A stretch of 64,000 bases of DNA, from contig NZ_UWPD01000001.1 of the NCBI RefSeq assembly GCF_900604965.1, forward strand, positions 1,070,642 to 1,134,641, given 5' to 3'. A program made the position numbers and the translations under genes. The DNA comes from Gordonibacter sp. Marseille-P4307 (GTDB taxonomy: Bacteria; Actinomycetota; Coriobacteriia; Coriobacteriales; Eggerthellaceae). The stretch's first letter is position 1. Each line of letters opens with the position of its first letter. Below the pieces are notes generated by a model that did not search any database, was not told the origin of the DNA, and saw nothing but the letters and a program-made list of their open reading frames with translations. Positions 1 to 64,000 of the stretch are shown here, piece after piece.

Positions 1-95
1 CTCCCCGCGGCACCCGCATCTTCGGGCCCGTTGCCCGCGAGCTGCGCGACAAGAAGTACATGAAGATCGTGTCTTTGGCACCGGAAACGCTGTAA
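1..95 (+). CDS. rplN: 50S ribosomal protein L14, C-terminal end (partial)
   Basis: The window opens inside this gene. Codons read from base 3 give about 30 residues ending in [10 protein letters not shown] and a TAA at 93-95. The preceding [19 protein letters not shown] is the typical C-terminus of L14, a large-subunit protein at the subunit interface. Only the tail is visible, so nothing can be said of its start. The stop lies 13 bases before rplX, and the rplX ribosome-binding site overlaps the stop codon, as expected in the spc operon order rplN-rplX-rplE. Confidence 0.93.
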
Positions 96-108
96 AGGAG
101 GTGCGCTG

Positions 109-429
109 ATGAGTGGAATGAAGATCAAGAAGGGCGACCTCGTCAAGGTCATTGCCGGTAAGGACAAGGGCAAGGAGGGCGTCGTGCTCCGCGCGCTTCC
201 CGAGCGCAACCGCGTCGTCGTCGAGAAGGTCAACATCGTGAAGAAGGCCCAGCGACCCACGCCGCAGAACCAGCAGGGCGGCATCATGTCGATCGAGGCC
301 CCGCTGCACGTGTCGAACGTCATGCTGATCGATCCTGCGACCAAGAAGCCCACCCGCATCGGTTATCGTTTTAAAGAAGACGGTACGAAGGTGCGCGTTG
401 CCAAGGTTTCCGGCAAGGATATCGATTAA
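109..429 (+). CDS. rplX: 50S ribosomal protein L24
   Basis: L24 is an early assembly protein of the large ribosomal subunit, binding the 5' domain of 23S rRNA. The 106-residue product starts with a KOW motif ([18 protein letters not shown], near residues 7-24) and has the family's length. The ATG at 109 follows AAAGGAGGT at 95-103 with good spacing. A second ATG three codons on (MKIKKGD) could also serve as start. It sits between rplN and rplE. The 128 bases after its stop carry a perfect-stem hairpin, listed separately. Confidence 0.97.
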
Positions 430-448
430 CATAGTGAATTGCGATTTT

Positions 449-471
449 CCAGCCTCGTTTAGCGGGGCTGG
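449..471 (+). other. Intercistronic hairpin between rplX and rplE
   Basis: CCAGCCTCG (449-457) can pair over nine positions (one T-G) with CGGGGCTGG (463-471) around a five-base loop TTTAG. No T-run follows, so it is not a normal intrinsic terminator. It lies in an unusually long 128-base gap inside an otherwise tight operon. It may be an RNA processing or stability element, or a protein-binding leader; the role is inference only. Confidence 0.5.
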
Positions 472-557
472 ATACTCGCGGTTATGGCCCCGGCAAGGCG
501 TCGGGGACGCGGGGTCGGAAATCTCGCGTTTAATTCATCGGAAAGGAAAGCATTACC

Positions 558-1103
558 ATGACTCCTCGTTTGAAGGAACGCTACAAAAACGAAATCGTGG
601 CTAAGCTGGAGTCCGAACTTGGCTTGCAGAACGTGAACCAGGTTCCCCGCCTCGAGAAGATTGTCGTGAATATGGGCGTGGGCGCCGCCGCGTCGGATTC
701 CAAGCTGCTCGATGCGGCCATCAACGATCTGCGCATCGTTACCGGCCAGCAGCCCTGCGTGACGCGCGCGCGCAAGTCCATCGCCGGATTCCACATCCGC
801 GAGGGCCAGGCTATCGGCGCCAAAGTCACGCTGCGCGGCGACCGCATGTGGGAGTTCCTCGATCGTCTTCTGGCCGTGGCCCTGCCGCGCGTGCGCGACT
901 TCCGCGGCATCTCGCAGAAGAGCTTCGACGGCCGTGGCAACTACTCTCTGGGCATTACCGAGCAGCTGATCTTCCCCGAGATCGATTACGACAAGATCGA
1001 TCGCACTCGCGGCATGGACATCACCGTCGTCACCACCGCCGAGGACAACGCATCCGCGCTCGCTCTGCTCAAGGCCCTGGGCTTCCCCTTCAAAGAAGAC
1101 TAG
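558..1103 (+). CDS. rplE: 50S ribosomal protein L5
   Basis: L5 binds 5S rRNA and forms part of the central protuberance of the large subunit. The 181-residue product carries typical family sequence: the N-terminal [14 protein letters not shown], the segment [18 protein letters not shown], and RAITGQQP-like (here [20 protein letters not shown]), ending GFPFKED. The ATG at 558 follows GGAAAGGAAAG. The C-terminal half ([20 protein letters not shown]) matches the family closely. The next gene is rpsN, 66 bases downstream. Confidence 0.97.
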
Positions 1104-1169
1104 GCCGCGTATCGTTCGTAGACGTTCGGGAGCCCCATGCCCCCGCGTTAATAGGAAAGAAGGAAATGC

Positions 1170-1355
1170 ATGGCTAAGAAATCGATGATCGCCAAGGCGA
1201 AGCGCGAGGCCAAGTTCTCGACGCGCGAGCACAACCGCTGCGCGCGCTGCGGCCGCCCCCGCGCTTACTACCGTAAGTTTGGCCTGTGCCGCGTGTGCCT
1301 GCGCGAGCTTGCCAACAAAGGCGAACTTCCTGGCGTGACCAAGTCCTCCTGGTAG
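1170..1355 (+). CDS. rpsN: 30S ribosomal protein S14, zinc-binding (type Z)
   Basis: S14 acts late in assembly of the small-subunit head. This is the short 61-residue zinc form: a CxxC pair in [10 protein letters not shown] and a second in CRVCLRE provide the four metal ligands, and the end TKSSW is typical. This form is common in Gram-positives, whereas the longer C-minus form replaces it under zinc limitation in some actinobacteria. No second copy is in this window. The ATG at 1170 is preceded by AGAAGGAAA. Confidence 0.97.
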
Positions 1356-1458
1356 GCGACCGGTATACGTTTAGGGTGTGCCCGCGCTCAGGCGTTCGCG
1401 CTACGGGTGCGAACGAACCGAGCGACGCGGTTCATCAAGGACTAAAGGAGAATCTCGT

Positions 1459-1857
1459 ATGACAATGACCGATCCAATCGCAGATATGCTTACGCGCGTG
1501 CGTAACGCAAATTCTGTCGGCAAGGACACCGTGTCCATGCCGTCGAGCAAGAAGCTCGTCGAAATCGCCCGCATCATGGAGCAGGAGGGCTATATCGCGC
1601 GCTTCGAGGTGATCGAGGGAGAGCCTCGCGCCACCCTTGAGATCACGCTCAAGTACGGCAACAAGAAGGCCAAGACCATCCGCGGCATCAAGCGCATCTC
1701 GAAGCCCGGCCTGCGTATCTACGCCGGCAAGGACGAGCTGCCCCGCGTCCTCGGCGGTCTCGGCACGGCAATTATTTCTACGAGCCAGGGTGTGATGGCC
1801 GACCGCGATGCGCGCAAAAAGGGCATCGGCGGCGAAGTCGTCGCATACGTCTGGTAG
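1459..1857 (+). CDS. rpsH: 30S ribosomal protein S8
   Basis: S8 binds the central domain of 16S rRNA and in Escherichia coli also represses spc-operon translation. The 132-residue product begins [18 protein letters not shown], the standard N-terminus, and ends with the conserved GGEVVAYVW. An in-frame start at 1378 exists, but the ATG at 1459 has a strong AAAGGAG at 1444-1450 and matches the family start, so it is chosen. Whether autogenous control like that of E. coli occurs here cannot be read from the sequence. Confidence 0.97.
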
Positions 1858-1874
1858 GAAGGGAGCGAGGTAAT

Positions 1875-2417
1875 ATGTCTCGTATCGGCAAACAGCCCAT
1901 TACCGTTCCTGCTGGCGTGACGGTCACCATCGACGGTACCAAGGTCACCACCAAGGGCCCCAAAGGCGAACTCACCCGCGAGTTCCCCTCTATGATGATC
2001 ATCAAGCAGGAAGGCGACGTCATCACCGTGGAGCGTCCCGACGACTCCCGTGAGGCGAAAAGCTACCACGGCCTGGTTCGCACGCTCGTGGCGAACATGG
2101 TCGAGGGTTCCGCAAACGGCTTTTCCAAGAAGCTGCAGCTGGTGGGCGTCGGCTACCGTGCCGCGCTGAAAGGCAAGGATCTCGACCTTCAGCTGGGCTT
2201 CTCCCATCCCGTTGTTGTGACCTGCCCCGAAGGCATCACCTTCGAGGTTCCCACTCAGACCGAGGTCGTGGTTTCGGGTCCGAGCAAAGAGCAGGTCGGC
2301 CAGGTTGCGGCCGACATCCGCAAGTGGCGCAAGCCCGAACCCTACAAGGGCAAGGGTATTCGCTACGAGGGCGAATACGTCCGTCGTAAGCTCGGCAAGG
2401 CTGCCAAGGGCGACTAA
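1875..2417 (+). CDS. rplF: 50S ribosomal protein L6
   Basis: L6 lies near the factor-binding site of the large subunit. The 180-residue product shows the two-repeat L6 fold: [15 protein letters not shown] at the start, [22 protein letters not shown] in the middle, and a C-terminal [19 protein letters not shown] segment that contacts 23S rRNA. The ATG at 1875 is 17 bases after the rpsH stop and follows GGGAGCGAGG. Length and motifs are ordinary for the family. Confidence 0.98.
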
Positions 2418-2460
2418 AGCTGCCTCGTCTGCATATGATTAAGGATTGAAGGGAATCTCA

Positions 2461-2832
2461 ATGAACACCAATTTCAAGAAGAGGCAGACAGGGCTCGTTC
2501 GCCGTCATCGTCGCGTGCGCGGCAAGATCTCCGGTACCGCAGCCCGTCCCCGCCTCTGCGTTACGCGCAGCAACAACAACATCTACGTGCAGGTCATCGA
2601 CGACGTTGCCGGAAAGACCATCTGCGGCGTCTCGACCCTCGGTCCCGAATTCAAGGAGACCGGCAAGAAGAGCGCGACGGTCGAAGGCGCTTCGGCCATC
2701 GGTTCGATCATCGGCAAGAAGGCACTCGAGGCCGGCGTCACCGAGGTCGTGTTCGACCGCGGCGGCAACCTCTATCACGGGCGCATCAAGGCTGTTGCCG
2801 AGGGCGCTCGCGAAGCAGGCCTGAAGTTCTAG
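2461..2832 (+). CDS. rplR: 50S ribosomal protein L18
   Basis: L18 binds 5S rRNA together with L5. The 123-residue product shows the family pattern: [19 protein letters not shown] near the N-terminus, then [12 protein letters not shown], and the end GLKF preceded by a [20 protein letters not shown] segment. A TTG at 2446 is in frame, but the ATG at 2461 is spaced correctly behind GAAGGGA and gives the normal N-terminus [11 protein letters not shown]. It is followed after 13 bases by rpsE. Confidence 0.97.
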
Positions 2833-2845
2833 AAGGGAATAAGCT

Positions 2846-3373
2846 ATGGCTCGTAAACAGCAACAGGAGGCAGGCGTTCCCGAGCTCCAGGAGCGCGTCG
2901 TTTCGATCAACCGTGTTTCCAAGGTCGTCAAGGGCGGTCGCCGCATGGCGCTCACCGCTCTGGTCGTCGTCGGCGACGGCAACGGCCGCGTCGGCATCGG
3001 TCTGGGCAAGTCCAAGGAAGTTCCCGCCGCCATCTCCAAGGGCGTCGAGGACGCGAAGAAGAACATGTTCGACGTTCCTCTGACCGAGGCCAAGACGGTT
3101 CCCCACGACATCATCGGCGAATACGGCGCGGGTCGCGTCCTTATCCGTCCGGCGATGCCCGGTACCGGTGTCATGGCCAGCGGCGCTGTCCGTGCGATCA
3201 TGGAGCTTGCCGGCATCACCGACGTCATCACCAAATCGCTCGGTTCCACCAACTCCATGAACATCATCAAGGCGGCTGCCGAGGGTCTGAAGAACATGCA
3301 GAGCCCCGAGCAGGTTGCCGAGCGTCGCGGTCTGACCGTCGATCAGATCTTCGGCCGAAAGGAGAGCAACTAA
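2846..3373 (+). CDS. rpsE: 30S ribosomal protein S5
   Basis: S5 is at the mRNA entry side of the small subunit and affects decoding fidelity. The 175-residue product contains the S5 double-stranded-RNA-binding N-domain ([20 protein letters not shown]), then [18 protein letters not shown] and the C-domain signature near [19 protein letters not shown]. The ATG at 2846 follows AGAAGGGA. The TAA stop shares its last base with the rpmD start (TAATG at 3371-3375), implying coupled translation. Confidence 0.98.
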
Positions 3374-3564
3374 TGTCCGAAGCGAAGAAGACTCTCCGTC
3401 TCACTCAGATCAAAAGCTCGATCGGCCGTAAAGCCGATCAGGGCCGCACGCTGCGCGCTCTTGGGCTCGGCCGTATCGGCAAGACCGTCGATCAGGTCGA
3501 CAACGAGTCCGTTCGCGGCATGATCTTCAAGGTGAAGCACCTTATCACCGTCGAGGAGATCTAA
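3373..3564 (+). CDS. rpmD: 50S ribosomal protein L30
   Basis: L30 is a small large-subunit protein. The 63-residue product has the family core LRLTQIKSSIGRKADQGRT followed by LRALGLGRIGKTV and the C-terminal VKHLITVEEI. The start overlaps the rpsE stop by one base. It is the last gene before a strong intrinsic terminator at 3597-3630, which is unusual because rplO normally follows directly in the same transcript. Confidence 0.97.
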   Translation: MSEAKKTLRLTQIKSSIGRKADQGRTLRALGLGRIGKTVDQVDNESVRGMIFKVKHLITVEEI

Positions 3565-3596
3565 AAGTTAGCCGTTTCTTTGAAACGCTGGCATTT

Positions 3597-3630
3597 AAAC
3601 CCCGCTTGTTATAGGCAAGCGGGGTTTTTT
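3597..3630 (+). terminator. Intrinsic terminator inside the spc operon, after rpmD
   Basis: AAACCCCGCTTG (3597-3608) pairs perfectly over 12 bases with CAAGCGGGGTTT (3616-3627) around TTATAGG, and a T-run continues to 3630. This is a textbook Rho-independent terminator. It separates rpmD from rplO. Confidence 0.88.
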
Positions 3631-3640
3631 ACTTTATAAT
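3612..3640 (+). promoter_or_regulatory. Probable promoter for rplO-secY
   Basis: A perfect TATAAT at 3635-3640 lies 17 bases after TAGGCA (3612-3617, four of six matches to TTGACA). The -35 box overlaps the descending arm of the terminator just upstream. That would leave a leader of about 100 bases before rplO at 3748. The promoter is inferred from its position and consensus match. Confidence 0.6.
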
Positions 3641-3747
3641 CGTCATGTTTTGCGCCGTATCGGCTCAAGGCACATAATGGAGTTTGCTAGCGGCGAGCTG
3701 CTAGCGCGGTCCGCAGGGGCGGATCGAGCGAACAAAAGGAGTTCAAC

Positions 3748-4197
3748 ATGGAATTGTCCGATCTTCGTCCCGCAGAGGGCTCTCGTAAGAAGCGCACGCG
3801 CGTCGGTCGCGGTCACGCAGCAGGCAAGGGCAAGACCGCCGGTCGCGGTCTGAACGGCCAGGGTTCTCGTTCCGGTGGCAAGAAGCGCGCCGGCTTCGAG
3901 GGCGGTCAGACCCCGCTCGCACGTCGCCTGCCCAAGCTTCCCGGTTTCCGCAACATCAACCGCGTGGAGTACATTCCCGTGAACGTCAGCCGTCTCGAGG
4001 ATAAGTTCGAGGCCGGCGAGGTCGTGGACGGCGAGTCCCTGAAGGCCAAGCGCATCATCAAGAATGCCGATGCTCCCGTCAAGGTTCTCGGTGACGGCGA
4101 TATCACCAAGGCTCTCACCGTGAGGGTCGACAAGGTTTCCGCCACCGCTCAGGCTAAGATCGAGGCTGCCGGCGGAAAGGTCGAACTGCCTTGTTAA
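3748..4197 (+). CDS. rplO: 50S ribosomal protein L15
   Basis: L15 is a late-assembly protein of the large subunit. The 149-residue product begins MELSDLRPAEGSRKKRTRVG and contains the glycine- and arginine-rich N-terminal tail (GRGLNGQGSRSGG) and QTPLARRLPKLPGF typical of the family. The ATG at 3748 is behind AAAAGGAG. Its TAA (4195-4197) lies within the first codons of secY, so the two are coupled. It starts a separate transcription unit from rpmD, judging by the terminator and -10 box upstream. Confidence 0.97.
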   Translation: MELSDLRPAEGSRKKRTRVGRGHAAGKGKTAGRGLNGQGSRSGGKKRAGFEGGQTPLARRLPKLPGFRNINRVEYIPVNVSRLEDKFEAGEVVDGESLKAKRIIKNADAPVKVLGDGDITKALTVRVDKVSATAQAKIEAAGGKVELPC

Positions 4198-5477
4198 GTG
4201 CGATCGTAGACGCATTCAAAGTTGCGGAGCTGCGCAAGAAGATCCTCTTCACGTTGGGGATCCTTGCGCTGTACCGCTTCGGAGCGTACCTCCCCGTTCC
4301 GGGCATCCCGTTCCGTCAGTTCGCCGATGCTTTCGCGAACTCGGGGACGGGCGTTTCCATGACGATGCTCGACCTGTTCACTGGCGGTGCGCTGTCGCAC
4401 TTCTCGGTGTTCTCGCTGGGCATCATGCCCTACATCACCGCATCCATCATCATGCAGCTGATGCAGGGAGTCATCCCGGCGGTTGGCCGCTGGGCCAAAG
4501 ACGGCGAGACCGGACGGCGCAAGATCACTCAGACCACGCGCTACCTTACGTTGGGCCTGGGTCTTATCAACGCCATCGGGTACCTGCTGCTGTTCCAGTC
4601 ACCGGCCTACGGTGTTCAGTTCAGCACCGACGTGCCCCAGTGGCTCACCAGCGTTATCGTCGTGTTCACGCTGGTTGCGGGCACTGGTTTGATCATGTGG
4701 ATGGGCGAGCTTATCACCCAGCGCGGCATCGGCAACGGCATGTCCCTTATCATCTTCGCAAGCATCGTGTCTCGTGTTCCCTCGTCGATCTTCTCGTCGG
4801 TCACCACCAATTCTGACATGGGGACGGGTATTGCGGTCACCGTGCTTATCGTGGCCGTGGTGCTTATCGCCATCCCCCTCATCATCTTCGTGGAGCGCGC
4901 GCAGCGCCGTATTCCGGTGAACTACGCCAAGCGCATGCAGGGACGTCGCATGATGGGCGGGCAGTCCACCTACATTCCCTTCAAGGTGAATGCAGCGGGC
5001 GTTATCCCCATCATCTTCGCAAGCTGCCTTATCTACTTCCCGGCCCAGATAGCCGCGTTGTTCAACGTCGGTTGGCTGACGGCCCTGTCGAACGCAATCT
5101 CGACGGGTTGGCTGAACTGGATCCTCACGCTGCTGCTGATCGTCTTTTTCGCATACTTCTACACCTCTATGGTGTTCAACCCCGAAGAGACGGCGGATAA
5201 CCTTCGCAAGCAGGGCGGGTTCATTCCCGGCATCCGTCCCGGAACGGCGACGGTTGCCTACATCCGCAACGTCTTGCGTCGCGTGACGCTGCCCGGAGGT
5301 ATCTTCATCGCCCTTATCGCGGTCGTTCCCTCGATTCTGTTCTTCTTTACGAACAACCAGTTGATCCAGGCGTTCGGCGGCACCTCCATCCTCATCATGA
5401 TCGGCGTCGCACTCGATACCATGACCAAGGTGGAAAGCCAGTTGAAGATGCACAACTACGAGGGATTCTTCAAGTAG
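4191..5477 (+). CDS. secY: Preprotein translocase channel subunit SecY
   Basis: SecY forms the membrane channel of the general secretion system, working with SecE, SecG and SecA. The 428-residue product has the expected ten hydrophobic segments, the N-terminal FKVAELRKKILFTLGILALYRFG and the plug region, cytosolic loop ITQTTRYLTLGL, and a late NPEETADNLRKQGGFIPGIRPG loop typical of the family. The best start is a TTG at 4191 giving MLSAIVDAFK; it overlaps the rplO stop (TTGTTAA), with GGAAAGG about a dozen bases upstream. A terminator follows immediately. The usual adk, map and infA do not follow. Confidence 0.96.
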   Translation: MLSAIVDAFKVAELRKKILFTLGILALYRFGAYLPVPGIPFRQFADAFANSGTGVSMTMLDLFTGGALSHFSVFSLGIMPYITASIIMQLMQGVIPAVGRWAKDGETGRRKITQTTRYLTLGLGLINAIGYLLLFQSPAYGVQFSTDVPQWLTSVIVVFTLVAGTGLIMWMGELITQRGIGNGMSLIIFASIVSRVPSSIFSSVTTNSDMGTGIAVTVLIVAVVLIAIPLIIFVERAQRRIPVNYAKRMQGRRMMGGQSTYIPFKVNAAGVIPIIFASCLIYFPAQIAALFNVGWLTALSNAISTGWLNWILTLLLIVFFAYFYTSMVFNPEETADNLRKQGGFIPGIRPGTATVAYIRNVLRRVTLPGGIFIALIAVVPSILFFFTNNQLIQAFGGTSILIMIGVALDTMTKVESQLKMHNYEGFFK

Positions 5478-5497
5478 GGTTCTCGGATTTCGCTTCG

Positions 5498-5530
5498 AAC
5501 GGCCTGGCTAACAACCAGGCCGTTTCTGTA
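5498..5530 (+). terminator. Intrinsic terminator after secY
   Basis: AACGGCCTGG (5498-5507) pairs perfectly with CCAGGCCGTT (5515-5524) around CTAACAA, followed by TCTGTAT, a weak U-tract. It closes the rplO-secY unit before the membrane protease gene. Confidence 0.72.
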
Positions 5531-5543
5531 TACAGGAGTGCTT

Positions 5544-6221
5544 ATGGTGTCAATTCCGTATCTGATCTGCGCAGTTTTGTCGTTTATACCAGGGATCGTC
5601 CTGCATGAGATGGGACACGCCTTTGCGGCGTACAAGCTGGGTGATCCGACTGCGCGCAGCGCGGGACGCATCTCGTTCAACCCCATCAGGCACGTCGATC
5701 CGTTCGGTACGGTGATTCTTCCGATTATGCTGATGGCGGTGAACATGCCCGTGTTCGGATACGCGAAACCGGTGCCCTACAACCCCTCGTATTTCAAAGA
5801 CCCCCGCAAAGGCGATCTGATCGTGGGGTTGGCCGGTCCGGCGGCCAACTTCATCCAGGCGCTGGCCGCAGCGGGGGTAGCGCTGGCTCTGTTCATGTTC
5901 GCTCCTCTGTCGTCATGGATGAGCAACGTCGTCTTCGGTTATTTCTACACCCTGTTTCTGCCGCTGTACGCGCTTATCAACCTGTATCTGATGTTCTTCA
6001 ACCTGCTGCCGATACCCCCGTTGGACGGCTCGTCCATCTTCGCCTTCATCCTGCCCGAACGTTATCTGCCGCAGTACTATCGCGTCCAGCAGTACGCATT
6101 CCCGATCTTCATCGCGGTTGTGGTTCTGGTTCCCCAGGTGCTTCACATCAACCCGTTCCGCTTTTACCTCGATGCGACTGCAGGCAATATCTGGGAGCTG
6201 CTGTTCCCCTTCATGGCATAG
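5544..6221 (+). CDS. Site-2 protease-family membrane metalloprotease (M50, YwhC-like)
   Basis: An integral-membrane zinc peptidase of the site-2 protease family. The motif HEMGH at residues 21-25 supplies two zinc ligands and the catalytic Glu, and PIPPLDG in the last third matches the family's second conserved Asp motif. There are about five to six hydrophobic segments over 225 residues, with no PDZ domain, as in the short Bacillus YwhC-type subgroup. The ATG at 5544 lies behind ACAGGAG; a GTG two codons earlier has no room for a ribosome-binding site. It is followed by scpA four bases after its stop, an arrangement seen in Gram-positives. The substrate is unknown. Confidence 0.88.
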   Translation: MVSIPYLICAVLSFIPGIVLHEMGHAFAAYKLGDPTARSAGRISFNPIRHVDPFGTVILPIMLMAVNMPVFGYAKPVPYNPSYFKDPRKGDLIVGLAGPAANFIQALAAAGVALALFMFAPLSSWMSNVVFGYFYTLFLPLYALINLYLMFFNLLPIPPLDGSSIFAFILPERYLPQYYRVQQYAFPIFIAVVVLVPQVLHINPFRFYLDATAGNIWELLFPFMA

Positions 6222-6225
6222 GCGC

Positions 6226-7035
6226 ATGGCGTTTCGCGTTAAGACAGATTCTTTCGAAGGGCCCTTCGACCTGCTGCTGTACTTGGTCGGCAAGCAGCGG
6301 GTCGATATCGGCGCGATCTCGATCACATCCGTTGTCGATCAGTATCTGGCCGAGGTGGCGTGCATGCGCAAGCTCGACCTCGACGTCGCAAGCGATTTTC
6401 TGTTGGTTGCCTCTACGCTGCTGGAGATAAAGGCCTCCAGCTTGGTGCCGAGGGAGCCGGCTTCTCCCGAAGACGATGAGATGGCGGAGATGACCCCTCG
6501 CGAGGCGCGCGATATCCTCGTGGGACGTCTGCTGACGTACAAGCAGTTCAAAAATGCGGCGATGGGATTGGGGGCGCTGTACGAGAGACGCGGATCCATG
6601 TTCGCCCGTACCTTCGGTCCCGATGCCGATCTGCGTTCGGTCATGCCCGACTTCCTGCGCGACGTGAGCCTCGACGGGTTGGCGTATCGCGCTGCGTGCT
6701 GCTACGCTCGTCGCGAGGTGTTCCTGCTGGAATCCGAACACATCGCAAGCAAGCCGATTCCCGTGGAGGTGCAGGTTCGCGCGCTCCACCGGCGCATCGC
6801 GAATCGGAAATCGCTTCGGTTCAGCCAGCTTGTCGACCCCGCGTCACCGGTGCCGGTCGTGGTCGTTACCTTTCTGGCCATCCTTGAGCTGTTCAAGCGC
6901 TCGATGGTGGATCTCGTTCAGGACGAGGAGTTCGGCGATATACGGATCGACTACATCGAAGGCTCGGGTGACCTTGTTTTCGAGGGGGAAAGCGAGCGTT
7001 TGACGTCGTTCGAGGAGGATTTCAATGTTCGGTAA
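6226..7035 (+). CDS. scpA: Segregation and condensation protein A (kleisin)
   Basis: ScpA bridges the heads of the SMC dimer and, with ScpB, forms the bacterial condensin acting in chromosome segregation. The 269-residue product begins MAFRVKTDSFEGPFDLLLYLV, the conserved kleisin N-terminus, followed by DIGAISITSVVDQYL and a winged-helix C-terminus (FLAILELFKRSMVDLVQDE). The frame is open further upstream into the previous gene, but the ATG at 6226 gives the family start. It overlaps scpB by 11 bases. The SMC partner is encoded at 34427-37975. Confidence 0.95.
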   Translation: MAFRVKTDSFEGPFDLLLYLVGKQRVDIGAISITSVVDQYLAEVACMRKLDLDVASDFLLVASTLLEIKASSLVPREPASPEDDEMAEMTPREARDILVGRLLTYKQFKNAAMGLGALYERRGSMFARTFGPDADLRSVMPDFLRDVSLDGLAYRAACCYARREVFLLESEHIASKPIPVEVQVRALHRRIANRKSLRFSQLVDPASPVPVVVVTFLAILELFKRSMVDLVQDEEFGDIRIDYIEGSGDLVFEGESERLTSFEEDFNVR

Positions 7036-7756
7036 CCTTGACGAGGGCCGTCTGTCGGCCGCGCTCGAGGCGCTTTTGTTCGTGACCGACGAACCGGTTG
7101 CCGCTTCAACGCTCGCTTCTATGGTCGAAGTCGAGCTCGCCCGCGTCGAACAAGAGCTGACCTGCCTGGCTGAACGCTTCGAGCAAGAGGGAAGAGGCCT
7201 CGCTCTTTTGCAGGTGGCTGGCGGCTGGAGGCTCTATACGCATTCCGACTTCAAGGATCTGCTCGAGAAATACGTGCTGTCGTGGGACACGCGCCGCCTG
7301 TCGGAGGCCGCGCTCGAAGTACTGGCCGTCGTGGCGTACGGTCAGCCCCTTACGCGAGCTCAGATCGCCTCCGTGCGCGGGGTGAACTCTGATTCGACGC
7401 TGAATACCCTCATCGATCGGGGGTTGGTGAGAGAGGCGGGAACCCTTGACGCTCCCGGCAATCCTACTTTGTATGCCACGTCGCGCAGTTTCCTGGAGCG
7501 GTTCGGGCTCGGTTCGCCCAAAGATCTGCCGGATCTGGCCGATTTCGCACCCGATGAGGAAACCGTGCGCCTTATCAAGGAGCGCCTGGGGGCAACGCAG
7601 GTTGAGGTTCGCGCTCATGGGCTTGTCAAGGGCGAGCACGGGGATCTTTCCCTGTTCGATGTGGGAGAATCCGAACAACCTTCCTTGGAGTCCCTGTTCG
7701 GCGTCGTCGACAAGGTCGATTTCGACGAGCTGACCTTCAACACCGATGACGAGTAG
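7025..7756 (+). CDS. scpB: Segregation and condensation protein B
   Basis: ScpB binds ScpA as a dimer of winged-helix proteins within the SMC-ScpAB complex. The 243-residue product has the typical LSAALEALLFVTDEPVA N-terminus, GWRLYTHSDF, and the signature LSEAALEVLAVVAYGQPLTR followed by VRGVNSDSTLNTLIDRGLV. The ATG at 7025 follows GAGGAGG and lies within the end of scpA. The C-terminal region after about residue 185 is acidic and less conserved, so a few tens of residues extend beyond the core. Confidence 0.95.
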   Translation: MFGNLDEGRLSAALEALLFVTDEPVAASTLASMVEVELARVEQELTCLAERFEQEGRGLALLQVAGGWRLYTHSDFKDLLEKYVLSWDTRRLSEAALEVLAVVAYGQPLTRAQIASVRGVNSDSTLNTLIDRGLVREAGTLDAPGNPTLYATSRSFLERFGLGSPKDLPDLADFAPDEETVRLIKERLGATQVEVRAHGLVKGEHGDLSLFDVGESEQPSLESLFGVVDKVDFDELTFNTDDE

Positions 7757-7762
7757 GTGCCT

Positions 7763-8605
7763 ATGACCGAACCGGATAACAGAACGGTCCCCCTTCGCCT
7801 TCAGAAGTTCCTCGCCCGTGCAGGGGTCGCTTCCCGGCGCGGATCGGAAAACCTCATGACGGCGGGCCGGGTGACCGTGAACGGTGTCGTCGTCACCGAG
7901 CTGGGCAGCAAGGTCGATCCGCGTATAGATCAGGTTCGCGTGGACGGCGTTCCCGTTGCGCTTTCGGCGGGTCCGATAACCGTTATGCTGCATAAGCCGG
8001 CCGGCGTGATAACCACCATGAAAGACGCGCGCGGGCGCGCCTGCGTGGCCGATTTGGTTCCGGCGGACCGATACCCGGGTCTGTTCCCCATCGGTCGTCT
8101 CGACGCCGATACCACCGGGCTGCTTTTGTTCTCCACCGATGGAGAGCTGGGAAACGGGCTTTTGCATCCCCGCCATCACGTGCCCAAGCGCTATATCGCG
8201 CTGGTGGAGGGATCCTTGTCTAAGGGCGATCTTGAGGCGCTGCGCAACGGGGTGGAGCTTGACGACGGCCTGACCCGCCCGGCGCGGGTAGATGTGTTGC
8301 CCGATCCTCGATCGGCGATCGAGCGATTCGATCTGATGCTGCCCTCGAAGCTGGCGAAGAGCGCGAGGATGCGCCGGGAGTGGAAAGCCAAGGAGCGCGC
8401 CTTCGATTTTTCGGCGGTGCGGCTTGAGATTCGCGAAGGACGCTATCATCAGGTAAAGCGCATGCTCGAAGCGGTGAGTCACCCCGTGGTGGCCCTGCAT
8501 CGCGACGCGTTCGGCCCGATAGAGCTTGGAGATCTTCCCCGGGGCTTATGGCGCGTGCTGGACGAAGACGAGGTGTCCGCGCTCAACGAAGCGCGTTGCG
8601 ACTGA
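7763..8605 (+). CDS. 23S rRNA pseudouridine synthase, RluB/RsuA family
   Basis: Converts a specific rRNA uridine to pseudouridine. The 280-residue product has an N-terminal S4 RNA-binding domain (LRLQKFLARAGVASRRGSE, residues about 11-60) and a catalytic domain with the nucleophilic Asp114 in IGRLDADTTGLLLFS. The context after scpB is that of rluB in many Gram-positives, but the exact target (23S U2605 in E. coli) is inferred. ATG at 7763 is chosen; a GTG two codons earlier abuts the scpB stop. A basic linker (KSARMRREWKAKERAF) is inserted before the C-terminal part. A strong hairpin follows. Confidence 0.9.
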   Translation: MTEPDNRTVPLRLQKFLARAGVASRRGSENLMTAGRVTVNGVVVTELGSKVDPRIDQVRVDGVPVALSAGPITVMLHKPAGVITTMKDARGRACVADLVPADRYPGLFPIGRLDADTTGLLLFSTDGELGNGLLHPRHHVPKRYIALVEGSLSKGDLEALRNGVELDDGLTRPARVDVLPDPRSAIERFDLMLPSKLAKSARMRREWKAKERAFDFSAVRLEIREGRYHQVKRMLEAVSHPVVALHRDAFGPIELGDLPRGLWRVLDEDEVSALNEARCD

Positions 8606-8609
8606 TAGC

Positions 8610-8646
8610 CCGGCGCCCCCGATCTTGACTTGCTCGGGGGCGCCGG
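8610..8646. terminator. Strong hairpin between convergent genes
   Basis: CCGGCGCCCCCGA (8610-8622) pairs perfectly over 13 bases with TCGGGGGCGCCGG (8634-8646). It lies between the ends of the converging RluB-type gene and the flavin reductase. There is no clear T-run on either side, so it may act as a bidirectional roadblock or need Rho. Confidence 0.55.
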
Positions 8647-8687
8647 AGCTCTCGCGTTCCTCCCGCTTTCGGAAGAGGGATCGGTTC

Positions 8688-10214
8688 CTATGCGGATTCC
8701 TTCGCGATCTGCTGGCCGGCGATGCGGCCGAACACCACGCAGTCGGTGATGGCGCAGCTTCCCAGCCGTACCGCTCCGTGCGTGCCGCCCGTGATCTCGC
8801 CCGCGGCGTACAGACCGGGAACAGGCTCGCTATCCTGGTTGAGCACCTGCGACTTCATGTTCGTCACCAGGCCGCCCATGGTGTGATGAACCTTGGGCCA
8901 CAGCTTCGATACGTAGAACGGGGGTTCCTTGATACCCGTTGCGCCTTCCTGGATGAGGGCGCCGAAGTCCTCGTCTTTTCCGGCGGCCACGAATCCGTTC
9001 CAACGCTCCACCTCCGCGAGGAAGGCGTCTTTGGGCATGTTGAAGGCGGCGGCCAGCTCTTCGAGCGTTTGATAGGATGTGATGACGCCCGCTTCGGCAC
9101 CGCCCTTCATAATACGCTCGACCACGCGCTTTTCGCAGGTGGGCGCATCGCCGATCACGAGGGTGGTGTGGTTGAGCTCGAGCATCTTGTCGGCACGCAC
9201 CTTGCGGTCTCCGGTTTCCTTCACGAAGCGCTTCCCAGTTTCGGGGTCGACCATGATGCCGCATCCCACCAACCGTTCGCAGAACTGCGGGCAGTAGCCG
9301 AAGCCGTCTTCGTCGGGACTGGTCCACGGACCAAGCTGGATCCAGTCCATATGGACGTCCATGGCCTTGTGCTTCAGCGCCTCGCGCAGCGCCTCGCCAG
9401 TTGCGCCTTCGTGGTTGGTGCTGGTAAGCGCATCGGTCAGGCGCGGCTCGTGGATCTGGCGCATGGCAACGTCGTTGGAGAATCCGCCGGCTGCCAGCAC
9501 GACGCCCTTCTTCGCCTTCACGAAGTAGGTCGACCCGCTGTCCTCGTTGCCCAGCTTGTAGCCCTTTCGGCACTCTGCGCCGACGATGCGCCCGGAGTCG
9601 TCTTCGACCAAGCGAACGAGCTTGGTGCTCAGGGTCGGTTTCACACCCAGTTCGTCGAGGCGGGCAATCTCCGCCTTGACGATATCGGCGCCCATGGCGT
9701 TCGACGTGGTGTTGGTTCGGGGAACGGAGTGACCGCCGTGGAAGTTCAGTTTGGTGAATTCGACGCCGAGGCCCGTGCACCATTCCACTGCGCCCGCGGA
9801 GTTCTCAACGAGGATCTTCACCTTGTCAACATGGTTGTAGTACTTGCCGGTGACCAGCATGTCCTTCTGCATCAGCTCGAAGGAGTCCTCGACGCCCGCC
9901 GCCTTTTGGAGAGGGGTGCCCACAGCGGCCATATCGCCGCCGTTGATGGAGGAGTTTCCACCGTATGAGGACATCTTGTCGATCACCACGACATCGCATC
10001 CTGCTTCTTTGGCCTCGATCGCCGCAGCCAGGCCGGCAAAGCCGGTCCCGACCACCACTACGTCGGACTCGACATCCCACTTGATGTCGGAGGCTTTCGA
10101 GCCCGCAGCGCTTTTTGACGCGCTGGGAGAGCACGCCGCCAAAGCCCCTCCTCCGATGAGCGCGACACCGGCTGCGCCCGCGGCCTTCAGGAAGTCCCTT
10201 CTTTCAACAGACAT
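8688..10214 (-). CDS. Tat-exported lipoprotein FAD-dependent reductase (fumarate/urocanate-reductase family)
   Basis: A 508-residue flavoprotein of the flavocytochrome-c/fumarate reductase family, lacking the haem domain. Residues 4-12 ERRDFLKAA form a twin-arginine signal, LAAC ends at Cys28 (a lipobox), and GTGFAGLAAA (56-65) is the FAD-binding Rossmann motif. HHTMGG (443-448), GLYAAGEITGGTHG and GAVRLG near 480-485 are conserved active-site and FAD regions. The ATG at 10214 is preceded on its strand by AAAGGGGA. Such proteins use fumarate, urocanate, cinnamates or other enoates as terminal electron acceptors outside the membrane; the substrate here is unknown. The equivalent of the catalytic Arg (Arg402 in Shewanella Fcc3) cannot be assigned with certainty; the local sequence is CERLVGCGIMV (312-322). 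Divergent from a LysR gene. Confidence 0.9.
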   Translation of the reverse strand: MSVERRDFLKAAGAAGVALIGGGALAACSPSASKSAAGSKASDIKWDVESDVVVVGTGFAGLAAAIEAKEAGCDVVVIDKMSSYGGNSSINGGDMAAVGTPLQKAAGVEDSFELMQKDMLVTGKYYNHVDKVKILVENSAGAVEWCTGLGVEFTKLNFHGGHSVPRTNTTSNAMGADIVKAEIARLDELGVKPTLSTKLVRLVEDDSGRIVGAECRKGYKLGNEDSGSTYFVKAKKGVVLAAGGFSNDVAMRQIHEPRLTDALTSTNHEGATGEALREALKHKAMDVHMDWIQLGPWTSPDEDGFGYCPQFCERLVGCGIMVDPETGKRFVKETGDRKVRADKMLELNHTTLVIGDAPTCEKRVVERIMKGGAEAGVITSYQTLEELAAAFNMPKDAFLAEVERWNGFVAAGKDEDFGALIQEGATGIKEPPFYVSKLWPKVHHTMGGLVTNMKSQVLNQDSEPVPGLYAAGEITGGTHGAVRLGSCAITDCVVFGRIAGQQIAKESA

Positions 10215-10526
10215 GGTTCCCCTTTCTCGCATGTATGTGTGCAATCCTATATTTCCCCTGTTCAGATCGCACTAACGATACGATTATTCTACTGGTTTGG
10301 AGAAAGTGAAGGGAAGCAATGGAAATTTGATGAAGGGTAACTTATTGTTTAGGGTGACCGCGGCCGAAAGCGGCTGCGCGGCGAAAAGCTTCGGCGAGAT
10401 GATGCTCCGTCTTCGGGCAGGGTGATCGGAAAGGCGCCGAAGCCCGTATCGATCGTTCGTTTTGCTACTATGTCTTCAAGCAAACAAGCGGGGCAGGGTG
10501 CGATAACGGCGATAAGCGAGGAATCC
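10215..10526. other. Divergent intergenic region between flavin reductase and LysR regulator
   Basis: About 312 bases with no convincing gene. It is more AT-rich than its surroundings near 10240-10340. It holds the ribosome-binding site of the reductase (minus strand), a small dyad at 10266-10279, and possible -10 boxes such as TACTAT near 10466 for the regulator. It should contain the promoters and operators of both genes, but no single promoter is clear enough to call. Confidence 0.6.
10266..10279. promoter_or_regulatory. Candidate LysR-type operator dyad
   Basis: ATCG-N6-CGAT forms a short inverted repeat about 50 bases upstream of the reductase start. LysR-type regulators bind short dyads of this kind, usually of T-N11-A form; the spacing here is one base short of that. 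The assignment rests on position next to the divergent lysR gene and is weak. Confidence 0.25.
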
Positions 10527-11447
10527 GTGCTCAATATCGAGATCAGGCAGCTCGAGTACTTCACCGCTGCGGCGAGGATGGGAAGCTATGCCCGGGCCGC
10601 CAAGCACCTGTTCGTCTCGCCCCAGGCTATCTCGAAAAGCGTCCAGGTGCTCGAATCGCATCTGGGGGTGAACCTGTTCGACCGCAATTCCAACGGCATC
10701 GCGCTTACCGATTTCGGGAAACTGTTCTACGAGAAATCCCTTGCGGTGATCGAAGAGCTGGAGGAGTTACAGCGCGAGGCTGAGTGCCATGTGGCCGATT
10801 GCGTGTCGATCGTATCGGTGGGCATCCATTCCCTGTGCTTCAAGGAGAACGGCGGATCGATCGCCCGCAGCGATCTTCTGGGCTTTTCATCTCGGTACCC
10901 CGACGTGGATTTCAGGTTCATGGAGATGTCGGGAGACGCCATCGTGGAATCCATCGCGGCTGATAACCTCGATTTTGCGATAACCGTACCGCCCGATAAC
11001 CTGAGCCGCGATTACGAGTCCGTCGAGCTCAAGATGTTTCCGATTGCAGCCATCGTTCCGCGTGAACGGGGAGTGCGCCTTCCCGAAAGTCTCACGGTTC
11101 CCCAGCTGTCGGGCCGCAGTCTGGTGTCGCTGTCCGGCGAGCGCGAATTGAACAAGGTGTTCATCGATCAGGCCGAGGCTCAGGGCGATCGCATCGCGGT
11201 GTCGTCGCTCCAGATCGCTCCGAACAGCGATATCGAGTTCATCACCGAATGCAGGGCGTACTCCATCCGGCCTCTTCAGCATGCGCTGCGCACCGTGACA
11301 TGCTTGCTGGTGGGCGTGGTTCCCGTTGTGGACGATAGGAACGAGGCGATCTCCATTCCGCTGTACCTGTTTTGGAAGAAGGGGAGGCGCCTTGCACCTG
11401 TGGAACGCTCTTTGCTCGACCGTATCATCTCGCTGTACCGACGTTGA
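10527..11447 (+). CDS. LysR-family transcriptional regulator
   Basis: A DNA-binding regulator of 306 residues if started at the GTG at 10527, which follows GCGAGGAA and gives the normal N-terminus VLNIEIRQLEYFTAAARMGS. The helix-turn-helix covers about residues 5-60 (YARAAKHLFVSPQAISKSV and LGVNLFDRNSNGIALTDFG). The remaining 220 residues form the effector-binding domain, with the usual two-lobed pattern. It is transcribed divergently from the flavin reductase and probably controls it in response to that enzyme's substrate; this is inference from the layout. No metabolic gene follows in the same direction except aroA, 104 bases on, which has its own -10-like box. Confidence 0.88.
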   Translation: MLNIEIRQLEYFTAAARMGSYARAAKHLFVSPQAISKSVQVLESHLGVNLFDRNSNGIALTDFGKLFYEKSLAVIEELEELQREAECHVADCVSIVSVGIHSLCFKENGGSIARSDLLGFSSRYPDVDFRFMEMSGDAIVESIAADNLDFAITVPPDNLSRDYESVELKMFPIAAIVPRERGVRLPESLTVPQLSGRSLVSLSGERELNKVFIDQAEAQGDRIAVSSLQIAPNSDIEFITECRAYSIRPLQHALRTVTCLLVGVVPVVDDRNEAISIPLYLFWKKGRRLAPVERSLLDRIISLYRR

Positions 11448-11493
11448 TCGCGTGCAGGGGGCCGAGTGTGCGCAGACGGCGCGGTGCGGGTAG

Positions 11494-11499
11494 TAGAAT
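11494..11499 (+). promoter_or_regulatory. Possible -10 box upstream of aroA
   Basis: TAGAAT lies 52 bases before the aroA start. No good -35 box is seen 16-18 bases upstream. It may mark a separate transcription start for aroA-cmk after the lysR gene. Confidence 0.3.
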
Positions 11500-11550
11500 G
11501 GCGCATGGATAAGTTGGTTGTGTTCGGTTTGATCGGGGGCGCGGGCGGAT

Positions 11551-12954
11551 ATGGTGCGAAGCGGACCGCTGCGAGGATGCGTGCGCGTTCCCGGAGATAA
11601 GAGCATCGCGCACAGAGCCCTGCTCATGGCCGCCTCGGCGGAGGGCGTTTCTTGCATCGAGGGCCTTCCCGCGTCGGACGACGTGCTTGCCACCGCGTCT
11701 GCGATCGAGAGCCTGGGCGCGCGGGTGCGCGTCGCGGGCTTTCCTTCCTTCAAGGAGTTTCGCCGCCGTCTCGGTCTCGACGCCCCGGGCATCGACGGCA
11801 ATGCGGGTTCGCGCCGAAGCGTTCCCCTGTTTTCCTTCGACGTGCTTGTCGAAGGGTGGGGAGCCTTCGGCCCTCGAACTCCCGTCGGGCCGATCGACTG
11901 CGGCAACTCGGGAACCACCGCTCGGCTCCTCATGGGCATTCTTGCCCCGTGGCCTGTGGAAGCGCTGGTCACAGGGGACGATTCGCTTCGCCGACGCCCC
12001 ATGGGGCGCGTTGCGGATCCGCTTTTCGCCATGGGAGCTTCGATTGCGCCATCTGAACGCGCGGCAGGGAAGGGCGACGCCTCGAAGGTTGCGCTGCCGC
12101 TTCTCTTCAAGGGGTCGCCGAACCTCAAGGGCATAGCGTGGGATTCGCCCGTTTCGTCGGCTCAGGTGAAAAGCGCCGTGATCCTGGCGGGCTCCCAAGC
12201 GCTCGGCACCACTTCGTTTTCAGAACCTTCTCCCTCGCGCGATCACACCGAACGCATGCTTCCCCTGTTCGGAGTCGAGGTGCGTACAGTCGAGGGCCGC
12301 TTGGTCGTCGAAGGGCTCCGCCGCCTGCGCGCCGCCAACGTCTCTGTTCCGGGGGATCCCTCTTCGGCGGCGTTTCCCGTGGCTGCGGCGGTCCTGTCCG
12401 AAGGAAGCCGCGTGCGCGTGGAGGGTGCGGGGCTCAATCCGGGGAGGGTCGCGTATCTGGACGTGCTGGGGCGCATGGGCGCGCGCGTGGCTGCGCGCGC
12501 TTCGGGGGACGGATCGCCAGAGCCCGTAGGAACCATCGAGGCGGCCTTCACCCCCTCCCTCGCGCCGGTGGAAACCCCGCCCGAGCTTTCGGCTTCCATC
12601 ATCGACGAGGTTCCGGTGCTGGCCCTCGTCGCGTCGCGGGCTTCGGGGGACTCGGTGTTCAGGTCGGTGGCCGAGCTGCGGAACAAGGAGTCCGACCGGC
12701 TGGAGGGCATAGTCGATCTCCTGGCGCTTTTGGGTGCAACCGCATATGCGGTCGGCGACGACCTGGTCGTTGAGGGCTGCGGCGGGTGGAGGGCTTCGGA
12801 GGTTCGCTCCTTCGACCCGCGGGGCGATCATCGTCTTGCCATGGCGGCGCTGGCGGCGCAGGCGGCGGGGGCCCCAATCTCGGTGGCCGATACGGAATGC
12901 ATTAAGGTAAGCTATCCTGGTTTTCTCATCGATATGGAAAGGCTGATATCATGA
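11551..12954 (+). CDS. aroA: 3-phosphoshikimate 1-carboxyvinyltransferase (EPSP synthase)
   Basis: Transfers enolpyruvyl from phosphoenolpyruvate to shikimate 3-phosphate in aromatic amino-acid synthesis. The 467-residue product has VRVPGDKSIAHRALLMAASAEG at the start, CGNSGTTARLLMG, SRDHTERMLPLFG and the late LRNKESDRLEGI and DHRLAMAALAAQAAG. The PGDKS and SRDHTE forms resemble class II enzymes. The protein is longer than the usual 420-445 residues because of extra sequence between about residues 58 and 105. The ATG at 11551 lacks a strong ribosome-binding site, but the family start is close. The last four bases overlap cmk (ATGA), as in many Gram-positives. Confidence 0.95.
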   Translation: MVRSGPLRGCVRVPGDKSIAHRALLMAASAEGVSCIEGLPASDDVLATASAIESLGARVRVAGFPSFKEFRRRLGLDAPGIDGNAGSRRSVPLFSFDVLVEGWGAFGPRTPVGPIDCGNSGTTARLLMGILAPWPVEALVTGDDSLRRRPMGRVADPLFAMGASIAPSERAAGKGDASKVALPLLFKGSPNLKGIAWDSPVSSAQVKSAVILAGSQALGTTSFSEPSPSRDHTERMLPLFGVEVRTVEGRLVVEGLRRLRAANVSVPGDPSSAAFPVAAAVLSEGSRVRVEGAGLNPGRVAYLDVLGRMGARVAARASGDGSPEPVGTIEAAFTPSLAPVETPPELSASIIDEVPVLALVASRASGDSVFRSVAELRNKESDRLEGIVDLLALLGATAYAVGDDLVVEGCGGWRASEVRSFDPRGDHRLAMAALAAQAAGAPISVADTECIKVSYPGFLIDMERLIS

Positions 12955-13625
12955 TCGTTGCCATAGACGGCCCCTCGGGAGCCGGTAAATCTACGGTTTC
13001 CAAGCTCGTTGCGAAAGAGCTGGGTTTTTCGTGCCTCGATACCGGGGCCATGTACCGCTGCGTCGCATGGAGGGCTCTTCGGGAAGGGGCCTCGCTCGAG
13101 GATGCCGAGGCGCTGGGCGCGATAGCCCGGGCATGCCGGATTTCGTTCGCGCACGACGAAGGGGCGGTGGATGCCCGCGCCGTGTTGGTGGATGGGTGCG
13201 ATGTTACCGATGCGATCAGGACCGCCGAGATCGATCGGGCGGTCAGCAAGGTGTCGGCCGTACCGGCAGTGCGCACCTCGCTGGTTGAGCGCCAACGCGT
13301 CATCGGGCGCGCGGGCAACTACGTGGTGGAGGGCCGCGATATCGGCACGGTGGTGTTCGCCGACGCCGAGGCGAAGGTGTTCCTCACGGCCAGCGACGAA
13401 CAGCGGGCGCGCCGACGCGTCGCCCAGAACGCCGCGCGCGGTATCGGATCCACCGACTTCGAGACGGTGCTCGCCGACATCGTTGCGCGCGACGAGCGCG
13501 ATTCGGCCCGCGCCGCCTCTCCGCTTGCGGCTGCCGACGATGCGATGATCATCGATTCTACCGGCCTGTCCCAGGACGAGGTAGTGGCCCGTATCTGCGA
13601 TCTCGTGCGCGAACGGATGCGCTAG
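12951..13625 (+). CDS. cmk: Cytidylate kinase
   Basis: Phosphorylates CMP and dCMP using ATP. The 224-residue product has the P-loop GPSGAGKST at residues 7-15, the LDTGAMYRCVA segment and GRDIGTVVFADAEAKVFLTAS with the LID region QRARRRVAQN. Its start overlaps the aroA stop by four bases (ATGA), implying coupling. The next gene begins immediately after its TAG. Length and motifs fit the bacterial CMP-kinase family. Confidence 0.97.
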   Translation: MIVAIDGPSGAGKSTVSKLVAKELGFSCLDTGAMYRCVAWRALREGASLEDAEALGAIARACRISFAHDEGAVDARAVLVDGCDVTDAIRTAEIDRAVSKVSAVPAVRTSLVERQRVIGRAGNYVVEGRDIGTVVFADAEAKVFLTASDEQRARRRVAQNAARGIGSTDFETVLADIVARDERDSARAASPLAAADDAMIIDSTGLSQDEVVARICDLVRERMR

Positions 13626-14522
13626 ATGCCCGCCGGCAAGAATGCGGGCACCGACGCGCCGCGCGGATACGAGCGCTTCTGGGACATGCCCTTCGGCGGC
13701 GTGTCCGAAGATCGCCATATCCCCAAGGGGGTGGCCACGGTCATCATCGTGGTGGTTGCCGCTTTGAGCAAACTGCTGTTTCGCTATCGCGTCGATCACC
13801 GCGAGCGCCTCGTCGCCCTTGCGCGGGACAGCGGCGTGGTGGTGGTGTCGAACCACACCTCGTTTATGGACGTGGTGTTTTTGTTCCTGTCGGCCTGGCC
13901 GGCGATCTGGCCGCGCTTCATCGCGCGCGACACGCTGTTTGCGGGCAAGCCTCGCGTGTTCGGCTGGGCCCTGTCTCGCCTGGGCGTGATACCCATCAAG
14001 CGCGATTCGGCCGACCGCACCGCCATCAGGCGCGCTTCGACATCGTTGAAGAACCGTGAGACGATCGTCATCCTCCCCGAAGGTACGCGACGGGGGAAGA
14101 GCGACCGCACGCCCGAGGTGCACGGAGGCGCGGCGCTTATCGCCCGTATGGGCAGGGCACCCATCCTTCCCATGACCGTGCGCGATGCGGAGCACATTAA
14201 GCAGAAGGGCCGCTTTGTGCGGTTCCCGCGCATCACAACCGAGTACGGTCAGCCCGTTTTGCTGGAGGATTTCGACTTCCTGCCCAAGGATCAAAGGCTT
14301 GACGGGTGCGTGTGGTACGCGATGCGCGAGTGCTTCGCGCTCAGCCGACGCTGCTCTCCCGAAGAGGTCGATATGGTCGAGCTCTTTCCGAATGGTTACG
14401 ATTTCACTCCTGTTTTTGCCGCCCATCCCATTCCTCGCCATACTGCTGAGGAGGTAGCCGCCGAGACGGCGCGCAAGCGCGCGGAGGAGGTTTCGGCGTC
14501 GGCGGAGAAAGGCGCGAGCTAA
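13626..14522 (+). CDS. plsC: 1-acyl-sn-glycerol-3-phosphate acyltransferase
   Basis: Adds the second acyl chain to lysophosphatidic acid at the membrane. The 298-residue product shows the acyltransferase motifs in order: NHTSFMD (HX4D), then GVIPIKRDS, the ILPEGTR block and a late PILPMTV. A hydrophobic segment near residues 37-53 (GVATVIIVVVAALSKLL) likely anchors it. The ATG abuts the cmk stop. The C-terminal 25 residues are Ala/Glu-rich and probably a charged tail. PlsY, PlsX and GpsA, which act earlier in the same pathway, are also in this window. Confidence 0.9.
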   Translation: MPAGKNAGTDAPRGYERFWDMPFGGVSEDRHIPKGVATVIIVVVAALSKLLFRYRVDHRERLVALARDSGVVVVSNHTSFMDVVFLFLSAWPAIWPRFIARDTLFAGKPRVFGWALSRLGVIPIKRDSADRTAIRRASTSLKNRETIVILPEGTRRGKSDRTPEVHGGAALIARMGRAPILPMTVRDAEHIKQKGRFVRFPRITTEYGQPVLLEDFDFLPKDQRLDGCVWYAMRECFALSRRCSPEEVDMVELFPNGYDFTPVFAAHPIPRHTAEEVAAETARKRAEEVSASAEKGAS

Positions 14523-14523
14523 C

Positions 14524-15363
14524 ATGAAGGTGGTACGGGCGAAGCACGCCGGCGCGTGTTACGGGGTTCAGCGCGCGCTCGATCTTGCCCTTAAAAGCGT
14601 GGAGGACGGAGGGCGCGCCTATACGCTGGGACCGCTCATCCATAACCCCCAGGTGGTGGAGAAACTGTCCGATCGGGGCGTAACCGAGGTGTCCGCCATC
14701 GAGGACGCGATGCGCGGCTCTTCGGTGGTCATTCGCAGTCACGGCGTTACGCCCCAGGTCATGCGTGCGGTTGTTGCGGCGGGAAACACCGTGGTCGATG
14801 CGACGTGCCCCCATGTCGCGCGGGCTCAGAAGGCGGCGGCCGATATGGCGCGCCGATTGGGCAGCGTGGTGGTCGTGGGAGAGGCGGGGCATCCCGAGGT
14901 CGAGGGCATCGTCGCCTGCGCGCGTGAGAGCACCGAGCGCGTCTATGCCGTCACCTCGCCTGACGAGGTGCCCGCAGACATCGAGGCGCCGGTGGGCGTG
15001 GTGGTCCAGACCACTCAGCAGAAAGACAGGCTCGATGCGATCGTGTCTCATCTGCGCGCCCTCGGCATCGAGCCCGAGGTGAAAAACACCATCTGTTTCG
15101 CCACTTCGCAGCGCCAGGATGCGGCGGCGGACCTGTCTGACCAGGTCGATGCCATCGTGGTTATCGGCGGGCGCAACTCGTCGAACACCACGCGCCTGTT
15201 CGATATCTGCAAGGCCCAATGCGAGCGTACCTTCCACATCGAATCGGTGGCCGAATTGGACGAGTCGTGGTTTTCCGGAGTGGGCACGGTGGGCGTGACC
15301 GCTGGCGCATCCACTCCGGAAGACCAGATCGCCGCTGTCGTTTCCCGTTTGGAGCGCATGTGA
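14524..15363 (+). CDS. ispH: 4-hydroxy-3-methylbut-2-enyl diphosphate reductase
   Basis: Last enzyme of the MEP isoprenoid pathway; makes isopentenyl and dimethylallyl diphosphate with an iron-sulfur cluster. The 279-residue product keeps the three cluster cysteines (Cys12 in AGACYGV, Cys95 in DATCPHV, Cys191 in NTICFAT), the substrate histidines His40, His73 and His123, the catalytic Glu125 (GHPEVEG), and the GGRNSSNTTRL loop. It starts one base after the plsC stop. It overlaps the following radical-SAM gene through GTGA. All functional residues are intact. Confidence 0.97.
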   Translation: MKVVRAKHAGACYGVQRALDLALKSVEDGGRAYTLGPLIHNPQVVEKLSDRGVTEVSAIEDAMRGSSVVIRSHGVTPQVMRAVVAAGNTVVDATCPHVARAQKAAADMARRLGSVVVVGEAGHPEVEGIVACARESTERVYAVTSPDEVPADIEAPVGVVVQTTQQKDRLDAIVSHLRALGIEPEVKNTICFATSQRQDAAADLSDQVDAIVVIGGRNSSNTTRLFDICKAQCERTFHIESVAELDESWFSGVGTVGVTAGASTPEDQIAAVVSRLERM

Positions 15364-16841
15364 CCATCGCTCCTTTGAAAGGTTCGTCCCTCTCGTATCC
15401 GGGCGCCGATATCGAGCGCGCGGCGGGAAGCTCCGAGGGCGGCGTCGGCGCCTGCGCGGTTGCGCCCGCCGTGCTGGCAGCTTCGCGCTGCGCCACTCAT
15501 GCCCTCATCGCCTCTGTGCATCCGGGCTCTCCGGCAGACGACGCGGGGTTCACTCCGGGATGCTATTTCACGTCGGTCGACGGGCATCCGCTGCGCGATG
15601 TCATCGATTGGCGTTGGCTGTCGGGTGATTTCTCGATCGAAGTGGGATACATCGATACCGATGGCGACGAGGGGTCGGTGGAGCTCGAACGCGATCTGGG
15701 CGAAGACTGGGGGGTCGAATTCGACGGACTGGTGTTCGACGATGTCATCCAGTGCCGCAACGCCTGCACGTTCTGCTTCATGCATCAGCTCCCCAAAGAC
15801 ATGCGTCGCTCGCTGTACCTGCGCGACGACGACTACCGCCTCAGTTTTCTGGTGGGAACCTTCGTTACCCTCACGAACCTCGGAGAGGCCGACGAGGCTC
15901 GAATCATCGAGCAGCGCATCACGCCTTTGCACGTTTCACTGCAGGCCACCAGTCCCGAGGTGCGCCGCGCGATCATCGGCAGACGGGCCCAGCACGGCCT
16001 CGAAGCGTTCGATCGGCTGCTTGCCGCAGGTATCGAGGCGCACGTGCAGATCGTGTTGGTGCCGGGGGCCAACGACGGCGACGAGCTGTCCGCTTCGCTG
16101 GAGTGGGCCTGGGCGCGCCCCGGCATCCTCAGCGTGGGCATCGTGCCCTTGGGCTACACGCGCTTCCAAAAGCGCTTCGAGCACAGCTTCGACGATCCCG
16201 TTTCGTCGGGAAGGCTGCTCGAGCAGATCGAGCCGTTTCAGCGGCGGGCCCTGTCCGAACGGGGGGTGCCCTGGGTGCATGCCGCTGACGAGTTCTACAG
16301 CAACGCCTACGGAGCCGATCTTATCGACAGGCTGCCGCCAAGCGAGCACTACGGCGACTTCGGCTTGTTCGAGGACGGGATCGGCATCATCCGCTCGTTT
16401 CTTGACGATTGGTCTCGGGCGTTGGCCGAGGGAGCGGTGCAGCGTTGCGCCGCCGCGCTGAGCGCCGCAGGGAAAAGGGCGTATCTCGTCGCAGGGACCG
16501 CGCAACGGCACTTCCTCACTCCCAGCATCGAGGAAAGCTGTCTGCGCGGCCTGCTCGAGCCGCTCTACGTCGAAAACGAGTACTTCGGCGGCAATGTGAA
16601 CGTCACGGGGCTGCTTGTGGGCGCCGATGTGGGAGCCGCCATCCACCGCGTCTCCGGCGAACGAGGCGGGCGCGATGCGATCTACCTCGTTCCCCGCGTC
16701 ATGTTCAACGACGACCTGATCATGCTCGATGATAAGCGTCTGGAGGATGTGGAGGCGATCGCGGGGGTCGAAGTTAACATGGTATCCTGTTCACCGTTTG
16801 ATTATCTGCGCGAGCTGACGGCCTTGGCCGAGCGCTCATAG
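15360..16841 (+). CDS. PDZ / radical-SAM-like / DUF512 protein of unknown function
   Basis: A 493-residue protein of the DUF512 family, whose members are common in Clostridia and other anaerobes. A PDZ-like segment spans about residues 45-84 (HPGSPADDAGFTPGC, then VDGHPLRDVIDW). Next comes an iron-sulfur motif CRNACTFCFMHQLPKDMR with Cys132, Cys136 and Cys139, a C-x3-C-x2-C radical-SAM pattern, and then the DUF512 region with ALSERGVPWVHAADEFY and NVNVTGLLVG. The GTG at 15360 overlaps the ispH stop; the frame is open further upstream but inside ispH. The next gene is der, a neighbour in other anaerobes too. The reaction is not known to me. Confidence 0.85.
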   Translation: MTIAPLKGSSLSYPGADIERAAGSSEGGVGACAVAPAVLAASRCATHALIASVHPGSPADDAGFTPGCYFTSVDGHPLRDVIDWRWLSGDFSIEVGYIDTDGDEGSVELERDLGEDWGVEFDGLVFDDVIQCRNACTFCFMHQLPKDMRRSLYLRDDDYRLSFLVGTFVTLTNLGEADEARIIEQRITPLHVSLQATSPEVRRAIIGRRAQHGLEAFDRLLAAGIEAHVQIVLVPGANDGDELSASLEWAWARPGILSVGIVPLGYTRFQKRFEHSFDDPVSSGRLLEQIEPFQRRALSERGVPWVHAADEFYSNAYGADLIDRLPPSEHYGDFGLFEDGIGIIRSFLDDWSRALAEGAVQRCAAALSAAGKRAYLVAGTAQRHFLTPSIEESCLRGLLEPLYVENEYFGGNVNVTGLLVGADVGAAIHRVSGERGGRDAIYLVPRVMFNDDLIMLDDKRLEDVEAIAGVEVNMVSCSPFDYLRELTALAERS

Positions 16842-16863
16842 ACATAGAGAAGGAAAATACCAT

Positions 16864-18186
16864 ATGAGCCTGCCGCTTGTAGCCGTGGTCGGCCGACCCA
16901 ACGTCGGCAAATCCACATTCGTCAACCGCGTCGCCCAGGCCGACGAGGCCATCGTCCACTCCATGCGCGGGGTAACCCGCGACCGCTCGTATCACGAATC
17001 CGAATGGAACGGCGTGAGGTTCACGCTGGTCGATACGGGTGGCATCGAGATGGGGGACGAGGACAATTTTCAGGCCTCCATCCGTCATCAGGCCTTCGTT
17101 GCTGCCGAGCAGGCCGATGCGATCGTGTTTCTGGTTGACGGCAAGACGGGCATCAACGCCGACGATGCCGAGGTGGCCCGCATCCTGCGTAAAACCGACA
17201 AGCCGGTCTTTCTGGTGGTGAACAAGCTCGACACGCCGGGGCGCACCGACGAGATCTGGGAGTTCTACCAGTTGGGTATAGGGGATCCCTGGCCGGTTTC
17301 GGCGGTTCACGGGCACGGGACGGGCGATCTGCTCGACGAGGTCGTCGTTGCCCTCGAGAAGGCTTCGGCCGATCGCGAACTGTCGGGCACGCTGGATGCG
17401 GGCGTGAACGTCGCCATCATCGGTCGGCCGAACGCGGGCAAGTCCTCGCTTACCAACAAGCTTACCGGCAACGACCGCTCCATCGTTTCCGACGTCGCGG
17501 GAACCACGCGCGATGCGATCGATACCTACATCGAGCACGAGGGGAGAGCCTACACCATCGTCGATACCGCCGGTCTGCGCCGTAAAAGCCAGATCGACGA
17601 AGATGTCGAGTACTACGGGTTCGTCCGTGCCATGCGCGCCATCGACCGCGCCGACGTGGCGCTGCTCGTCATCGACGGAACGCTGGGCCTTACCGATCAG
17701 GATCAGCGCGTCGCGCGCTTCGCCGCCGACCGCGGGTGCGCCATGGTTATCGTGCTGAACAAGTGGGATATCGTCGAGGGGCCCGAGGCCAAGGCCGAGG
17801 TGCGCGAACGCATCCAGGATCGCCTCATGTTCGTCGGCTACGCTCCGGTGGTGGCTATCTCCGCGCTTACCGGCAAGAACATTCAGCGCATCTGGGACGC
17901 CATCGACACGTCGTACGCCAATTTCCAGAAAACCATCCCCACCAATCAGCTGAACACCTGGTTGCAGGATATCCGCGAGTTCGGGCACACCGTTTCGCAC
18001 GGCAAGGCCATGCTGCGCATGAAGTACGTGACCCAGACCGGGACGTGCCCACCGGCGTTCACCTTCTTTGCGAACCGTCCTGACCTTGTGGACGATAACT
18101 ACGAGCGCTACCTCGAAAACCGCCTGAGAGAGCACTTCGACCTCGAAGGGACGCCCATTCGCATGAAGTTCAAGAAGAAGGACTAG
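16864..18186 (+). CDS. der: Ribosome-assembly GTPase Der (EngA)
   Basis: An essential GTPase for large-subunit maturation. The 440-residue product has two consecutive G domains: first GRPNVGKST, DTGG, NKLD; second GRPNAGKSS, DTAGLR, NKWD. A KH-like domain at the C-terminus ends with FDLEGTPIRMKFKKKD. The ATG at 16864 follows AGAAGGAAAA. It starts a run with plsY and gpsA. Length and order of motifs are standard. Confidence 0.98.
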   Translation: MSLPLVAVVGRPNVGKSTFVNRVAQADEAIVHSMRGVTRDRSYHESEWNGVRFTLVDTGGIEMGDEDNFQASIRHQAFVAAEQADAIVFLVDGKTGINADDAEVARILRKTDKPVFLVVNKLDTPGRTDEIWEFYQLGIGDPWPVSAVHGHGTGDLLDEVVVALEKASADRELSGTLDAGVNVAIIGRPNAGKSSLTNKLTGNDRSIVSDVAGTTRDAIDTYIEHEGRAYTIVDTAGLRRKSQIDEDVEYYGFVRAMRAIDRADVALLVIDGTLGLTDQDQRVARFAADRGCAMVIVLNKWDIVEGPEAKAEVRERIQDRLMFVGYAPVVAISALTGKNIQRIWDAIDTSYANFQKTIPTNQLNTWLQDIREFGHTVSHGKAMLRMKYVTQTGTCPPAFTFFANRPDLVDDNYERYLENRLREHFDLEGTPIRMKFKKKD

Positions 18187-18190
18187 GCGC

Positions 18191-18841
18191 ATGTTCGCAA
18201 CCGCCATCGCATCCGTCTTTTTGGTTTCGTTCCTTTTAGGGTCGATACCCTGGGGGGTCATCGTTTCGCGTCTGTTCTTCCACACCGATGTGCGCCAGCA
18301 CGGAAGCGGCAACATCGGAGCCACGAACGCACTGCGCACGCTGGGTAAGAAGGGTGGCGCGGCCGTGTTCGCCCTCGATGTCGCCAAAGGTCTGCTCAGC
18401 GGGGCGGTGGTCGGACTCGTTTCGGCGATGCTGCCCTCGCAGACCCCGCTTTCCACGGTCGAGCTGCAGGTCTTATCCGCCATGGCGTTTCTCGCATGCA
18501 CGTGGGGCCACATCTTCAGTCCATGGCTTGGCTTCAAGGGCGGCAAGGGAATCGCCGTCGCATTCGGGTGCATGATGGTGGCGTTCGGACCCGTGCCGGG
18601 GCTCATCGAGTTGACGGCGTTCGTCGTCGTCGTGGCGGTTTTGCGCTACGTGTCGCTGGGCTCTATCGTGGCGGCATTGCTGTGCCCGGTTACGGCCGCC
18701 TTCGTGTTCTGGCCCAATGCCTGGGCCATCGTTTTGTGCTCGCTGGCCGCCGCCACAGTGGTATGGGCGCACCGCGCCAACATCGAACGGTTGCGCGCTC
18801 ACGCCGAATCGAAGCTGGGAAGCGCAAGCGAAGACCGATAG
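18191..18841 (+). CDS. plsY: Acyl-phosphate:glycerol-3-phosphate acyltransferase
   Basis: Membrane enzyme that makes lysophosphatidic acid from acyl-phosphate and glycerol 3-phosphate. The 216-residue product has the family loops SIPWGVIVSRLFF, GSGNIGATNALRTLGKKGG and WGHIFSPWLGFKGGKGIA, with about five hydrophobic segments. The acyl-phosphate donor is made by PlsX (32384-33373). The gene lies four bases after der and 15 before gpsA, whose product supplies glycerol 3-phosphate. A C-terminal tail of about 20 charged residues is present. Confidence 0.96.
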   Translation: MFATAIASVFLVSFLLGSIPWGVIVSRLFFHTDVRQHGSGNIGATNALRTLGKKGGAAVFALDVAKGLLSGAVVGLVSAMLPSQTPLSTVELQVLSAMAFLACTWGHIFSPWLGFKGGKGIAVAFGCMMVAFGPVPGLIELTAFVVVVAVLRYVSLGSIVAALLCPVTAAFVFWPNAWAIVLCSLAAATVVWAHRANIERLRAHAESKLGSASEDR

Positions 18842-18856
18842 GGAAGAGGAGCGCCC

Positions 18857-19858
18857 ATGACGATAGCGGTAATCGGAGCAGGATCGTGGGGAACGGCGCT
18901 GGCCCAGGTCCTTGCGAAAAACGGAAGCCAGGTCTTTCTGTGGGCGCGCCGCGAGTCGGTCGCCCGATCCATCGATTCGTCTCACCGCAATCCCGACTAT
19001 CTGTCGTCGGTCGAGCTGTCGACTTCCATTCGCGCGTCGTCCGATCTCGAAGAGGTCGTTCGCGCGGCCGAGGCGGTTGTGCTGGTTACGCCTTCCAAGG
19101 TCATGCGCTCGATGGCCTGCGAGCTTTCCCGTCTGGTCGGATCGAGCGTTCCTGTGGTCGTCTGCTTCAAAGGCGTTGAAGAGAACACGGGCTGTTTGCC
19201 CCTCGAGGTGCTCGAACAGGAGATGGGCAACGCGGGCCGCTTCGCCGTCCTGTCGGGTCCGAACCACGCCGAGGAGGTGGCTGTTGGAATCCCGGCGGGC
19301 ACCGTTGTGGCTTCTGCCTGCGCCGAAACGGCCGATGCGTTTCAGCGGCTGTTCTCGGTCCCGCAGTTTCGCGTGTACACCAGCTCCGATGCGGTGGGCG
19401 TCGAGCTATGCGCCGCCGCCAAGAACGTGATCGCCATCGCCGTGGGCCTGTCTTACGGCATGGGGTACGGAGACAACACCGCTTCCATGCTCATTACGCG
19501 CGGTATGGCCGAGATGAGCCGCTTGGTCTCGAAGGCTGCGGGCGACCCCCTCACCTGCATGGGGCTTGCCGGGGCGGGAGACCTTATCGCCACCTGCATG
19601 TCGCGTCATTCGCGCAACCGCCGTTTCGGCGAGGCGTTCGCGCGGGGTACGACGCTCGATCGGTTCCACGAAGAGACCCATATGGTGGTCGAGGGCGCAC
19701 TGGCCTGTAAGAACCTTTCGGTGCTCGAGCAGCGCTACGGTATCGAGCTGCCCATTACCGATGTCGTGCGCGGTTTGATATGGGAAGGTCTTACCATCGA
19801 CGAGGCGCGCGACGCGCTGAACGCGCGCTCTCTCAAACCCGAGTTCTACGGAATCTAG
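18857..19858 (+). CDS. gpsA: Glycerol-3-phosphate dehydrogenase [NAD(P)+]
   Basis: Reduces dihydroxyacetone phosphate to glycerol 3-phosphate for phospholipid synthesis. The 333-residue product has the dinucleotide motif GAGSWGTALAQVLA at its start, VLSGPNHAEEVAVGIP, the active-site CAAAKNVIAIAVGLSYGMGYGDN with the catalytic Lys, and a C-terminal GLAGAGDLIATCMSRHSRNRRFG. The ATG at 18857 follows AAGAGGAG. It ends the der-plsY-gpsA run; the next gene is on the other strand. Confidence 0.97.
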   Translation: MTIAVIGAGSWGTALAQVLAKNGSQVFLWARRESVARSIDSSHRNPDYLSSVELSTSIRASSDLEEVVRAAEAVVLVTPSKVMRSMACELSRLVGSSVPVVVCFKGVEENTGCLPLEVLEQEMGNAGRFAVLSGPNHAEEVAVGIPAGTVVASACAETADAFQRLFSVPQFRVYTSSDAVGVELCAAAKNVIAIAVGLSYGMGYGDNTASMLITRGMAEMSRLVSKAAGDPLTCMGLAGAGDLIATCMSRHSRNRRFGEAFARGTTLDRFHEETHMVVEGALACKNLSVLEQRYGIELPITDVVRGLIWEGLTIDEARDALNARSLKPEFYGI

Positions 19859-19891
19859 GTTCTTGCGCGCGGGTATCCGCACCGATCCCTT

Positions 19892-20407
19892 TTATAGGCG
19901 GAGGTTTTCGCATCGGATTCGATCTGCAGACGGAGCCCGTTGGGCCGTCTTCTGCTCGAAGGCAAGAAGTCCTCGTCTCACCTGGGTTGATCTATCGTGG
20001 CCGAACGGCTCGCGGTTCTTGCCGACCACGCGGTGCGTGGGTACGATCAGCGGGAGGGGGCAGCTTTTCACGGCGGTTCCCACCGACCGATGCGATCCCG
20101 GTTTTCCGATAAGGCGGGCCAGCTGTTCGCAGGTGCGCTCCTCGCCGTAGGGGATCGAGAGGATTTCGGTCCAAACCGTGCGCTGAAACGCGCTGCCCCT
20201 TAGCGAGAGGCGCACGTCGAAAGAGCGCCTTTTTCCCGCGAAGTACTCTTGGATCTCGGTTGCGGCCCGGTTGGTGAGGATCGAGGGAGCGTTTCTGCCG
20301 AGAAGCGGCACCGCTCCGAACGCAAGCGCGGTCAGCCCCTTGTCGTCGGCGGCGATGGTCAGCGGGCCGTGAGGCATGGGGTAGGTGCACCAGTTCGACC
20401 GTTCCAT
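19892..20407 (-). CDS. Alkyltransferase-like protein (MGMT fold) lacking the catalytic cysteine
   Basis: A 171-residue relative of O6-alkylguanine-DNA alkyltransferases. The N-terminal domain and the helix-turn-helix are recognisable (FQRTVWTEILSIPYGE, CEQLARLIGKPGSHRSVGTAV). The hallmark PCHRV is PTHRV here: Thr124 replaces the methyl-accepting Cys. The nucleotide-flipping Tyr is replaced by Cys93, and the usual Asn of the NP motif by Cys116; the Arg finger (Arg107) is kept. The ATG is preceded on its strand by GGAAGGAGGG. It cannot act by the normal suicide transfer. It could be a DNA-lesion-binding ATL protein (which have Trp or other residues instead of Cys), or be decaying, although the frame is intact. 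Confidence 0.85.
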   Translation of the reverse strand: MERSNWCTYPMPHGPLTIAADDKGLTALAFGAVPLLGRNAPSILTNRAATEIQEYFAGKRRSFDVRLSLRGSAFQRTVWTEILSIPYGEERTCEQLARLIGKPGSHRSVGTAVKSCPLPLIVPTHRVVGKNREPFGHDRSTQVRRGLLAFEQKTAQRAPSADRIRCENLRL

Positions 20408-20537
20408 GCATCCCTCCTTCCGGGTTAAGCGCTTGCTTTAGTTTAACAGTACGTTCTCATGCCGTTGAGCGTCTGCGTCCGCCGAATCGTTGCGTTAGAA
20501 TGGTGATTCGCGATAATCCAGTTGGGAAAGGTCGAGC

Positions 20538-21236
20538 ATGTTTCAGCCTCTGCGGGTCGCCCCGTCGATTCTATCGGCGGATTTCATGAACCTATCTGCC
20601 GATATCGAGCTTGTCGAGCGCGCTGGCGCGGGGTTCGTCCACGTCGATGTGATGGATGGCCACTTCGTCCCGAACCTGACGATGGGCGTTCCGGTGGTCA
20701 AACAGCTCAAGCGCTGCGCCCGCATCCCCCTCGACGTGCACCTCATGGTGTCCAACCCGCTCGAACAGCTTCCGTGGTTTATCGAGGCGGGAAGCGATAT
20801 CCTCACCGTTCACGCCGAAGCGCTCGATGAAGGCGAGCTGGTGGAAGCGGTCGACCTCATTCGGTCGGCGGGTGCGCGGGCGTGCGTGTCGCTGAAGCCG
20901 AACACGCCCGCTTCGGCGCTTGCACCCGTTATCGATCGGCTGGACATGGCGCTTGTCATGAGCGTCGAACCCGGCTTTTCGGGGCAGAGCTACATCGAGG
21001 GTAGCGAAAACAAGGTCGCTCGTATCGTCGAGCAAGCGCGAGGTGCGGGCAACGAAGGCCTGCTTATCGAAGTGGACGGCGGTATATCCGTATCGACGGT
21101 CGAGCGCGTCGCGGCGGCGGGCGCCGATGTGATGGTGTGCGGGAACGCCTTCTTCAAGGCGGCCGATCCCGCAGGCGAGCTGAAGCGCATATGCGATTTG
21201 GGGAATGCCGCGCGCCGCGCGGCGCAGGAGGCTTAA
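20538..21236 (+). CDS. rpe: Ribulose-phosphate 3-epimerase
   Basis: Interconverts ribulose 5-phosphate and xylulose 5-phosphate in the pentose phosphate pathway. The 232-residue TIM-barrel protein has APSILSADFMNL, VHVDVMDGHFVPNLTMG, the DVHLMVSNP block and a C-terminal EVDGGISVSTVERVAAAGADV with the phosphate-binding loop. The ATG at 20538 follows GGGAAAGG. A TAGAAT at 20496-20501 may be its -10 box. The downstream cysteine desulfurase follows after five bases. Confidence 0.96.
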   Translation: MFQPLRVAPSILSADFMNLSADIELVERAGAGFVHVDVMDGHFVPNLTMGVPVVKQLKRCARIPLDVHLMVSNPLEQLPWFIEAGSDILTVHAEALDEGELVEAVDLIRSAGARACVSLKPNTPASALAPVIDRLDMALVMSVEPGFSGQSYIEGSENKVARIVEQARGAGNEGLLIEVDGGISVSTVERVAAAGADVMVCGNAFFKAADPAGELKRICDLGNAARRAAQEA

Positions 21237-21241
21237 AAGAC

Positions 21242-22450
21242 ATGGCTGTTACCGTTTCAGAGAACTACGTGTACCTCGACTGGGCCGCAACCACTCCGCT
21301 CTGCGAGGAGTCCGTTCTTGCCATGCAGCCCTACCTGGTTCCCGGAAAGGCGAACGTCGCCCTCAACGCCAACGCCAACTCCCTGCATGCGCCCGGTCGC
21401 GCGGCTTTCGAGGCGCTCGAGCGCGCCCGCCGCTCGTTTGCTTGCGACATCAACGCCGCCCGACCGAACGAGATCGTCTTCACGGGCGGCGCAACCGAGG
21501 CCGACAACACCGCGATCATCGGATTGGCCCAGGCTGTTACGGCCGAGCGGAACCGCAGTCGGCAAGGCTCCTTCACGCCCCATATCGTGATCTCGTCTAT
21601 CGAGCACGAGGCGGTGCTGTCTCCCGCGCATCGTTTGAAATCGCTGGGTTTCCGCGTCACGGAGATAGATCCGGATCGTTCGGGATTCATCCGCCCTGAA
21701 AAACTTGCCGCAGCCATGGGAGAGGATACGGTTCTCGTGTCCGTTCAGGCGGCGAACAGCGAGGTGGGAGCGCTTCAGCCTGTTGCCGAGCTGGCTCGCA
21801 TCGCCCATGATCGCGGGGCTCTGTTCCACACCGATGCCGTGCAGGCGCTCGGAAAGGTTCGGTTCGACGTTCAGGAGCTGGGTATCGACGCCGCATCGTT
21901 TGCGGCGCACAAGATCTGCGGCCCCAAGGGGGTCGGCGCGCTGTACGTGCGCGCGCGCATCCCCTACCAGGATTATCTGCTGGGCGGCGGTCAAGAGGCG
22001 GGTCGGCGCAGCGGTACGCAGAATGTGATGGGTATCGCGGGGTTCGCCGCCGCATCGCGCACGGCTATCGAATCGCTTGCAGAAGAGAGCGCGCGGCAGC
22101 GCTCGCTGCGCGATCTCCTCTACGCTCGGCTTTCCTCCATTCCCGCCGTGTCGCCCACGGTTGCGGTTGAGCCGGGAAGCGAGGATTACCTTCCCAATGT
22201 CGTTCACGTGCTGGTCGAGGGATACGAGAGCGAGACGCTTGTCCTGCGCCTCGATATGAAGGGGTTCGGGGTATCGGGCGGCTCGGCCTGCTCGTCTCAC
22301 TCCCTCGAACCCAGCCATGTGCTGAAATCCATGGGGATCGACTCCGATGCGGCCTACGGGGCCCTGCGCATTTCGTTTGGGCGCTTCACGACGGAGGCCG
22401 ACATCGAAGGTTTCATCGTGGCACTCAGGGAGTGTCTGGACTGGCAATGA
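21242..22450 (+). CDS. Cysteine desulfurase (NifS/IscS family)
   Basis: Removes sulfur from cysteine using pyridoxal phosphate, for iron-sulfur clusters or tRNA thiolation. The 402-residue product has Lys224 (AAHKICGPKG) for the cofactor, ANSEVGALQP, HTDAVQALGKV and the catalytic Cys350 in SGGSACSSHS. An in-frame ATG exists at 21137 inside rpe, but the ATG at 21242 has AGGAGG at 21224-21229 and gives the normal start (VYLDWAATTPL). No IscU or SufU lies beside it. It might feed MnmA at 52233-53345. The stop overlaps the next gene by ATGA. Confidence 0.93.
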   Translation: MAVTVSENYVYLDWAATTPLCEESVLAMQPYLVPGKANVALNANANSLHAPGRAAFEALERARRSFACDINAARPNEIVFTGGATEADNTAIIGLAQAVTAERNRSRQGSFTPHIVISSIEHEAVLSPAHRLKSLGFRVTEIDPDRSGFIRPEKLAAAMGEDTVLVSVQAANSEVGALQPVAELARIAHDRGALFHTDAVQALGKVRFDVQELGIDAASFAAHKICGPKGVGALYVRARIPYQDYLLGGGQEAGRRSGTQNVMGIAGFAAASRTAIESLAEESARQRSLRDLLYARLSSIPAVSPTVAVEPGSEDYLPNVVHVLVEGYESETLVLRLDMKGFGVSGGSACSSHSLEPSHVLKSMGIDSDAAYGALRISFGRFTTEADIEGFIVALRECLDWQ

Positions 22451-23268
22451 GGGAGCTCGTAGACACGCATACCCATACCGAGCTGTGCGGCCACGCAACG
22501 GGATCGGTGTTCGACCTGGTGGAAGCCGCTTGCGCACGCGGCGTATCCACGCTGGGCATCACCGAGCACTACCCGCTTTCCCCCGTATTCGACCCCAACG
22601 GCGATTCGGCCATGCCTGCTTCCGAGCTTTCGCCGTACTTGGAATCGATCGAACGTGCGCGCCTCGAGCATCGCGGGATCGAGATCCTTGCCGGATGCGA
22701 GTTCGACTGGTTGGGAGAAGCGGACGATCGGGGCATCCAGGCGGCCGATCTGGAGCGATTCGAGCTCGTGTGCGCATCGGTTCATTTCATCGGAACCTGG
22801 CCGATCGATCATCCCGAACTCAGCATGGAGCGCTGGGGGATGCGCGATCAGGTCGATGGCATATGGCGCGACTACTTTGCTCGGTGGTGCGAAGCGGCGG
22901 CGTGCACCCGTTTCCCGTTCCATGTGATGTGCCACCCCGATCTGGTGAAGAAGTTCGGCATCTACCCGTCGTTTCGCATGGGTGCGCTCTACGACGATGC
23001 GGTGGATGCGGTGCTTGCCTCGGATCGCATGATCGAAGTGAACGCATCGGGCGCGTTCTGCCCGTGTGGCGAAGTGTATCCGGCTCCCGATTTGCTGAGG
23101 CGCTTCGCCTCGGCAGGCGTTCCCTGCACGGTGGGCTCTGACGCCCATTGTCCGGAAAACGTGGCGCGCGGCATCTCCGGGGCGATGAGATCGATGTACC
23201 AGGCGGGGTACCGTACGGTTACGGTTCCGACGCGCGACGGGGATCGACGGGAGGTCGAACTGGCATGA
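22447..23268 (+). CDS. PHP-family phosphatase, HisJ (histidinol-phosphatase)-like
   Basis: A 273-residue metal-dependent phosphoesterase of the PHP superfamily. The metal-binding signature DTHTHTELCGHA opens the protein; ITEHYPLSP, CEFDWLGE, HPDLVKKFG and a final GSDAHCPENVA supply further ligands. HisJ enzymes carry out the histidinol-phosphate step of histidine synthesis in Gram-positives. No other his gene is nearby, and it is coupled by ATGA to the desulfurase before it and to a Nif3-like gene after it, so another phosphate ester is possible. Confidence 0.85.
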   Translation: MRELVDTHTHTELCGHATGSVFDLVEAACARGVSTLGITEHYPLSPVFDPNGDSAMPASELSPYLESIERARLEHRGIEILAGCEFDWLGEADDRGIQAADLERFELVCASVHFIGTWPIDHPELSMERWGMRDQVDGIWRDYFARWCEAAACTRFPFHVMCHPDLVKKFGIYPSFRMGALYDDAVDAVLASDRMIEVNASGAFCPCGEVYPAPDLLRRFASAGVPCTVGSDAHCPENVARGISGAMRSMYQAGYRTVTVPTRDGDRREVELA

Positions 23269-24101
23269 AAACCAATCTTATGAGGGAAGACCAGCTTTCG
23301 ACGGCACTCACCGTGGGCGAGTTGGAGCGTAGGCTGCTCGAGCTGTACCCGCGCGAGGACGCCGAAACCTGGGACCGCACGGGACTGGTGGTGGGCGACC
23401 CCGACGAGCCGGTTGCTTCGGTTGCCATCGCGCTCGATCCCACGTACGCTGCGCTGTGCGCATGCCGCGAATTCGGAGCGAACGTTCTTATCACGCATCA
23501 TCCCCTGTTCATCGACCCGCCGCAGAGTTTCGTCGCCTTCGGCAGCGGGGGCGATGCGGCCGGGGCGCGCGTGCATGCGGCTGCCCGCTGGAATGTGAGC
23601 TGCCTGTCGTTTCATACGACGCTCGACGTGAGCGCCGACGGGGCGCGCATGCTGCCGTGGATCCTCGATCTCGATTTCGATCGCATCGTCGTCCCTGCGG
23701 CGCGCGACGGTCGGCTCGGGTACGGCCAGTTGTGTTCCGTGCGCGATGACGATCTGGATCTTCGAGGTTTGGCGCTGCGCTGCAAACGGGTGTTCGGGCG
23801 CACTCCGCGCGTATGGGGCGATGCCGGCGCGCCCGTCGAGCGCGTGGTGTGCGCCACGGGGTCAGCCGGCAATGTGATCGAGGGCGCATTGTCGCAGGGC
23901 GCCGATTGTCTGGTGTGCGGCGAGGCTAGATACCACGACGCGCTTGACGCGCAGGAGCGGGGGCTTGCGCTGGTCGAGCTCGGGCACGACGTGAGCGAGC
24001 TGCCGTTTTGCGCGGTTCTCGCCAAGGCGGTCGCATCGGTGGGAGTCGATGCCGAATCGATCCATATCTACGATCAGAGTTCTAACTGGTTCACCGTATA
24101 G
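23265..24101 (+). CDS. Nif3-like dinuclear metal-centre protein (DUF34)
   Basis: A 278-residue member of the Nif3/YqfO family; these bind two metals and have been annotated as GTP cyclohydrolase 1 type 2, but their reaction is unsettled. The motifs LITHHPLF, SFHTTLDVS and the C-terminal ELGHDVSE supply the metal ligands. The frame is open further upstream, but the ATG at 23265 has GGGAGG nearby and overlaps the HisJ stop by four bases. It pairs with the zinc-ribbon coiled-coil gene next door, a common neighbour in Gram-positives and actinobacteria. Confidence 0.9.
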   Translation: MKTNLMREDQLSTALTVGELERRLLELYPREDAETWDRTGLVVGDPDEPVASVAIALDPTYAALCACREFGANVLITHHPLFIDPPQSFVAFGSGGDAAGARVHAAARWNVSCLSFHTTLDVSADGARMLPWILDLDFDRIVVPAARDGRLGYGQLCSVRDDDLDLRGLALRCKRVFGRTPRVWGDAGAPVERVVCATGSAGNVIEGALSQGADCLVCGEARYHDALDAQERGLALVELGHDVSELPFCAVLAKAVASVGVDAESIHIYDQSSNWFTV

Positions 24102-24119
24102 GTTTTGCAAGGGGGCGCT

Positions 24120-24842
24120 ATGCAGCTGCGACACGAGGATATGAACAACCTTATGAGACTTCAGCGCGTCGATTTGGATATCGCGCGCTCTAAAAGGGAA
24201 TTCGACGAGCTTCCCGCGCGCAAAGAGCTCGCATCGGTTCGGGCGAAGATCGCGCAGGTCGAGGAGAAGGCTCGCGCGTTGGCCTCCGCACAGCAGCAGC
24301 TCACCGAGTCCATCGCACAGCTCGAGGCCGAAGATGCGCGCCTTTCCGAAGATCAGGTCCTCGCCCAGGCGCGGATCGATACGGCGGGAACGGATTATCG
24401 CAGCATCGAGATCGATTCCAAGAAGCTGCGCTCCCTGAGTGAAAAGCGAGCGGCCTGCGAGAAGCGTCTCGAGAAGCTCTATGCCGATTCCGAGAAGGCC
24501 GCGGGTCTGCGCAGACAGATCGAAGAAGCCCGTGCCGCGCTCGCTTCGGAGGATCGCCGCCGCAGCGCGGCGCTCGAGACTGCACGTGTCGAGTATGGAA
24601 AAAAGGCCGATGTGCTGGCCGACCGGCGCGATGACCTTGCTTCGCGGCTGCCCGACGACGTGCTGAAGCGCTACACCGCATCGACTGCCCGCGGAGGCGG
24701 CGTGGGTGTGGGCGTGCTGAGCGAGGGGAAGTGCGGTTCGTGCAGAACGCCCCTCGAGCACGGCAAGCTCATCGAGCTGCGCGCCCATGCTCCCCTGGGT
24801 ACGTGTCCGAACTGCGGACGCCTGCTCATCGTTGCCGATTAG
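24120..24842 (+). CDS. Zinc-ribbon coiled-coil protein (CT398/DUF164 family)
   Basis: A 240-residue protein that is mostly a long coiled coil (about residues 5-180, rich in Glu, Arg, Ala and Leu heptads) ending in a C4 zinc ribbon: CGSCRTPLEHGKL and CPNCGRLLIV. This is the CT398-like family found beside Nif3-like genes; its role is unknown, with suggested links to secretion or the cell envelope in some bacteria. The ATG at 24120 follows GCAAGGGGG. A terminator of the opposite gene lies 33 bases downstream. Confidence 0.88.
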   Translation: MQLRHEDMNNLMRLQRVDLDIARSKREFDELPARKELASVRAKIAQVEEKARALASAQQQLTESIAQLEAEDARLSEDQVLAQARIDTAGTDYRSIEIDSKKLRSLSEKRAACEKRLEKLYADSEKAAGLRRQIEEARAALASEDRRRSAALETARVEYGKKADVLADRRDDLASRLPDDVLKRYTASTARGGGVGVGVLSEGKCGSCRTPLEHGKLIELRAHAPLGTCPNCGRLLIVAD

Positions 24843-24874
24843 CAGGCGTCGGGCGGGCAGCGTTCGATGAACGA

Positions 24875-24900
24875 GAAAAAGCCCCGCAGGATTGCGGGGC
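24875..24900 (-). terminator. Intrinsic terminator of rpmB
   Basis: GCCCCGC (24881-24887) pairs with GCGGGGC (24894-24900). Read on the minus strand the hairpin is followed by TTTTT (complement of 24876-24880), so it terminates rpmB transcription. Confidence 0.82.
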
Positions 24901-24931
24901 TCGAATGCCAAGAAGGGAGTTGGGTCGCGCC

Positions 24932-25123
24932 TTAAGCGCGCTCGACCTTGCCGGCTTTCATGCAGCTGGTGCACACGTTGGCCTTGCGAACGCGGCCCTT
25001 TGTGTCCCTGATAGTGATCTTCTGGATGTTGGGGCGGAACATGCGCCCGGTCACGCGATGAGAGTGGCTGATGCTGTGCCCGGCAACGGGGTGCTTACCG
25101 CAGATTTCGCAAACTTTAGACAT
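24932..25123 (-). CDS. rpmB: 50S ribosomal protein L28
   Basis: A small large-subunit protein. The 63-residue product begins MSKVCEICGKHPVAGHS and has the two Cys pairs CEIC and CTSC expected for the zinc-containing form, with VRKANVCTSCMKAGKV near the end. It stands alone on the minus strand, with its own promoter and terminator, and is divergent from asp23. This rpmB/asp23 divergence is the order found in Bacillus-like genomes. Confidence 0.97.
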   Translation of the reverse strand: MSKVCEICGKHPVAGHSISHSHRVTGRMFRPNIQKITIRDTKGRVRKANVCTSCMKAGKVERA

Positions 25124-25189
25124 ATTGAATCAACTCCATGCTTGGCATTCCATTAACGAATGAAATGGTAATCGACAAACAGCCTTGGA

Positions 25190-25219
25190 AGTGTACCACA
25201 AATGTTTTCAAGGCCGCAA
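25190..25219 (-). promoter_or_regulatory. Promoter of rpmB
   Basis: On the minus strand TTGCGG (complement of 25214-25219) and TACACT (complement of 25190-25195) are separated by 18 bases. The predicted leader is about 60 bases long. The boxes match consensus only in part. Confidence 0.5.
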
Positions 25220-25345
25220 GGTTTTTTCCTGTATAGCCTTCCGCACCTGTGCGGCGCGCATCGTGGTTCGCGGGCTTTGGTCTATACTACCGTTGATCTG
25301 ATCATAAAACGAGCGAAGAACGTCCGTCCATCGAAAGGACCGTAT

Positions 25346-25693
25346 ATGAGCACCGTTATTCCCGGAGAGCTCCACGTCGCCAACGACGTGCTTGCCGATA
25401 TGGTGGGCCATGCGGCCGCCGAGTGCTACGGAGTCGTCGGTATGACCGCGCCCACCAACGTGCCCGGCATCGCCAAGATCCTTCCGACATCCCGCCTGCG
25501 CCGCGGCGTGGTCGTCGAGGCCGTCGAAGGGGGGATCCACGTCGATCTGTACGTGGTCATGGAATACGGAACCAACATCAACACCGTTTCTCAGAACCTG
25601 GTCGATCAGGTGTCCTTTGTGTTGAAGGAGTACGCGCGCGTTCCGCTGGCCGGCGTCGACGTGCACGTTCAGGGCGTTAAGGTCCGTAAGTAG
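25346..25693 (+). CDS. Asp23/Gls24-family envelope protein (YloU-like)
   Basis: A 115-residue Asp23/Gls24 protein. These small proteins attach near the cell membrane and are linked to envelope stress in Firmicutes. The region EVVAGIAGHAA is here LADMVGHAAAECYGVVGM, and GIHVDLYVVMEYGTNINTV and VDVHVQGV match the family. The ATG at 25346 follows GAAAGGAC; the open frame upstream lacks a good start. TATACT at 25283-25288 may be its -10 box. It precedes the fakA-like gene as in Bacillus (yloU-yloV). Confidence 0.9.
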   Translation: MSTVIPGELHVANDVLADMVGHAAAECYGVVGMTAPTNVPGIAKILPTSRLRRGVVVEAVEGGIHVDLYVVMEYGTNINTVSQNLVDQVSFVLKEYARVPLAGVDVHVQGVKVRK

Positions 25694-25750
25694 GGAACAG
25701 GGTCGCGCGCCCCGCTTCGGGGTGCGGCATGCAAGGAGAATCGTCAACTT

Positions 25751-27391
25751 ATGTCTGAATACACCGTCAACGATACGCTCAACGCCCTCGCGGCGGCGAG
25801 CAAGGGCCTTTCCGCGCGCAAAGACGAGATCAACCGACTCAACGTCTTTCCCGTGCCGGACGGGGACACCGGAACCAACATGTCGCTCACGCTCGAGTCG
25901 GTCATAGGAAACGTGGCCCGCGTTCCCATCGGGGCTCCGTCGGCCGACATCCGCAAGGCCGTCACCACCGGCGCGCTCATGGGCGCGCGCGGCAACTCGG
26001 GCGTCATCACCTCGCAGATCCTGCGCGGCTTGTGCGAAGGTTGCGCGGAGCGCTCGACGTTCGACGCCGCAACCCTCGACGCCGCGTTCGCCCGCGCCCA
26101 GGAAGTGGCGTTTCAAGCGGTTCGCAAGCCCGTCGAGGGGACCATCCTCACGGTGCTGCGCGACATCGCCTCGGCAGCCAGGCATGCGCACAAAAAGCGC
26201 TTCTCGATTGACGAGGCGCTTGATTTCGTGGTAACCGAGGCGTACGCCTCGGTTCAGCGCACGCCCGAATTCCTTCCCGTTCTGAAAGAGAACAACGTGG
26301 TCGATGCCGGCGGATACGGCCTGGCTATTTTGGTGGACGGCTTCGTTGCCGCGCTCAAGGGCAGGGAGGGGGAGCTCAAAGACGAGTTCGCGTTCGCGCG
26401 GACCGATGCTCCCAAGGTGGAGATCGAGCTCATCAACGACTGGGAGGGCTCGGAGTTCCGCTACTGCACGGAATTTCTCGTGCATTCCGATTCGGTCGAT
26501 GTCGAGGCGGCTCGCGAGTTCCTTCCCACCATGGGAGACTGCGACCTTATGGTGGGCATGCATCCCAACTTCAAGGTGCATGTTCATTCCAATCGGCCCG
26601 ACCAGGTGCTGCAGTGGTTCCTTACCCACGACTCCCAAATCTCGGAGGTCCACATCCATAACATGCAGCTGCAAAGCGCCGAGCGCGCCGACAAGCTTGC
26701 CTCTGAGCAGGCTTCTCGGGAAGCCGAGCGCAAACCTTACGGCTTCGTCGCCGTTGCAAGCGGCGAGGGCAACGCCAAGATCCTCAAGAGCCTGGGCGTC
26801 GATGTGGTGGTGTCGGGCGGCCAGACCATGAACCCGTCCACCAAAGATCTGCTCGACTCCATCGTTTCCATCAATGCGGACCATATCATCGTGCTGCCGA
26901 ACAACTCGAATATCATCATGGCCGCTCAGAGTGCGTGCGAGCTGGCCGATATCCCGTGCGGCGTGGTACCCACCAAAACGGTCCCGCAGGCGTTTTCCTC
27001 CCTGTTCGGATTCAACGAGGGGTGCGATCTGGCAACCAATCTCGATTCCATGACCGAGGCCTTCGCCGACGTTAAGACGGGTGAGGTCACCCATGCGGTG
27101 AAGGACTCGCGAGACGCGCACGGCAACCCCATTTCCGCAGGCGACGTCATCGGCATCGCCGATGGATCCATCGAGGCCGTGGGCTCCGATATCAACCAGG
27201 TCGTCATGGCCTTGCTCGAGGTTATGGAGGCCGAAGACGCCGATACCCTCACGCTTCTTTCGGGTCAGGATTTTAGCGACGATCAGGCTCAGGCGCTGGT
27301 CGCGCTTATCGAGGGAAGGTACGAGGATATCGAGATCGAGTCGCATCGCGGAGAGCAGCCGCTGTATCCGGTCGTCTTCTCCGTCGAATAG
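25751..27391 (+). CDS. fakA: DAK2/DegV-linked kinase, fatty-acid kinase FakA-like (YloV)
   Basis: In Firmicutes FakA phosphorylates fatty acids presented by FakB, feeding PlsX/PlsY. The 546-residue product has the DhaL kinase domain first (about 1-200), with NVFPVPDGDTGTNMSLT and GARGNSGVITSQILRG as ATP- and metal-binding motifs, and a C-terminal DAK1-like half with MVGMHPNFKVHVHS and GGQTMNPSTKDLL. The ATG at 25751 is preceded by AAGGAGA. No FakB (DegV) gene is in the window. The annotation as FakA is by family and order (asp23-fakA-recG). Confidence 0.88.
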   Translation: MSEYTVNDTLNALAAASKGLSARKDEINRLNVFPVPDGDTGTNMSLTLESVIGNVARVPIGAPSADIRKAVTTGALMGARGNSGVITSQILRGLCEGCAERSTFDAATLDAAFARAQEVAFQAVRKPVEGTILTVLRDIASAARHAHKKRFSIDEALDFVVTEAYASVQRTPEFLPVLKENNVVDAGGYGLAILVDGFVAALKGREGELKDEFAFARTDAPKVEIELINDWEGSEFRYCTEFLVHSDSVDVEAAREFLPTMGDCDLMVGMHPNFKVHVHSNRPDQVLQWFLTHDSQISEVHIHNMQLQSAERADKLASEQASREAERKPYGFVAVASGEGNAKILKSLGVDVVVSGGQTMNPSTKDLLDSIVSINADHIIVLPNNSNIIMAAQSACELADIPCGVVPTKTVPQAFSSLFGFNEGCDLATNLDSMTEAFADVKTGEVTHAVKDSRDAHGNPISAGDVIGIADGSIEAVGSDINQVVMALLEVMEAEDADTLTLLSGQDFSDDQAQALVALIEGRYEDIEIESHRGEQPLYPVVFSVE

Positions 27392-27419
27392 CGGCTCCGA
27401 AACAGGCGCGGGAGGTTCG

Positions 27420-29636
27420 GTGGCGGACGGATCCAAGCAGTCCAAGACCGTGCGGGACGCCCCGCGCGATCGGCTGGAGGCCACGATGGCCTTGGATGCC
27501 GATGTGTCGGCCGTGCGTCTCGTCAGCCCCGCGCGGGCTGCGGTCCTGCACAAGCTCGGAGTGCGTACCGTTCGCGATCTGCTCGAGCATTTCCCGCGTC
27601 GCTACGTCGATCTATCCAGCCTCCAGACGATCGCCCGGGCGACCATCGGCGAGAACTGCACGGTGAACGGGCTCGTGCACGAGGTCAAGCTCAAGCGTCC
27701 GCGCCGAAACCTCTCTCTGGTCGAGATATCGCTTGTAGACCAGACCGGCGTGCTGATGGTCACGGTGTTTCGCCAGCCTTGGCTGGCCGATCAGATCAAA
27801 CCGGGCTCGACGGTCGCGGTAGCGGGCAAAGTCGAGTTCAACTACGGGTTCAAGCGCATGACCAATCCGTTCATCGAGCTGCTTGGGGATGCGGGGGATA
27901 GGGCGGGAGGACTGGTGATCCCGATCCATCCCGCCACCGACGGGCTTTCGACCGCTTGGGTTCGCCGCCTGGTGAAAAACGCCTTGCAGCACACGGCGGG
28001 CATGCTTGATCCGCTTCCGCTCGAGTTGCGCGCGCGCCGAGGCCTCATGAGCCGCGGGCGCGCTTTCAGTGCGATCCATTTTCCTCGTTCGATGGATGAA
28101 CAAGCCGCGGCACGGTATCGCCTCGCCTACGAAGAGGTGCTGTTTCTCCAGTTGCAGCTCATGCGCGACGAGTCGCTGAGCCGAGAGGGCCGCACCCCCG
28201 TCTCGCATTGCGTGGACGGAGGGCATCTCTCCGAACTCGAGGCGGCGATTCCGTTCGAGCTGTCCGCCGAGCAGCGAGGCGCGGTGGGCGAGATCCTTTC
28301 GGTTCTTGCGGCTCCGAAACCTGCGAACCACATGCTTTTAGGCGATGTGGGAACGGGAAAGACGGTGGTGGCGGCCCACGCCCTGGCTGTGGTAGCCGAT
28401 TCGGGAACCCAGGCCGCGCTTATGGCCCCCACCGAGATCCTTGCCCGCCAGCATGCGGCAACGCTCGGCCCGCTTTTCGATCGTGCCGGCGTGATCTGGG
28501 ATGTTCTAACCGGTTCGACTCCTGCCGACGAACGTGCGCTTCTGCTCGAGCGCGTGGCTGCCGGAGTGGTTGACGTGCTTATCGGAACCCATGCGCTCAT
28601 CGAGGATGCGGTGCGGTTCAAAGATCTTTCGCTTGCGGTTATCGACGAGCAGCAGCGCTTCGGTGTCGATCAGCGGGCGAAGTTGGTGGGGAAGGGGGGC
28701 TGTCCCGACGCTCTGTTCCTCACGGCCACTCCCATCCCGCGTACGTTGGCGCTTGCTCTGTACGGGGGAATGACCCTGTCGTATCTGCGGGGACGACCCG
28801 CCGGGGCCGCGCCTCGCTCGACACGGGTCCTTACCAAAGACGCTCGCGGCATCGCCTACGACGCGGCCAAGGAGGCGCTTGCCCGCAACGAGCAGGTCTA
28901 TGTGGTGTGCCCTCTGGTGGGCTCGCGGGCTCTAAACGGGGAGAGACCCATCGACGGGGGAGTCGATGCCGAACCGGAGTGCATCTATGCATCCATCAGC
29001 ATCGAGTCCGATGACGACCTGTGCGAGGCGGATCTTTCGTCGGCGGAAGGCGAAGCGGCGTTTCTCCAGGCTAAGGTGTTTACCGATCATGTGGTCGAAT
29101 TGGTGCACGGAAAGATGCCGGCGCAACGAAAACAGGAGGTCATGGATCGATTTCGATCGGGGCAGACCCAGGTGCTCGTAGCTACGACGGTGATCGAAGT
29201 GGGGGTCGATGTCCCGTGCGCGACGATCATGATCGTCGAGGACGCCGATCGGTTCGGTCTGGCCCAGCTGCACCAGCTTCGCGGGCGGGTGGGCCGCGGG
29301 GGTTTGCCGGCGCAGGTGTTTTTGGTATCGTCTTCGCGCTCTGAAGAGGCTCTCTTGCGCCTAGCCGCCATGGAGGGCACCGATGATGGATTCGAGCTGG
29401 CTTCGTTCGATCTGTCGCTGCGCCGCGAGGGGGATATCCTCGGCAACCGCCAGCATGGGGCTTCGGGCCTCAAGCTAGTGAACGTGGTGCGCGATGCTGC
29501 TCTCATCGAGGCCGCTCACGAGGATGCGCGCGCCATCGTTGAGGTCGATCCACTGCTCGAAGGGCAAGACGTGCGCGCTGTCGCACGAGAAGCGCGGCTG
29601 TCGTTCGGCCGATCAACCGAGTTCCAAGGAGGATAG
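27420..29636 (+). CDS. recG: ATP-dependent DNA helicase RecG
   Basis: Remodels stalled replication forks and branch points. The 738-residue product has an OB-fold wedge domain (about 65-160), the Walker A motif GDVGTGKTVVAA, IDEQQRFGVDQR as the DEAD-box-like motif II, the TATPIPRTLALALYG segment and the late GRVGRGG and LASFDLSLRREGDILG. The GTG at 27420 follows GGGAGG and is the best start. It is slightly longer than usual; extra acidic sequence lies in the second helicase domain between CPLVGSR and AKVFTDHVVEL. It leads straight into rsmD. Confidence 0.95.
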   Translation: MADGSKQSKTVRDAPRDRLEATMALDADVSAVRLVSPARAAVLHKLGVRTVRDLLEHFPRRYVDLSSLQTIARATIGENCTVNGLVHEVKLKRPRRNLSLVEISLVDQTGVLMVTVFRQPWLADQIKPGSTVAVAGKVEFNYGFKRMTNPFIELLGDAGDRAGGLVIPIHPATDGLSTAWVRRLVKNALQHTAGMLDPLPLELRARRGLMSRGRAFSAIHFPRSMDEQAAARYRLAYEEVLFLQLQLMRDESLSREGRTPVSHCVDGGHLSELEAAIPFELSAEQRGAVGEILSVLAAPKPANHMLLGDVGTGKTVVAAHALAVVADSGTQAALMAPTEILARQHAATLGPLFDRAGVIWDVLTGSTPADERALLLERVAAGVVDVLIGTHALIEDAVRFKDLSLAVIDEQQRFGVDQRAKLVGKGGCPDALFLTATPIPRTLALALYGGMTLSYLRGRPAGAAPRSTRVLTKDARGIAYDAAKEALARNEQVYVVCPLVGSRALNGERPIDGGVDAEPECIYASISIESDDDLCEADLSSAEGEAAFLQAKVFTDHVVELVHGKMPAQRKQEVMDRFRSGQTQVLVATTVIEVGVDVPCATIMIVEDADRFGLAQLHQLRGRVGRGGLPAQVFLVSSSRSEEALLRLAAMEGTDDGFELASFDLSLRREGDILGNRQHGASGLKLVNVVRDAALIEAAHEDARAIVEVDPLLEGQDVRAVAREARLSFGRSTEFQGG

Positions 29637-29637
29637 C

Positions 29638-30216
29638 GTGCGCATCATCGCAGGACAATTCAAAGGAAGGCCGATCGACGCGCCTGCGGGCGCCACAACG
29701 CGTCCGACGGTCGATCGCGTGCGAGAAGCCCTGTTCAGCTCTCTTATCAGCATAAAGGGACCTTTCGAGGACTCATGCGTGCTCGATGCCTTCGCCGGTT
29801 CGGGCGCTTTGGGTATCGAGTCGCTGTCCCGCGGGGCGTCGCGCGCGGTGTTCTGCGAGTGCGATCCGAGGGCCCATCGCGTCGTTTCCTCCAACCTCGA
29901 GCGATGCAAGATCGGGTGCGATCGGGCTTGCGTGCTGAGAGCCGACGTGTTCGGCGCGCTGTCGCGCTTGGGTTCGGTTCCGTTCGATCTGGTGTTTCTG
30001 GACCCTCCGTACCGATGTCCACCCGAGGAGGTGCTGTCGATACCGACCCGTCTCGCAGCTGACGGAATGCTGGCCGCCTGCGCGCTCGTCGCCTACGAGT
30101 TCGACGCGAAGGTTGGCGACGCGGTGCGCGAGCAGGCTCGCGCCGCCGGCTTTTCTGTGCTGGCGGAGAAAAGATACGGAAAGACCGGTGTTGCGATCCT
30201 GCAGGTCGAAGGGTAG
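29638..30216 (+). CDS. rsmD: 16S rRNA (guanine-966-N2)-methyltransferase
   Basis: Methylates G966 of 16S rRNA. The 192-residue product starts VRIIAGQFKGRPIDAPAG, has the SAM-binding VLDAFAGSGALGIESLSRGA and the catalytic DPPY motif (LVFLDPPYRCPP). The start is a GTG at 29638 behind AAGGAGGA; the open frame upstream overlaps recG and is rejected. The order recG-rsmD-coaD is classic for Gram-positives. Confidence 0.95.
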   Translation: MRIIAGQFKGRPIDAPAGATTRPTVDRVREALFSSLISIKGPFEDSCVLDAFAGSGALGIESLSRGASRAVFCECDPRAHRVVSSNLERCKIGCDRACVLRADVFGALSRLGSVPFDLVFLDPPYRCPPEEVLSIPTRLAADGMLAACALVAYEFDAKVGDAVREQARAAGFSVLAEKRYGKTGVAILQVEG

Positions 30217-30281
30217 GGCATAATGACGGTTGTCGTTTTCAGCGCAACGGGATGCGCTTTCAGATGAGGGAGGATCGTTCG

Positions 30282-30833
30282 ATGAAGCGAGCGCTTACGC
30301 CGGGGACCTTCGATCCCATCACGCTTGGCCATCTCGACGTCATCACGCGCGCATCGCAGCTCGTTGACGAAGTGGTGGTGGCCGTCGCCGTGTCGAAGAA
30401 GAAAAAACCCCTGTTCAGCATAGATGAACGCGTGGCGCTCGTCGAGCAGGCGGTCGCTCATCTTCCCAACGTGCGCGTCGTCGCCTTCGATTCCCTTCTG
30501 GTTGATTTCGCGCGGGAGGTGGAAGCGACGGTTGTGATCAAAGGACTGCGAGCCATCACCGATTTCGAGTACGAGTTCCAGATGACGGCGATGAACTATC
30601 AGCTTGACGAAGAGCTGGAAACGGTATTCATCATGTCGTCTCCGGAATACATGTACCTGTCGTCTTCCATTGTCCGCGAGATCGCCAGTTTGAAAGGGGA
30701 TTACGAGCGGTTCGTGCCCACGTGCGTCGCCCAAGCGCTGGCCGCGCGCTTCGATTGCCGAAGCGGTTCTCCCGCCGACGGGTCCGTGCGGGATCACGTC
30801 GTGAAGAGCGGCTATAATATAAATGCTTTGTGA
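30282..30833 (+). CDS. coaD: Phosphopantetheine adenylyltransferase
   Basis: Adds AMP to 4'-phosphopantetheine in coenzyme A synthesis. The 183-residue product opens ALTPGTFDPITLGHLDVI (the TxGH nucleotidyltransferase motif), with KGLRAITDFEYEFQM and a YLSSSIVREIASLKGD signature. An earlier in-frame start at 30252 exists; the ATG at 30282 follows GGGAGGA and matches the family start. It has about 20 residues more at the C-terminus than E. coli CoaD, ending in an AT-rich stretch that includes a possible promoter. Confidence 0.95.
   Translation: MKRALTPGTFDPITLGHLDVITRASQLVDEVVVAVAVSKKKKPLFSIDERVALVEQAVAHLPNVRVVAFDSLLVDFAREVEATVVIKGLRAITDFEYEFQMTAMNYQLDEELETVFIMSSPEYMYLSSSIVREIASLKGDYERFVPTCVAQALAARFDCRSGSPADGSVRDHVVKSGYNINAL
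30813..30818 (+). promoter_or_regulatory. Possible -10 box for the sepIVA-like gene
   Basis: A perfect TATAAT lies inside the last codons of coaD, about 120 bases before the next gene. No good -35 is visible. A second candidate TAGAAT is at 30862-30867. Confidence 0.3.
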
Positions 30834-30935
30834 TGCGGCCTGGGACCGCAGGCAAACCTGGTAGAATTTAACCGATTACGTGCGTGAAGCGCGCACTGTC
30901 AGGGACATAAACGCAGCAGGCTTGGAAGGACGATT

Positions 30936-31406
30936 ATGGACGAAACAGGAGTATTGGGGCTGCTCGAAGAGCTGTCCATCCTCCTCGAGGATTCGAAGCC
31001 CGTTTTCGGCAAGAACAACATGCGCCAGATCGATATCTCGGCTGCATTCGAGATCATGGACGAGATCCGCGATACGTTCCCCAGCGAGTTCTCCCAGGCC
31101 CGCCAGATCGTTCGCGAGCGCCAGGGCCTGCTCGACGATGCCGAGGCCGAGGCCGCTCGCATGATCGAAGATGCACGCAGCCAGGCTATGACCATCGCCA
31201 GCGAACAGGAGATCGTTCGCATCTCCCAGCAGCAGAGCGATCAGATTGTCGCCGATGCCCGCGAACTCGAACGTCAGACGCGCGCCGGTGCGGAGGATTA
31301 TGCCGATGAGGTGTTCGGCCATGTCGAGCAGAGCCTCGATTCGCTGCTGAACAACGTGCGCCGCTGCCGCGATCGACTAAACGCGACCACCCAGTCTTCT
31401 CGTTAA
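30936..31406 (+). CDS. SepIVA-like coiled-coil cell-division/cell-growth protein
   Basis: A 156-residue coiled-coil protein resembling mycobacterial SepIVA (Rv2927c), a DivIVA-type protein of the division site and growing poles. The N-terminal GVLGLLEELSILLEDSKPV followed by ISAAFEIMDEIRDTFPSEFSQAR resembles the conserved head; the rest is a Glu/Ala/Arg-rich heptad coil (AEAEAARMIEDARSQAM). It is clearly shorter than the mycobacterial protein (around 240 residues), mostly by loss of coil. The neighbourhood (DUF177, rpmF, rnc, smc, ftsY) is that of the mycobacterial gene, which supports the assignment. It may instead be a separate short coiled-coil family. Confidence 0.72.
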   Translation: MDETGVLGLLEELSILLEDSKPVFGKNNMRQIDISAAFEIMDEIRDTFPSEFSQARQIVRERQGLLDDAEAEAARMIEDARSQAMTIASEQEIVRISQQQSDQIVADARELERQTRAGAEDYADEVFGHVEQSLDSLLNNVRRCRDRLNATTQSSR

Positions 31407-31957
31407 TGACCGGCTTCGCAACCATCAAGATCCCCGCCGAGCTCTTCGCACCTGCGGAGAGCTCGCGTTATGAGGGTCTTCTCGATCTGGGCGTTCTGCA
31501 TGCGGGAAGCGACGAGTACCGGTTCGCGGATTCGGTTGCCTGGGAGGTCGACGTCACCAACACCGGAGAGGCGTTCCTGGTTTCGGGGCGGGCAAGCGGA
31601 TGCGCCGTTGTGCATTGCGCGCGTTGCCTCGACGAGGTGGCGTTCGATCTGGAAGCCGATATCGAAGGGTATTTCCTCATCGATTCCGGCCAGGAGCACG
31701 TCGAAGGGCTCGATGACGACGAGTTCGACGTGCTTCCCGCCAATCACGAGATCGATCTGGTTCCGCTTATCGAAGCGGCCTTCCTGGTAGAAGTCCCCTT
31801 CGTCCCGCTATGCCGGGATGATTGCGCGGGTTTGTGCCCGGTTTGCGGTGCGAATCTCAACGAGGGTGATTGCGGCTGCGGTGGAGATGCCGCGGTGCGC
31901 GATTTTGACGAGGCGGCCAATCCGTTTTCCGTTCTGAGGAAGATCGATCTGGGATAG
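31406..31957 (+). CDS. DUF177 / YceD family protein
   Basis: A 183-residue member of the DUF177 (YceD) family, linked in E. coli and plants to 23S rRNA accumulation. The pattern RASGCAVVHCARCLDEVAFDLEADIE-like is visible in pieces (VVHCARCLDEV), then a central acidic DDDEFDVLPANHEIDL and C-terminal CRDDCAGLCPVCGANLN with CGCG, a zinc-ribbon-like set of cysteines. Its ATG shares one base with the stop of the preceding gene (TAATG). It normally precedes rpmF, as here. Confidence 0.92.
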   Translation: MTGFATIKIPAELFAPAESSRYEGLLDLGVLHAGSDEYRFADSVAWEVDVTNTGEAFLVSGRASGCAVVHCARCLDEVAFDLEADIEGYFLIDSGQEHVEGLDDDEFDVLPANHEIDLVPLIEAAFLVEVPFVPLCRDDCAGLCPVCGANLNEGDCGCGGDAAVRDFDEAANPFSVLRKIDLG

Positions 31958-32024
31958 ATCGAACCGAAAGGACCGCTCGCCTCAGGCGCGCGAAGATGGA
32001 GGGTCGTTGAAATTCCAAACACTC

Positions 32025-32053
32025 TTGCGGTGTTCCGGTTGTTTTGCTAACAT
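32025..32053 (+). promoter_or_regulatory. Probable promoter of rpmF
   Basis: TTGCGG (32025-32030) and TAACAT (32048-32053) are separated by 17 bases, about 70 bases before the rpmF start. The match to consensus is moderate. It explains the 167-base gap between DUF177 and rpmF. Confidence 0.45.
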
Positions 32054-32124
32054 ATCACGTCGCATGTTTATGTAGATTTGAGCTGCGGTTCAAGGCAGCG
32101 GCTCGACGAAGGAGATAGAGAGAC

Positions 32125-32304
32125 ATGGCAGTACCTAAACAACGCATGGGCCGTATCCGCACCCGTACCCGTCGCGCCACCCATGACCGCATCGATGCGC
32201 CTTCGCGCTCCGTCTGCCCGCAGTGCGGCGAGGTCAAGCTGCCTCATCGTGTTTGCCCGAACTGCGGTTTCTATAAGAACCGCGAGGTTGTCGAAACCGA
32301 CTAA
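32125..32304 (+). CDS. rpmF: 50S ribosomal protein L32
   Basis: A 59-residue protein of the large subunit. It reads MAVPKQRMGRIRTRTRRA at the start, with the zinc-ribbon cysteines CPQC and CPNC and GFYKNREVVETD at the end. The ATG at 32125 follows GAAGGAGATAGAG. It sits between DUF177 and plsX, the expected order, and is followed by a terminator at 32331-32367. The small size makes it easy to miss, but start, stop and motifs are unmistakable. Confidence 0.96.
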   Translation: MAVPKQRMGRIRTRTRRATHDRIDAPSRSVCPQCGEVKLPHRVCPNCGFYKNREVVETD

Positions 32305-32330
32305 GCTGGGTTTCAAGCGATCGTAGAATA

Positions 32331-32367
32331 AAACCTCCCACGGCATGCCGGTCGGGAGGTTTTTGTT
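32331..32367 (+). terminator. Intrinsic terminator after rpmF
   Basis: AAACCTCCC (32331-32339) pairs perfectly with GGGAGGTTT (32354-32362), followed by TTTGTTT. It lies 20-26 bases before the plsX start, so it may attenuate rather than stop transcription into plsX. Confidence 0.78.
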
Positions 32368-32383
32368 TGAAGGGAGGGTTTTC

Positions 32384-33373
32384 ATGCGGGAAAAGGTGAC
32401 GATAGCGGTTGATGCCTTGGGAGGCGACCATGCTCCTTCGGTAGTTCTCGACGGCGTTGCCGATGCGCTGGCGGCCGACGAGGGCCTCGGTGTCGTGCTG
32501 TGCGGTCCTGCCGAGATCGTCGAGCCGTTCGCAGCGCAGCACGAGCGTTGCGTAGCGCGTGCGACCACCGAGTTCATCGACATGGCCGAACATCCGGCCA
32601 ATGCGGTTCGTAAGAAGAAGGACTCATCCATCGTCGTGGGATGCCGTCTGGTGAAGGAGGGCGTCGCTCAGGGATTCTTCTCGGCGGGATCGACCGGTGC
32701 CTGTCTCGCCGCTGCCACGCTGGTTATGGGGCGCATCAAGGGCGTGGCGCGTCCCGCTCTTGCCACCGTGGTGCCCTCCCCCCTCAAGCCGACGGTTCTG
32801 TGCGACGTTGGAGCGAATGCCGATTGCAAGGCCGAGTACCTTGTTCAGTTCGCGCGCATGGCAAGCGTGTATTCCCAGGAGGTTTTGGGTATCCAGAACC
32901 CCAGCGTGGGACTGTTGAACATCGGGGAGGAGGAGACGAAAGGATCGCAGTTCGCCCAACAGGCCCACGAGCTCCTGAAGGCCCAAGAGCCCAATTTCAA
33001 GGGCAACGCCGAAGGGCGCGATGTTTTGGCGGGAGCGTTCGATGTGATCGTGACGGATGGGTTTACCGGCAACGTCGCCCTCAAAACACTCGAGGGTACG
33101 GCAAACGTGCTGTTCGGACAGTTGAAGCAGATCCTTACGGCCTCGCCTAGGGCGAAGCTGGGCGCGCTCGCCATCAAGGGGGGGCTGGCGGATCTGAAGA
33201 ACAAGGTCGATGCCGACGCGTATGGCGGGGCCCCGCTTCTGGGCGTTAAGGGAGTCTGCATCGTCGGACACGGTTCGTCAAGCGCCCGCGCTGTGTGCAA
33301 CGGCATCCTCACCGCCGCGTTGGCGGTGCGCGTCGACGTTTCTGGTTTAATCGAGCAAACCGCGCCTCGGTAA
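32384..33373 (+). CDS. plsX: Phosphate acyltransferase
   Basis: Makes acyl-phosphate from acyl-ACP, the donor for PlsY. The 329-residue product has VTIAVDALGGDHAPSVV at the start, EFIDMAEHPANAVRKKKDSSI, AGSTGACLAAATLVMGRIKG and GFTGNVALKTLEGTA. The ATG at 32384 is preceded by GAAGGGAGGG; an upstream start at 32345 would place the terminator stem inside the coding frame and is rejected. Its product feeds PlsY (18191-18841). Confidence 0.96.
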   Translation: MREKVTIAVDALGGDHAPSVVLDGVADALAADEGLGVVLCGPAEIVEPFAAQHERCVARATTEFIDMAEHPANAVRKKKDSSIVVGCRLVKEGVAQGFFSAGSTGACLAAATLVMGRIKGVARPALATVVPSPLKPTVLCDVGANADCKAEYLVQFARMASVYSQEVLGIQNPSVGLLNIGEEETKGSQFAQQAHELLKAQEPNFKGNAEGRDVLAGAFDVIVTDGFTGNVALKTLEGTANVLFGQLKQILTASPRAKLGALAIKGGLADLKNKVDADAYGGAPLLGVKGVCIVGHGSSSARAVCNGILTAALAVRVDVSGLIEQTAPR

Positions 33374-33417
33374 CGCGCATCGGCACCGCTTGGCGTACAA
33401 TAAGAAAAACGGTTACG

Positions 33418-33440
33418 AAAGCCCTGGAAATGGGGCTTTT
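33418..33440 (+). terminator. Weak terminator-like hairpin after plsX
   Basis: AAAGCCC (33418-33424) pairs with GGGCTTT (33433-33439), followed by only one further T. A second perfect hairpin CGCTCCC/GGGAGCG lies at 33470-33486. Both are in the 159-base leader of rnc; a TACAAT at 33396-33401 may be a -10 box. Confidence 0.4.
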
Positions 33441-33532
33441 GTGCATGTGCGTGCGAACAGGTTGGACACCGCTCCCTTCGGGAGCGTCTGCTTCGAAAAG
33501 AGCGCCCGCAAGGGGTGCGGCAACGGGGATGT

Positions 33533-34423
33533 ATGAACCTTACTGAAGAACAGCGGGGCAAGCTTGCGCTTGCCGAAAAGATCGTGCAGCATCGATTTGA
33601 GAATGAAGACCTGCTGCTGTCGGCTATTACGCACCCGTCGGCAACCGAGGGCCGTTCGGTGAAGTACTCCTACGAGCGCCTTGAATTTCTGGGCGACTCC
33701 ATTCTGGGCTGCATCGTCGCCTCGACGGCGTTCCATCGTTTCCACGGCCTTGACGAAGGGGGCTTGACCCGCATCAAGGTGGCGTTGGTATCCGGATCGA
33801 GCCTTTCGGAGGTGGCTGCGGGCCTCGGCTTCGCCGATGCGATCGTGTTCGGGTCGTCCGAAACCGGCACGGGCAAGCGCGGGCTCCATTCGGCTCTGGA
33901 AAACGTGTTCGAAGCCGTGGTGGCGGCGCTGTACCTTGATGGCGGCATGGACGCAGCCAACGAGTTCGTCCAGCGCACGCTCATCCCGCGCATGTCCATC
34001 GATATGGCGCGCGAGCCCGAGAACCCCAAGAGCGCCCTTCAGGAAAAGCTTCAGGAAGGCGGCATCACGCCCACCTACAAGCTGGTCGAAACCCAGGGTC
34101 CGCCCCACGATCGCACGTTCGTCGCCCAGGTGTTCGCCGGAACCCAGGGCCTGGCGCGCGGAACCGGCCGCACGAAGAAGGAGGCCGAGAGCCAGGCGGC
34201 GAAAAGCACGCTCGCCCGTCTGGGCGAGTTTTTCGGGTTCGGTCTGGACGAAGAGGAGAGGGCCAAAAAAGACGTGGCCAACGCCCAGGCGAAAGCCGAG
34301 CGTACGGTGGCAGACGCCTTTGCCAAAGCCGACAAGATCACGGCGAATGCAGAAGCGCGTGCGCGCAAGGCGGTCGAGCGCGCCGCTGCTCGCAAGGGCA
34401 GGAAAAACCACAAGGCGGATTAG
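33533..34423 (+). CDS. rnc: Ribonuclease III with C-terminal charged extension
   Basis: Cleaves double-stranded RNA in rRNA maturation and mRNA decay. The 296-residue product has the signature ERLEFLGDSILGC (48-60), the second catalytic helix ENVFEAVVAALYLDGG and a dsRNA-binding domain (ALQEKLQEGGITPTY to about residue 233). The last 62 residues (235-296) are an extra Ala/Lys/Glu/Arg-rich helical tail ending GRKNHKAD, giving a protein about 60 residues longer than usual. The start at 33533 follows AACGGGG. It is followed by smc after three bases. Confidence 0.93.
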   Translation: MNLTEEQRGKLALAEKIVQHRFENEDLLLSAITHPSATEGRSVKYSYERLEFLGDSILGCIVASTAFHRFHGLDEGGLTRIKVALVSGSSLSEVAAGLGFADAIVFGSSETGTGKRGLHSALENVFEAVVAALYLDGGMDAANEFVQRTLIPRMSIDMAREPENPKSALQEKLQEGGITPTYKLVETQGPPHDRTFVAQVFAGTQGLARGTGRTKKEAESQAAKSTLARLGEFFGFGLDEEERAKKDVANAQAKAERTVADAFAKADKITANAEARARKAVERAAARKGRKNHKAD

Positions 34424-34426
34424 CGC

Positions 34427-37400
34427 ATGCACCTGAAATCGCTCGTTCTCAAGGGATTCAAGTCGTTCGCCGATCGAAGCGTTCTCTCCCTCGAACCGGG
34501 TATCACCGCCGTGGTCGGTCCCAACGGTTCGGGGAAATCGAACATCTCGGATGCGGTGCTGTGGGTGCTGGGCGAGCGCAACGCCCGCCATTTGCGCGGC
34601 CAGGCTATGGAAGACGTCATCTTTTCCGGCTCGTCGGCTCGCAAGCCCGTTTCGGTGGCCGAGGTCGAGCTTGTGCTGGACAATGCCGACGGCACGCTTC
34701 CCGTCGATTATTCCGAGGTGTCGATCATGCGCCGGCTGTACCGCAGCGGCGAGTCCGAGTATCTGGTGAACGGGTCGGCGGCGCGGCGCATGGACGTGCT
34801 CGACATCCTGCACGACACCGGCTTGGGAACGGGAACGCACTCTATCATCTCGCAGGGCAGCCTCGATTCCATTCTGCAGTCGCGCCCCGAGGATCGACGC
34901 GCCCTGATCGAGGAGGCCGCGGGCATTCTCAAGCATAAGCAGCGCAAAGAGAAGAGCGCGCGCAAGTTGGAGCAGATGGACAACCACCTTGCCCGGGTGC
35001 GCGATGTGTATGCCGAGATCGCGAAGCGGTTGGCTCCCCTCGAGCGCAAGGCGAAGCGGGCCCAGGAGCATGCCGAGGCTTCGGCGCGCCTGTCCGAGGT
35101 GAAACTGGCGCTGGCGGTTGACGATCTTCGATCGCTTCAGGGGCGCTGGGACGAGATCGTTCGGCAAGAGGGTCTTATCGCGTCGCTCATCGAAGATCGC
35201 CGTGCGTTCGTTGTCCGCTCGGAGCAGGCCGTGATCGATCTTCAGCAGCTCATTCAGCGTGAAACTGCAGGGGCGGGCGAGATAGCGCGGTCCCAGCGTC
35301 GCGCTTCGTCTGCGGCCGAGCGTCTTGATTCGGTGGAGATGCTGCTGCGCGAGAAGCGCCGGTCTGCGCAAAGCTACGAGGCCGACGTTCGCATCGCCCT
35401 TTCGTCCGCCGCTTCCAAACGACAGGAGGCCTGCGCCGAGCTCGATCGGTCTCAGGCGGCGCTCGACGAGGTCGAGGGTCTATTCGGCGAGGCTTCGGCC
35501 AAGGTCGATTCGCTTTCGGCCCAGCGCGACGAGGCGGTCGCGCGTCGCCGTGCGGTCGAGCGAGAGCTCGACGAGCTGCGCGTGGTCGTACGTAAAGACG
35601 AGCGAGAGCGCGAGGAGATGCGCCGCCGCCGCGCTTCGATGGGAGATGTTCTTTCAAACGAGCTGGCGCGCGAACAGGTGATCGATGCGCGCCGCATCGA
35701 GATCGATGCCGATATCAATGCGGCGCAGGGCGATTTCGAGCAGAAGCGCTCTCATCTCGAGACGCTGCGCTCGGATTTCGATCGGCTGGTAGAGAGGGAG
35801 AGGGCGGCCAACGTCGAACTGTCTTCGACGTTGGCCGGACGCGACAGCGCGCGGGCGCGGGCTCATGCGGCGCAAGACGCCGTGCGCGCGGTCGAAAACG
35901 AGATCGCGGCGCTCGAGCAGCTCCAACGTGCGGGCCGTGCCGACGATCCGGCCCTCTCATGGCTGGTGGACGGCACGGATCGCTTCAAGGGCGCGCTCGC
36001 CCCGCTTTCCAAGTCCATCGGCGCGCCGCAGGGCTTGGAGCTTTTGGTCGAGAGCCTTTTGGGAGAAGACCTCGCCGGTCTCGTCGCGCCCGACTCGGAT
36101 CATGTTCGCGAGGCGGTTGAGGCGCTTTTGGAGGAAGGTCGCGCGGGCAGCGTCAGCCTGATGTCGCGCACGGTGAGCGGAGCTTCGGCTTCCTGCCAGG
36201 CTGAACTGGGTCGACCCCTGGTGGAACTGCTCTCGTACGACGAAAGCTCCGCCGGTGTCGTGGAGTCCCTTTTGGGCGACGTCATGGTGGTGGACACGGC
36301 TTCCGAGGCGTTCGAAGCCCAGCGCCGTGGCGGGGGGCAAGGCGCGCGCTTCGCTTCTCGAGACGGCGTCGTGGCGTGGCCGACGGGGAAGGTGCGCGTG
36401 TACGGGGCGTCCCGTAAGGAGGCAGAGGGGGTGCTGGCCCGCGAACGGCGTCTCGATCAGCTGGCAGAGCGCCTTTCTGCGGCGCTCGACGCGAAGAAGA
36501 CCTGCGAAGAAGAGGCGCTTTCGGCTGAGAGCGCATGTCGTGCAGCCCAGGAGAGAAGCCTCGATCTCAGCCAGAAGCTGGCTCGCTGCCGAGGAGAGGT
36601 CGATTCCGCAGCCGCCGGGTCGGATCGCGCGCAGAGAAAGCTGTCCGCCTTTCAGCGCGAACGCGACGAGATAGCCGGGCAGCTGGATCGCGCGCGGCAG
36701 AAGGTGGGCGATCTGCGTCCGGCCGTCGAGAAGGTGGATGCGCGCCTGTGCGACATCGAGGGGAACCTGGCCGCTGCGCGCGGCCGTATCGACGAGCTGG
36801 AAGAGAGGATAACCCCGCTTCGCCGCGATGCGGGGCGCCTGAGCGAGGAATGCGCGAATGCCAAGCTCTTGCTGGCTACGCTTACCGAACGGCGCACGTA
36901 TGCCCGCCGCGTCGTCGAGGCGCGCGGACGCGACATCGCACGGATCGACGAGCAGGCGGAGGATTCCGCCGAGGTTCTGGCGATAAAGCGGGCAGCCGGT
37001 AAGCGCTGCGAGCCCTTGCTCGAGGTCGTGTCGCTTCTGGGGGACTCGCTGCGCCGCCGCGCGCGAGCGCTCGAAGATGCGCTGGCAAGCTCTGAGCGGG
37101 CCTCGTCGGGGCTTGTCGAAAGCGCGGAGAAGGCGCGCGGCGAGGCGCAGTCCGCGCGCGAGCGCTTCGACGAGGCCAGCGCCCGCATGACCCAGGTGCG
37201 CGTCGATAAGGGGCGTTTGGAGGTCCAGATCGAAGCGGCCGCCGCCGCCATCACCCGTGATTGCGCGACGTCGATCGAGACGGCTCAGAACCTTCCCGCC
37301 CTCGAGGATCGGGCCGCATCGGAAGACGAGATGTTCAGACTCGAGCGGCGCATCAAGAACATGGGGGCCGTCAACCCCGACGCCGCCGTCGAGTTCGCGC

Positions 37401-37975
37401 AGCTGAAGAAGCGCACCGATTTCCTTGAGACCCAGCTGGCCGACATGGAGGCGGCGCGCAGATCGCTCGATTCGATCGTGCGCATTATCGAGACACGCAT
37501 GAAAGACGACTTCGTTCGTACGTTTAACGAGGTGAATAGCAGTTTTTCAGAGATCTTCTCCGTTTTGTTCCCGGGCGGCCGGGCGCGGCTGGAGCTGGCC
37601 GACCCGACGGATATCGAAGGCGCGGGCATCGAGGTGGTGGCGCAGCCGCGCGGCAAGCGCATCGCCAAGATGATGCTGATGTCGGGCGGAGAGAAATCGC
37701 TTACGGCGCTGGCACTGCTGTTCGCGGTCTACCGCATCCGATCGACCCCGTTCTATATACTGGACGAGGTCGAGGCCGCGCTCGACGATTCGAACCTGCG
37801 TCGTTTGGCCGCCTACGTCGATTCGCTGCGCAACGAGACGCAGCTGATCATGATCACGCATCAGAGACGTACGATGGAGATGGCCGACGTTTTGTTCGGC
37901 GTTTCGATGCAGGGAGACGGCGTCACGCGCGTTATCAGCCAGAAACTCGAGCATGCGCTCAAGCATGCGGAATAG
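34427..37975 (+). CDS. smc: Chromosome segregation ATPase SMC
   Basis: The condensin ATPase that organises and separates chromosomes. The 1182-residue product has the Walker A GPNGSGKSN at residues 31-39, coiled-coil arms to about 500, a hinge at about 505-640 (DGTDRFKGALAPLSKSIG, EGRAGSVSLMSRT), a second long coil, then the ABC signature LMSGGEKSLTALALL near 1083 and Walker B YILDEVEAALDD near 1110. Length and architecture are standard. Partners ScpA and ScpB are at 6226-7756. ftsY follows eight bases later. Confidence 0.97.
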   Translation: MHLKSLVLKGFKSFADRSVLSLEPGITAVVGPNGSGKSNISDAVLWVLGERNARHLRGQAMEDVIFSGSSARKPVSVAEVELVLDNADGTLPVDYSEVSIMRRLYRSGESEYLVNGSAARRMDVLDILHDTGLGTGTHSIISQGSLDSILQSRPEDRRALIEEAAGILKHKQRKEKSARKLEQMDNHLARVRDVYAEIAKRLAPLERKAKRAQEHAEASARLSEVKLALAVDDLRSLQGRWDEIVRQEGLIASLIEDRRAFVVRSEQAVIDLQQLIQRETAGAGEIARSQRRASSAAERLDSVEMLLREKRRSAQSYEADVRIALSSAASKRQEACAELDRSQAALDEVEGLFGEASAKVDSLSAQRDEAVARRRAVERELDELRVVVRKDEREREEMRRRRASMGDVLSNELAREQVIDARRIEIDADINAAQGDFEQKRSHLETLRSDFDRLVERERAANVELSSTLAGRDSARARAHAAQDAVRAVENEIAALEQLQRAGRADDPALSWLVDGTDRFKGALAPLSKSIGAPQGLELLVESLLGEDLAGLVAPDSDHVREAVEALLEEGRAGSVSLMSRTVSGASASCQAELGRPLVELLSYDESSAGVVESLLGDVMVVDTASEAFEAQRRGGGQGARFASRDGVVAWPTGKVRVYGASRKEAEGVLARERRLDQLAERLSAALDAKKTCEEEALSAESACRAAQERSLDLSQKLARCRGEVDSAAAGSDRAQRKLSAFQRERDEIAGQLDRARQKVGDLRPAVEKVDARLCDIEGNLAAARGRIDELEERITPLRRDAGRLSEECANAKLLLATLTERRTYARRVVEARGRDIARIDEQAEDSAEVLAIKRAAGKRCEPLLEVVSLLGDSLRRRARALEDALASSERASSGLVESAEKARGEAQSARERFDEASARMTQVRVDKGRLEVQIEAAAAAITRDCATSIETAQNLPALEDRAASEDEMFRLERRIKNMGAVNPDAAVEFAQLKKRTDFLETQLADMEAARRSLDSIVRIIETRMKDDFVRTFNEVNSSFSEIFSVLFPGGRARLELADPTDIEGAGIEVVAQPRGKRIAKMMLMSGGEKSLTALALLFAVYRIRSTPFYILDEVEAALDDSNLRRLAAYVDSLRNETQLIMITHQRRTMEMADVLFGVSMQGDGVTRVISQKLEHALKHAE

Positions 37976-37983
37976 GGGATCAC

Positions 37984-38907
37984 ATGGGTTTGCTCGGACG
38001 GTTCAGCGAAGGTCTGCAGCGCTCGAGGGAGCGTTTCAAAGAGCAGATGAACGTCTTGCTCGATCGGGGTCCCGATCTTGACGGCGAATTCTGGGACGGC
38101 CTGGAAGAGGCGCTGATCCTAGCCGATATCGGGGGGGTCCTCGCTTCCGATCTGGTTTCGGATCTGCGCGACACCGCGACGCGCCGGGCCCTTCCCGATG
38201 CTTACGCGGTGCTCGACCTTCTGAAGGAGCGCATTGCCGATTCGTTCTCGGAGCCGCGACCCGAGGTGTTCGACGAGGGCCATTCCGTGGTGCTGTTCGT
38301 CGGCATCAACGGAGCGGGGAAAACCACCACGTGCGGCAAAATCGCCAAGCAGGCGCGCGATGCGGGCCGCACCGTGGTGCTGGGAAGTGCCGATACCTTC
38401 CGCGCCGCCGCCATCGAACAGCTCGAGGTGTGGGCAGCCCGCGCCGGAGTCGAGATCTGCGCTCGAGAGCGCGGGGCCGATCCTGCCAGCGTCTGCTACG
38501 ACACCATCGAGCGGGCCGAGGCCCTGGGAGCAGATCTGGTGCTCATCGACACCGCGGGGCGCCTTCACACCTCGGCCGACCTCATGCGCGAGCTGGGCAA
38601 GGTTGCAAGTGTCGTCCGCAAGCGCGCCGCTGCGCCCGTGCACACGGTTCTCGTGATCGATGCGACCACCGGTCAAAACGGGCTGAGCCAGGCGCGGGAG
38701 TTCCATGCCGCGCTCGACCTGGACGGGGTCATCGTCACCAAGCTCGACGGCACTGCGAAAGGCGGAATCGCGCTTTCCGTGTCACACAGCCTGGGTCTTC
38801 CCGTGCTCAAGCTCGGCGTGGGCGAGAGCTTGGACGACCTGAAACCCTTCGATGCGCGCGAGTACGCCGACGCGCTCATCGGAAGCTTCGACGAGCGCAG
38901 CGCCTAG
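37984..38907 (+). CDS. ftsY: Signal recognition particle receptor FtsY
   Basis: Membrane-associated GTPase that receives SRP-ribosome complexes and hands them to SecY. The 307-residue product has the N domain (about 1-85), then GINGAGKTTTCGKIAKQ as P-loop, DTFRAAAIEQL, IDTAGRLHTS and TKLDGTAKGG, ending FDAREYADALIG. There is only a short N-terminal extension, without the long acidic A domain of E. coli FtsY. It lies directly before ffh, giving the SRP pair in one run. Confidence 0.97.
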   Translation: MGLLGRFSEGLQRSRERFKEQMNVLLDRGPDLDGEFWDGLEEALILADIGGVLASDLVSDLRDTATRRALPDAYAVLDLLKERIADSFSEPRPEVFDEGHSVVLFVGINGAGKTTTCGKIAKQARDAGRTVVLGSADTFRAAAIEQLEVWAARAGVEICARERGADPASVCYDTIERAEALGADLVLIDTAGRLHTSADLMRELGKVASVVRKRAAAPVHTVLVIDATTGQNGLSQAREFHAALDLDGVIVTKLDGTAKGGIALSVSHSLGLPVLKLGVGESLDDLKPFDAREYADALIGSFDERSA

Positions 38908-38955
38908 GCGCCCGTCCGCTATACTTTCGTTTCCCCCGTTTCTCGAGGAGCTGAT

Positions 38956-40398
38956 ATGTTTGAGAGTCTAAGCGATCGCTTACAGGGCGTATTCGCGAAC
39001 CTGCGCGGCAAGGGCCGTCTGACCGAGTCCGACATCAACGAGGCCATACGCGAGATCCGTATGGCGCTGCTTGAAGCCGACGTCAACTTCAAGGTGGTGA
39101 AGGACTTCACGGCCAACGCCACGGCCAAGTGCATGGAAAGCGACATCCTCGATTCGCTGACGCCGGCCCAAAACGTCATCAAGGTCGTGATGGACGAGCT
39201 GACGCGCATCCTGGGAGGGACCGATTCGAGACTCGAGCTGTCTGCGAACCGCATACCCAACGTCATCATGCTCGTCGGCCTGCAGGGCTCGGGTAAAACC
39301 ACGGCGGCCGCCAAACTCGCCTACCTGCTGAAGCAGCAGAACCGCAAGCCCCAGCTCGTCGCCTGCGACGTGTATCGCCCCGCCGCCGCCGACCAGCTGG
39401 AAACGCTGGGTTGCGAGGTCGGAGTCGCGGTGTTTCGCGGCGACGGCGCCGATCCGGTGGCCATTGCCAAGGCGGGCGTGCGCGAGGCCGTGGACAACCT
39501 GCGCGACGTGGTCATCATCGACACGGCGGGCCGCCTGCATGTGGACGAGGCCATGATGGCCGAGGCGGAAAACATCCGCTCGGCGGTCGAACCCGATGAG
39601 ATTCTTATGGTGGTCGATGCCATGACCGGCCAGGATGTGGTCAACGTCGCCAAGGCGTTCGCCGAACGGGTCGATTTCGACGGCGTGATCATGTCCAAGA
39701 TGGATGGCGATGCTCGTGGAGGCGGCGCGCTGTCGGTGCGCGAGGCCACCGGAAAGCCCATCAAATTCGTCTCGTCGGGCGAGAAGCCCGATTCGCTGGA
39801 GGCCTTCCATCCCGACCGCATGGCGCGCCGCATCCTGGGCATGGGCGACGTGCTCAGCCTCATCGAGAGCGCCGTGAAGGTACAGAAGGAAGAGGAAGAG
39901 GCCGAGGTTGCCGAGCGCTTGGCGCGGGCGGATCTGAACCTGAACGACTTCATCGACATGAATCGGCAGATCCGCAAGATGGGCGGCATCTCCCGCCTCA
40001 TCGGCGCGCTGCCCGGAGGCGACAAGGCGCTCGCCCAGGGTCAGGTCGACGAGGGCGCCCTGGACAGCATGGAGGTCATCATCAATTCGATGACCAAGGC
40101 CGAGCGCGAAAAGCCCGATCTCATCAACGGCCAGCGCCGCGCCCGCATCGCCTCCGGTGCCGGGGTTACCGTCACCGATGTGAATCAGCTGATGAAGCGC
40201 TACGGTGAAGCGCGCAAGATGATGAAGAAGATGATGCCCGCCGTCACCGATCAACCTGCGCGCGGCAAGAAAGGCAAGAAAGGCAAGAAGGGCAAAAAGC
40301 AGCGCCGTCCGTTGCTTCCCGGAATGCCGGGCGGCGGTTTTGGCGGCATGAACATGTCCGACCTCAAAAAGATCCAGGATCTGATGAAGGGGGAGTAG
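38956..40398 (+). CDS. ffh: Signal recognition particle protein Ffh
   Basis: Binds signal sequences and the SRP RNA. The 480-residue product has the N domain FESLSDRLQGVFANLRGKG, GLQGSGKTTAAAKLAYLL, DVYRPAAADQL, IDTAGRLHVDEAMM, SKMDGDARGGGALS and a Met-rich M domain ending GFGGMNMSDLKKIQDLMKGE. Before that end there is a lysine/glycine tract GKKGKKGKKGKK (437-448). The ATG at 38956 follows GAGGAG; TATACT at 38920-38925 may be a -10 box. The SRP RNA gene is not in the window. Confidence 0.97.
   Translation: MFESLSDRLQGVFANLRGKGRLTESDINEAIREIRMALLEADVNFKVVKDFTANATAKCMESDILDSLTPAQNVIKVVMDELTRILGGTDSRLELSANRIPNVIMLVGLQGSGKTTAAAKLAYLLKQQNRKPQLVACDVYRPAAADQLETLGCEVGVAVFRGDGADPVAIAKAGVREAVDNLRDVVIIDTAGRLHVDEAMMAEAENIRSAVEPDEILMVVDAMTGQDVVNVAKAFAERVDFDGVIMSKMDGDARGGGALSVREATGKPIKFVSSGEKPDSLEAFHPDRMARRILGMGDVLSLIESAVKVQKEEEEAEVAERLARADLNLNDFIDMNRQIRKMGGISRLIGALPGGDKALAQGQVDEGALDSMEVIINSMTKAEREKPDLINGQRRARIASGAGVTVTDVNQLMKRYGEARKMMKKMMPAVTDQPARGKKGKKGKKGKKQRRPLLPGMPGGGFGGMNMSDLKKIQDLMKGE
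40264..40299 (+). repeat. In-frame 9-base tandem repeat in ffh
   Basis: Four copies of a nine-base unit GGCAAGAAA (with AAG/AAA variants in the last two) encode Gly-Lys-Lys x4 in the C-terminal part of Ffh. Slippage would change the number of basic triplets without a frameshift. Confidence 0.85.
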
Positions 40399-40471
40399 TT
40401 CGTTGGCGTGGCGGTCCTGTGAAGGCGGGACGGCCTGTGCGCCCGCTTGTAGAGATTGCACAAGGATGCCC

Positions 40472-40500
40472 TTGTCAAAAACGATATTGAAACGTATCAT
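40472..40500 (+). promoter_or_regulatory. Promoter of the rpsP operon
   Basis: TTGTCA (40472-40477) and TATCAT (40495-40500) with an exact 17-base spacer. The predicted transcript starts near 40507, leaving about 70 bases of leader before rpsP. This is the best consensus promoter in the window. Confidence 0.7.
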
Positions 40501-40577
40501 GTACAGTCGCTGTTTGCAGACTCCGGTGTCAGCCTCAAAGTCTGCGCCGAAGTTGTCAGGATAAAAGGAGTTCTTTA

Positions 40578-40820
40578 ATGGCAGTCAAAATCCGCCTTGC
40601 CCGCCACGGTGCGAAGAAGCGCCCGTACTACCGCGTCGTCGCCGCCGATTCCCGTTCTCCGCGCGATGGTCGCTTCATCGAGGAGATCGGCCGTTACAAC
40701 CCCTGCGTCGAGCCTACCATGGTGTCGTTTAACGACGAGCGTCTGAAGTACTGGCTCGAGTGCGGTGCCCAGCCTACCGACACCGTCGCCCGCCTTATCA
40801 AGGGTCGCGAGAGCGAATAA
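40578..40820 (+). CDS. rpsP: 30S ribosomal protein S16
   Basis: Small-subunit assembly protein. The 80-residue product reads [21 protein letters not shown], then [14 protein letters not shown], both conserved in S16. The ATG at 40578 follows AAAAGGAG. It heads the series rpsP-khpA-rimM-trmD, which is conserved in Gram-positives, under the promoter at 40472-40500. Confidence 0.98.
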
Positions 40821-40825
40821 CGGTC

Positions 40826-41080
40826 ATGGCCGATCAGCCCACTGAAATAGCAGGTCTGGTTGAGTGCATCGTCGCTCCCCTCGTCGACCATAAGGACGAT
40901 CTGCAGATCGCTTCGAGCGTTTCGCCCGAAGGGGTCGTTCTGGTCGAGGTGAGGGTCAACGAGGAGGATGCCGGCAAGATCATCGGGCGTCAGGGCCGCG
41001 TGATCAAGTCGATCCGCACGCTTGCCCGCGCCGCCGCCTCGCGTACCAACACGCACGTGGAAGTCGAGATCATCGAGTAG
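40826..41080 (+). CDS. khpA: KH-domain RNA-binding protein KhpA
   Basis: An 84-residue KH-domain protein (YlqC) that in streptococci and lactobacilli pairs with KhpB and influences cell length and RNA. The motif NEEDAGKIIGRQGRVIKSIR contains the GxxG loop (GRQG). An earlier start at 40760 is inside rpsP and is rejected; the ATG at 40826 is five bases after the rpsP stop. It ends directly at the rimM start codon. Confidence 0.95.
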   Translation: MADQPTEIAGLVECIVAPLVDHKDDLQIASSVSPEGVVLVEVRVNEEDAGKIIGRQGRVIKSIRTLARAAASRTNTHVEVEIIE

Positions 41081-41602
41081 ATGCGCGCGTGGACCGATGT
41101 CGCCGTTTTGGCGAAGACCAGAAGCCTCGCGGGAGGGTTCGTTGTGAAAAGCACGACGGGCCTTCCTTTTTTGTTGCGGGTCGGTATGGAGGTGGCGTTC
41201 GTGCCGCCCGTCACCGACCTGCCTCGGCGCGCCCGCGTGTCTGGGATTACCGGTGCGACCGATACGACGGCTCGGGTGCTGTTCGAGGGGATCGAGGATA
41301 TGTCCCAGGCGAAGGCCCTGGTGGGCTGCCATTGCCTCGTTCGATCCGAACTACTTGACTTGGAATCGCCCGCCATCGGCGCCCTGTCGTGGATAGGGCT
41401 GCGCGTCGTGGACGAGCGCTTCGGTGATCTGGGCGAGGTGTCCGACGTTCTGGAGAATCCCGGTCAGATGCTGCTCGAGGTCGTTTCGTCCGATCGCAAA
41501 AGCCCCCTGCTCATCCCGCTCGTCGATGAGTTCATCGTATCGGCGGATCCGTTTGACGCGCGGATCGTCGTGTCCGTTCCCGAAGGTCTGCTGAACCTGT
41601 AA
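41081..41602 (+). CDS. rimM: Ribosome maturation factor RimM
   Basis: Helps mature the 3' domain of 16S rRNA and binds S19. The 173-residue product has the N-terminal barrel, where family VVKSTTGLP lies close to KTRSLAGGFVVKS, and a C-terminal PRC-barrel (WIGLRVVDERFGDLGEV, LLIPLVDEFIVSADP). It starts at the base after the khpA stop. Sequence conservation is weaker than in its neighbours, but position and the two domains make the call firm. Confidence 0.92.
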   Translation: MRAWTDVAVLAKTRSLAGGFVVKSTTGLPFLLRVGMEVAFVPPVTDLPRRARVSGITGATDTTARVLFEGIEDMSQAKALVGCHCLVRSELLDLESPAIGALSWIGLRVVDERFGDLGEVSDVLENPGQMLLEVVSSDRKSPLLIPLVDEFIVSADPFDARIVVSVPEGLLNL

Positions 41603-41612
41603 GGATCTCGCT

Positions 41613-42413
41613 GTGATCGTAGAAACCCTCTCCACGTTTCCCTTCATGTACGAGTCGGTCATGGGCTCGTCTATGATGAAGCGCGCCCAAGAAAAGGGAA
41701 TCATGCAGTTCGCCGCATACGATCTGCGTGACTGGACGCACGACCGCCATCGCACGACCGACGACGATCCGTACGGCGGGGGGGCGGGTCTCGTCATGAA
41801 GTGCGAGCCTATCTTCGAGGCTTACGACGCCTTATGCGGCCGAGGGCCGTCAGCCGCCCTCACAGGTTTCGAACAGCCCGCAACCGGGCCGAGTCCGCGC
41901 TTCTGCCAGACGCCGCCCCCCAAAACCGTGTTCCTCACGCCGTGCGGGCGTCGTTTCGACGATGCGCTGGCCACCGAGCTTTCCCGCGAAAAGCGGCTGC
42001 TGTTCATATGCGGCCACTACGAGGGCATCGACCAGAGGGCGTATCGGCTGGCCGACTACGAGGTGTCTCTGGGCGATTACGTGCTTACCAGCGGAGAGCT
42101 CGCGTCCATGGTGGTCATCGATGCGGTGGTGCGCAAACTGGACGGGGTTTTGGGAGCGGACAACGGCGCGGTTGACGAGAGCTTCGTGAACGGCCTGCTC
42201 GAGCCTCCTCAGTACACGCGCCCTGCGGTCTTTCGGGGCGAAGCGGTGCCCGAGGTTCTTCTATCGGGAAACCACGCCCTCATCGATTCGTGGCGGCGCG
42301 AGCAGAGCCTGCTTCGCACGGCGCGGCTGCGCCCCGATCTTCTCGGAGAGGCGGACCTGAGCGCCTGCGAAAGGGAATTTATCGAGAGATGTCGCATCGC
42401 AGACGAAGGATAG
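41613..42413 (+). CDS. trmD: tRNA (guanine-37-N1)-methyltransferase
   Basis: Methylates G37 of tRNAs, preventing frameshifts. The 266-residue product has the knot-fold motifs DDDPYGGGAGLVMK, FICGHYEGIDQRAYRLADYEVSLGDYVL in pieces, and GNHALIDSWRREQSL. The start is GTG at 41613 with AAGGAT upstream. Between about residues 70 and 100 it has extra sequence (GRGPSAALTGFEQPATG, PSPRFCQTPPPKT) compared with E. coli TrmD. The usual following gene rplS is not here but at 57313. Confidence 0.96.
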   Translation: MIVETLSTFPFMYESVMGSSMMKRAQEKGIMQFAAYDLRDWTHDRHRTTDDDPYGGGAGLVMKCEPIFEAYDALCGRGPSAALTGFEQPATGPSPRFCQTPPPKTVFLTPCGRRFDDALATELSREKRLLFICGHYEGIDQRAYRLADYEVSLGDYVLTSGELASMVVIDAVVRKLDGVLGADNGAVDESFVNGLLEPPQYTRPAVFRGEAVPEVLLSGNHALIDSWRREQSLLRTARLRPDLLGEADLSACEREFIERCRIADEG

Positions 42414-42491
42414 CCTGATCGCGGTATCATGGCTCGGTGAACTGTTTCGGCGCTTAAGCGCCCTGCTCTTGCAAGAAAGGTGCGGTTGTCG

Positions 42492-43061
42492 ATGGACCTC
42501 GGGCAACATGCCGAACCTCGCTCTTCGGGCGCGGCTCGGTCGATAGTGCGCAACATAGCGACCATTGCCTTTGTGTTCGTGTTGGCTTGGGCGCTGCGAA
42601 CCTTTGTGTTCCAGCCCTACAAGATCCCCTCGGGCTCGATGGAAAGCACCGTCATGACGGGTGATTTTCTGGTGTCCGAGAAAGTGTCGTACTATTTTCG
42701 CGATCCCGAGCAAGGGGATATCGTCACCTTCTACGATCCCGCTTTCTCGGGCGACGTGCGCACGCTGCTCAAGCGCGTCATCGCCACCGAAGGCCAGACG
42801 GTCGATCTGGTCGATGGCGTCGTTTACGTGGACGGCAAGCCCCTGTCCGAGCTCTATACCGGTGGCAAGCCCAGCTATCCGCTTGAAAATTCCAGCATCT
42901 CGTTTCCCTACACGGTGCCCGAGGGTTCGCTGTGGGTTATGGGGGACAATCGCACCAACTCGCAGGATTCCCGCTGGTTCGGTGCGGTTAGCAAGGAGCG
43001 CGTCACCGGGCGCGCCGTCGTTATCTTCTGGCCCGTTTCCGACATCGGGTCGCTCGCCTAG
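42492..43061 (+). CDS. lepB: Signal peptidase I
   Basis: Cleaves signal peptides on the outer face of the membrane. The 189-residue product has one N-terminal membrane segment (about residues 20-40), the catalytic Ser49 in IPSGSMEST, the catalytic Lys94 in LLKRVIATEG and the GDNRTNSQDSR box. The ATG at 42492 is chosen; a TTG two codons earlier is better spaced behind AAGAAAGG and could be the true start. A TATCAT at about 42425 and an inverted repeat GGCGCTTAAGCGCC lie upstream. Confidence 0.94.
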   Translation: MDLGQHAEPRSSGAARSIVRNIATIAFVFVLAWALRTFVFQPYKIPSGSMESTVMTGDFLVSEKVSYYFRDPEQGDIVTFYDPAFSGDVRTLLKRVIATEGQTVDLVDGVVYVDGKPLSELYTGGKPSYPLENSSISFPYTVPEGSLWVMGDNRTNSQDSRWFGAVSKERVTGRAVVIFWPVSDIGSLA

Positions 43062-43097
43062 CCGTCGTTTGGCCCGTATCAGCAGAGAAGGAGAGAT

Positions 43098-44054
43098 ATG
43101 CCCACCGATCCTAAGGCTTTGAAGCCGCAGTCCGATCTCGCGCCGACGTTCCAAGACGTCATTATGAATCTGCAGCGCTACTGGTCGTCGTGCGGATGCG
43201 TTATCCTGCAACCCTATGACAACGAGGTGGGTGCGGGAACGAATGCGCCCGCCACGACGCTGCGCTCTCTCGGCCCCGACACGTGGCGAACGGCCTACGT
43301 GCAGGGATGCCGCCGTCCTACCGACGGCCGCTACGGCGAGAACCCGAATCGCACCCAGCACTACTTCCAGTTCCAGGTTCTCATGAAGCCCTCTCCCGAC
43401 AACATCCAGGATCTGTATCTGGGATCGCTGCGGGCCATCGGCATCGACACCGACGTGCACGACGTGCGCTTCGTCGAGGACGATTGGGAAAGCCCGACGC
43501 TCGGTGCGTGGGGCTTGGGCTGGGAAGTGTGGATCGACGGCATGGAAGTCACCCAGTTCACCTACTTCCAGCAGGTGGGCGGCTTCGAGTGCAGTCCCGT
43601 TCCCGTCGAGATCGCCTACGGTCTCGAACGTCTGACCATGTACATCCAAGGCGTCGACAACATGTTCGACATCGTATGGGCGCGCGGCGACGACGGTGTT
43701 ACCTTTACCTACGGAGACGTGTATTTGGAAAACGAACGCCAGTACTCGCGCTATAACTTCGAGGTGGCCGATACCGAGTTTTTGTTCGACGAGTTCAACG
43801 AGCGCGAGTCCGAATGCCTGCGCACGCTCGAGGCGGGTCTGCCCCTTCCCGCCTACGATAGCGTTCTGAAGTGCTGCCATGCCTTCAACCTGCTCGACGC
43901 GCGCGGGGTGATCTCTGCGACCGAGCGCATGGCCTACATCCTGCGCGTGCGGACCATCGCCAAGGCCGTGTGCGCCAGCTATATGAAGCATGTGTGCGGT
44001 ATCGAGGTTGAAGACGATGCCGCCGATTCGAGGGAGGAGGCCGGAAATGAGTAA
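43098..44054 (+). CDS. glyQ: Glycyl-tRNA synthetase alpha subunit
   Basis: Catalytic subunit of the heterotetrameric glycyl-tRNA synthetase. The 318-residue product has [52 protein letters not shown] and the class II motif region [17 protein letters not shown]. The ATG at 43098 follows AGAAGGAGAG. It overlaps glyS by eight bases. Many actinobacteria use the single-chain enzyme instead, so this is informative for lineage. Confidence 0.97.
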
Positions 44055-46137
44055 CCTGAAGACGCTCGCGTTTGAAATCGGCACCGAAGAGATTCCGGCG
44101 TTCGACCTGCATGCGGCGACCGACCAGCTGGGCAAGCTGATGGCGCAGCTGCTCGATGCAGCCAAGGTGCCCCATGGAGCGATCGAGGCGTACTCGACGC
44201 CCCGCCGTCTGGCCGTCATCGTCTCGGACGTGGCCGACCGGACCGAGGCGGTGGACGAGGAGTACCGCGGTCCTGCGGCGCGCATCGGTATCGACGCCGA
44301 GGGCCACTACACCAAAGCGGCGCTGGGATTTGCTCGCGGCAAGGGAGTGACCGCCGACGACCTGGAGGTTCGCTCCGAAAACGGAGTGGATTACCTGTAC
44401 GCCACCAAGCATATCGAAGCCGCTTCCACCAAGGGGCTCATCGGCGATGTTCTGGCCTCGGTGTTCGAGAAGCTCTCCTGGCCCAAGTCGTGCCGCTGGG
44501 CTTGCCGTACGGAATCGTTCTCGCGTCCGGTTCGCTGGATCGTCGCCCTTCTGGGTGACGAGATCGTACCCGTGAGCTTTGCGGGAGTCGACTCGGGGCG
44601 GCATACCTGGGGTCATCGCGTTTTGTCGCCGGGTGCGCACAAGGTGGATAACGCCGACAGCCTGATCGATACCGTTCGTTCGCTGAAGATCGTGGCAAGC
44701 GAGGTCGAGCGCGAGGCCATCATCCGCGACGGGGTTGCGCGCATCGAACGGGAAACGGGCTGCACCGCCGAGCTTCCCGCGAAAACGCTGCTCGAAGTGG
44801 TTAATCTGTCCGAGGCGCCCTCTGTTTTGTGCGGAACCTTCGACGAAGAGTTCCTGCGCGTACCCGAAGAGATCATCGTGGACGCGATGCTCATGCACCA
44901 GCGCTATTTCCCGCTCTACGACGGAGAAGGGAAGCTTACGAATCGCTTCATCGTGGTGTCCAACGGCGATCCGGCCCATTCCGCCGTGGTGATCGACGGC
45001 AACGAGCGCGTGGTGCGCGCCCGTTTGGACGACGCCAAGTTCTTCTACGAGGAAGATCTGAAAAAGCCGCTCGAGTTTTACGTCGGGGGGCTCGAGGCCG
45101 TGGTGTTCCAAGAGCAGCTGGGAAGCACCCACGCGAAGGCGCTGCGCATCGAGCGCATCGCGGGCGATTTGGCGCGTGCGGCGGGTCTGGGCTCCGAGGA
45201 GGTGCGCGATTGCCGGCGCGCCGGCCTTTTGTGCAAGGCCGACCTGGTTACGAACGCGGTTGTCGAGTTCACCAGCGTCCAGGGCGTCATGGGCGGCTAC
45301 TACGCGGAGGCTTCCGGCGAGGGGGCTGTCGTGGCCGGTGCCATCAGAGACCACTATCGTCCGCGCTTCTCCGGTGATGCGCTGCCCGAAACGACGGTGG
45401 GCAAGGTGGTCGCGGCTGCCGACAAGCTCGATACCATCTGCGGGCTGTTCTCGGTGGGTCAGGGTCCCACAGGATCGTCCGATCCGTTCGCTCTGCGCCG
45501 CAGTGCCATCGGCATTCTGGCCATCATGGAGTCCGGGGTCGAGTTCTCGTTGGTGGAGGCTGTCGAGCGAGCGCTTTCCGCCTTTTCGACCGACGGCGTC
45601 TCCTTCGATGCCGCATCCGTGCGCGACGAAGTGGTCGAGTTCTTCGTGACGCGCGCGCGTGTGATGCTGCGCGACGAAGGCTGCGCTTCCGATACCATCG
45701 AGGCCGTCTTGGCCGCTGGGATCGAAGAGCCGCGCATCCTCATGATCCGTGCGCGCGCGCTCGAGGCCGCGCGTCGCGAGCAAGGAGAGGCGTTCGCGGA
45801 TCTTGCGATCGCCTATGCCCGCGCGAACAATCTGCGCGACCCCGAGGCGGGCGTCGCCGTGGACGATCGGCTGCTCTCCGATGAGGAGCGCGCGGTCGTA
45901 GAGGCGGTTGCCCTCGCCGACGTCGAGGTGGCATCGGCTCTTTCGCGTCACGACTACGCCGCCGCCCTTGCACAGCTTTCGTCTCTGAGGGCGCCGATCG
46001 ATGCGTTCTTCGAGAAGACGCGCATCATGGACGACGATCTTTCCCTGCGCGCGAATCATCTTGCGGTGCTCAACCGCTTCGTTTCGGTATTCGCGCATGT
46101 CGCCGACTTCGGCAAGATGGCGAAATCGGGTAAGTAG
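44047..46137 (+). CDS. glyS: Glycyl-tRNA synthetase beta subunit
   Basis: Beta subunit that binds tRNA and corresponds in part to the anticodon-recognition module. The 696-residue product opens [16 protein letters not shown], has [20 protein letters not shown] and [21 protein letters not shown], and an HD-like region in the middle, ending [15 protein letters not shown]. An earlier in-frame ATG is inside glyQ; the ATG at 44047 after GGAGGCCGG is chosen and overlaps the glyQ stop by eight bases. Confidence 0.96.
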
Positions 46138-46158
46138 CTTTCGAAAAGGGGGGGGCGC

Positions 46159-47040
46159 ATGCTGGAGACGGAGATGTACGCCGCGCATGGTGGATTTCCG
46201 ACGATATACGTGGTCAGCGATTCGGTTGGTCTGACGGGTCAGTCCATCGCGCGCGCCGCGGCGGTTCAGTTCGGCATCGAAGCCCCCCACGTCGAAGTGC
46301 TCTCGAAGGTTCGCTCGTTCGAGCAGATCCGGTCTTTCCTGGAAGAGCATGTATCTCGGGGGGTCCAGCGTGACGGGAATGACCGCCTGCTGCTGTTCTA
46401 CACGCTGGTGACGAACGAATTGGCCGATAAGCTGTGCACATACGTGGCCGAACACCCCAATATCGTCGCCGTCGATATCATGACGCCGGCGCTTAAGGCG
46501 ATCGCCTCGATGACGGGACTCGCTCCTTCCCAGCTTCCCGGAAAGCTGCATGTGGCCAACCAGCAGTACTTCAGCCGCATCGAAGCGGTCGAGTTCACCA
46601 TCGCCCACGACGATGGGCGCAATCCCCACGAACTTGCCAAGGCCGATATCGTGCTTCTGGGGGTTTCGCGCTCGTCGAAGACGCCTTTGTCGATTTACCT
46701 TTCCCAGCAGGGGTTCAAGGTGGCCAACGTTCCGCTCGACATGCATACCGAGCCGCCGAAAGAGATATACGACGTCGATCCTACTCGTCTGTTCGGTTTG
46801 ATGACCACGCCCGATGTGCTGGTCGATATCCGCAAGCGCCGTCTGGGAAACGCCTGCAGCGTAGCGGGAAGCTACGCCGATCCCGAGTACGTGTACGACG
46901 ATTTGGAGCGCGCCCGCGCGCTCATGCGCAAGCTGGGCTGCATCGTCGTTCATACGGAGCGCCGTGCCGTCGAGGAGACTGCCCAGGAGATCCTGGCCCA
47001 TTTCGCACGCAATCATCCCGATATGCTGGGGTACCGCTAA
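46159..47040 (+). CDS. Pyruvate phosphate dikinase regulatory protein (DUF299)
   Basis: A bifunctional kinase/pyrophosphorylase that inactivates pyruvate phosphate dikinase by ADP-dependent phosphorylation of an active-site Thr and reverses it with phosphate. The 293-residue product has the family's TIYVVSDSVGLTGQSIARAA start, IVAVDIMTPALKAIASM and the P-loop-like GVSRSSKTPLSIYL. The ATG at 46159 follows AAAGGGGGGG. The target PPDK is encoded 2.3 kb downstream (49391-52102), which favours PPDK over PEP synthase as partner. Confidence 0.92.
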   Translation: MLETEMYAAHGGFPTIYVVSDSVGLTGQSIARAAAVQFGIEAPHVEVLSKVRSFEQIRSFLEEHVSRGVQRDGNDRLLLFYTLVTNELADKLCTYVAEHPNIVAVDIMTPALKAIASMTGLAPSQLPGKLHVANQQYFSRIEAVEFTIAHDDGRNPHELAKADIVLLGVSRSSKTPLSIYLSQQGFKVANVPLDMHTEPPKEIYDVDPTRLFGLMTTPDVLVDIRKRRLGNACSVAGSYADPEYVYDDLERARALMRKLGCIVVHTERRAVEETAQEILAHFARNHPDMLGYR

Positions 47041-47120
47041 GCCGTTCGACGCGTTCGGTCCGCGTGCGGAACGTATGCGGCTTCGAATCGAGTGCCCGTT
47101 GGACAGGAGGAGGATCCTCG

Positions 47121-48299
47121 TTGAGGTTGGCGGTGATCGGCGGTGGCGCTGCGGGGTTCTTTTTGGCGGTCAATGCGGCGCAGGCCGCTTCTAGTCTCGA
47201 GGTCGTTGTGTTCGAGCAGCGAGATCGTGTGCTGTCGAAGCTCGAGGCTTCAGGTGGCGGCCGTTGCAACTGCACCAATACGTTCGCTGGCGTGAAGGAC
47301 CTCAAAACGGTCTATCCGCGGGGGTCGAATCTGATCAAAAGCCAGTTCAAACGATTCGGGCCCCAGGATGCCTTCGCTTGGTTCGAGGGTCGCGGCGTTC
47401 CCCTCATGATTACGGCAGACCAGCGGGTGTTTCCCCGCGCGCAGGATAGCCGTGCGGTTTCGGGTTGCCTGAAAACCGAAGCCGAAAGGCTTCGGATCCG
47501 CGTTCGGACGGGATGTCGGATCGATCGGCCCGAATCGCTTCTTCGCGACGGGGGAGGGGATTTCGATTTCGTCGCCGTCACGATCGGGGGAACCCCTGGT
47601 GCTCGGGGGTGCGTTCCGAGTCTTTTCGCGTTCAAGCTTGCGGGTGGCGCGCCCGACGGTCTCGCCGGCGTTTCGGTACCCGAGGTCGTCGCATCCATTC
47701 CGGCATCGAAGCTCTCGGCGCGCGGCGCGCTTCTCGTGACCCACGAAGGCTTCAGCGGGCCCGCTATTCTGAAGCTCTCCAGCTACGCCGCTCGAGAGCT
47801 TGCGAGCTGCGCGTATCGGTTCGATCTAAGGGTGAACTGGACGGGCGGGCGCAATTACGACGAGGTTTCGGGTTTGCTGCGAGACCTTGCGCGCGCTCAT
47901 GCGAGAAAAGCGGTGCCGAACGCTTCCCCCTTCGGCTTGCCGAGCCGTCTGTGGGCGCACGCGGTCTCGCGCGCAACGGCGTGCGGGGAGGCGTCCATCG
48001 CGGGCAAGCGGTATGCTGACCTGTCGAAGCGGGACTTCGCTCGACTGACCGAAGTTCTTACGAACGATGTGTACGCGGTGTCCGGCCGTGCGCGCCATAA
48101 GGACGAGTTCGTGACGTGCGGAGGGGTACCGCTGGACTCCATCGACAAAACGACGATGGAGTCCAAGCAGACACCCGGTCTGTTCTATGCCGGCGAAGTG
48201 CTCGATATCGACGGAATCACCGGGGGGTTCAACTTTCAGGCTGCGTGGACGACCGCCTACGCAGCGGCCACGGCCATCGCGCGGCGTGCAGGTATGTAG
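47121..48299 (+). CDS. HI0933-family FAD-dependent oxidoreductase (BaiN-like)
   Basis: A 392-residue flavoprotein of the HI0933/YhiN family, a group that includes the BaiN proteins linked to bile-acid reduction in clostridia; most members are uncharacterised. The FAD site is AVIGGGAAGFFLAVNAA, followed by KLEASGGGRCNCTNT, VTHEGFSGPAILKLSSYA, and ending GLFYAGEVLDIDGITGGFNFQAAW. The start is taken as TTG at 47121, behind AGGAGGAGGA. Cys residues in GGGRCNCTN are typical. No partner gene is evident beside it. Confidence 0.88.
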   Translation: MRLAVIGGGAAGFFLAVNAAQAASSLEVVVFEQRDRVLSKLEASGGGRCNCTNTFAGVKDLKTVYPRGSNLIKSQFKRFGPQDAFAWFEGRGVPLMITADQRVFPRAQDSRAVSGCLKTEAERLRIRVRTGCRIDRPESLLRDGGGDFDFVAVTIGGTPGARGCVPSLFAFKLAGGAPDGLAGVSVPEVVASIPASKLSARGALLVTHEGFSGPAILKLSSYAARELASCAYRFDLRVNWTGGRNYDEVSGLLRDLARAHARKAVPNASPFGLPSRLWAHAVSRATACGEASIAGKRYADLSKRDFARLTEVLTNDVYAVSGRARHKDEFVTCGGVPLDSIDKTTMESKQTPGLFYAGEVLDIDGITGGFNFQAAWTTAYAAATAIARRAGM

Positions 48300-48333
48300 G
48301 CGCGCATCTCGCCGGATCTGCTTTTCGCAGACG

Positions 48334-48657
48334 TTACGCAAGCGGGAGGGTGAGCGTGAACGTCGTCCCTCCGTCGTGCGAACTGGGGACCGACAGGGTG
48401 TCCCCGTGAGCTTTAGCGGTTTCCTTCGCAATGGAAAGCCCCAGGCCGTATCCTGCTGCGTCTCCGCCGCGCGCCTTGTCGGTTCGGTGGAATCGATCGA
48501 ATACGCGCTCGAGATCTCCCGGTTCGATATACGAGCCGGAGTTGTTGACCGATAGAACGGCCCTGCCGTTTGCGCTGGAGAGCCCGATGAGGACGCGTCC
48601 GCCCGTCTCGATGTACTTGCAAGCGTTCTCGATGAGCGTTGCAATCGATTTCCCAAG
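48334..48657 (-). pseudogene. Sensor histidine kinase, C-terminal remnant
   Basis: Only the ATPase domain of a two-component sensor kinase remains. The N-box LIENACKYIETGG, a degenerate G1 region (VNNSGSYIEPGDLERVFDRF) and G2 GYGLGLSIAKETAKAHGD are intact, with the natural end TFTLTLPLA and stop at 48334. Homology stops abruptly near 48657, before any dimerisation/phosphoacceptor His, membrane or sensor region. The short open frame continues to 48687 but with unrelated residues. No response regulator is nearby. The abrupt end meets the Cthe_2159-type fragment on the other strand within a few bases. Confidence 0.8.
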
Positions 48658-48658
48658 A

Positions 48659-49192
48659 CAGGTGTTCGTCACGCTTGCAGACGGCACTCAGAACTCTTTG
48701 GCGGATTCGTCGCCCGCGGTTGCCGACGCCGCGGGGGACGTTCTTGGCGCGGCGCTGTACAGTACCGCCGACCTCACGCTGCGGGGGACGGGGGCGCTTT
48801 CGGTTGCAGGTTCGTGCAACGACGGCATCAAGTCGAAAGACGACCTGGTGATCATCGGGGGAACGTATACCGTGAGCTCGGTGGGAGACGCTCTGGTCGG
48901 CAAGGATTGCGTCAAGATCGGCGGCGGCTCCTTCACGCTGATGTCAGGCAAGGACGGCGTCGCGTCATCCAACGAAGACGACGCCGATCGCGGATTCGTC
49001 AGCATCGATGTCGGCTCTTTCTCGATCGATGCTGACGATGACGGCGTACATGCCGAGTGCGGGCTGTCGGTGTCGGGTGGTACGGTGGATGTGGTGTCCA
49101 GCATCGAGGGCCTTGAGGGGCAGTCAATATCCGTGAGTGGCGGGGGGGTGTCCATCGTTTCGAGCGACGACGGCATTGTAGCGGGTGCTTGA
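48659..49192 (+). pseudogene. Cthe_2159-type carbohydrate-binding beta-helix protein, internal remnant
   Basis: About 176 codons of a Cthe_2159-type (pectate-binding-like beta-helix) protein. Repeated strands typical of the family are seen: ALYSTADLTLRGTGALSVAG, CNDGIKSKDDLVIIGG, then DGVASSNEDDADRGFVSID, DDGVHAECGLSVSGG, SIEGLEGQSISVSGG and SSDDGIVAGA before a stop. The signal peptide and N-terminus are missing, and the stop comes where the family would continue. In the same frame the open reading extends upstream to 48431, but that part is antisense to the kinase remnant. Both ends are truncated, so it is called a pseudogene. Confidence 0.78.
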
Positions 49193-49390
49193 CGGGCGAG
49201 CGCCGCATCGGAACCAATGTGGCGCTATCGCATGTGCGAGCCGTGTTTTTCCTTGAGAGATGCCAGCCGTTTACCGTTTGGAGCATCCGAATCGAGGGCG
49301 ACTTCGTTACTGCTGCGTTAACATGTTGGCGTTCGTGGGCATACGCCCAAGACGCGTAAGAACAAGTGAATCAGTGCTAAGGAGAACAAG

Positions 49391-52102
49391 GTGGCTGAGC
49401 AAGTCAAACGCGTATACCGATTCGGTAAGGACTCTCAGGGCGACAACGTCACCGAGGGTGCGGCCAGCATGAAAGGAGTGCTGGGCGGCAAAGGCGCCAA
49501 CCTCGCCGAAATGGCCAACATCGGCCTTCCCGTCCCTCCCGGGTTCACCATCACCTGCCAGACCTGCATGGAGTACGCGAATGCCGACAACGCCTGGCCC
49601 GAAGGGGCGCTCGACGAGATTCGCGCGTATCGCATCGACCTCGAAGAGCGCATGGGCAAGAAGATCGGAGATGCCGCCGACCCGCTTCTGGTCTCCGTTC
49701 GCTCCGGCGCTCCCATGTCGATGCCGGGCATGATGGACACGGTGCTCAACCTCGGCCTGAACGACCGGTCCATTCAGGGACTCATCGCTCAGACCGACAA
49801 CCCTCGCTTCGCCTGGGACTCGTACCGTCGTTTCATCCAGATGTTCTCCAATGTGGTTATCGGCCTTGATGGCGATCTGTTCGAGAACGCGATCATTGCC
49901 ATGAAGCAGCGCCGCGGCGCGGTCTCCGACACCGATCTGACGGCAGAGGATCTTTCCGAGCTGGTGTCCGAGTTCAAGGCGATCTTTGCGCAGAACACCT
50001 CCGCTGCCGACTACCCCTCGCTCGTTGCGGACGGCGAAGTGCGCTTCCCGCAGGATCCCACCGTTCAGCTTCAGCTGGCTATCGAGGCGGTGTTCGGCAG
50101 CTGGAACAACCCGCGCGCGACCCTGTACCGCCAGAAGAACAAGATCGCCGACGATCTGGGTACGGCCGTCAACGTCCAGTGCATGGTGTTCGGCAACAAG
50201 GGTAACACCTCTGCCACCGGCGTGGCCTTCACGCGCAACCCCGCCGACGGAACCAAGGAGTTCTACGGCGACTACCTGGTAAACGCCCAGGGCGAAGACG
50301 TCGTCGCGGGCATACGCAACACCAGTCCCATCTCCGAGCTCAAGCACGTGGAAGGGCTTCAAAAGGCCGGTCAGGAGCTCGAGGATGTGTTCGTGCTGCT
50401 CGAGAACCACTTCCGCGACATGATGGACATCGAGTTCACCATCGAGCAGGGCAAGCTCTGGATGCTTCAGACCCGCGCAGGCAAGCGCACCGCCGCTTCC
50501 GCCCTCAAGGTTGCCATCGACATGCAGCGCGAAGGCCTCATCACCAAGGAGGAGGCCGTGTGCCGCGTCGAGCCGTCGCAGCTCGATCAGCTCCTTCATC
50601 CTCAATTCGACAAGAACGCCCGTTACGATGTGCTTGCCCGCGGCCTGAACGCGTCCCCGGGTGCCGCGGTGGGCAAGGTCGTGTTCTCGGCCGCCGATGC
50701 GGTTGAGGCCGCCGAGCGCGGCGAGAAGACCGTTCTTGTTCGCTGGGAGACCACACCCGACGATCTGGCCGGCATGATCGCCGCCGAGGGCATCCTCACC
50801 TCGCATGGCGGAAAAACCTCCCACGCCGCCGTTATCGCTCGCGGCATGGGCGCTCCATGCGTCTGCGGCGCCGAGGCGCTGCGCATCGACGCCGAGAAGA
50901 AGCAGGCTGTGGTCGCCGGTACCGACGTGGTACTGCGCGAGGGCGACGTCATCTCGCTGGACGGTACTACGGGCATCGTCGTTCTCGGCGCGGTCGATCT
51001 GGTTCAGCCGGAGCTGACCGGAGATCTCGACACCATTCTCGAGTGGGCCGACGAGTTCCGTACCCTCGGCGTGCGCGCCAATGCCGACAACCCCGAAGAC
51101 GCTCGGCTCTCCCGTGAGTTCGGCGCGGAGGGCATCGGCCTCGACCGCACCGAGCACATGTTCCTGGGCGAGCGCAAGCAGATCATCCAGAGCTTCATCC
51201 TCGACGAGGACGAGGAGATTCGCGAAAAGGCCATCGCCGATCTGTACGCCGCTCAGACGGGCGACTTCTACGGTATGTTCAAGGCCATGGATGGCCTGCC
51301 CGTCATCGTGCGTCTGCTCGATCCGCCGCTGCACGAGTTCCTGGAGAGCCCCCGCGCGCTCGATGTTGAAATCGCCCGCCTGGAGGCTTCCGGTGCCGAT
51401 GCGCGCGTAATCGCCGAGAAACGAGGGCTTCTGGCCAAGATCGACTCGTTCGTCGAGGCCAATCCGATGCTGGGCTTGCGTGGCTGCCGTCTGGGCATCG
51501 TGTACCCCATTCTTCCGGTCATGCAGGTCCGCGCTATCGCGACGGCTGCTGCGCGCCTGAAAAAGGAGGGATTCGATCCTCGTCCCGAAATCATGATTCC
51601 CTTGGTCAGCACCGTGAACGAGCTTGCTAAGCTGCGCGAGGTCGCCCAGAAGACCATCGCCGAGGTGTCCGAAGCGGAGGGCGTCGAACTCGACCTGGAG
51701 ATCGGCACCATGATCGAGCTTCCGCGTGCGGCCGTTACCGCCGACGAGATCGCCACGCAGGCCGACTTCTTCAGCTTCGGTACGAACGACCTTACGCAGA
51801 CCACGTTCGGCTTCAGCCGCGACGATGTCGAGGGCGAGTTCATCCCCCAGTACCTTACCGAGAAGTTGCTTCCCTACAATCCCTTCGCAACCATCGATCC
51901 GGGCGTTGCGAAACTGGTTAAGATGGGCGTCGACCTGGGTCGCCAGGGCAACCCCGACCTCAAAGTGGGTGTATGCGGCGAGCACGGTGGAGATCCCGAT
52001 TCCATCCACACCTTCCATAAGATCGGCCTGGATTACGTGAGCTGCTCGCCGTACCGTGTTCCGGTCGCGCGTCTCGCTGCCGCTCAGGCTGCGCTCAAAT
52101 AG
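49391..52102 (+). CDS. ppdK: Pyruvate, phosphate dikinase
   Basis: Interconverts pyruvate, ATP and phosphate with PEP, AMP and diphosphate. The 903-residue product starts MAEQVKRVYRFGKDS, with LGGKGANLAEMANIGLPVP in the ATP-grasp domain, the phospho-carrier His478 in GGKTSHAAVIARGMG and, two residues before it, Thr476 (the usual regulatory phosphorylation site). The PEP domain carries GTNDLTQTTFGFSRDD and GVCGEHGGDP. The start is GTG at 49391 behind AAGGAG. Its regulator is at 46159-47040. A strong hairpin terminator follows. Confidence 0.97.
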   Translation: MAEQVKRVYRFGKDSQGDNVTEGAASMKGVLGGKGANLAEMANIGLPVPPGFTITCQTCMEYANADNAWPEGALDEIRAYRIDLEERMGKKIGDAADPLLVSVRSGAPMSMPGMMDTVLNLGLNDRSIQGLIAQTDNPRFAWDSYRRFIQMFSNVVIGLDGDLFENAIIAMKQRRGAVSDTDLTAEDLSELVSEFKAIFAQNTSAADYPSLVADGEVRFPQDPTVQLQLAIEAVFGSWNNPRATLYRQKNKIADDLGTAVNVQCMVFGNKGNTSATGVAFTRNPADGTKEFYGDYLVNAQGEDVVAGIRNTSPISELKHVEGLQKAGQELEDVFVLLENHFRDMMDIEFTIEQGKLWMLQTRAGKRTAASALKVAIDMQREGLITKEEAVCRVEPSQLDQLLHPQFDKNARYDVLARGLNASPGAAVGKVVFSAADAVEAAERGEKTVLVRWETTPDDLAGMIAAEGILTSHGGKTSHAAVIARGMGAPCVCGAEALRIDAEKKQAVVAGTDVVLREGDVISLDGTTGIVVLGAVDLVQPELTGDLDTILEWADEFRTLGVRANADNPEDARLSREFGAEGIGLDRTEHMFLGERKQIIQSFILDEDEEIREKAIADLYAAQTGDFYGMFKAMDGLPVIVRLLDPPLHEFLESPRALDVEIARLEASGADARVIAEKRGLLAKIDSFVEANPMLGLRGCRLGIVYPILPVMQVRAIATAAARLKKEGFDPRPEIMIPLVSTVNELAKLREVAQKTIAEVSEAEGVELDLEIGTMIELPRAAVTADEIATQADFFSFGTNDLTQTTFGFSRDDVEGEFIPQYLTEKLLPYNPFATIDPGVAKLVKMGVDLGRQGNPDLKVGVCGEHGGDPDSIHTFHKIGLDYVSCSPYRVPVARLAAAQAALK

Positions 52103-52135
52103 GAAGAAAACCGGCTGCCTGTTTGCGCGTCTGTA

Positions 52136-52166
52136 AAGGGAACCCGCGGTGATCGCGGGTTCCCTT
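52136..52166. terminator. Hairpin terminator between ppdK and mnmA (convergent)
   Basis: AAGGGAACCCGCG (52136-52148) pairs perfectly over 13 bases with CGCGGGTTCCCTT (52154-52166). The T-tracts on both sides are short, but the stem is strong and lies between converging genes, so it probably works in both directions. Confidence 0.7.
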
Positions 52167-52232
52167 GTCGTTTCGGGCCGAGAGCAGATGACGGGGTTTG
52201 CGCGACGGGCGAAGGGAGTTGCGGGTTCGATG

Positions 52233-53345
52233 CTAGGCTAGGATCCGCTCGATGGTCCCCCCGCATACGACGGTATCTCGATCGTATGCTACCGCGAACT
52301 GTCCGGGAGCGCAGGCGCGCTGCGGTTCGGAGAAGGTGACGACCAGACTTGATTTCCCGGTTTGCTCGACGGTTGCCGGCCGGGCGCTCTGGCGGTAGTG
52401 CGCCTTGACGTTAAGCCGAACGGGATGGTTCAACGAGTCTCGCGCGATGAAGTTCGCATCGCGCACGAGGATTCGGGTGCACAGCGTATTGCGATCGAAA
52501 TCGACCACCAGCCGATTCCTCTCGCTATCTTTCGCATAGACGTAGAGCGGTTCGGGAGCCGCAACGCCGATTCCCTTGCGCTGCCCGATGGTGTAGCGCA
52601 CCAGTCCATGGTGGGTTCCAAGAACCTTTCCGCTGCGGTCCACAATCTCTCCCGGCTCGAATTGCGAACCCGTTCTAAGTTCGATGAAGCGCGCGTAATC
52701 CCCATCGGGTACAAAGCAGATGTCCTGGCTTTCGCGCTTGTTCGCATTGATGAAGCTGTGCCGGGCCGCCATTTCACGGACTCGGGGTTTGGTGAGCTCC
52801 CCCAGAGGGAACAGCATATGCTCGAGCGTGTCCTGGCTGAGATGGAACAGAACGTAGCTCTGGTCCTTGTTGCCGTCCAAGCCGGTTTTCAGTTCGTAGC
52901 GCCCGGTTTCGGCGTTGAACGACCGTCGGGCGTAGTGACCGGTGGCAACGTAGTCGAATTCCAGTTCGCGGCGCCTTTGCTGCAAAGCTGCGAACTTCAC
53001 GTAGCGGTTGCAGTCGATGCAGGGGTTGGGGGTATCGCCGCTCAGGTATCCCGTGCAGAACCGATCGATGACCTCCCGATTAAACGTCTTGGTGAAGTTG
53101 AACACGTAGTGGGGCACGCCTATTTCCAGGCATACCTGCCGTGCGTCCTCGGCATCCTTCAGCGAACAGCAGGTTTTCGATTCGGCAAGGCAGGCGTCTT
53201 CGTTTTCGAACAGCTTGAGGGTCACCCCCTGGACGTCGAGTCCGGCTTCGGCGAGGACGAGCGCGGCGACCGAGCTATCGACGCCCCCGCTCATGGCGCA
53301 GAGCACTCGCTGACCTGCCGAAGGATATGCATGTTCGGGCATCAT
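52233..53345 (-). CDS. mnmA: tRNA-specific 2-thiouridylase MnmA
   Basis: Puts sulfur on U34 of tRNAs for Glu, Gln and Lys, using persulfide from a cysteine desulfurase. The 370-residue product has the PP-loop AMSGGVDSSVAALVLA, Cys112 in PCIDCNRYVKF and Cys210 in SQDICFVPDGDY as the two catalytic cysteines, and a C-terminal barrel with YTIGQRKGIGV. The start ATG at 53345 overlaps the preceding rrf2 stop (TGATG); the longer open frame lies inside that gene. It is the last gene of the cysK-rrf2-mnmA run. Confidence 0.96.
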   Translation of the reverse strand: MMPEHAYPSAGQRVLCAMSGGVDSSVAALVLAEAGLDVQGVTLKLFENEDACLAESKTCCSLKDAEDARQVCLEIGVPHYVFNFTKTFNREVIDRFCTGYLSGDTPNPCIDCNRYVKFAALQQRRRELEFDYVATGHYARRSFNAETGRYELKTGLDGNKDQSYVLFHLSQDTLEHMLFPLGELTKPRVREMAARHSFINANKRESQDICFVPDGDYARFIELRTGSQFEPGEIVDRSGKVLGTHHGLVRYTIGQRKGIGVAAPEPLYVYAKDSERNRLVVDFDRNTLCTRILVRDANFIARDSLNHPVRLNVKAHYRQSARPATVEQTGKSSLVVTFSEPQRACAPGQFAVAYDRDTVVCGGTIERILA

Positions 53346-53782
53346 CAGATCGCGTAGCTGTCCGCGGCGACGGGGGATTCGTCGTCGACGATCTTTTGCA
53401 GCGAGATGCCGCTTAGGTACTCTTTGATGAGGTTGTCCAGTCCGCGCCACATGTTCGCTTCAAGGCAGGGAGAAGCCGGGGCCCACTCGAGTTCGCCCTT
53501 GTCAAGAGCGCCTGCAGGGGCGAGGCTTCCCTCTGTTGCGTCGAGGATGTCGTAGATGCTGATCTTGTCGGCAGGCCGCGCCAGCTTGTATCCCCCCGAT
53601 GCCCCGCGCGTCGACTTCAAAAGATCGGCGCTCGTCAAGCTCGGGGTGATCTGTTCGAGGTACTTTTTCGAGATGCGCTGGGTTTCCGAGATCTCCTTCA
53701 AAGACACCGGCTCGGCCTGACCCTTCGTCGTCAGGTACAGCATCAGGCGCACGGCGTAGAGGCCTTTGGTCGAAATTCTCAT
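53345..53782 (-). CDS. Rrf2-family regulator, CymR-like
   Basis: A 145-residue winged-helix repressor of the Rrf2 family. The N-terminus MRISTKGLYAVRLMLYL and the recognition helix (ISKKYLEQITPSL, then STRGASGGYKLARP) match the family. It has just one Cys (Cys106, ASPCLEAN), not the three that bind the cluster in IscR, so it is probably of the CymR type, the cysteine-metabolism repressor of Bacillus and Staphylococcus that binds CysK. Its gene is next to cysK and mnmA, as CymR is next to the desulfurase and mnmA in Bacillus. The likely regulon is sulfur-amino-acid genes, including its own neighbours. Confidence 0.85.
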   Translation of the reverse strand: MRISTKGLYAVRLMLYLTTKGQAEPVSLKEISETQRISKKYLEQITPSLTSADLLKSTRGASGGYKLARPADKISIYDILDATEGSLAPAGALDKGELEWAPASPCLEANMWRGLDNLIKEYLSGISLQKIVDDESPVAADSYAI

Positions 53783-53860
53783 GGCGGGCCTTTCGGGCGG
53801 CTATTCAGGTTTCGTCGAATGGCCGGATCATACCATAGAACCGAATCGCATGCGCCTTCC

Positions 53861-54790
53861 CTAGAAGTCGAACATCGCCGTGGACAGGTAGCGCTCTCCG
53901 GTGTCGGGGAGGATGGCCACGATGACCTTGCCCTCGTTTTCGGGGCGCTCGGCCAGCCTGCGCGCGGCCGCGACGGCCGCACCCGAAGAGATGCCCACCA
54001 GCAGGCCGTCGTTGGCTGCAAGCTCGCGCCCGGTTTCGAACGCCTCTTCGTCGGTGACGGCGATGATTTCGTCGTAGACCGCGGTGTCAAGCGTTTCGGG
54101 GACGAATCCGGCGCCAATCCCCTGGATCTTGTGCGCTCCGGGGCGGCCTTCGGACAGGACGGGGGAGCCGGCCGGTTCGACCGCGACAACTCTGATGTCG
54201 GGGTTCTGGGATTTCAGGAACGAGCCTGTGCCCGAGATGGTTCCGCCGGTTCCGATACCCGCTACGAGGATATCTATCTTGCCTTCGGTGGCTTCCCAGA
54301 TCTCGGGGCCGGTGGTGGCGGCATGAACGGCGGGGTTCGCGGGGTTGACGAACTGGCCGGGGATGAAGGAGTTTTGGACTTCGGCATGCAGTTCGTCGGC
54401 CTTGGCGATCGCTCCCTTCATGCCCTTCGATCCGTCGGTCAGCACGAGTTCGGCCCCGTAGGCCTTCATGAGGTTGCGGCGCTCGACCGACATGGTTTCG
54501 GGCATGGTGATGATGATGCGGTGCCCGGTTGCGGCGGCGATAGCCGAAAGGCCGATTCCGGTGTTGCCCGAGGTGGGCTCGATGAACACGGTGTCGTCGT
54601 CGATAATCCCGTCGGCTTTGGCCCGATCGATCATGGCCTTGGCGATGCGATCCTTCACCGACCCGGCGGGGTTGAACGATTCGACCTTGCCGATGATGGT
54701 CGCTTGCAGCGCGTGGTTCGCTTCGAAGCTCGAAAGCTCCACCAAAGGTGTGTTGCCGATGAGTTCGGAAACGTTCTTGTAGACGGTCAT
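53861..54790 (-). CDS. cysK: Cysteine synthase (O-acetylserine sulfhydrylase)
   Basis: Makes cysteine from O-acetylserine and sulfide with pyridoxal phosphate. The 309-residue product has Lys46 in FNPAGSVKDRIA for the cofactor, EPTSGNTGIGLSAIAAA as substrate loop, GIGTGGTISGTG as phosphate loop and the C-terminal end GERYLSTAMFDF. The start ATG at 54790 is preceded on its strand by AGAGGAAGCC. In firmicutes CysK also binds CymR as a sensor of the O-acetylserine pool; the adjacent Rrf2 gene suggests the same here. Confidence 0.96.
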   Translation of the reverse strand: MTVYKNVSELIGNTPLVELSSFEANHALQATIIGKVESFNPAGSVKDRIAKAMIDRAKADGIIDDDTVFIEPTSGNTGIGLSAIAAATGHRIIITMPETMSVERRNLMKAYGAELVLTDGSKGMKGAIAKADELHAEVQNSFIPGQFVNPANPAVHAATTGPEIWEATEGKIDILVAGIGTGGTISGTGSFLKSQNPDIRVVAVEPAGSPVLSEGRPGAHKIQGIGAGFVPETLDTAVYDEIIAVTDEEAFETGRELAANDGLLVGISSGAAVAAARRLAERPENEGKVIVAILPDTGERYLSTAMFDF

Positions 54791-54855
54791 GGCTTCCTCT
54801 TTCTCTTTCCGCCCGAGCGCCTTGTCGTTCGGGTTTCTTCGTACGGTTAAATCCT

Positions 54856-54861
54856 ATTATA
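54856..54861 (-). promoter_or_regulatory. -10 box of the cysK-rrf2-mnmA transcript
   Basis: A perfect TATAAT on the minus strand (complement of 54856-54861), 66 bases before the cysK start, in an AT-rich stretch that is unlike the rest of the window. The -35 region is poorly matched, as expected of a regulated promoter. No riboswitch is recognised in the leader. Confidence 0.55.
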
Positions 54862-54999
54862 CATCTAGGTAAAGTAAAGATAAAAAACGATCATCCACAT
54901 ATTCTTGAAGCGAACGGGATGGGTCGGCGATTGCGGGTGTTTCATTTTTTGTCTATCATCGGGTAAGATGCCGTCAAGCTACCATGCGAAGGAGGGCTT

Positions 55000-56079
55000 A
55001 TGCGCATTATCGGGAGGGAAGACCAACAGTTTCGCGAACGCGACATGCTGGGTGGCGATGCGATGCTCTCTTCGGAAAGCGAAGGGCGCGATCGCTCTTC
55101 TGCGTCCGACATCCTTCGCAACGATTTCCAGCGCGATCGCGATAAGATCCTCCACTCCAAGGCGTTTCGTCGTCTGTCGCACAAGACCCAGGTCTTTCTG
55201 GCAGTCGAGGGAGATCATTACCGAACGCGCCTCACCCATACCCTCGAGGTGTCCCAGATCTCGCGCACGATCGCCCGCGCCCTGTCGTTGAACGAGGATC
55301 TGACCGAGGCCATTGCTCTCGGTCACGACCTGGGACATACGCCGTTTGGCCATGCCGGAGAGGCCGCTTTGTCCGACTGCCTTGCGCGCAGGGAGGGGTT
55401 CGAGTTGGACGGCCCGTCGTTTGCGGGCAGCGGGGATCGCTCCCATCTGCTGTTTCATCACAACCGTCAGAGCTTGCGCGTGGTCGAGGTCATCGAGAAC
55501 GGCGGGGCGGGACTGAATCTGACGGCCGAGGTTCGTGATGGGATCGTGTGCCACAGCGGTAATCTGCGCGCCGAAACGCTCGAGGGGCGCGTGGTCGCCA
55601 TTTCCGATCGAATCGCGTACGTGAATCACGATATCGACGATGCGATCAGGGCGGGGCTGTTGTCTGAGGACGATCTGCCGGAGTCCACGCATGCAGTTAT
55701 CGGGGGCGATCACTCGGCGCGCATCGAATCGCTCGTGCTCGATCTGGTTGAAACGTCGGCGACGTTCGGCGACATCCGTATGTCGGATCCTATGTGGTCG
55801 GCCATGATGGAGCTTCGCTCGTTCCTGTTCGATTCGGTGTATACCAGCTCTGCGGTCAAAACGGAGGCGGATAAGGCGTCTCGTCTGATAGGGCTTTTGT
55901 TCCAGCATTACGTCGATCGTCCCGACGAGGTGCCGGGCGAGTACCGCGATATCGCGCGCGGAGACGCGGTGGTTGCGGCGGTCGACTACATCGCGGGGAT
56001 GACCGATCGGTTCGCGCGCGACAGCTTCCACGACATTTTTTCGCCCCGTTCGCTGCGGGCGAACGAATTGGCTTCCTAG
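55000..56079 (+). CDS. HD-domain deoxyguanosinetriphosphate triphosphohydrolase-like protein
   Basis: A 359-residue dGTPase-like phosphohydrolase that would remove triphosphate from dNTPs. The HD motif ligands are seen: RTRLTHTLEVSQISRTIARAL, then AIALGHDLGHTPFGHAGE and a late Asp (AISDRIAYVNHDIDDA). FRRLSHKTQVF near residue 56 is typical. The ATG at 55000 follows AAGGAGGG. In many Gram-positives and actinobacteria this gene precedes dnaG and rpoD, but here azlCD follows. The 209 bases upstream, shared with cysK, hold the cysK promoter. Confidence 0.92.
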   Translation: MRIIGREDQQFRERDMLGGDAMLSSESEGRDRSSASDILRNDFQRDRDKILHSKAFRRLSHKTQVFLAVEGDHYRTRLTHTLEVSQISRTIARALSLNEDLTEAIALGHDLGHTPFGHAGEAALSDCLARREGFELDGPSFAGSGDRSHLLFHHNRQSLRVVEVIENGGAGLNLTAEVRDGIVCHSGNLRAETLEGRVVAISDRIAYVNHDIDDAIRAGLLSEDDLPESTHAVIGGDHSARIESLVLDLVETSATFGDIRMSDPMWSAMMELRSFLFDSVYTSSAVKTEADKASRLIGLLFQHYVDRPDEVPGEYRDIARGDAVVAAVDYIAGMTDRFARDSFHDIFSPRSLRANELAS

Positions 56080-56109
56080 TGCAGCTTCTTCGTCCTATAA
56101 TAAATCCCT

Positions 56110-56799
56110 ATGCATTCGAGAGATAACATACAGGCGGCCTTCGGGGCGGCTTTTCCGATCGTGCTCGGTTACGTGGCCATCGGGATTCCGTGTGGCATCC
56201 TCAGCTCGTCTATCGGGATGAACGCCCTTCAGGTTCTTATGATGTGCCTGCTCCTGTATTCGGGGGCGGGTCAGTTCATGCTTCCGAACATGTGGCTCGC
56301 CGCCTCGCCGGTCGCTTCGATCGTAGCGAGCGTATCCCTGGTGAACATGCGCCATATCCTGTACTCGACCTCCATCACGTCGTGGGTGAGAGACGTTCCC
56401 CGTCCGCTTTCGTGTTTCTTTGCAGCCACCATCACCGATGAGAGCTTCGGTGTGAACATGAACCGCTTCCTTGCGGGGGGCTGGTCGGTTGAACGAGCCA
56501 CCTTGGTGAATTGCTTTTCATGGTCGTCCTGGACGCTTTCGTGCGTGGCGGGCACCTTCATCGGCGATGCCCTGAACATTCCTCTTCCCATAGCGGCGTT
56601 CGCGATGACGTCCATTTTCATCTGCCTGATGGCCACCCAGAAGATGACGCCGTCCAACGTTGTCGCCATAGTCGCGGCCGTTGCGGGCGTGTTCGCGTGC
56701 AAGCTGGTCGGACTGTCGGGTCCGTCGATTCTGCTGGGGGCCACGTTCGGCGTCGCCGCCGCCATCGCATTTGACAGGTTGAGGGAGGTTGTGCGATGA
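56110..56799 (+). CDS. azlC: Branched-chain amino acid exporter, large subunit AzlC
   Basis: The larger subunit of a two-component branched-chain amino-acid export system. The 229-residue protein is very hydrophobic with about six membrane segments; FGAAFPIVLGYVAIGIPCGIL at the start and the SLVNMRHILYSTSIT region fit the AzlC family. The start ATG at 56110 has no strong ribosome-binding site but lies in the right place (ATAAATCCCT upstream). AzlD follows with a four-base ATGA overlap. Confidence 0.93.
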   Translation: MHSRDNIQAAFGAAFPIVLGYVAIGIPCGILSSSIGMNALQVLMMCLLLYSGAGQFMLPNMWLAASPVASIVASVSLVNMRHILYSTSITSWVRDVPRPLSCFFAATITDESFGVNMNRFLAGGWSVERATLVNCFSWSSWTLSCVAGTFIGDALNIPLPIAAFAMTSIFICLMATQKMTPSNVVAIVAAVAGVFACKLVGLSGPSILLGATFGVAAAIAFDRLREVVR

Positions 56800-57131
56800 G
56801 CGCTCCTATCACCTGGCCCGATTTCTTCATCATCCTGGCTGTTACCGCATCGTGCATGCTTGCGAGCCGCGTGCTTCCCATGATGCTTCTGAAGGGCAGA
56901 GAGCTCCCTACGCGCGTGTCCGATGCGTTGGGCTATATTCCCCCTGCGGCGTTTGCCGCCCTGGTTGCAAACGATCTCCTTGCGCCGGGAATGTTCGACG
57001 CGGGCCTTTGGCCTGCGGGAGCCCCCCTTGTGGCGGCGTTGGCGGTAGTGGTGGTCGCGCGCCTTACGAAATCGCTGCTCTGGTGCGCGTTGACCGGCAT
57101 CGCCGCGTACCTGCTGCTTATGATGATCTGA
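56796..57131 (+). CDS. azlD: Branched-chain amino acid exporter, small subunit AzlD
   Basis: The 111-residue partner of AzlC. It has three to four membrane segments (ITWPDFFIILAVTASCML, RVSDALGYIPPAAFAALVA, WCALTGIAAYLLLMM) and the AzlD-type LPMMLLKGRELP. The ATG at 56796 overlaps azlC by four bases, so the two are co-translated. Regulation is not visible; no amino-acid leader was found. Confidence 0.92.
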   Translation: MSAPITWPDFFIILAVTASCMLASRVLPMMLLKGRELPTRVSDALGYIPPAAFAALVANDLLAPGMFDAGLWPAGAPLVAALAVVVVARLTKSLLWCALTGIAAYLLLMMI

Positions 57132-57161
57132 GGTTCGCCCCTCTTTTTCTTCGATCGCTGG

Positions 57162-57167
57162 TATAAT
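57162..57167 (+). promoter_or_regulatory. -10 box of rplS
   Basis: A perfect TATAAT about 146 bases before the rplS start, with no clear -35. The long leader could carry an L19-binding or other regulatory fold; no certain structure was recognised. Confidence 0.5.
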
Positions 57168-57312
57168 CGGTCGGGCGAGGCTCGCTTATGCGTGAAATGA
57201 GCAGGTCTAAAATGCTCTTGCATAGGGGGCGCTATGGCGATATACTACCTAATCGCGTCTTAAGCAGATTGCAAAACGGCTTTCAAGTTTTACCATATAG
57301 AAGGAAACAGAC

Positions 57313-57660
57313 ATGGATATCATTCGCGCTATCGAACAGCAGCAGTTCAAGCAGGATCTTCCTGTTTTTCACGTGGGCGACAACGTGAAGGTTCACTATC
57401 GCATCACCGAGGGTAACCGCGAGCGTATCCAGGTTTTCCAGGGCGACGTCATCCGTCGTCACGGCGAGTCCAGCCGCGAGACGTTCACGGTTCGCAAGAT
57501 GAGCTTCTCCATCGGCGTCGAGCGCACCTTCCCCGTGCATTCTCCCAAGATCGACAAGATCGAGGTCGTGCGCCAGGGCGATGTTCGCCGCGCCAAACTG
57601 TACTATCTCCGCGACAAGGTCGGCAAGGCCGCCAAGATCAAGGAGAAGTCGTTCCGCTAG
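57313..57660 (+). CDS. rplS: 50S ribosomal protein L19
   Basis: L19 sits at the subunit interface of the large subunit. The 115-residue product has [20 protein letters not shown] and [18 protein letters not shown], both typical, ending with IKEKSFR. The ATG at 57313 is behind AGAAGGAAA. It is transcribed from its own promoter and closed by its own terminator, unlike in many bacteria where it follows trmD. Confidence 0.98.
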
Positions 57661-57676
57661 GAGCCGTTGTTTTCTC

Positions 57677-57709
57677 AAGCCCATGCTACGGCGTGGGCTT
57701 TTTTCTTTT
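57677..57709 (+). terminator. Intrinsic terminator after rplS
   Basis: AAGCCCATGC (57677-57686) pairs with GCGTGGGCTT (57691-57700, one T-G) around TACG, followed by TTTTCTTTT. It lies just before the rnhB start at 57735. Confidence 0.85.
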
Positions 57710-57734
57710 CTCGACGAAATTCAAGGGAGTCGAT

Positions 57735-58532
57735 GTGGGCGAAGCAGACAGTCGGATGACGGTGGGGCAGATCAAGGTGATGCTGGCGAAAGCCGATCGA
57801 ATGTGTTTCGAACAGCTTGAACGGGAGTTCTTCGACGATGCGCGAAAGGGGGTGGCGATCGCCTTTGCGGCGGCGCGCAAGCGCATCGAGCGGGAGGAGC
57901 GCGAGTGCGCGCGCCTGGAAGGGCTCTACCGCTTCGAGCGCGATCTTGCTGCCGATCACGGGGCGTCCATTGTCGTGGGGTTGGACGAGGTGGGGCGCGG
58001 GCCTTTGGCGGGTCCTCTCACGGTCGGCGCGGTCGTTCTGGATCCTTCGACGATCATCTGCGGCCTGAACGATTCCAAACAGGTTAAACCCGAGGATCGG
58101 CCTGCAATGGCCCAGGCGATCAGAGAAACGGCGCGTGCGTGGAGCATCCAGCATATCCAGCCTGACGAAATCGACGCTGCGGGCATGTCCGCTTCGCTTC
58201 GCGTTGCGTTTTCGCGCGCCATCGCCGATATCGAGCGACGGGGAGTCATTCCCGATTTGGTTCTTATCGACGGAAATCCCCTTGGAATCGATAGGCGCGA
58301 GGTTAATGTGGTCAAAGGTGACGCCACCTGCGCCTCGATCGCCGCAGCTTCGATCATAGCGAAGGTCCAACGCGATGCCCTGATGGTCGAATACGCGCGC
58401 CAGTACCCGCATTACCGGTTCGATGAATGCAAAGGGTACGGATCTGCGGCTCATATCGAAGCGATCGGGCTGCACGGGCTGTCCCCGATACATCGGAAGA
58501 GCTTCTGCAGGTCTTTCTGTTCAAACGGCTAG
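57735..58532 (+). CDS. rnhB: Ribonuclease HII
   Basis: Removes ribonucleotides from DNA-RNA hybrids. The 265-residue product has the catalytic Asp84 and Glu85 in GLDEVGRGPLAG, the Asp in LVLIDGN and a KGDATCASIAAASIIAKVQRD block. A GTG at 57693 would start inside the terminator stem; the GTG at 57735 follows AAGGGAG and is chosen. About 80 residues precede the catalytic core, as in the Bacillus enzyme, which also has an N-terminal extension. The family's end (GYGSAAHIEAIGLHG) is present. Confidence 0.93.
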   Translation: MGEADSRMTVGQIKVMLAKADRMCFEQLEREFFDDARKGVAIAFAAARKRIEREERECARLEGLYRFERDLAADHGASIVVGLDEVGRGPLAGPLTVGAVVLDPSTIICGLNDSKQVKPEDRPAMAQAIRETARAWSIQHIQPDEIDAAGMSASLRVAFSRAIADIERRGVIPDLVLIDGNPLGIDRREVNVVKGDATCASIAAASIIAKVQRDALMVEYARQYPHYRFDECKGYGSAAHIEAIGLHGLSPIHRKSFCRSFCSNG

Positions 58533-58671
58533 AATCAAGCTCTCTTGTTCGGTCGGACGGTCACGACTTTCGTTCGAAGCCGTGCTTGCTATTCGATTCA
58601 TGTCCGATCGATGCCGGTTGGAGATTCGTCGGATTGCGCGCCTACTCTCTTTTCGGATGAAAGGAGACGGC

Positions 58672-59112
58672 ATGGCTGCAAACATGGTTGAGGAAACGCC
58701 GGACGACCGGTTCGATTCGGACGAGCATAGGCCAGTCTCGGACATGGACCCCCATGAGTTGGGGCTTCGAGGGGAGCGAGCCGCAGAGCGCTATCTGCGT
58801 ATGCGCGGCTATGAAATCGTCGAGAGGAACTGGACGTGCTTTGCAGGCGAGGCGGACCTCATAGCGCGCGATGGCGATTGCATCGTATTTGTCGAGGTGA
58901 AGACCAGATCGAATCTGAGCGTGGGTTTGCCCGAGGAAGCGGTTGACGCTCATAAGAAGGCGCGTTACGAGAAAATCGCGGCATGCTATCTCAGGGAGAT
59001 GGATTGCGGGATCGATGAGGCTCCCGTTCGATTCGACGTGATCGGCCTTCTGGTGGTATCCCGCGATCGCGCGCTGGTTCGCCATCACATTAACGCGTTT
59101 GGGCGGCCATGA
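58672..59112 (+). CDS. YraN/UPF0102 nuclease-like protein
   Basis: A 146-residue protein of the UPF0102 family with a PD-(D/E)xK nuclease fold; its role in cells is unknown. The core is GLRGERAAERYLRMRGYEIVER, AGEADLIARDGD and the VFVEVKTRSN active site, with an acidic N-terminal tail. The ATG at 58672 follows AAAGGAG; a longer open frame upstream lacks a good start. It precedes comM, its usual neighbour, with a four-base ATGA overlap. Confidence 0.92.
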   Translation: MAANMVEETPDDRFDSDEHRPVSDMDPHELGLRGERAAERYLRMRGYEIVERNWTCFAGEADLIARDGDCIVFVEVKTRSNLSVGLPEEAVDAHKKARYEKIAACYLREMDCGIDEAPVRFDVIGLLVVSRDRALVRHHINAFGRP

Positions 59113-60605
59113 GCGCGCGATACGGTCGCTGCACGGTTCTGTCTGCGGGTTTGCGAGGGGTCGAAGCAATGCCCGTCGAGGTCGAGGTGTCGGTTTCGCC
59201 GGGACTTCCGGGATTCTACATCGTGGGGTTGGCAGACGCGGCCGTTCAGGAATCCAAGGAGCGCGTTCGCGCGGCCCTGAGGGCGGTTGGTTTTTCCATG
59301 CCGGGGGATCGCGTGGTGGTCAATCTCGCCCCGTCCTTTCTTAAAAAGCGGGGAACGGGGTTCGATTTGGCTATCGCTTTGGCGGTGCTGGTTGCTTCGG
59401 GGCAGGTCCCCGCACAGTTCGTCGAGGGCAGGATGTTCGTCGGCGAGTTGTCGCTTGAGGGGTCGGTTCGTCCGATCGACGGGATTCTGGCCTGCGCCGT
59501 GAAATCTGCCGAGATCGGAATCGAATTCGTCTGCGCGGATGCCCCGGAAAGACTGGTCGAGGTCGAAGGGGCGCGGTTTCGGTACATGAGATCGCTTTCG
59601 GCGGCGCGTAGCGGCGATATCGGTTTTCTGACGTGCTGCCCAAGCGAGCGTTTCGGGGCGTTGTCGGATTATGCGGATGTTTCGGGGAACTCGTTTGCAA
59701 AGCGCGCTTTGCAAATCGCGGCGGCGGGATCGCACGGTTTGCTCATGATCGGTCCGCCGGGGTCGGGAAAGACCATGCTCGCTTCGCGGCTTCCCTCGAT
59801 CCTTCCCGAGCTTGATAAGCGATCGGCGTTGGAATCGGCGCTGATCCATTCGGTCGCGGGAAACGACATCTCGTCGATCCTCTCGGGAGCAAGGCCCTTT
59901 CGGGCGCCTCATCACAGCGCGAGCGCGGCAGGGCTTGTGGGCGGTGGATCTCCGCTGCGCCCCGGGGAGATCTCCCTTGCGCATAACGGAGTTCTGTTCT
60001 TGGACGAGCTTGCGGAGTTCAGATCGTCTGTTCTCCAAGCACTGCGACAGCCTTTGGAGGAAGGGCGCATCACCATCACGCGGGCCGATGGAAACACGAC
60101 GTTTCCGGCTCGATTCATGCTTGTTGCCGCTTCGAACCCGTGTCCGTGCGGCTATCTGGGTGATCTCGAGCGTACCTGCACCTGCACGCCTTCGCAGATT
60201 GCTTCGTACCAAGCCAGAGTGGGCGGTCCTCTGCTCGATCGGTTCGACATGCAGATCGATGTGAGACGGGTGCCGCCGCACGAGATCATGAGCCTCGATC
60301 GAACGGAGTCGTCGTCATGCCTCAAGGAGGGGGTATCGAAAGCTCGCCGCTTTGCGGCGTGGAGGAAAGGGCGCTATCCATGCGATCGGTCGACCCGGGG
60401 GGTCGTGGAGTCGTGTCGCATGCGGGACGACGATGCCGAGTTCTTTGCCTCTGCCGCGCGGACTCATGCGATGAGCGGGCGCGGGATGGCGCGTGCTTTG
60501 TCGGTTGCGCGAACCATCGCGGATATGGCCGAACGGGAATCGGTGAACCGTTCAGATCTCTGTGAAGCCTTGGGGTTCAGGCTGAGGAGGGCCGGAAAGA
60601 TATGA
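59109..60605 (+). CDS. comM: ComM/YifB family Mg-chelatase-like ATPase
   Basis: AAA+ protein that in Vibrio and Haemophilus promotes branch migration when foreign DNA is integrated during transformation. The 498-residue product has an N-terminal Lon-protease-like/chelatase fold (AMPVEVEVSVSPGLPGFYIVGLAD in pieces), the Walker A GPPGSGKTMLASRL, the HHSASAAGLVGGGSPLRPGE block and FLDELAEF as Walker B. A short Cys pair follows (NPCPCGYLG and CTCTP), typical of the family. It is overlapped by yraN and leads to dprA. Confidence 0.95.
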   Translation: MSARYGRCTVLSAGLRGVEAMPVEVEVSVSPGLPGFYIVGLADAAVQESKERVRAALRAVGFSMPGDRVVVNLAPSFLKKRGTGFDLAIALAVLVASGQVPAQFVEGRMFVGELSLEGSVRPIDGILACAVKSAEIGIEFVCADAPERLVEVEGARFRYMRSLSAARSGDIGFLTCCPSERFGALSDYADVSGNSFAKRALQIAAAGSHGLLMIGPPGSGKTMLASRLPSILPELDKRSALESALIHSVAGNDISSILSGARPFRAPHHSASAAGLVGGGSPLRPGEISLAHNGVLFLDELAEFRSSVLQALRQPLEEGRITITRADGNTTFPARFMLVAASNPCPCGYLGDLERTCTCTPSQIASYQARVGGPLLDRFDMQIDVRRVPPHEIMSLDRTESSSCLKEGVSKARRFAAWRKGRYPCDRSTRGVVESCRMRDDDAEFFASAARTHAMSGRGMARALSVARTIADMAERESVNRSDLCEALGFRLRRAGKI

Positions 60606-60631
60606 GCGGTGCATAGGATGGGAGGCGAGCA

Positions 60632-61564
60632 GTGATAGGGTCGATGCTGGAAGGAGACCGCTTCGTCATCGAGCGGGAAGGCCCCTTGTTCCCGGAAAGC
60701 CTCAGAAGCGTACGAAGGCCTCCTCGGCGCCTGTTCGTGGTTGGGAATCCGCATGCGCTTGAAGAAGGGCTGGCGGTGATCGGGGCGCGCCACGCAACTC
60801 CGTACGGCAGAGGATGCGCGGCGCGCTTCTCCCGTAAAGCTGCCGAACGGGGAATCGTCATCGTATCGGGGGGAGCCCGAGGGTGCGACGCCGAGGCTCA
60901 CCGCGCGGCTGTCGGAGCGCGTTCGAAAACCGTGGTGTTTCTGGGCGGCGGATGCGACCGTTTGTATCCAAGCGAGCATCGGGCGCTGTTCCAGAGCGTG
61001 ATCGATGCGGGCGGCGCGATCGCGTCGGAGCATGAGTGGGGTACCGAGCCGCGCCCGTACATGTTCCGAGAGCGCAACAGGCTGATCGCCGGGTTGGCCA
61101 GAGCCGTGCTCATCGTCGAAGCCGGCATGCCGTCGGGAACGTTTTCGACAGCTGACGAAGCTCTTGAAATGGGAAAAACGGTGCTTGTGGTTCCGGGGGC
61201 CATCACTTCGGCGTATTCGAGGGGATCCAACCGCCTTTTGTACGACGGCGCCGTGCCCGTTATCGATGACGAGACGTTCGAAGACCAGATGGCGGCCGCG
61301 TTCGGTCTGTTGCGAAGCGAGGCGGTTGCAGCCGAAGGCGAAGGAGGCGTCGGCGGATGCGCTTCGGTTCGAGATGGCGGAGAGGTGCTGGACGCTCTGT
61401 CGGCCGAACCGCTTTCGTCAGAAGAGTTGTGCGCGCGGTTCGCTTCGCGCGGATCCTTCGACCGGGTGCGCAGTTGGATCATGGAGGAAACCGTGAAGGC
61501 CGAGGCATGCGGGCTGATTGCGCGACAGCCTGATGGGAGGTGGGCTGCTGTGGTAAGGGGGTGA
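60632..61564 (+). CDS. dprA: DNA-processing protein DprA
   Basis: Binds incoming single-stranded DNA and loads RecA in transformation; also found in species without known competence. The 310-residue product has the Rossmann-like core GARHATPYG, SGGARGCDAEAHRAA and FRERNRLIAGLA, followed by a C-terminal winged helix (LDALSAEPLSSEELCARF). The start is GTG at 60632, with GGGAGG upstream. The N-terminal SAM domain is short or absent. It follows comM after 27 bases and precedes trmFO. Confidence 0.94.
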   Translation: MIGSMLEGDRFVIEREGPLFPESLRSVRRPPRRLFVVGNPHALEEGLAVIGARHATPYGRGCAARFSRKAAERGIVIVSGGARGCDAEAHRAAVGARSKTVVFLGGGCDRLYPSEHRALFQSVIDAGGAIASEHEWGTEPRPYMFRERNRLIAGLARAVLIVEAGMPSGTFSTADEALEMGKTVLVVPGAITSAYSRGSNRLLYDGAVPVIDDETFEDQMAAAFGLLRSEAVAAEGEGGVGGCASVRDGGEVLDALSAEPLSSEELCARFASRGSFDRVRSWIMEETVKAEACGLIARQPDGRWAAVVRG

Positions 61565-61634
61565 TCACCGCTGAAAGGACGGGCGTCTGCCGGCTCACGC
61601 GGTGGCTTCGGAGCTCATGCGCTACACTGTCGGT

Positions 61635-63020
61635 ATGGATAAAACGATTGCGATAGTCGGTGCGGGCCTTGCAGGTACCGAAGCCGCACTCCAACTCGCT
61701 TCGCGCGGGTTCGAGGTCTCCCTCTACGAAATGAGGCCCCATACCGGCACTCCGGTTCACACAACGGGGCGCTGCGCCGAGCTCGTATGCTCCAACTCGT
61801 TGAAAAGCACCAAGCCCGAGAGCGCCGCGGGCATGCTGAAGGCCGAATTGCGCCGCCTCGGTTCGTTCGTCTACGCCGCTGCGCTCAAGACGCGCGTGGC
61901 GGCGGGCGGGGCGCTTGCGGTCGATCGCGACGCGTTCAGCTCGATGCTCGACGACCAGGTGCGCCTGCATCCGAATATCAAGTTGGTCGAAGGCGAGGTC
62001 GAAAGCCTGCGTTCCATCGCCCGAACGGCTGCTGCGATGGTGGTTGCAACCGGACCGCTCACCACCGATGCCCTCGCGGCCGATCTGTCTTCGATAACCG
62101 GGTCGGATCGCCTGTCGTTCTTCGATGCCGCGGCTCCCATCGTCATGGCCGACTCCATTGATTACGGCAAGGTCTTTCGTCAGAGCCGCTACGAAGACGC
62201 CGGCGAGGGGCCCGACGGGCGGGGGGATTACCTCAACGCGCCGTTCACGCGCGAGGAATACGAGGAGTTCGCGAACTGCCTGCTGGAGGCCGAGCGCGTC
62301 ATTCAGCGCGATTTCGAGACCAAGGATCTCTTTCAGGCTTGCCAGCCTATCGAAGAGATCATGCGAAAGGGAATCGACGCTCCGCGCTTCGGTCCGCTTA
62401 AACCCGTGGGCCTTACCGATCCGCGCACGGGTCGGCGCCCGTACGCAGCGCTTCAGCTCCGCGCCGAGAATGCGCAGATGACCGCCTACAACCTGGTTGG
62501 CTTTCAGACCAACCTGCGTTTCGCCGAGCAAAAGCGCGTGTTCAGCATGATTCCGGGTTTGGAAAGCGCCGAGTTCGTCCGATTCGGCGTCATGCATCGC
62601 AACACCTTCATCGACGCTCCCCGTCTGCTCAATTCCGATCTTTCCCTGCGCGGTGGGACGATCGAGGGCGCTGCGGTCTATGTCGCCGGACAGCTGGGTG
62701 GAACGGAGGGGTACTGCGAGGCCGTCCGCTCGGGCCTTCATTGCGCGCTGTCCATCGCGGCCCGCTTAAAGGGAATCGAGCTGCCCGCCCTTCCCGCCGA
62801 GACCGCGTTCGGGGCCCTGGTGCGCTATGCGACCGATCCTCAAACCGAGAACTATCAGCCCATGCACGTCAACTTCGGCATCATGCCCCCTCTGTCCGAG
62901 CGGGTAAGAAACAAGGGCCTGCGCTACGCCGCCTATGCGCAGCGGGGCGCGCTCGCGCTCGATGGGTACGTTCACCAGCTTGAAGGGGCGGGTCTCGCGC
63001 AGCGGGAGGGTTCTCGATGA
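61635..63020 (+). CDS. trmFO: Methylenetetrahydrofolate-tRNA-(uracil-5-)-methyltransferase TrmFO
   Basis: Makes 5-methyluridine at position 54 of tRNAs, using folate and FAD. The 461-residue product has the FAD motif GAGLAGTEAALQLA, the VCSNSLKSTKPE segment, GMLKAELRRLGSF, and C-terminal GGTEGYCEAVRSGLHCA. The ATG at 61635 gives the family start (MDKTIAIVGAG). No ribosome-binding site is seen, and a TACACT at 61623-61628 lies directly before it, so the mRNA may be nearly leaderless; other in-frame starts at 61602 and 61617 exist. It overlaps the recombinase by ATGA. Confidence 0.94.
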   Translation: MDKTIAIVGAGLAGTEAALQLASRGFEVSLYEMRPHTGTPVHTTGRCAELVCSNSLKSTKPESAAGMLKAELRRLGSFVYAAALKTRVAAGGALAVDRDAFSSMLDDQVRLHPNIKLVEGEVESLRSIARTAAAMVVATGPLTTDALAADLSSITGSDRLSFFDAAAPIVMADSIDYGKVFRQSRYEDAGEGPDGRGDYLNAPFTREEYEEFANCLLEAERVIQRDFETKDLFQACQPIEEIMRKGIDAPRFGPLKPVGLTDPRTGRRPYAALQLRAENAQMTAYNLVGFQTNLRFAEQKRVFSMIPGLESAEFVRFGVMHRNTFIDAPRLLNSDLSLRGGTIEGAAVYVAGQLGGTEGYCEAVRSGLHCALSIAARLKGIELPALPAETAFGALVRYATDPQTENYQPMHVNFGIMPPLSERVRNKGLRYAAYAQRGALALDGYVHQLEGAGLAQREGSR

Positions 63021-63961
63021 GCGAAGGCGATTCGGATGCTTTGCCATCCGCAACGGCGTACGTCGATCGTTTCTGTGCGTCGTTGCGTGCCGAGCGCAAC
63101 AGCTCCCCGCATACGCTGAGGGCGTATCGCAAAGATATCGCGGCGTATCTTGCGTGGTGTGAAAGAAGCGATCGAGACTTCCTCTCGATCGACCATCGGG
63201 GCCTGCGGCTCTACCTCTCCGAGCTTTCCGAGGCGCGCTATGCTCGCTCGACCACGAATCGCATGCTGTCGTCGATTCGGGCCTTCTACCGCTGGCTTTT
63301 GATCGAGGGCGTTATCGTGTCGGATCCGGCGTCGGTTCTGCAGGGCCCGCGCCAAGGGGCAAGGCTGCCCCGCGTTCTCAAGCCGCAGGAGATGGCGCAG
63401 CTGCTGGGTGTGAACGCAACGGACGTCCAAGCGGGATCTATCGGCAAGGCCGAGGCTGTTCGCATGCGCGATCAGGCTATTCTCGAGTTTCTCTACGCAT
63501 GCGGCGCGCGCATCTCAGAGACGTCGGAGCTGCGCAACGACCTGGTCGATTTTTCCCAATGCCAGGTGAAGGTGGTGGGGAAGGGGCGAAAGGAGCGCAT
63601 CGTTCCCCTTCACGCCCTGTGCCTCGATTCCATGATGAAGTACCGTCGCCTCGCCCGCCCGGTGCTTTTGAACGGTGCCGACAGCGAGTTCTTCTTCGTG
63701 TCCACACGCGGCAACCAGATGAAGACCGATGCGATGCGCAAAATGTTCAAGCAGGCGCTTGTCCAGGCGGGTCTCCCCTCGGACATCACGCCTCACGATA
63801 TGCGCCACACCTTCGCAACCGATGTGCTTGCGGGCGGCGCCGATCTGCGCAGCGTGCAGGAGATGCTGGGCCACGCATCGCTTTCGACCACGCAGATATA
63901 CACCCACCTTACCGTCGAGCGCCTTCGCCAGGCCCATAAGGCGGCGCATCCCCGCTCGTAG
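63017..63961 (+). CDS. xerC: Tyrosine recombinase XerC
   Basis: A chromosome-dimer-resolving recombinase acting at dif sites with an Xer partner. The 314-residue product has the SAM-like N-terminal domain (about 12-105) and the catalytic set Arg165 (ACGARISE), Lys189 (GKGRKERI), His260 and Arg263 (HDMRHTFATD), His286 (LGHASLSTTQ) and the nucleophile Tyr295. It follows trmFO, as its codV/xerC relatives do in Firmicutes. No partner recombinase or dif site was found in the window. Confidence 0.93.
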   Translation: MSEGDSDALPSATAYVDRFCASLRAERNSSPHTLRAYRKDIAAYLAWCERSDRDFLSIDHRGLRLYLSELSEARYARSTTNRMLSSIRAFYRWLLIEGVIVSDPASVLQGPRQGARLPRVLKPQEMAQLLGVNATDVQAGSIGKAEAVRMRDQAILEFLYACGARISETSELRNDLVDFSQCQVKVVGKGRKERIVPLHALCLDSMMKYRRLARPVLLNGADSEFFFVSTRGNQMKTDAMRKMFKQALVQAGLPSDITPHDMRHTFATDVLAGGADLRSVQEMLGHASLSTTQIYTHLTVERLRQAHKAAHPRS

Positions 63962-64000
63962 GCAAAAGGCGAACAAAAAGCGGTTTTTAAAAGACTGCGT

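Follow-up and report, generated by a model that had tools for sequence, protein, structure and literature searches.

A two-domain alkyltransferase homologue without the acceptor cysteine at the gpsA-rpe locus of Eggerthellaceae

Described alkyltransferases and the Gordonibacter protein

Alkyltransferases of the AGT type bind the minor groove of DNA through an HTH, without sequence specificity. An arginine finger intercalates, a tyrosine aids base flipping, and a Glu-His-Cys network takes the alkyl group (PMC10779285). The alkyltransferase-like proteins (ATLs) have no N-terminal domain, keep all of the DNA-binding and base-flipping features including the tyrosine, and pass the lesion to nucleotide excision repair (NER) (PMC10779285).

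In the window, the whole 64,000-nucleotide stretch of Gordonibacter sp. Marseille-P4307 DNA that was analysed, we identified a Cys-less two-domain AGT homologue of 171 amino acids carrying the motif PTHRV (19892..20407, minus strand). The ATG start of this ORF at 20407 is preceded by GGAAGGAGGG, a good ribosome-binding site. The protein scores well above the curated Pfam cut-offs for both PF01035 (77.5 bits against 27) and the N-terminal domain PF02870 (39.6 bits against 21). Its AF2 model has a mean pLDDT of 93.6, and the best fold match is OGT of M. tuberculosis (Z 21.7, rmsd 2.2, 160 residues, 36% identity), in a superposition that spans residues 3-165. S. pombe Atl1, in contrast, aligns only with the C-terminal domain, residues 70-154 (Z 11.6, rmsd 2.7, 85 residues). 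The Pfam matches, the model and the comparison with PDB structures all show the AGT fold with both domains, as the preliminary description had proposed for the overall fold. NCBIfam TIGR00589 (methylated-DNA-cysteine S-methyltransferase, Ogt-type) is also assigned above its cut-off despite the absent Cys, and automatic annotation of this kind makes the capacity of these bacteria for alkylation repair look greater than it is.

For comparison with human MGMT, the human numbering in the C-terminal domain is taken to be the numbering of the window protein plus 21. The methyl-accepting Cys of PCHRV, presumably human Cys145, is absent and replaced by Thr124, encoded by ACG (20036..20038, minus strand, as are the codons that follow). 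The base-flipping Tyr, presumably human Tyr114, is Cys93 (20129..20131), and the Asn hinge, presumably Asn137, is Cys116 (20060..20062). The Arg finger, presumably Arg128, is kept as Arg107 (20087..20089), as it is in 106 of the 110 orthologues first aligned, but the Tyr (or Phe) that active enzymes pair with it for base flipping is absent. The capping loop, GYxxG in fully canonical copies of the family, is gone and reads GHDRS at residues 136-140 (19988..20002), with His137 at what we take to be Tyr158. His125, Arg126 and Glu151 (presumably Glu172) are retained. The assignments at residues 93, 107, 116 and 124 bear out the preliminary description in full, and those of the loop and of His125, Arg126 and Glu151 extend it.

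In having both domains at full length, the Arg finger, P-x-H-R and Glu151, the protein resembles canonical enzymes such as M. tuberculosis OGT (PDB 4bhb/4wx9) and human MGMT. However, it lacks their acceptor Cys, flipping Tyr and capping loop, and has Cys at the Asn hinge. It shares with the ATLs (S. pombe Atl1, E. coli YbaZ and T. thermophilus TTHA1564) a replaced acceptor Cys together with a kept HTH and Arg finger, but the replacement is Thr, whereas in ATLs it is mostly Trp. The N-terminal domain is kept and the Tyr and capping loop are lost, a combination that differs from known ATLs (PMC10779285), as had been noted at the outset. The label of an ATL-like protein, given at the same time, fits poorly for the same reasons. 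No relevant account of proteins of this kind, whether from Eggerthella or described as pseudoenzymes, was found in the open-access literature.

Orthologues at the gpsA-rpe locus

Among 138 genomes of the same family that were searched, 135 gave a match, and 121 orthologues were extracted; the first alignment comprised 110, and the first comparison of non-Cys proteins 68 copies. In the window the gene lies between gpsA (18857..19858, plus strand) and the divergent rpe (20538..21236, plus strand), which is followed by a gene for an IscS/NifS-type cysteine desulfurase (21245..22450, plus strand; the listed ORF begins at an upstream GTG at 21137). These neighbours are conserved. In nearly all Eggerthellaceae genomes with a contig long enough to tell, the AGT gene adjoins rpe-iscS and is flanked at its opposite end by gpsA wherever the locus extends that far or has no insertion. 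The arrangement is common to Cys and non-Cys copies, which indicates one vertically inherited gene and not scattered paralogues. Synteny likewise excludes that a paralogue was taken for the orthologue.

Three Gordonibacter genomes carry the AGT gene approximately 4 to 6 kb away from rpe. Genera without the gene have no remnant of it beside rpe, and gpsA directly adjoins rpe in several of them. In a congener (L004:1498-1501) the end of the AGT gene overlaps the end of gpsA, compared with the window, where the encoded protein is 13 residues longer and the gene ends short of gpsA (19858-19892). Upstream of the gene, LexA-type boxes (GAACN4GTTC) do not exceed their frequency in shuffled sequence.

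Residue 124 is Cys in 45 of the 121 orthologues and another residue in the remaining 76. The replacements are T, D, A, S, V, I, L and G, with E in one copy. The motif reads PDHRV in Paraeggerthella hongkongensis, Rubneribacter badeniensis and Ellagibacter isourolithinifaciens, and PLHRL in Senegalimassilia anaerobia, and the named Gordonibacter carriers have D, S or C at this position. The congener mentioned above (genome G024, copy L004) is 92% identical to the window protein and has the same residues. This identity, and the absence of Cys from most orthologues, exclude a sequencing error or a chance local substitution.

Orthologues in Slackia and Enteroscipio have the gene, locus and architecture of the window copy, and differ from it in that Tyr93, a loop of the GYxxG type and the Cys are retained, the last within PCHRV or PCHRI; from these features they are probably active enzymes. 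Relatives with PCHRV at the same locus, which had been thought a possible sign of error, do exist, but they represent the ancestral state (see below). Of the 110 orthologues first aligned, 38 keep both Cys and Tyr, 66 have lost both, four keep only Cys and two only Tyr. The last condition is seen in the intermediates L025 and L094. The reverse is seen in two copies of one genus (L084 and L093, genus g23), in which Cys is kept while the Tyr site has T or A and the loop reads GAGRA; these may be intermediates too, in which case Tyr and loop could go before Cys. At this one orthologous locus, culturable gut bacteria offer a natural gradation from active enzymes to pseudoenzymes, intermediates included, which makes the role of the AGT fold without alkyl transfer testable.

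Two strongly diverged proteins (L137, PDYRL, and L146, PEHRL; genus g33) occupy the same locus, are the deepest members and have lost more of the motif. In L137 the motif His is also gone, and the ORF is still intact.

These distributions bear on whether the protein is an ATL-type lesion flag, which would bind O6-alkylguanine without repairing it and recruit UvrA/UvrC, with other residues flipping the base. Known ATLs operate in this way (PMC10779285), and the absent Cys, the kept Arg finger and HTH and the presence of uvrA in the window genome are consistent with it. We nevertheless regard such a role as unlikely. The residues that flip and hold the base are lost, both the 136-140 loop and Tyr93, the latter in all but two of the 68 non-Cys copies first compared, whereas the ATLs of the literature keep the Tyr and are without the N-terminal domain (PMC10779285). 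Moreover, Trp is found at residue 124 in none of the 121 orthologues.

Constraint and ancestry

A pairwise codon model for the window gene and its congener gave a dN/dS of 0.043 at a dS of 0.91, and omega=1 was rejected (2dlnL 115). Together with the intact ORF and ribosome-binding site, this agrees with the earlier view that the gene is not simply decaying. In other unsaturated non-Cys pairs dN/dS is 0.04-0.16, compared with 0.025-0.11 in Cys pairs (saturated pairs were ignored), and omega=1 was rejected in all unsaturated non-Cys pairs except one near-identical pair (L029/L030), which is uninformative. The pairwise values would also be compatible with a function unrelated to DNA.

Relative to neighbour proteins, the non-Cys copies evolve at a rate of 1.67 and the Cys copies at 1.07, approximately 1.6 times faster in the former, and constraint is thus partly relaxed. 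The relaxation is specific to one region. The genus-weighted site entropy of non-Cys copies exceeds that of canonical copies by 1.67 bits in the alkylguanine pocket, a contrast that is partly by construction because the pocket set includes the sites that define the groups. The low figures elsewhere, which are not affected in this way, are 0.13 bits for the N-terminal domain, 0.16 for the P-x-H-R flank and 0.28 for the recognition helix. Net charge is the same in non-Cys copies. As judged from the alignments, constraint is lost only in the alkylguanine pocket (gate Tyr, Cys and capping loop) and still acts on the fold, the N-terminal domain, the HTH with the Arg finger and the buried His-Arg-Glu frame. 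Such a pattern would be expected if DNA binding and fold matter and the handling of alkylguanine no longer does.

The faster evolution of non-Cys copies, the many different residues at position 124 and the lack of the gene in some genera could also point to a relaxed leftover, a gene on its way out whose loss is tolerated after redundancy arose and whose fold is kept through inertia. This is improbable given the low dN/dS values and the uneven distribution of the relaxation. In addition, ORFs are intact in all 76 non-Cys copies, Pro123, His125, Arg126 and Glu151 are invariant among the 110 orthologues first aligned, and the Arg finger is nearly so.

Every homologue retrieved from elsewhere in the class, beyond the family, has the Cys. 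The motif is PCHRV, accompanied by the Tyr and a canonical loop, both in these proteins and in the family's second two-domain AGT (OGT-2); the Cys is therefore ancestral. A single clade of non-Cys copies was rejected both on the gene tree (AU p=0.0005), for which the alignment is short and support within the tree modest, and on a tree of the neighbours rpe, iscS and gpsA (AU p about 1e-42), which includes gappy rows. These tests reject a single loss of Cys. If Cys was never regained, the gene tree requires 10 losses and the neighbour tree at least 16, although transfer or gene conversion could mean fewer losses than counted. In one case (L078, genus g6) the gene itself falls among Cys copies, while its neighbours lie near D-type genera.

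Second alkyltransferases and the putative role

Where the locus carries a fully canonical copy (37 genomes), OGT-2 is absent from 36 genomes and coexists with that copy in one; where it carries a degenerate copy (84 genomes), 63 have OGT-2. Presence was called from tblastn E-values with a cut chosen after the places had been seen, so that borderline genomes may have been assigned wrongly, and copies could be missed in genomes that are incomplete. On independent pairs the association is 5 to 0 (p=0.0625). The window genome is among the 21 with a degenerate copy and no OGT-2. A second, complete alkyltransferase, as considered in the preliminary description, is thus found in most genomes with a degenerate copy but not in this one, where, apart from the window protein, PF01035 matches only a PCHRV protein of a single domain (L001; G000:C2:603180-603551) and no Ada domain was found. 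Redundancy with a second AGT, or with the small single-domain protein, probably permitted the first losses.

The L001 gene adjoins a D-aminoacyl-tRNA deacylase-like ORF. Its product shares the AGT DNA-binding domain with the window protein, but is without the N-terminal domain, is of ATL-like size and keeps both Cys and Tyr. This ATL-like architecture with a Cys, whose best PDB sequence match is Atl1, occurs in most genomes of the family.

The genomes without OGT-2 also bear on whether the alkyl group could be accepted by another residue, Cys116 or Cys93, both of which the window protein has. In known AGT structures the Asn-hinge site, here Cys116, presumably adjoins the old Cys. Among non-Cys genomes, Cys116 is found in 11 of the 20 that lack OGT-2 compared with 4 of the 56 that have it (Fisher 2.3e-5), and all four species of the genus retain it. 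However, few independent lineages contribute to this association, and a sign test on independent pairs is not significant. Further, 29 of the 76 non-Cys copies have no Cys at all in the C-terminal domain, and the lesion pocket has been dismantled. Attractive as it is, the idea of a nucleophile relocated to Cys116 has weak support, and we regard a migrated acceptor as very improbable.

The groove binder and the N-terminal domain are kept while flipper, acceptor and loop are lost, and the protein is most economically explained as a DNA binder without catalysis. We consider it reasonably probable, from comparison of the sequences, that this AGT, vertically inherited at the gpsA-rpe locus, changed from a suicide repair enzyme into such a protein. 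The sequences show repeated loss of the ancestral Cys and of the rest of the alkylguanine pocket, in a gene that stays intact under purifying selection. The HTH and Arg finger would still bind the minor groove, perhaps with the cooperativity of AGTs, and the protein would neither accept an alkyl group nor hold a flipped O6-alkylguanine. It may instead occupy or mark DNA, or contact partners, for example another alkyltransferase or NER. On DNA, as we infer from the retained features, it might serve another alkyltransferase as a scaffold, protect unusual DNA or mark lesions in another way. A broader proposal, which we consider slightly less likely than not, is that these proteins form a family-wide class of two-domain pseudo-alkyltransferases with many parallel origins from one locus, which would have abandoned the O6-alkylguanine pocket and would work as DNA-binding partners or lesion markers in a way not known from AGTs or ATLs.

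In some genomes, OGT-2 genes occur as tandem pairs side by side (G066:C1:1192499-1193572, G068:C1:1539322-1540392, G018:C2:74805-75883 and G019:C1:44443-45518).
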